Assembly (NCBI GenBank): GCA_003693705.1
Contig: RBZT01000839.1
Coordinates: forward strand, 1 to 26,450
Direction: 5' to 3'
Length of the DNA stretch: 26,450 bases
Source: Polymyxa betae
Lineage: Eukaryota > Endomyxa > Phytomyxea > Plasmodiophorida > Plasmodiophoridae
Shown: positions 1 to 26,450 of the stretch, piece by piece
Numbering within the stretch: position 1 is the stretch's first letter
Layout of the letters: every line of letters begins with the position of its first letter
The notes under the pieces: model-generated
Seen by the model: only the letters and a program-made list of their open reading frames with translations
Told to the model about the DNA's origin: nothing
The model's database searches: none
Position numbers and translations under genes: made by a program

Positions 1-317
1 ATTGATATATTGTTTGATCTGAAAATAAATTTTAAGTTATAAAGAAAAATATATTTGGGTGGAAAATTTTTTTGCAATGATATTTTTAGAAATTGAAATT
101 GGAAAATGACAATCTGGGATTTTTTTTTAAATTAGGGTTTGGAGTTAGGGTTTATTACGTTATTGGGTGTTATAACGTGGATTATTGAGGTTTTTGTATG
201 GGGGATGGGGGGGAAAAAAAAGGGCCCTGAAACCAACGGACCGATGTGCTGCTGATATCGCAGGCATATCCGAGTGCTTTTTAATGTCTGCAGTACGCAG
301 TTTAATGAGTATATCCG
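1..317. other. AT-rich leader region without a gene
   Basis: I see no credible gene here. The sequence is AT-rich with A and T runs. It holds two copies of TTAGGGTTT (132-140 and 145-153) and a perfect 7-base inverted repeat, ACGTTAT/ATAACGT (157-163 and 172-178). A G-run follows at about 199-214. Short open frames on both strands show no recognisable domain. Confidence 0.6.
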
Positions 318-507
318 AGCAAAACTTGATGCAGACAACAGATTTTTTGATGAGAGCGCAGTTTTTTCGATTCTTTCGGTGTTAAAGATTCGCATCTTTC
401 TGCTTTTATGATACAGTAGGCAGAATATGTACAAAACTTGATGCAGACAGCAGATTCGGTATTGGATGAGTGCGCAGGTTTTGCGATTTTTCCGTGCTGA
501 AGATTCT
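318..507 (+). repeat. Diverged direct repeat upstream of COQ7
   Basis: Two copies of a unit of about 76 bases lie at about 318-395 and 430-507. Both contain AAAACTTGATGCAGACA, then a GATGAG-GCGCAG core, then a TTTTTCGAT- or TGCGATTTTTCC-like stretch, and end near AAGATTC. The copies are about 110 bases apart and differ by substitutions and small indels, so the duplication is old. The right copy ends about 45 bases before the COQ7 start codon, so the repeat lies in its promoter or 5' UTR. I see no coding potential. Confidence 0.75.
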
Positions 508-550
508 CCAATAAAACTGAAAAACTTTCTATTTGTCAGCCTTGTCCAAG

Positions 551-1353
551 ATGAAGCTCAGCGCTGCTATTGGCCGTCGATATCTACATCGAACCGTTGT
601 CGACCGAATGCTTCGTGTGGATCATGCCGGCGAGTATGCTGCGGTTCGCATTTACGAGGGCCAGATGGCAGTTTTAGGCAGAAATCCTGAATTTAAGAAA
701 CTGTTAACTCATATGAAAGATAACGAAGAGGTGCATCGAATTGCTTCTCTTAACGAATTTGACAACAGTTAATGACTTTCGTTTCGTTTTTTCGCTCCCT
801 ACTTTATCTGCCTGAGCTGATGTCCTGGTGCATTACAGGAGCATCTATCAGCAATTGAAGAAACCATGCCCGGTCGAAGAGTTCGTCCAAGTTTGCTTCT
901 TCCATTATGGGGTGCTGCTGGTTATGGATTAGGTTTAGCTACTGCTTTATTAGGGAAAGAAACGGCGATGGCTTGCACCGTTGCTGTTGAAGAAGTAAGC
1001 CATATTGCATTTGGATTTGATCGAAATCTGCAACTAATTTTTAGTCTGAGAATGTCCTATTTGGGATTTAGTGAAATGGTTCAGGTGATTGGATCGCATT
1101 ATAACGATCAGCTTCGTGAGATTATCGCCGATAGACACAATACAGATGACGAGCTGATGTTGATGATCAAAAAGCACCGAGACGATGAGCTCGAGCACCT
1201 AAATACAGGGATTTCTCACGATGCTGAAAAGGCTCCAGCCTATAATCTCCTCTCCAACGTTATCAAGACCGGGTGTAAAGTAAGTCGTTCCTGTTCGTAT
1301 CCTTCTGTCTAATCTTGCCATAGGCAGCGATCTGGGTATCGGAACGAATCTGA
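551..1353 (+). CDS. COQ7: COQ7, 5-demethoxyubiquinone hydroxylase (mitochondrial)
   Basis: This is the di-iron hydroxylase of ubiquinone biosynthesis, which converts demethoxyubiquinone on the matrix face of the inner mitochondrial membrane. Predicted exons are 551-767, 852-994, 1085-1279 and 1324-1353, giving 194 residues. All junctions are GT-AG and in phase. The family signature RVDHAGEY supplies ligand Glu28, and EEVH supplies Glu59 and His62. MACTVAVEE supplies Glu119 or Glu120, and DDELEH supplies Glu155 and His158, so the di-iron set looks complete. RVRPSLLLPLW and the ending AAIWVSERI also match the family. The frame is open upstream to a TTG, but ATG551 is the first ATG. It leaves a short basic leader (residues 1-20) that could serve as a mitochondrial signal. 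The middle intron (995-1084) reads open in frame, so a track that ignores splicing would include it. The length is close to that of mature COQ7 proteins. Confidence 0.96.
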
Positions 1354-1709
1354 GCGCTCCATCCTGTAAAACCTTTATTTATTTGAAAGCCAAGTCTTAC
1401 CGCACTTGTCGATCTGTCACCATATTTGAGGATATCCAACTCTGGACAATAAAGCCACCTTTAAGCAGCAATGAAATCTACGTACACAATACAGTTTCAA
1501 CCTTTCCTTCCAGCATACGTTTACAGCGAAGTCACCCCGAATAGAATCCACATTACATGTGGCGGGGTTTATGAAAAGATGCGCCAAACTTAGACTGGGT
1601 TCTGAATGGAACAAGTCAGAAAAAGTAGGAAAATTGCAAGCAATGTCTGGAAAAAGAAATGCCGTGCCTGTAGAGTCTTGGCAATCGCCAATCGGATTTC
1701 GTCATTGTA
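1354..1709. other. Spacer between COQ7 and the acidic-protein gene
   Basis: This is the 3' flank of COQ7 and the 5' flank of the next + strand gene. The short open frames on either strand show no domain. No RNA gene or strong repeat is visible. Confidence 0.6.
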
Positions 1710-2639
1710 ATGACGACAACGGCGCCTGATCCCGGGACCGAGGCCGGATCAGGCCCGATCCATTGGAGAGCCGATCGTGACTACAGCACCGAATGGAATT
1801 TGGAACGATTCGTCCAGCATTGGACGTCGCAGAGTGGCAGCATGCAATCGGATAGGACACCGCCCATGTGCTCTCTTTGTGGTGTCTTTATTAAGCAGGC
1901 ACCTCCTCCACAAACTGTTCAAGCTGATGGGAATTCTGATCAGGAAATGGACGATAATTTTCGCGTGAATCGTCTTGATGCTATTGTTGATGAAGGCGAT
2001 AACGATGATGACAACGAGAGAAGAGACGAAGTGGAGAACGACGACGAAGATGATGATAGGAATGTTGACGATAGCGACAGCGATGATGATGAGAGGAGCG
2101 AGGACGGCGACGACGAAAACAGGAATGAAGATGACGGAGAAAGTGACAGGGATGAAGACGACGACGACGACGGAACTGAGAACAGCGAAGACGAAGAGAG
2201 CATCGACGACAATCGTCTCACTCCAGAAGATGTTGTTCGATTCATGAATTACATGTTCCCAAGCGATTCCGATGATGATGATGACGATATCTTTGATTGG
2301 ATTGAGCGTCATATGAAGCAGATTCACGGCGCTCCAGACGACTATCAGCTGGATCAGAAAGATTTCCTGCCGCCGCGCCCCAATCCGCTTATCTACCGCT
2401 GGACGCCGGCAACAACTGCCACAACGAATCAGTCGCCGGACGACGTATTTGACGAAATCAGCGACAAATTCCCGGAGCTGAAGGTCGGCGCTGTGCCAAG
2501 GAAGACAATGTACACCTGGGTGCGAATATTGGCTCAGGGTTTAGGCAAGGAGACGCGCGGGTTGCAAGGCAATCTGGGCGAATTGTTACATATGTGCTAC
2601 GAGTTGCAATGGAGGAAAGCGAATCCATCGGCGTCATAG
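1710..2639 (+). CDS. Hypothetical protein with a long Asp/Glu tract
   Basis: This is a single-exon frame of 309 residues from ATG1710. I do not recognise the family. The N-terminal 80 residues are mixed and include Cys54-x-x-Cys57 in MCSLCG. Residues about 93-168 are dominated by Asp and Glu with scattered Ser, Asn and Arg, like acidic tracts of nuclear or chaperone-type proteins. A second acidic run lies at about 185-193 in SDSDDDDDD. The C-terminal third is ordinary in composition and predicted helical, with a Trp- and Leu-rich segment at about 265-303, so a folded domain is plausible there. The Asp codons are mostly GAC/GAT in imperfect repeats, which suggests growth by replication slippage. 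The codon pattern and the clean long frame support a real gene. Function cannot be assigned. Confidence 0.65.
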   Translation: MTTTAPDPGTEAGSGPIHWRADRDYSTEWNLERFVQHWTSQSGSMQSDRTPPMCSLCGVFIKQAPPPQTVQADGNSDQEMDDNFRVNRLDAIVDEGDNDDDNERRDEVENDDEDDDRNVDDSDSDDDERSEDGDDENRNEDDGESDRDEDDDDDGTENSEDEESIDDNRLTPEDVVRFMNYMFPSDSDDDDDDIFDWIERHMKQIHGAPDDYQLDQKDFLPPRPNPLIYRWTPATTATTNQSPDDVFDEISDKFPELKVGAVPRKTMYTWVRILAQGLGKETRGLQGNLGELLHMCYELQWRKANPSAS

Positions 2640-3032
2640 ACTACAAAGGAGATGTTTCACATTCCTATGAATGATGGGATATCTGTCCCCAATGCGTGTC
2701 GTGGTATAACTCATAGTAAACTATTGTTTTCGCATTGTCTCGGGCTTGTTAGACTGTTGAATGGTTCGTTTTCTTAATCGCTGTATTACAAAATCCGTCC
2801 AAATCAGTTCGTTTTCCTGTTGCAGAGTATCTTGTTGAAGTGAAATAACGAAAGCCGAGCGATTGGAGCCGGTATTTCCATAATACCTATATAAAATGTT
2901 CGTGGAGATTGGATACTGTTGGGCAGCCAGCTTTCATCACAGAGTGCGTCGATCTCCGATGAACCTCTCGAAGGTTAGTGTTTTCCATCCGATCTCGTCC
3001 ATTCGCTGCGTTCTGGTTGGACGTAATCGATT
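2640..3032. other. Spacer and 5' region of the F-box-like gene
   Basis: This is a non-coding stretch between two + strand genes. It holds one TATA-like sequence (listed separately). I see no other gene or repeat. Confidence 0.6.
2888..2896 (+). promoter_or_regulatory. Possible TATA box
   Basis: The sequence TATATAAAA lies 137 bases upstream of the ATG at 3033, in an otherwise mixed-composition spacer. Its distance would suit a 5' UTR of roughly 100 bases. The match could be chance, and I see no initiator consensus to back it. Confidence 0.3.
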
Positions 3033-4199
3033 ATGACGTTTGTTTCCCTTTCCGACGATGTCATCGCCATTATCTTGAGGTCCCTTCATCCAGTTACGCA
3101 CGTCATTGTCGATCGAGTCTCACACCGGTTCAGCAAGCTTGTACGGAAGGTGCTGTATGGCAGCTGCCCGATGGCGCTGCAATTTCCGCAACGTTGCTTC
3201 TCGCAGACGTTGTCCGGATGGCATCGGACTACCGTCGATAACACCATACCATCAAATGCCAGGATGATGGCTATATTCCCAGATCCACGATGCCCCGATC
3301 TCGAGTTCTTTGAACTAGGCAACCTTCGGTTCATTGTCAGCGATAATATCGTAATGCTAAACGATCGCTGGGAGCCAATACGGACCCTGCCAATTGACAA
3401 GAATTGGCGCCTTCTCAACAATACTTTCGATCCAGGCCCCGATTTTTGTTTTGCCGGCTCCGATTTTGTCGTCTTGGTCAGGTCGCCAGAACTGCACATC
3501 AGATACATCAGTCCATTCCCGAACGCCAACCATGTTCTCTCGTATGACAACGGCAAGATTGTGTATTGTTCGGCCGCCGAGTTGGGTTTGTATATTGTTC
3601 GTGGGCAGCAATATGAGCTGGCTTGGTCACAGCCATGCTCCGATCCATCCTCATCAACAATCACGATAACGTCTGGTCGTGTTCTCCAGTATAACTCAGG
3701 AGCTTATAGCCTTTACGATGCCGAAGACGGGAGGCTTCTATGGAAGCAGAATCTGATTCATCCAACAGGATCGACGTTGGCCATGCTGGATTATGAAGGA
3801 CGTATTATCGCCTATGAAGGATGGCAGCGAATGTCTTGCTATGATCCGAACACCGGGCAATGTGTCGTGCGTCAAAGCCCAACCTTTGAATTAAAAAAAG
3901 ATCGGCGATACGAATGGGCAGGGCGGCCGATCGTGCTGGGCGCCAACATGATTGTTTCAAGACTTTATACATTCGGGCGTGGATCTCATCTGCAGCTCCT
4001 CTTGATCGACCTTCTTGTTGGTGAACAAATGATTGTAGATACAGAGCCTGGTGACGCCATTGGAGAATTATTCGTTGTCTATAGGAATGGGCCATTGCAA
4101 CCAGCACGCATGGCAAGTGTGTCTGTAAAATGGGATGATGATAGCACGAAACTTCCAGGTTCTTCTTATTCTAAGGCTAAACCTCTCTGTAGAGCCTAA
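3033..4199 (+). CDS. F-box-like protein with a possible beta-propeller C-terminus
   Basis: This is a single-exon frame of 388 residues. The first 45 residues read VSLSDDVIAIILRSL followed by a V-S-H/R-F-S-K-L-V segment, the usual F-box layout (LPDDVL...IL, then a basic VCKRF-like helix). F-box proteins bind SKP1 and bring substrates to SCF ubiquitin ligases. The remaining 340 residues hold spaced motifs such as YDAEDGRLLWKQ (about 229-240) and CYDPNTGQCVV. These resemble blades of WD40 or quinoprotein-type propellers, so a substrate-binding propeller is inferred. The match is by pattern only, and the F-box assignment is moderate. The ATG at 3033 places the motif right at the N-terminus. A possible second F-box start lies 290 bases downstream. 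Confidence 0.6.
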   Translation: MTFVSLSDDVIAIILRSLHPVTHVIVDRVSHRFSKLVRKVLYGSCPMALQFPQRCFSQTLSGWHRTTVDNTIPSNARMMAIFPDPRCPDLEFFELGNLRFIVSDNIVMLNDRWEPIRTLPIDKNWRLLNNTFDPGPDFCFAGSDFVVLVRSPELHIRYISPFPNANHVLSYDNGKIVYCSAAELGLYIVRGQQYELAWSQPCSDPSSSTITITSGRVLQYNSGAYSLYDAEDGRLLWKQNLIHPTGSTLAMLDYEGRIIAYEGWQRMSCYDPNTGQCVVRQSPTFELKKDRRYEWAGRPIVLGANMIVSRLYTFGRGSHLQLLLIDLLVGEQMIVDTEPGDAIGELFVVYRNGPLQPARMASVSVKWDDDSTKLPGSSYSKAKPLCRA

Positions 4200-4516
4200 C
4201 AATATGCTGGTCTTAAAAATGCCAGAAAATGGATGTGCTGATCGTCGTTGCTGACGTGATTGTATTTTGACATTCAGTTGAATTAAAAGTCTCTCTGAAA
4301 TTCTATTCTGAAATCTCAACTTTCGGCACAGTCAAAACCGTTGATAGCACATCTCACCATCTAAATAGCAGCTGACATTATCATTTTAGAACAGTACTAA
4401 ACCCTTTGCTTCTAATTCAAATCCGTGAGCACATCGATTCTTATGAAACAGTCTTGAAACTAACCGCTTTCATTCAGTTGCTTTACAGATGGTTCCGAGC
4501 CTGGCCGACGATGTGA
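4200..4516. other. Convergent 3' spacer between the F-box-like gene and WDR81
   Basis: This region must hold the 3' ends of two converging transcripts. It is AT-rich. At its right edge lies a 12-codon frame (4489-4527, + strand) resembling the start of an F-box. I see nothing else. Confidence 0.55.
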
Positions 4517-4527
4517 TCAACCAGTGA
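4489..4527 (+). pseudogene. Possible stub of a second F-box gene
   Basis: ATG4489 opens a 12-codon frame, [12 protein letters not shown], ended by TGA at 4525. The SLADDVI segment matches SLSDDVI at the start of the upstream F-box-like protein. The bases CCGACGATGT-ATC are shared in the same position. The frame overlaps the last codons of WDR81 on the other strand. It could be what is left of a tandem F-box paralogue, or chance. Confidence 0.25.
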
Positions 4528-7500
4528 CAATAACAGACCCGTCATGTCTCCCAGCAACAAAGATGCCCGAATCGCTAAGTATTCCAACGGCGGTCAGATG
4601 CGAACGTGAACGATGGCCAGATAGTGCCACACGCTGCAGCTCCTGGCTCCCGCGTGTTTCAAGCGCACCGATCTTAGCCAAGCCGACTTTGGATCCTGCG
4701 CCGCAGACAATCTCGCTTCCATGAATGGCAATCGACGAAACTTGCACTCCGTTTGCAAGAATGCGCTGATTGAGGCGAGGCGGAATGATACAATGCCCGG
4801 ATTCAACGAGCTCCCAGATGTTGATACCCCCATGCTCGCAACTGGAGATCAACACGTTGTCGTTGAAAAACAACAGCTCCAATATCGAATCATCACCCCC
4901 TTTCCATGAATGCAGTATTGAACCTGAACTTGCAATCGCATTGGTGAAGGTTTGCTAAGAAACACAGTACGAACCCATGCGAATATCGACGACGACGATC
5001 TGGCCGGACGATAAACCGCAGCCGACCTTGAGCCCACTGGAATCTGCACAAATTCGTCTAACAACATCCAAACTCGAACTTCCACTACAGAGCAAATTAG
5101 CTTTCGTCGGAGACCATACAAATTTGATTAATAATGATTCCTAAATGCTGGAACCCCTCTAAATCGAAAAAATCATGACTTGGACCACGATCCATCCCAA
5201 AACAAATCAACAACTAATATATGACAAAGAAATTAGCAAACTTCAAAGTCTGAAGAAAGAAGCTCATAAAGCACAAATAGCTAGCATACCGTTGCTGATC
5301 GCGAAGATTCCAACGAAGAATAGGACGATCTGAGCGAAAGTCCAGCATTTGTAATGATGCGCGATTGTCGCCGCCGAGCAGGAAACTGTTGGCAACATTC
5401 GATTGTTCATGATTAAGAATGGAAGAAAACCACGCCGTCTCATGCACTGAGTCGAATTTTTTGGAGCAGACAGACGAACTGGAACCAATGTCCCAAAGCA
5501 TCACACTGGATCCAGCACATGTCGCAATTCGCTCAGCTCCGTTTGCCCTAAGCAAACAAGGAAACCGTTATAACAGAAAGCATTGTTTTTGGTTAAAATA
5601 GGCTTCAATCAGGTCAGATATGGAAAGCGGCGAAACCCATTGAAACATTTGGCGCATGAGAACCGAGTTGAAAATAATTTTGAATTTCATATACCATGTG
5701 AAATCAACCAAAGCGCAATCTGCTGCCAAGCAGACAGTAGAGTTTTGTAAAAGCGTATGTGACCAAATCTGTGCCCTATCTTTAGACAAAGTTGCGAACC
5801 TAAATCCTTTCAGGGGACCAATTTTTTGATAAAAAACCATCTGAGAAACCTGCCGAGCCATGGGTGAATGGCCAATTGAACCACCGATGACGTATGCTCT
5901 GAAGAATTTGCGTATTTGATTGTCGGCTTCAGCGTCCTAAAAAGCAAAGCAATCATGTAAGCTTTAAACTCGATCACGAAGAAATCGAGGCTGGAATGCA
6001 AAGAGAGCATCATTTGATAAATCAGCCAATCACATACCAGACTCCAGACTTATCGTAGAAATCCCAGGCCGCCAGAATTGGTATATCACGGTCATCACCC
6101 AACGAGCTCTTTTCGGTCTCAATTGAGCCTAAAATCGTTTTAGCGAAAAGTTGAGATGGTGAACAGCAACGAACCGAAGCAATCGTATGAGATCGATTGT
6201 GGGTCTTTCTGATCAAATACACGCCGCTGCTTTAGGAGACCATAAAGGGGAAGAGGTAAGACCATATCCAAAGAAGTAGGTTCAATGCACCGCTGTAGCG
6301 AATCGCAAGCCAAACCCAAAACAACGTCGGTGCGTTCGTCTTCGTTGTTGGCCAAATGATGGATGATGGAAATGAGTGCCCTGCCCATTGACAAGAGTAA
6401 TTCCTGCTGTGAGATCAGTGGAATAACCTAATTGACATAAACTTAGTTGGGAATGCTAAACGCCCAATCTTTGGAATAACCATTTGGACAATGTGAAGTA
6501 GACGGGCAATGCTGCGTTGATCTTTGAGAATTTCACTGCGAGTCAGCAAGTACAAAATCATGGGCATCTTTTCGTCAAGCTGACCTCGAACACCATACTG
6601 TGCGAATAATGCTCGAGTTAAAGCTGCAGAAAGGTACGGAAGCATTTCACTGAGCAGATGCAAACCTAAAACACTATTATAGAGCATCCTATATAAAAAA
6701 AGCGGCGAAAACGTTTCTGAAGTCAATAAAGCTTCAACGATGACGGGATCGCATACCGATTGAGATACGAGCTTTTGACATGAGGAGAGGTCGAACGATT
6801 AAAATGATGAGCTCCGGTCCGTTTCTAGCCAGACGAGCAATTGCAGAAAGTGCTGCCATTGAAGTGGGCTGAGATAGGCGTGAAGCCAGAGGCAGGACGA
6901 TCCCTCGAAGCGCCGTATCGTTATCCAATGAATCAGCCAGTAAGGCGATGGCATCAGCGTCGCTCGATCCACACACAAAAGGCAAGTATTTACGCACAAG
7001 CCATGACCTAACATGAAGGACTCAATGAAACTTTAGAGAGAAATAATCTTATAGAGAGTTAATGTGCCTATAAAGGATGTTGTTCGAGTGAAACAGCCGA
7101 AAAACAACAGAAACGAACAGAGCTACAATGGAAATAATCGCCGAAACAAATGCAAACGTACCGGCCCAGATTGTGGTCCATCGTTTTCATAAACAGCGGT
7201 GAAAGAAGACCAGGTATTGTCGACCGTTTATCTAACAAACGATCGACAAACAATTCAAGGGCTCCAGGAGCCAGGCCCGGTCCTAGCCGAGTCGCCAGTT
7301 GTTCTAGCAATCGGCAGGACGGCGACAATTTTAGACACATCGGCACTGTGTAAAAGTTGTTAAAAAACGTCTTCAGAACATGATGGAAACTCACCAAGTA
7401 ACAGGTAAAGCGAGGGTTCAAGCCGCATCAACGCCGGCGTCTGCAAAGAAGAAATCGCATAATCAAGAGGGGAGCTTGACAGTTCAAGTTCGGATAAGAA

Positions 7501-10292
7501 TCGGTACAGTGTGTGCATCCCTAGACAGACAATTGAGACGGTATTTTCAGATCTGAAGATGACGTTTTTCCACCTGCCGGAAACACCTGCGAATTGATGA
7601 TATCAGAAGCAGAAAACGGGTTGGGTCCGGTTAGCGATTCCAAAACGATGCGCAACGGTGGTGAGAGTAAACGCAGGCGACTATGGGCATCGTTAAACGT
7701 AGCTTGGAACAAAGCGTGTGGAGAATCCATGGCAATCTGATAGAGTGTACAGCCCACCGTAAAAAGATCTGACCGAAAAGGGCACAGAATCTCCCTAAAA
7801 TACTATTTGGCATTATGACACAACGAGAATATAATCAATCTTACGGGTTACTGTAGACACCATGTAAAGGCTCGAATTGCGATTTCGAGAATCTAATGAC
7901 TTCGGCGATTTCGGTTGGTGTTCTAAATAATCGTGGTGGATGCGGAGTCGTAAAGAGGCAATGAAACCCGCCAGTCGATAATAGTGGAACTAGAAACCAT
8001 ATTAGACAGTAACAATACAAAACAATTGATAGTGCCAAAGGGATTAGAACAAAATAGATGACAGATTTAAACAAGTAAAGAGAGACCACAATCTGCAAGT
8101 TTGTTTGACAGAACAAAATTGATACCGTTCTTGGCTTTGATAGCCGCATCGCCATTGAGCTCGAAACCGAACGTAATGTCAATCCAGCGATGTAGATGGG
8201 CGGAGACTTCTGGGCTTTCTAGCAGCGCCGAATGCCATTGAATAAAATCATCTGGCGTATTACACCAAGATGGTATCTCCAGTGATTTCAACCCAATATC
8301 CTTGACATTAATAAATAAAGCGAATTTCAATCACTAGTGTTGCATTAAGAATTGCAAAACATCCACAATCAACTATTCACAAGCCTAGGCAAGAAGTTTC
8401 CGCAAAAACTCAGATCACTAGCTCAGATTTTCAGAAAAAAAAAGACACCAAATAGTTTGAATGTTGTCAGAAGCCGGTCGAACGAGCAACGACCTTAATT
8501 CTAAATAAAAAATGAAAATTTAATAGTCCCTAGAAGAGAGCAATGAGCCAACTCGACGCCTTACAGTATGGAGGGATTCGAAGATGCTGGGGTCGGTGAA
8601 GAATTCAGGGATACATTCATCAGGGGTCCAGTGATATAGCTGAGCGATCGATTTCGGATATTCGTTGGGCTCGAAATTAACCCGCACCACCGCCCTCAGC
8701 TGGGCAACAGGTGTCCTTCTGAGCGCAATCAGTGACTAGCAAGCAATCTCCGCTGCAACCGAACCTGGACCGATAAACGCAAAGTGTCAGATCAGACAGC
8801 ATCTCTGGAATGTGGTGCGGTTGCTGCGAGGTGATCGCATGATTATATTGGAAATCGAGTTGTTCATCGCCTGCATAATTGTCTCAGTGAGGTGTTCAGT
8901 GGGTTCGAACTCACAGTGACCCTTCTTCAGTCTGTATTTACTCTGCGATACCAGTCAGGCAACCGAGAGATCCGTCCAAATCGTCTCTGAGTTTACCTTG
9001 GTAAGGTCCCGAATCGGCGCATGATGATGGCGGAAATCATGGACCCAGGGTAGGATCGGATGGCAGAAGGGGTTAGAGACAGCACGGCCGGAAAGCCAGT
9101 TTAGATGCATCAAATACGCGAAATTGCTTAAATGACCCGACGCCCAGTCCTCAACAATCCAGTCAATATTACTCGGAGAGCTGTTTGGAAAGTTCACCAG
9201 AAAAATCAAATCCGAGACGATTCTACTGACGTGGCTGCAAAACTAGTTGTATCGCCTTGATCAGACGATTCCCAGATTTGCAAGTGACTGAGGCTGAGCC
9301 AATCGGAATCGGGGTCAAATGAAAACCGGTCTGGGCGCAGGCAGCCGTGGACAACCTTTATGCCAAATGGGTGGTTTGATCGCTCAGAGCAGATGATATT
9401 ACGCCTTGCTGGTGGAGGAAATCGACAACTTGCATCGCTTGAAAGAATCGAAACAGCATGCGGAATTCGTTGTCATCTTTAGCCTGACTTCGATCAGGAC
9501 CATGCTAAGTAACGGAGTAATACGACACGTTTGCAAGGGTAGGCTGACGTAATTGAAGTTGTAAAGTGAAAGGCGTAGACGCGAAAATCAGCAGGATCGA
9601 TGCGGAGGATTCAATAGCATTGATGAGAACAGGAAGGCCGGCGTGGCGACGCCGAAATCGCGACGACGCATTCGGCTGGGATCGTGGTGATTTTCTGGGA
9701 AGAGTTTCTTCTGAGATGAGAAGGTCGGGCTGACCGTATTTCAGAATATAATCAGATAGCAAACATAGGCCTTACGTACGAATCGTTCGTATCCTTTTCA
9801 TAGAGGCGTTCAATAAACTCCTTCACTAAGTCCTAAAGGAAACAACTTCACTTGAATCCGTAGCAATACAGCTCCAGCGTTGGATTACAAACGCCGAAAA
9901 ATAGCTGATTAATTCCATGTAAACGAAAACGTATATGTTAAGAAGGAAATTCATAGAATTAATGGCTGAATTGTAAGTGTCTTGTAATACCATAACATCC
10001 TGTGGTGAGTCCGCTTCCATGACGCCCCGCTGGCTCCAACTACTGTTTCTATAGACAGGCATCGGCTCGATCAAAGATTCAATCGACGGAAACAGAAGCT
10101 CTGAAAGATGCCAAGATCCAGCAGATTCGCCATCTTGAGCTCGCTCAAACAAACGGAGCCTTGAAGAAAACTTCAAACTCGTAGTTTACTAAAAAAAAGT
10201 GGGACTAACTTGATGCTTGGTGCAAGTGGAATGACACAGATTCGAACGAAGTTGCCAACCGCAGCACCAATGTCAGGCGAGTCGTCTCCAAT
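4517..10292 (-). CDS. WDR81: WDR81 homologue: kinase-like, BEACH and WD40 protein
   Basis: In animals WDR81 works with WDR91 to restrain endosomal PI3-kinase and promotes aggregate autophagy. Plants have a related BEACH-kinase-WD40 protein, GFS12. Predicted exons, 5' to 3': 10292-10210, 10177-9991, 9832-9780, 9694-9529, 9483-9403, 9355-9231, 9180-8997, 8942-8921, 8870-8765, 8718-8565, 8300-8087, 7989-7845, 7794-7574, 7520-7395, 7345-7162, 7007-6757, 6716-6481, 6427-6175, 6128-6038, 5936-5850, 5799-5695, 5547-about 5290, 5140-4966 and 4923-4517. Together they code for about 1,300 residues. The N-terminal kinase-like part has [18 protein letters not shown] at the catalytic-loop position. BEACH follows: [31 protein letters not shown], then [17 protein letters not shown] and [13 protein letters not shown] second kinase-like stretch ([21 protein letters not shown]) and a helical middle follow, then WD repeats ([32 protein letters not shown]). 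The first coding exon is not found, and the 5290/5140 junction is out of phase as drawn, so both ends of that intron are uncertain. Human WDR81 is longer (1,941 residues), mainly through a disordered middle that is missing here. Confidence 0.92.
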
Positions 10293-10340
10293 CTACAGTC
10301 AACATCAAACAGTTCCCAAGCCTAACTGGACGACGTTTCA

Positions 10341-10362
10341 ACTACCATGGCATCATGGTAGT
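10341..10362. repeat. Perfect inverted repeat (hairpin), 9-base arms
   Basis: ACTACCATG at 10341-10349 pairs with CATGGTAGT at 10354-10362 around a four-base loop. It lies about 50 bases beyond the first placed WDR81 exon, in its 5' region. It could be a protein-binding palindrome or a 5' UTR hairpin. Confidence 0.7.
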
Positions 10363-10737
10363 GAGGTCTACCGGTGCCTATTTCTGAGCACTGGTACTTA
10401 ACCCAAGGGCAGCATTCAACATTGCCATTCTGACAACAGTCGCTGCTAATCATCACTATGTCATGCTCTATGCCACATTAGACATGTATGATATCAATGC
10501 GCAACCTTCACGTGTTATGACGATGTGATTAACAGACTTCACAATCAGATTTCTTCGAAGCAATCATGCAGATAGGAAACAATTGTAAACAAGTTTGTTT
10601 TCTTTAACATTCAGAAGCCCTCCTAGCTTCATGAGCACTATTGGCTACCGAGTTGCAGCAATTGGACTGTAGTTCAACTTCAAACAACTAACTTAGTACA
10701 GCCGGGAGCGGGACCTGCCTCTCTGCCAAAGCTTAGA

Positions 10738-10758
10738 TTGGGAATTTTCAATTCCCAA
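10738..10758. repeat. Perfect inverted repeat (hairpin), 9-base arms
   Basis: TTGGGAATT at 10738-10746 pairs with AATTCCCAA at 10750-10758 around a three-base loop, TTC. It sits in the middle of the divergent spacer, so it might serve either promoter. No function is shown by the sequence. Confidence 0.7.
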
Positions 10759-11303
10759 CCGGGACATCATCCACCTCTAGCCTAGTCTATACCGAACCAT
10801 CACAGCAATTAGATTCAAACGCATTCTTGTTTAACTGCAACGTATGGCAAGCCCGCATCAGCAAGGACATTCAACTGTTTAATGGAATCTACGGTACCCG
10901 TCCATATAATCTAAAATGAAACATATTGTGTGTGTTGCAATATAAGCATTGTTGCATTCCAGGAGATCAGTTTGTTATTCAGATATAGATAGTTTCGTCC
11001 GCTCTTTAACTGAAACAGCAATATCGTCTCACGAAACTTAACGACTGCAATGAGGATGAGCTCGTGCAAGTCAACATGGCTGCCTTATAATTATGGTCTC
11101 ATTGCTCAAGAATCAAGTCCCAGGCAGGACTGTAGTAGGGTTGCGCTCTGCCTTTAAATCGATTCTGGCGCCAGTTTAAAACAGCGCGAAGGCTACGCAA
11201 ATTTTTGAAGGCCGGATCCGTTTGACTGGGAGGCTGCGACCGACCCGGTCGATCTCTTTATTCGAAGACCAGAATCGCGATCTGCCGAGAAGCGAAACGG
11301 CGC

Positions 11304-13221
11304 ATGAGCGATTGCGAAAGCGATGCGCAGGCGTCAGCCGAGGCCCCGCTTCCTAGTGTAGTTGGCTCGCCAGCTCATGGGTTCTGGACGCTGCTGAAGC
11401 ATCGTCATCTGGGAAGCGGTCATTTTGGAGATGTCTACGAAGGTGAAGCGGTGAACAAGCTAAAAGTGGCGGATAAAGCCAGATTGGTAGCCATTAAGGT
11501 ATCTAAGACCCGGATCTCTTCGAAAGAAATCCTGGCTTTGAAATCTATGAGTACTGATAATCAGTATCTTGATCTATACTTTCGCTAATCATATTTTAGG
11601 GGGGAATGGGGCTCCAGAGCTTTTCTACAACGGAGTCACTTCTAATGGCTGGCATATATTAGTAATGGAGCGATGTGGGAAGTCCCTCTATAGTGTTATC
11701 GAGCAAAGATCGAAAGGCAAAAATCAGCCTTGGACTCTTTCAGTTCCTGAGGCTCGTGAGATATCTATGCAAGCCCTTGCCCTGATTGAAAATCTCCATA
11801 ATACCGGCTATGTTCATGCTGATATTAAGCCTGCCAATTTTGTCTGTTCATCGAACTCTTCTGATCTTACAAAAGGCATCCGTCTAGTCGATTTCGGGCT
11901 TTCTAGGCCTTGGAAAACCACCTCTGGGAAACATGTTGACTATTGGCAACATCTCACGCATTTTGCTGGCTCGCTACGATATGCTTCGCTGCATGCTCAC
12001 CTCGGTCGGGGCCTCACCCGAAGAGACGATCTCGAGTCGCTCGGCTATATGATGCTTTATTTGATTAAGGGGTCTTTGCCGTGGCAAGGATTTAGAGGTG
12101 AAAGCAAGGGCAAGCTAATATGTTTGGCAAAGGGTGCTGTTTCGGTTGCGGAATTATGTCGTGGCGCTCCAGAAGGCCTAATGTTTTTCATGAGCAACGT
12201 TCGATGTATCGGTTACAACGAGAAGCCAGACTACGACTATCTCAGCAAATGTCTCAACTTTGACCGTGTCGACATTCGTCAAATTTCTTTGAATCCATCT
12301 GAAGATGCTGCTGATGTTGCTCCGGTGCCAGTTGGCAAGAATGATACCCTGTTATTGGGAAAGAATGGCAACAAACGTGGCGAGCGACCGGGCGCTGATG
12401 ACGAGCCAACTCCTGTCGTTAAGAAGCATCGGACCTTGCCTACCAACCGGAAAGTGCATCAATGGATTATCGTTTCAACTCAGCATGAGACTGCTGCACC
12501 TCCTCAACAAATGCTTACTATTAGCGAGGTCCAAAGTCTTGAAAAGACAATTGCCCTTGCTTCAAGACCTGGCCGAACAGGGCCGAGAAATGTTCGCTGG
12601 AGAATCGCCGCCATGTGCTTTGCTGAAAACGTCTACAAAGTTGTTCTCACCCAAGATGCCCAAGGCGCCCAGATCAAGGAGCAAAAGCTGTATCGTGTCT
12701 CAACCGATGCTGAATTTTTAGATACTGTGGAGAAGCTCTCGATGCAGGGCAAATCCATTACTCATGTATGTGGTCATCCCCATGGCTGGATTCTTGTCGG
12801 CTCTGCATTCAAACAAGAGAAGTACAGCAACCAAATGTTTGCTCTTTCGGAAACGTTCCCTGCCCAGTGGGTTGCTGACAACTGGGAGAACGGTTACTAC
12901 ATTACTGCCGTTGGTGCTAAGACCACGAAATGGTCTGTTGTCATGAGTCGTGGTGAAGGGGTCGAGTATGAAGCACAAACCGTCGAGCTTAGCTTTTGTT
13001 ATCCGAGCGAATCGATCAGAGCTCGCTGGCGCGAAGGCTATTCTATTACTTCTTCGGCATGTACCGTCGAACAATCGGCCTATGTCTTATCTCGGATAAC
13101 GGATTATGAAGAAATCGTGCAGAGGTGCACGAGGACGTCGCACGATCCCCTTCTGAAACTACAACAAGAAAATGACCAGCAATTTTCGATTGACGCTTTG
13201 ACCTTCGGCCGGGTCGAGTAA
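11304..13221 (+). CDS. Casein-kinase-1-like kinase with plant-type C-terminal repeats
   Basis: This is a Ser/Thr protein kinase of the CK1 group. Exons are 11304-11550 and 11600-13221 (intron 49 bases), giving 622 residues in phase. The glycine loop is GSGHFG (37-42) and the ATP-binding lysine is Lys65 in VAIK. The catalytic loop YVHADIKPANF holds Asp157, Lys159 and Asn162; the residue before Asp is Ala instead of the usual Arg or Gly. VDFG carries Asp180. RRDDLESLGY followed by GSLPWQG (about 223-245) is a CK1 hallmark. A basic linker, VKKHRTLP, follows. The C-terminal part (about 370-600) has repeated W-x-x-GY-x-IT motifs, NWENGYYITAV (about 509-519) and RWREGYSITSSA. It also has VVMSRG and FCYPSESI, the module found in plant CK1-like proteins (DUF7477 in Pfam, from memory). 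All catalytic residues are present, so the enzyme should be active. Its substrate is unknown. Confidence 0.93.
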
Positions 13222-13562
13222 TCTTGCAATACGCGGCATATCAATGTTCTCAACATATACCCATATTATTTAGCCATTTTCACACCATAATAATATTTTG
13301 ATTCCATCGTCCGTCTCTATCTCTACCGTAGTCTTTTTAAACGTATTAGATAGGAAGCTTTTGAATCATAAACAGTATAGATGTGCCGCATCGGGGAACT
13401 TCACCTTTATGGATATCTTTCCCCTTTGTGAAGTCGCACTGCGAGCATCTCAATTTAGTGGGCGACTTGTAATGGCTGCGCCGCTCCTGTTGATGGCGAT
13501 GCCTTCCCAGAGTTGAATGACTTCAATCGAGAAATTCCATTGTCCATTCATTGCTCTCAGCG
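13222..13562. other. Spacer between the CK1-like and coronin genes
   Basis: This is a non-coding stretch between two + strand genes. Short open frames on both strands show no recognised domain. No RNA gene or strong repeat is visible. Confidence 0.55.
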
Positions 13563-16377
13563 ATGAATCAATCACGATTCAGGTTTATCAGATGCGAGTG
13601 TCCCAAGGGCTCGTCTGTAGCCGCCGATGTAGGGAAGCCTCCTCCAGCTTCGACATCGTCTGCAATTGCTGCCAGTGCAGAATACATTGCAGCAGCTGGA
13701 GCTAATGCAGGGAGTGTAGTACTTGTAAATACATCTTCTGTCGTCTCCACCTTTAACGCTCACACCAAGGTTACAAATATAATGGAGAAATGACAGTTGT
13801 TGATGTGTTGTAGGCCATCAGCCATCTGGGTTTCTCTCATTTCGATGACAGTCTTTTGCTGTACTGCGTTCTGGGCGATAACAACGTACATTTCGCCAAG
13901 CTTACAGAAAATAGCTTGCCTTCTACGACAAAAACCGAACTATCATCGGTGCCTGCTTTCACTAGCTGCCACCCCTCCTGTTCGAACGTTATCGTGGCTT
14001 GCGAATCCAATAATATTAATTTATTGGATTTCAATCGGTGCTCTGTGGTCAACACCCACGTTGTCGACAATGCATCGATATCTACTGCCGATTTCTCAAT
14101 CGATGGTTCTCTGCTTTCCGTTGCATGCGCTAATAGTAGCGGAATCGACGGAAGAATCGAGTTATTCGATCCAAGAAGTGGCGATTCTGATATCGCTGCA
14201 ATAGGTCTTCCAATACGACCTCATTCCATCATTAACCTAAAGAATGATTCACAATTAGTAGTTCTTGGTCAAGATCAGTTCAGGAACCCTCGGCTGGTTT
14301 GGTTCGATAAAAAAATGTCCAAATCGCCGCTGCTTTCGGAGTCATTGCAGCTCTCGGCAGGTGTTTGTGTCTCTCACTACGATTTAGATACATCTTTGCT
14401 ATATGTATCGACACGCGGATCCAGTAATATGCTGATTTTTGACGTCAGCCGTTCCGATAGGCTGAATCATCTCACGACATACTCTTCGCCAACCGCATTT
14501 CAAGCGATTGCTTCAAAACCAAAACGCTGCTTGGATGGTTGTTCATCAGAGATTGCTCGCGTTTTCCAATTGACAACAACGTCAATTGAAACGATTTCTT
14601 GCGCTGTCCCTAGAAAATCTACAGAGTTTGTACCAGATTTGTTCCCTGATGCTACTAGCACAGAGCCGTCTTTAACGTTTCAGGAATATCTTCAAGGCAA
14701 AAATGGTCTTCCTAACACAGTGAGTCTCAACCCTCAACATCAGGTATCATCATACAATAGCGGGACTCAAAATCTCTCTCAAAAGCAGCAACCACTGGAA
14801 ATCAAACATGAGGCACTTGCCCTAATGGATAGCAACAAAAGCGACAATCGCCTAAAGATCGAGTCTCGTCTGAAGAAAAACTTAGTGGCCCATGTCTCTG
14901 GTCAAGAAACCCGTTCGCTCGATTCTTTCTGGTTTGGATTAAAACCATCAGAGGTTTCTATGCCTCTTGGCTTGAATATCCTAGCGAACGAGAAGTTCAT
15001 CGTGGTGCCATGGAAATCACTTGGAGCTTCTTCAATTGGGGTTATCAGTCTTGATACAAAAGGTCGTATCGAGGCTCAGACTCCGTTACTTCGAGCTCAT
15101 GGTCAGCAAATGACCTGTTATGCTTTATCCGATCTGGATGCTGGGTTGATCGTTACCGGCTGCACCGATTCGCATATTCGTGTCTGGAGATTCGCTCCGA
15201 ATCGATTTGAGCTTGGCCAACCTGATCTCACTGAGCCCGATATTGACATTCTCACGCCTGGGAAGGTGACATTTGCATCCATAAATCCGGTGTCGCCGTC
15301 AGTTCTTGCAGTTGCTTCGCAATCAGTTAATTCTGCAATCCTGAACTTCTATGATATCACATCAAAGGAATCAAGCTTGCAGCGAAATCTCTGTATTGAT
15401 TTTCATCAGGAGCCAATCTCTGCGTTATCCTTTAGCGATGACGGCGAATTTGTCGCCACAGTGAGCAAAGACAGAATCTGCAGAATATTTGATCCAAGAA
15501 GTTCGCCGAAGGCTCCTCTGATTTCTTTTGAAATCACAGAAGGTGTTCGAGATACTCATGTCATCTGGGTTGGGCAAACCGGATGCATTCTTACCATTGG
15601 ATTTGGAAATGCTAGCGCAAGGCAATTTTCAATATGGTCGGTCTTAGATAGCAACAAAAAAACTCTGGAAGGCGGAGCTAGACTTCTAGCAACTCATACC
15701 ATCAGTCAATCCAATACCACAATGGTTAACTTTCAATTTGTAATAATTCCGTTCTCTAAATTTTGCTCAAGGTGCCGAAATACGATCACGATTTGGGACT
15801 ATTGTACGTTGCAGGAATTGGCGACCGGACCATCATGTTCTTTGGCATCGACTTAAGCAAAAGCGGAACGGAAATGATCGAACTTCTAGGCAAATTCATG
15901 TGCAGCAGCCCCATTTCGGGAATTGCATTTATGCCGAAACCGTTTTGCAATGTTGCTAATGTCGAAATCGGAAGCGCCCTCTGTCTCATGGAGGACCAAA
16001 TCAAGCCACTCTCGTTTACGGTTCCTCGAAAAAGAAAGGAATATTTCCAAGATGATTTGTTTCCAGACACGTTTATTGTCGAAGGCGGCATTTCAGCCTC
16101 AAATTGGTTCAATGGAAAGAAGTTTCAATTGTCACTGAAAAGCTTGCAGCCGCAAGGAATGGAAAAACTATCACAAGCTCCACCTGAAGCTATCACTGGA
16201 CATCAACTTCGACGCTTGGAGTTTTTAAAAGCCGAAAAACAGCAGGAAGCCCAACCCACTGTCGACCAACATATTCGAAAACAGCTGTCCAATGTAGAAA
16301 CCGCAGCGATTGTGACAAATCGTTGGGACGCCCAGCCGATTCCGGATAAAGCTGTCGCTGAAGAAGAATGGGATTAG
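13563..16377 (+). CDS. Tandem coronin (coronin-7 / POD-1 type)
   Basis: This is a long coronin with two seven-blade WD40 propellers. The class works at the Golgi and endomembranes and binds actin. Exons are 13563-13769, 13814-15724 and 15772-16377 (introns 44 and 47 bases), giving 907 residues; human coronin-7 has 925. The start MNQSRFRFI matches the family's N-terminal RF segment. Each half ends with the coronin extension signature. These are VPRKSTEFVPDLFPDA at about 335 and VPRKRKEYFQDDLFPDTF at about 790, followed by VSLNPQ and LSLKSLQPQ respectively. WD blades include GLIVTGCTDSHIRVWRF and FVATVSKDRICRIFDPRS. The protein ends in EEEWD, matching the acidic Trp-Asp tail of coronin-7 proteins. 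There is no C-terminal coiled coil, as expected for this class. Between the halves is a polar linker (about 375-430). Confidence 0.95.
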
Positions 16378-16512
16378 TGTTCTAGTAAATTTACGAATGT
16401 CCTTCGCCCATAATCACTGATATTTCGTTTCTGTTGTAAATATCAAGTACAGAAAGTCGGGTGCCTCCGGACGATATCTTGATCTTGATTTAGGTTTGTC
16501 TGAGATTCCTTC

Positions 16513-18618
16513 ATGACTAGTCACGAATCGTCTGAAAAACGTCAAACAACCGAGCACATCCCGTTATCTCCACGTCTTATAGAACTTGATTCTGATCATG
16601 TAAATAACGAGTCATGTTTGGCTTCAACCGGAAATCCCCATGCTCACATCAAAAATGAAACTGAAAGTTTTCGCCGGCAATCTCATGGTGGCAATTACCA
16701 AGTCCCGTCCCCATTGACAAAGCAGCGCTCGATCGCCACCGTGTTTCATCCATACGATGATAAACAGACGAAGCTACGGGCTCGGTTCAGGAAGACTATA
16801 GAATTTCCCATCAGCTCAATGATTATGATGAATTCGAATGCTCTCGCTGGTGTCAGGAAACGAATACCGGCGCTCCAGGGGCTTCATTGGCCTCATATCC
16901 GGTTTCTGAAAGATCATCCACAATGGAATCTTCATAAGCATCATCGTCATCATGCACAAGGACCGCCTCATGAAAAGACAGGATGGGCTCAGATGTCTCT
17001 CGCCAACCATGTCTTAGTTCTTAGCTGCTGCATCGCCTGGTGCGGCTACTACGTATGTCGTTCGCATGTCTCTGTTCTACTACCGATTATCAGCCAGGTG
17101 CGTTGTTTCACAACTTTCACGTCAGAACAATTCAGCGATCTTGGCGTTGGCATATAACGTTACATTTACGTTACCGAATACGTTGAACTGAGGAGATGCC
17201 AGGAGACGGGAATGTCGTTGAGTTTGTTCAGCATGGTGTTTTCGGCCGGCCTCATCACAACCGCTATCGGCAAGATCGCGAATGGGATGTTAGCAGATCG
17301 ATACGGTGGACAAATCATGTTCACGTTCTATTTGTTATTGGCAGCGTTGACCACGTTTTGTATGTCGCTATCACCGACGGTCTCTACGGTCGGATGGGCT
17401 CCAGTGTTCATCTTCTGGATCGTAATTTGGTGCCTAAATCGTTGGTTTCATTCAGGAGCATGGGGCTCCATGATTCTCCTTCTCAGTATCCAGCTGCCAC
17501 ATGGCGCGTATGGTCGCAGCCTATCCATCGTGTCGTTGGGATACAGCGGCGGCGATATGCTGGCCCGGGTCGCTTACGGCCTGATGATATCGGCCGGCAT
17601 GACCTGGAATATCGCTATCCTCATCGGAGCATCGATATCGTCATTGTGTTCGATTCCATCGGTGTTAATTTGGACAAAGTCGATTCGAAAGACGAGCGGT
17701 TTTGGGACGGCCCCACCGCCGGATGCTAAGCCAAAGGCGACGGAAAAGCCTGCTGGCAATGCAATGACAACGATCGAGATTGTTCGAGCTCTGCTTCGCA
17801 ATCGCCCATTCGTTGTGATGACGATTTCATATTCAGTGATGGCTGTGCTACGTGAAATGGTATTCACATGGACGACAGTTTTTCTGGTGGAAGTTGTCGG
17901 TGCTACAAGCGGGATGGCGTCCACTATCTCATTGTTCATTCCGCTCTGTATGGTGGGATCAGCCAATATCACCGGTTATGTTGCCGATCATGTCGAAGGC
18001 GCCCGTCGCGTCCGATGGCTGCAATTCATACCGGTAACATGAACGTGATTCCATCTGTGTAAAGTGATATTAAAAGCGTGTAGACAGTTATCGTAACGAC
18101 AACCAGCGTGACGCTCACGGTTCTCATGACGATTTACCGAGAATCAGCGCCAGCGTCGCTCGTGGTCATCCTTCTAATTGCAACATGTTTCTTCGGCGAA
18201 CTTCATAATACTTTCATTGAAGGGTTTCAGGTGATCGGCTGCTCATATCCGTCTGACGCACGGCCTGATCATTGAACAGTTCGTGGCGTTGTCAGCGTCG
18301 GTTAATCGGCCGGCAACTGTCTCTGGGCTCGTTGCCTTCTGTAGCAATTTCGGTTCAACTGCATGCTCGTTGTCGGTGGGCTTCATCATGGGTGTGAGAG
18401 CCGACGTCAGAGGCGCTTGGATAACCATCTTTTACATCATGAGCACATGTGCTGCAATAGCCGCCATCGCCAGCTTCACATCGTTACGCATGGCCAGGTC
18501 CCTCGATACTAGAAGGAAAGGAGCGACACCGCCGATCGAAGATGACGCCAAGCGAAACAACCTCAAGGAGTTAAGTAGTGACTCGATGGCAGCAGCTTCA
18601 ACTGTGATACAATCTTGA
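16513..18618 (+). CDS. MFS transporter, organophosphate/GlpT-like
   Basis: This is a multi-span transporter of the major facilitator superfamily. Exons are 16513-17097, 17203-18033, 18084-18230 and 18280-18618, giving 633 residues; all four are in phase 0 across introns of 105, 50 and 49 bases. The loop motif NGMLADRYGG is MFS motif A. NRWFHSGAWGS, then HGAYGRSLSIVSLGYSGGD, matches the segment of GlpT/OPA-family and related carriers that reads NRxFQSxGWG...HGxxMGxLSLSYxxGD. Hydrophobic spans begin at about residue 167 and continue to about 600, with a Lys/Pro-rich cytosolic loop near 365-385. The first 160 residues are polar, Ser- and His-rich, and unusual for the family; a later ATG (for instance 16993) would drop them. 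The second exon starts at GAGACG (17203), because nearer AG sites break the frame. The substrate (sugar phosphate, glycerol phosphate or other) cannot be read from the sequence. Confidence 0.87.
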
Positions 18619-18779
18619 TACCAATGCGATGTTAGAAGATAGACAACCTTCGTCAAATGAAACGCTGACATTTGGAGGGTTATACAATACATAAATTGAA
18701 GCTATTTATTGATCAGCTTACTAGATCCGTTAGCGATTCTTCACAGCAAGCACAACAAAGGAAGTACGATGGGGACGAA

Positions 18780-21700
18780 TCAGGAACTTGTATTATGCGA
18801 TATCGCTGAAATCACCGATACACGCGTTGTGGAACGTACGCGTACCTTGCGCCTGTCGCGAATGCTCATTTTACGGTATTCGACGTGCGACTGCCGAGTC
18901 AGTTCTGATAACTCAACATTAGAGAGAAACAGGCTGAAGAAGGGCCTAGGGAAAGTGGTCTTGAACTCTTTTTCGATTTCGGCTGAGTCGATGCCCGACT
19001 CCCCCTATGATTAAATCAGTCTTTCTGACAACATTTTCTCACTACAAAACCTGAATAATCTTTCTAGCCTTGTCCATGGTGCTGTCTTTAGATTGCTTTT
19101 CGAGAAACCACTGATGGCGTTGTAACCTCCATTGGCGAAGTTTTCTAAAGATATTTAGATGAATGAAAAAACACCATTCTGTTTGCTGAAAACAGCGTTG
19201 GAAAGAAGTAGAACTGCTTCATTGATTAAAAGAAGATAAAAAGAGATCACCTCCAGTGTTCATGACGTCTTTGTGTAAGAAACCCTCTTAAAACTGCAAT
19301 TTTGGATTGATTCTGATTCAGGCGACGGAGCGGTGCACCGTTGGAGTTATCGTCGACGCTCAAGATGCGAGCAACAAGACGTTGGTGCAATCCACCACGA
19401 AACATTCGCATGCTAGTGGAGACGATTGCGGATTCTAAGGAAAGATCTGGGCCACTTCGATCACCCGACCTGCACGAACAAGCTATTAAAATCATCGAAG
19501 AATGCTTGCATGAGCACAGACTTGGATCGAGCTTTGTTTGTCGACTCATAACGATTCCACTGAATCAACATAGCAGAAATCTGGTGCTCCATTTTGACGA
19601 GCTGATTCAGCCAAAACCGTTGCAGAGTGGCAACCGTTTTCCGGAAATTCCGAACTATGGAAACAGCATAGCTCTACAAAACAAATCAGCAAACGCCGAC
19701 GGTTGCTTACAAACAGTCTTCTCACCCTTGCAATGACTTCAGTTTCTGTAAAAAACTGTTTGATCAAGACGATGCTACGTTGACTGCGTTTCAGTTGCAA
19801 GTGATGCTTGAAGGCGCGCGCATATTTCCGAAGCGTCATTATCAGATTCGTTCGTCGATTTAGAATGCATTCATTGATTTCCGCCCATTTCTACGGCAAG
19901 CATTGAGAACTGACTAATGTGGCACCAAAAAAAAAGTTGGGTGGATCAAAAACGTATTCAGAGATTCGATCACGAAACAAAGGTGAAGCGATCCATACGC
20001 GATATTCTTGCAAAGTGGTCCTAATGCGTCCACAGAATGCACCCTGAACCAGAATGACAAGCCAATGCCATCGGAACATTTTGCGCTGAAGTGAGAATCA
20101 ACTAAAGGATCCACAGCTTAAAATAGGATAGAATACGTTGAATCGATCGGCTTGGCGCTCTGCAATTCTCGCAGAGACATTCTGCTGATAGCGACATCGG
20201 ACCATGATTTCCTCGTAATGCTGCAAATGGTATCAGAATGGTAATGAGACTGGTTTGTTTTTTGCAGTCATGGTAAGATAGAATGGTAAAAAAGAATAAA
20301 AACTAAGGATGCAGAACCTGTCCATAGTTATAATTGTTGAAAATCAGAATTAAGGAGCGAGCAGCTTAAGTGTGACAGTAAATTCCAGCCATTAAAACAA
20401 AACAATTTGACAGATCAACTACTGAACGGCGAGATAAGCAGAAGATTTGGTGCAAAGGGAGCCAAAAAAATACTAGACCGACTTTCTTGTTTCGGGCACA
20501 TTTTTCTTTGGCAATCCGGATACGCTGCTCTTTGGTTAAGATCTTTAAATTGGACCCGATAAAGTCTTTATTCGGGACACTGGGCTTCACCTGGCCCCGT
20601 TTTTCATCTTTTCGCTCTCGGTTTGTATCCTGTTTGACACTGATTCAGAAAACCCAGTCTCATTTTTATGCTCTGCAGCGAAATGACACAGCACAGCAAA
20701 AGAGAATGTAAACAGCATGTTTCGATGATAACAATAATGAAGGAACAGAAAACGTAATGCAAAGGCGTCGCCACAAATTTACAAACATCATGGGGATATA
20801 TGTAGTCAAGACGGCGATCGTCAACCGGAAATGTGAACCCTCTTTCGTTGAATATATGAGCGAATTCGAGATTATAAGCGCCAGGGCCAGCAGTGTTGGT
20901 AGGTATTTGATCGGAAACGATCAACTTCCTTGGGCTCATGGTCAGATATTTCGGCGCCTGGACGTTCAGAGTCATCGGTTTGGGCGAGTACGTCCCAGGA
21001 CCCTGTTATCAACGCTGTTCAATAGACAGAAAAAAAGCATCCAGCATGGTCAAATTACAGGAATGTCTTCATCGCAGCGTCTCTGCTGATCCCGGGTCGT
21101 GATTCGGTCAAATCTGGGGATGTACGACGGCGCTTTCGGCAATGGTAGAATGTCGTAAGTTCCTGGACCTGGAACAAGCAATCAATTTTGATGATAATAA
21201 AGAAGTTAGGAAGCTCAAACGAACGAACCGAGGTCGGTGCGGTTATTTCTGCTGATAACGGGATCGCGTCCTGGCACATCGTCCATGGCAAGGACATTAC
21301 TGGTCGAGTTCGCATCCGGAAACCGAAGTCGAGGCGAATATGTTCCCGGGCCTGGCTCCAGCTTCACTGAGACATATTGTACAGGTGGACGGCGCGGCGA
21401 GATACTTGCAGAAATCTTCAAAACTTTTCAGGCAGTTGAACATAAATTGAACAGAAACTTGAGTTAAGCATACAAAAATCGTTCTGGAGACATTAAAATT
21501 TGCAAATTGAACTCAGGAGCCGGCAGCCCGGAGAAATAGATTTTGAAATTTGTAAATTTCTAAAATACTTTCGCAAGGTGGAAAAACAGTCTGGTGAATG
21601 AGATTACCGAATCAGAGCGTCGTGCCAAATTGAAGGAGCGAGAGCAGTCAACAGGATCTCTTGCGCTTTCAGGAGCCATATCATTAAATCTGGCTGAAAA

Positions 21701-21979
21701 TGCAAAGCATGGTCCTTTCGACGAAATCACCAGAGGAGCCAAGTGGGGTGCCTTTCCACTATCGAAATCATCATCATCAACAATATGATGGTAGTCATGG
21801 ACGAATTGCTGATAATAATAGTTGAGGCGTGTCAAAGCCAAACTCGTGAATTGATCGTAAGGCTGGCGCCGAAGACGACGCGATTTCGAAGCCCCCAGAT
21901 GCATATCGGCCGACTCCGAGAGGACATCATCGTCGATGGCCTCGATTGTCGATAGCTTGCGGGACCTCATGGGCTGCAT
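18780..21979 (-). CDS. SHIPPO (sperm-tail PG-rich) repeat protein with IQ-like C-terminal half
   Basis: This is probably an axonemal or flagellar protein. Twelve exons join in phase. Running 5' to 3' they are 21979-21608, 21415-21229, 21168-21059, 21002-20826, 20629-20483, 20220-20137, 20085-19999, 19890-19726, 19673-19465, 19412-19251, 19144-19051 and 19004-18780. Together they code for 672 residues. The N-terminal 260 residues carry PG-rich repeats: KGPCFAFSARFND, then EPGPGTYSPR, LGPGTYDILP, PGPGTYSPKP and AGPGAYNL. Several repeats straddle exon junctions, which confirms the splicing. From about residue 280 the protein is basic and helical. It has Trp-, Arg- and Gln-rich segments (KMFRWHWLVILVQGAFCGRIR, ATLQRFWLNQL, VLRGFLTQRRHEHWRKL) resembling degenerate IQ calmodulin-binding motifs. 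The last 74 residues are unrecognised. The donor at 19465 and the acceptor at 19412 are the least certain. I chose ATG21979 as start; an in-frame TTG lies four codons upstream. Confidence 0.8.
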
Positions 21980-22026
21980 TAAACTAGTCAATGTACCTCA
22001 CGATCCGAGCATTGACTGCAACATCT

Positions 22027-22054
22027 GGTCTGGCATCTGCTCAGACACCAGACC
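22027..22054. repeat. Interrupted inverted repeat upstream of the SHIPPO gene
   Basis: GGTCTGG (22027-22033) pairs with CCAGACC (22048-22054), and inside it TCTG pairs with CAGA around a two-base loop. It lies about 50 bases upstream of the predicted start codon of the minus-strand SHIPPO gene. It is either a 5' UTR hairpin or a promoter palindrome. Confidence 0.6.
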
Positions 22055-22335
22055 GACCATGAAGAAAGATCATCCATTCTGAATGCAGAAGAAGGTTGCG
22101 TAATGAAACGAGGTTGCTCCAACTACAGTATCACACTACCGGTAAATAGAACATTGAAAATCACTACAAATAAGGATGTATTGTCATGCTGCCAACCTAG
22201 TCCATTCGAATAGCTCAGAGCAATTCGTTGCAGAAATTAGACTGAGTTTCAAGGCGTATTTCTGTTCTGACTGTCAGATGTCGTGACTCCCAGTCCGGCC
22301 CAGTACGAGGTGGCCATCGACGATGCTGAGTCACG
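22055..22335. other. Spacer between the SHIPPO gene and transposon debris
   Basis: No gene is recognised. The right part is still open on the minus strand as the tail of the hAT-like frame but has no family similarity after about 22340. Confidence 0.45.
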
Positions 22336-22572
22336 ACATCCCCGGCGTTCGTAGCGAGATTGTGTCTGGTAAATCGCGAAGTCAGATTCCACTGATGTTG
22401 TTCTGAAAAATGAAGTGGCGAGACCACCCAAAACCTCAACGAGGTCTGGGAATCGCTCCTTGAGCCCAGGCAAAGACCATGCTTCGTTAAAATCCGCATT
22501 GTCTGACAACTTCGAGATTGCAGACTTCAAACGAGGTTCGCATTCATTACTGGCAATGAGACGTTTGTATTG
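22336..22572 (-). mobile_element. hAT-like transposase C-terminal fragment
   Basis: About 78 residues read in the same frame as the RNase H just upstream on this strand. They run from a short helical lead-in through FNEAWSLPGLKERFPDLVEV to LGGLATSFFRTTSVESDFAI. This resembles the C-terminal dimerisation region of hAT-type transposases or transposase-derived proteins known to me mainly from oomycete genomes, where FPDLLEFCGGLA and TVESDFS occur in the same order. The rest of the transposase is absent. It is either a separate insertion into a Ty3/gypsy element or a fusion by deletion. Confidence 0.65.
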
Positions 22573-23518
22573 CTCAACAACTCGATCGTTGTACGATAGG
22601 ACTTCCTCAATCCAACTGGCTAGTAACGGAGAGACTTCTTTTTGAGTGAAAACAAAAGATAAAGCTTGATGATCACAGAATAACATGAAATGCCCCCAAT
22701 TTAATAATGAAAGCCTGAGAGCAAATATTGCAGCTAGCAATTCCTTTTCTGAAGCAGAATAGTTACGCTCCGATGATTGTAGAGCACGAGCAGCGAACAA
22801 ATTACCGGTTTTACGTGAAGTCTTCCTGGGTTCCGTTCTGCAGTTGATACAGGGCGTCACCTATACCAGCATCGGAGGTGAGTAGCAACATGAAACGCGC
22901 GATCAAAATCGGGAAAGTGGAGGAGCATCCCTGCTCGAAGTATTGCCTTGAAGGCTTTAAACGCTTGTCGGCGTTCAGCTGTCCAGACCGAGTCGTCATA
23001 CGGGGTACTTTTTGCAGCGACTCTAATGGGGCTACTAGATCTAGAGTAGAGTAGCAGGGCATGAAATCTCGGAAGTAGTTGATAAGCCCAAATACTTTTC
23101 GTTGCCGGTCTGTGGTAACGGCCAGGCTTCCACATCCACAAGTTTGCGGCGGTCGATCGTGGTGCCTTCAGCAGAGAAAGTATGTCCTAACAGATGAAGT
23201 GATCGCGTAAAGAGATGCGATTTTGAAATTCACAAGCAGATCAACAGCAGTAAGGCGATCGAGGGTGTCGATCAGATCTTCTACCCTGCTCTATCGGAGT
23301 ACTTGCGGACCGGACCGAGCTGTCGTCCAGAAAGGCGATAGCGCCGCGCGAACCCTCGAGAACACGACGCATGGTTCGCTGGAGAACTGGCGTGGTCGGG
23401 ATGAGCCCGAATATGAGATCCCAGCGAACATAAGATGGCGGCCAGACCAGGTAAATTCTAACTTTTGACGGTCCGGTTCGTTAATGGGAAGCTGCAGGAA
23501 CTATTGCTCTAAGTCCAT
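22573..23518 (-). mobile_element. Decayed Ty3/gypsy reverse transcriptase and RNase H
   Basis: Pieces of a Ty3/gypsy Pol polyprotein follow each other 5' to 3' on the minus strand with several frameshifts and stops. First is motif A as MDLEQ then FLQLPINEPD (about 23518-23480). Next comes the segment before the catalytic loop, FGLIPTTPVLQRTMRRVLEG, then AIAFLDDSS with the paired aspartates (about 23340). The thumb follows as LHLLGHTFSAEG and YLGLINYFRDFMPCYSTL. VWTAERRQAFKAFKAIL and LLHFPDFDRAFHVAT come next (about 23010-22880). RNase H then follows as DAGIGDALYQLQNG, SERNYSASEKELLAAIFAL and FMLFCDHQALSFV. No integrase, protease, gag or LTR is visible. Shifts near 22870 and 23200 show the element is dead. 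It is a plant/oomycete/fungal-type genomic element and not a virus. Confidence 0.9.
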
Positions 23519-23909
23519 GCCCCATGGCGCTGAAGACTGAGTTGCCGGAAATCTCGGAAACTACCAGGTAGTACCGTAATACCGTCACGGACATCTACCG
23601 GTAGACTGTCATACGATTTGGTAGATGTTGCGAACTAAATGTGAAACTGCGTACGCAAATTTAAATGGGCGAGACAGCGCAGTAAAAAGTGCGCGTGCAA
23701 AAAATGCAATTTGTTACTGTACCGGTATTCTATTTTCTAAATCAGGAGTCGCTGTTCCACCAAGGCGGAATTGTCAGATGACTATAAAAATTTTCTTACT
23801 GCACGTTCAAGGTCTTTCACCGATAAGAACTCACCGTTTTTCTCGCGATGTGATCTGTTTTCATGTCAGCGCCTGAAAAAGTTTGAGGACAAGCAACTAT
23901 AGTGACTCA
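23519..23909. other. Non-coding stretch with short palindromes
   Basis: No gene is recognised. It holds several short palindromes: ACTACC-A-GGTAGT (23560-23572), CTACCGGTAG (about 23595-23604) and CATCTACC/GGTAGATG (23592-23599 and 23620-23627). These may be remnants of transposon ends. Confidence 0.5.
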
Positions 23910-24095
23910 CCGGAAACATCTTCTAGCAAATCGTCCGATTTGTGCAAGAGATTCAGAAGAAAGAGCTTTGGGGATCTTGCGGGTCAAACTGGAAAAAGAA
24001 TAATCGCAATGTGCACGGGTAAAACGTTTGGCGGCGCCCCAAAACATTTTGATGTGGTTGAATTCACAATGAAACTTTGGAAAAAAAGCAATCAA
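23910..24095 (-). mobile_element. DDE transposase C-terminal fragment, inactive
   Basis: A frame of about 62 residues reads [25 protein letters not shown] and continues through HCDYSFSSL to [10 protein letters not shown], then stops or meets a GTGAGT. It matches the end of Tc1/IS630-like DDE transposases common in fungi and oomycetes, whose usual form is PKFHCELN-x-IE-x-xWG. The last acidic catalytic residue of that motif is lysine here (codon at 24048-24050). Upstream catalytic blocks are missing, so this is a dead remnant. Family placement is from memory of the motif. Confidence 0.7.
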
Positions 24096-24241
24096 GAAAC
24101 CATTAAAAGATGATACAGATCCCTGCAAGCCATGCCAAGAACATGCAGTAAAAACGCACGGAGTTTCATACTTTTCTGACTCCGCACTTTTCGCATCACA
24201 GTCGCGCATTTGTATTTTCCACGCAGAAATATAAAGTGCGT

Positions 24242-24599
24242 CTTTATGGTGCATTCTGACTGTGCCCCTTACAAATACCCCTCCGTTGATATTTCAATAA
24301 ATTTTGAAATCGAGGGCCGTTGTTTTATTCCTTCCGTCGAGATCTATCGAATAACGACTTTAGTTTCAGCAATGGTATGTCGAACCGTTTGCTGAATCGT
24401 TTGTCCAGCATGTCATCGAGAATTATCTTCCCACAGATTCGTCTGAAGGTATGCTCTTGCTGTCAGTGATTTTTTTCAGCAAACTCATTGACTTGAATTT
24501 CTAGATGATATGGTTGAACTCAGCTATTCCCATCCCAATGACCCGGTTAACGTTATAGTTCCTGAATTGTTATGCGACATGATATTAAACAAGCTGTGA
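24242..24599 (+). pseudogene. Spliced coding remnant of unknown function
   Basis: Two + strand segments join cleanly at a GT-AG intron of 56 bases (24449-24504). The reading frame is QQWYVEPFAESFVQHVIENY, then LPTDSSE, then DDMVELSYSHPNDPVNVI, and it ends at a TGA (24597-24599). Upstream a second open stretch starts near 24250 ([20 protein letters not shown]), but I can join it only through an intron of about 34 bases, which is doubtful. I do not recognise the family. It is either the 3' part of a small gene or the remains of one, sitting between transposon pieces. Confidence 0.4.
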
Positions 24600-25086
24600 A
24601 AGATCAGACATTGATCGTCGCACACGGTGAAAATTCCGTGCTAAAAGAGATCGACTCCGACCACCAATACAGCACCTGAACCAAACTTCGTCGATCACAT
24701 TGGCTGGAGTCCTGTTCTTTGCCCGGCCGACGAAGATATGGGAGGTCCTGTAACGGGCACTGCGAGGACCGTGACGCCACGGGGTTGCGCCGTCCCCGCC
24801 TTTCCCTCTGCGTCGGAGTCACGTACTGGGCCGACTCGGCGTTCCTGCCGGGCCTCGACCTGAGGATCATCCCAGCTTTTGAATTCATTCTCATAAAGAG
24901 TTCTTTAGTGTTGAACTGCAATTTATTAACGTCTGCACGCAAGCTTACCCGCTTACAGTCCCGCAAGTTACAGCGTGAATGGCAATTGCGATATGTCCAT
25001 GGCTGCATGTAATAGTACAGCCTCGATTCTTGTTATTATTATTATTTCTTTTCATCATTTTCTTTCATATTATCTTCCGGTCACAG
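24600..25086. other. GC-rich block and microsatellite, no clear gene
   Basis: Bases 24721-24840 contain 83 G or C out of 120, far above the flanks. Open frames exist on both strands across the block but none shows a known domain. To the right a TTATTATTATTATT tract (about 25031-25047) precedes a pyrimidine-rich stretch ending TCACAG, which looks like a splice acceptor for the next coding segment. Confidence 0.55.
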
Positions 25087-26367
25087 GTTGTACCAGCAGG
25101 TACACTTTGGATCAATTATCTTCCTAATTCGCCTCCTTTTCGCGTCTTCGCTTAATCGGCATTCGAACTGCCTTCCTCTTTACAAGTGATATTATTGAAA
25201 AAAATCCCAAAAATATCACGTTATAGGGTCTTATCTTCGGGATTATCAACGTCGCAAGCGGGAACAAGCCAAGCTGGATGCTCAGGAACTTGTTGATCTT
25301 CGTGTCCGTGTTTGCGAGCTTGAGATTGCACTTCGCACTGCCAATGACAAGGTTGCCGCATTGAAGGAGGAGGTTGCCAGTTCCGATGATGTTCTCGATT
25401 ACTGGAAGCGTATGTACAATTCTGTTGTTGAACAAGGCGCTGCTCCAGTTGATCCTGAACCTCCCAGGCGGTCTGGTCGTCACGTTATAAGACCCTATAA
25501 CGTGATATTTTTGGGATTTTTTTCAATAATATCACTTGTCTCTTTGATTTCACTTCCGTGTGAAGATCTTGGATTCCCTCTTCCACCCGGGATTCCTCAC
25601 ACTGCAAATGAAAGCGAAGAACTTCCCTTACAGGTTAAGTCCAGCTAAATGTCAATTGTAAACCTAATTCCTATATTGTAGGCTAATGTTAGTTCACTCG
25701 CACAAACTGTCGCGTTTGTCGGGAATCCCGGTCCTGAAGATTCTGATATCCAGCTGCCGGAAAGAACGTCACTTACACAGCCTCAGGAGTCTTCGGATTT
25801 TGTCGCTGTCGAGAAATTTGCCTCCGCTACTGCATCAACAGCTCCGCCATTGGCTGAAACCAATTGGAACGCACGCGAACTTTTCGTTTTAAAAATACTG
25901 CAAAAACGGCGATCAGAGCACAACCGGTGTCCCGTTTGGCACGGCATCTTTCTGTGGTTTTCGACAACAAATATCGGCGATACGATGCTTTAACAGTTCA
26001 GCAACTCTTGAAACCATCTGTCATGCCGCGAGCATGCATTGGCGAAAGCGAGGCAGAGAACGGTACAGCTTTTTTTGAATGGCTGCTAAATCTCAACAAT
26101 CCCTTAGATGCAGTAAAGATAATAGAAGATCCTGGATACATTTTTGAGCTTCAAGCGCAATTTGAAGCTCGGGTTTTTATCTCCTACGAGTCCAAGGTGT
26201 TGACCTCTTGGACTGCTCAACAAAACCCTGCCAACAGTACTTGGTGGCTCAAGCGCTTTCATGACTGTCTAAGACTATACAGCATTTATGTCATTGTGCG
26301 CCCCGTTCAAAGATCCGAGGTCTGTGCTGTGCTCACTTTGTGTGTATCAACTTATATTTTCTCCTAA
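25087..26367 (+). CDS. Unknown gene (possibly broken) interrupted by an inverted-repeat element
   Basis: Coding-like sequence begins after an acceptor at 25086 (VVPAGTLWINYLPNSPPFRVFA) and meets a TAA at 25153-25155. Further along the same frame lies SAFELPSSL, then the inserted element (25182-25539). After it the frame resumes (ISLPCEDLGFPLPPGIP). A clean intron follows at 25634-25681, GTTAAG to TGTAG. The next exon runs from 25682 (ANVSSLAQTVAFVGNPGPED) for at least 200 bases. Another frame, 25864-26367, is open to a TAA and reads QLLKPSVMPRACIGE and FFEWLLNLNNPLDAVKIIED; I could not find a clean splice linking the two frames. I recognise no domain. The stop at 25153 means either that an intron covers it or that the gene is decayed. 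Confidence 0.4.
25176..25545. mobile_element. Non-autonomous DNA transposon (MITE-like), 358 bp, with target duplication
   Basis: The arms 25182-25234 and 25487-25539 are perfect 53-base inverted repeats, starting ACAAGTGATATTATTG. They enclose 252 bases. CTCTTT stands directly outside both ends (25176-25181 and 25540-25545) as a 6-base target-site duplication. Removing the element and one CTCTTT rejoins the flanking reading frame exactly. The motif CACGTTATA occurs at 25217, at 25481 and inverted at 25496, forming a subterminal hairpin with 10-base arms and a six-base loop (25480-25505). The inner sequence does not code for a transposase. It holds an open frame of heptad-like, charged sequence (next entry). 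The superfamily is not clear; 6-base duplications are uncommon. Confidence 0.85.
25199..25633 (+). CDS. Coiled-coil reading frame carried inside the element and open into the flank
   Basis: A + strand frame opens just after a TGA in the left arm (25196-25198). It runs through the whole element and on into the flanking exon up to the splice donor at 25634. Inside the element it reads RDYQRRKREQAKLDAQEL, then VDLRVRVCELEIALRTANDK and VAALKEEVASSDDVLDYWKR, which has leucine and charge spacing typical of a coiled coil. PPRRSGRHVIRP follows, and the right arm codes for a hydrophobic stretch (VIFLGFFSIISLVSLISL). There is no ATG early in the frame, so expression would need an upstream exon or the internal ATG near 25412. 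This is likely a host gene fragment captured by the element. Confidence 0.45.
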
Positions 26368-26450
26368 TGAAGTAATAAATACTGCGACACTGCGCACTAT
26401 TTAAACCACATTGCGATACTACGCAAATGGTAACATAAGGGTTTCAAGTC
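26368..26450. other. AT-rich window end, no feature seen
   Basis: The stretch after the last TAA is AT-rich and contains AATAAA at about 26375, which could serve as a polyadenylation signal for the preceding + strand frame. Nothing else is visible. Confidence 0.35.

Follow-up and report, generated by a model that had tools for sequence, protein, structure and literature searches.

A short mobile element in Polymyxa betae, probably a miniature derivative of an endogenous Polinton-like virus or virophage

Our analysis suggests that a short mobile element in the genome of Polymyxa betae probably descends, in non-autonomous form, from an endogenous DNA virus of the Polinton-like or virophage sort. 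The element lies in a stretch of 26,450 nucleotides (contig RBZT01000839.1, hereafter the window), is 358 bases long, and consists of two arms that are perfect mirror images of each other with a coding-like scrap inside. The arms are best read as the ends of endogenous Polinton-like or virophage-type viruses, and we infer this type of virus from replication and fibre-type genes, GC content, the ends themselves and 6-base target duplications. The parts of the element and the repeat that hosts it are as follows.

25176..25181, no strand: left copy of the target-site duplication, CTCTTT, found once at the element-free site of contig C201
25182..25234, plus strand: left arm, which begins ACAAGTGATATTATTG and spans the hairpin loop (GGGTCT) and three further bases
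25235..25486, plus strand: core of 84 open codons, by eye a coiled-coil-like gene fragment, GC 0.52
25487..25539, minus strand: right arm, the exact reverse complement of the left arm
25540..25545, no strand: right copy of the target-site duplication, CTCTTT
25008..25601, no strand: repeat of about 230 bp hosting the element (the span counts the element in), absent on contig C359 and element-free on C201

The sequence-only reading had described perfect 53-base terminal repeats and a 6-base duplication at both ends, and both descriptions hold: the arms are 53 nt long, 100% complementary and separated by 252 nt, and they form the only inverted repeat of at least 30 nt reported in the window. That the element is a true insertion, placed within a repeat that in turn belongs to a duplicated region, follows from the paralogues: the site on C201 carries the flanking repeat with one CTCTTT and no element, and C359, which matches the surroundings of the window at 87-90%, lacks the hosting repeat as well as a 209-bp repeat. 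The repeat copy on C201 is 76-81% identical to that of the window, plus a 32-base piece at 94%, and compared with it the window has four extra bases immediately left of the duplication. The hosting repeat has TG...CA ends with CTGCA on either side and is perhaps a candidate solo LTR. Since this repeat is itself missing from the paralogous region of C359, the restored flanking frame that the sequence-only reading saw on removal of the element is uninformative. Nor does the identity of the arms indicate a recent insertion, as had been proposed; it is a poor clock, because palindromic arms can correct themselves and stay identical through gene conversion.

Elsewhere in the window we note a 209-bp repeat at 24749-24958 that is 99-100% identical on C504, C235, C387 and C495, a repeat of about 108 bp at the window end (26343-26450) that recurs in full at least nine times elsewhere (92-100% identical) and also in shorter or more distant copies, a retroelement relic with an RNase H domain (RT_RNaseH) on the minus strand at 22249-22860, and a protein kinase domain together with DUF7477 in one frame at 11551-13221.

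The search of the whole genome for further copies, which the sequence-only reading had suggested, did find the same ends elsewhere. We read the arm family on 29 contigs, 22 of them found with element and palindromic-arm queries, one (C89) with a terminal pattern and six by searches with proviral ends; counts from searches of the own genome are lower bounds. The family consists mostly of palindromic hairpins, many of them near-complete palindromes of the form CACGTTATA-loop-TATAACGTG or a variant of it, with termini of the types ACAAGTG, ACAAGG and A[C/G]TTGAATACC. On the 29 contigs the copies are few and vary in length and terminal type. In the window element, two such hairpins are represented by their outer halves and loops, with the core between them, and the last seven bases of the core (25480-25486) are also hairpin-family sequence, with family matches starting near query position 305.

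The ACAAG-type copies that can be read with intact ends and without a virus-like flank are those of the window, C89 and C489 (the right end of the C178 copy is lost), and their duplications are 6/6, 6/6 and 5/6, respectively. The C89 copy, of the ACAAGTG type, shares its ends with the window element and has CTACCA on both sides, a duplication of its own, while the flanks of the C489 copy read GCCATG and GCCAAG. The expectation of 6-base duplications in relatives is thus borne out by one perfect and one near-perfect case, but a two-ended copy of the ACTTG type on C18 shows no 6-base duplication by eye, which counts against a viral derivative. The duplication length had been said to fit no common group. 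In the part of PMC12220804 consulted, Polinton-like viruses are given target duplications of 5-6 bases, with 6 bp typical of their rve-type integrases, and it is this length that we find; on the other side, the consulted part of PMC8547959 gives mostly 3-5 bp for the endogenous virophages of Cafeteria (EMALEs) and 5-6 for mavirus and Mavericks. Among the copies no longer one with a transposase was seen, the core holds no transposase either (as the sequence-only reading had stated), and where the longer DNA joined to the ends can be named it is virus-like. A hAT-like frame lies, by eye, beside the C3 copy.

The link to viruses comes from the places where the hairpins stand. They are often found near contig ends, next to repeated AT-rich DNA, and at 18 of 28 loci (window excluded) the hairpin or its remaining half is immediately preceded by CCCC[A/G/T]G or ACC..AG. 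This count is a description rather than a blind test, because the pattern was fitted to data already seen, one alternative being added for C541; it also hits one unintended site, on the minus strand of L017 at position 144. The 28 loci do not include three further hits of the terminal pattern with two mismatches (L030, L031, L032), at which no hairpin partner was found, or L062, a weak and hairpin-less proviral-end match; L037-L039 and L040-L052 cover the same places, or adjacent ones, in longer extracts. The inner side of the junction is often AT-rich, encodes virus-like proteins in places (Prim-Pol, S74 chaperone, NUMOD4), and has DNA in common with another family contig at 15 of the 18 junction loci. 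For the remaining three no common inner side was shown, a point against the viral reading; C266 among them encodes an S74 domain, and C121 and C170 have weakly similar proteins (41%, 32 residues). Composition is similarly divided: of 29 loci listed, the window among them, 28 could be measured on either side; at 13 of these GC is at most 0.34 on one side and at least 0.38 on the other, but at 15 it is at least 0.38 on both flanks, which speaks against a viral origin.

The virus-like genes near hairpins include those of replication and fibre type. Prim-Pol on C131 lies about 0.4 kb from the hairpin, Peptidase_S74 on C266 adjoins its hairpin in a frame that matches phage tail-fibre families, and NUMOD4 adjoins the hairpin on C366. 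The DUF5906 helicase has two matches in the genome, both on hairpin contigs: C227, over the Pfam cut-off and about 9 kb from its hairpin, and C131, just under the cut-off. The C227 frame matches the solved primase 6k9e at 2.9e-13 as well as phage primase families, and the solved primases presumably come from a phage. A primase-helicase replication gene, as expected of an endogenous Polinton-like virus or virophage, is therefore present (Prim-Pol on C131, DUF5906 on C227). Against the viral derivative stand the C227 helicase frame and two hairpin patterns, for which no relatives were found in viral contigs (nor, for the former, in the protein collection). Likewise, no capsid, packaging ATPase or integrase was seen in the general Pfam scans made, parts of the proviral DNA being N on C405, C3, C1 and C131, and no provirus with both ends was found, hairpins being seen at one junction only at the 18 of 28 loci. 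At one proviral end (L059 2-904, on C1) there is a long repetitive frame of GC 0.25 that looks fibre-like by eye and has no match in Pfam or PHROGs.

These junctions also bear on a more conventional explanation, in which the element is an ordinary Pack-type transposon: a cellular TIR family with 6-base duplications would have taken up a host fragment by gap filling, and the hairpins beside virus-like DNA would be separate insertions that favour such ends. The sequence-only reading had proposed gene capture of this type, and the TIRs, the 6-base duplication and the coding-like core indeed conform to it. Moreover, the GC at the three codon positions of the core (0.75/0.39/0.40) resembles that of five host-like frames in the window more than that of four virus-like ones, and single-copy Pack-TIRs arising through gap filling are known in animals, according to the part of PMC8277862 consulted. 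However, a recurrent junction at 18 of 28 hairpin loci is not expected of random insertion, and no transposase of its own was seen near a copy, the by-eye hAT-like frame beside the C3 copy aside. C121 is of particular relevance here: its 42-base hairpin has a host-facing end that equals the terminus of the window element over 19 bases and another end at CCCCAG, and no 6-base duplication surrounds it, as expected if the hairpin is one end of something larger. Finally, DNA and protein searches of the own genome, in an assembly that may be incomplete, turned up no host donor gene for the core. We therefore regard an ordinary Pack-type transposon as unlikely.

What, then, is the core? With a GC of 0.52 against 0.26 for the arms, it is 252 bp long and open through 84 codons in one forward frame, whose first methionine is residue 60 with no earlier start codon. 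The coiled-coil reading frame that had been noted is coding-like, but its openness is weak evidence of coding, because 295 of 5000 shuffled cores also retain one or more open forward frames across 252 bp and, in the real core, two of the three reverse frames are open too. A DNA search of the own assembly with 25235-25486 matches only itself, nothing above noise appears in Pfam or PDB, and neither the viral contigs nor the protein collection hold relatives. The protein search of the own genome gives a single relative, on C510, with a stop and a frame shift. Over 51 codons the two differ 10, 9 and 32 times at codon positions 1, 2 and 3 (chi-square p 4.8e-5, counted ungapped over two aligned pieces with the tail beyond the stop included), and this third-position excess points to a core that was once selected coding sequence. 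A relaxed search also returned C72 (E 0.08), a weak match across an in-frame stop that we took as chance.

The C510 relative does not supply the host donor that had been sought, since it adjoins an arm of the same family. It begins at the end of this arm, which 13 of 25 family queries match with a best E of 1.5e-7 in 9 kb, the best elsewhere in the same 9 kb being 0.002. The two arms of the window fail to match it at E 0.05, so the arm subtypes differ, and no convincing right arm or matching duplication was found on C510. On C510 the arm and core are flanked on both sides by sequence that C82 also carries; C82 was rejected as a clean empty site, about 138 bp of it having no match on C510. Because the broken relative adjoins an arm of the same family, the cargo appears to be common to two insertions rather than freshly captured. 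It could stem from one cargo-bearing lineage or from two captures of one vanished or unsampled gene, and without a start codon it is most likely a passenger.

If there was a single lineage, the core might instead have belonged to the element or virus from the start, as a gene maintained by selection, with the window element and C510 as internally deleted members. The codon-position differences agree with this possibility, as do the position and orientation of the core and its C510 relative, both directly after an arm and the same way round, and the C82-shared sequence around the C510 arm and core. Nevertheless we consider it improbable: the GC of the core is unlike that of the AT-rich virus-like frames, relatives are missing from the viral contigs and the protein collection, the fragment has no start codon, and the window arms do not match an arm that 13 of the 25 other family queries do recognise.

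How could an element like this arise from a virus? In the viral derivation that we favour, the arms are the outer halves of a palindromic hairpin that elsewhere in the genome stands between host-like and virus-like DNA. Acting in trans, a viral integrase of the rve type would have inserted the element after recognising its ends (ACAAG...CTTGT). Break repair at the hairpin tip is the probable way in for the cargo, as the core takes the place of both inner hairpin halves from just beyond the loop. Solo hairpins may also arise when the palindromic ends of a provirus recombine, leaving one hairpin and one duplication, in the manner of solo LTRs. A further and rather doubtful extension is that provirus ends act as a platform for moving genes, the viral integrase mobilising hairpin-built miniatures that carry the same coding fragment to more than one place. 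The hairpins themselves may go back to linear viral DNA with closed hairpin ends. At two loci only, within the same proviral-end family, the loops are opposite (L023 490 on C3 and L033 321 on C196, AGACCC versus GGGTCT), reminiscent of flip-flop telomeres. Closed hairpin termini are listed for PBCV-1 in the part of PMC6260650 consulted, and the word hairpin is absent from the main text of PMC12220804 and PMC4642659.

If this derivation is true, the legacy of endogenous viruses includes, besides broken proviruses, miniature elements with viral ends that are able to carry gene fragments, and gene-carrying transposition, best known in plants and animals, would be tied to viral integrases. The solo-hairpin signature would then make old provirus insertions findable in fragmented assemblies. 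More generally, our analysis raises the possibility that fragments of genes are moved by the integration machinery of viruses.

The portion of the open-access literature surveyed showed no account of such elements, and a number of known systems come close; the likenesses below refer to the consulted parts of the papers cited. A Helitron is ruled out by the target duplication and the inverted ends. Polinton-like viruses, virophages and Mavericks/Polintons in protists are alike in having TIRs, 5-6-base duplications (3-5 in Cafeteria virophages), a primase-helicase (noted together with TIRs in protist endogenous viral elements, PMC10120064), non-host GC and a fragmented representation in short-read assemblies (PMC12220804, PMC8547959, PMC10120064; see also PMC6431247). 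The published terminal repeats of Polinton-like viruses run to hundreds or thousands of bases (PMC12220804), whereas the window element has 358 bp in all, no recognised viral gene, and arms that are halves of a palindromic hairpin. With Pack-MULEs and Pack-TIRs it shares TIRs and a target duplication around a coding-like, non-TE interior; Pack-TIRs have a parental copy (PMC8277862), while here no parental copy unlinked to the element is found, the sole relative of the cargo lies beside an arm, and the mover is probably viral. MITEs, which are known inside giant virus genomes (PMC6004678), are likewise short, non-autonomous and strongly palindromic, with TIRs, a duplication on insertion and no transposase. 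Unlike MITEs, with their high copy number and uniform length, the miniatures described here are few, vary in size and appear to take their ends from proviruses. In shortness, non-autonomy and strong palindromy they also resemble foldback elements.
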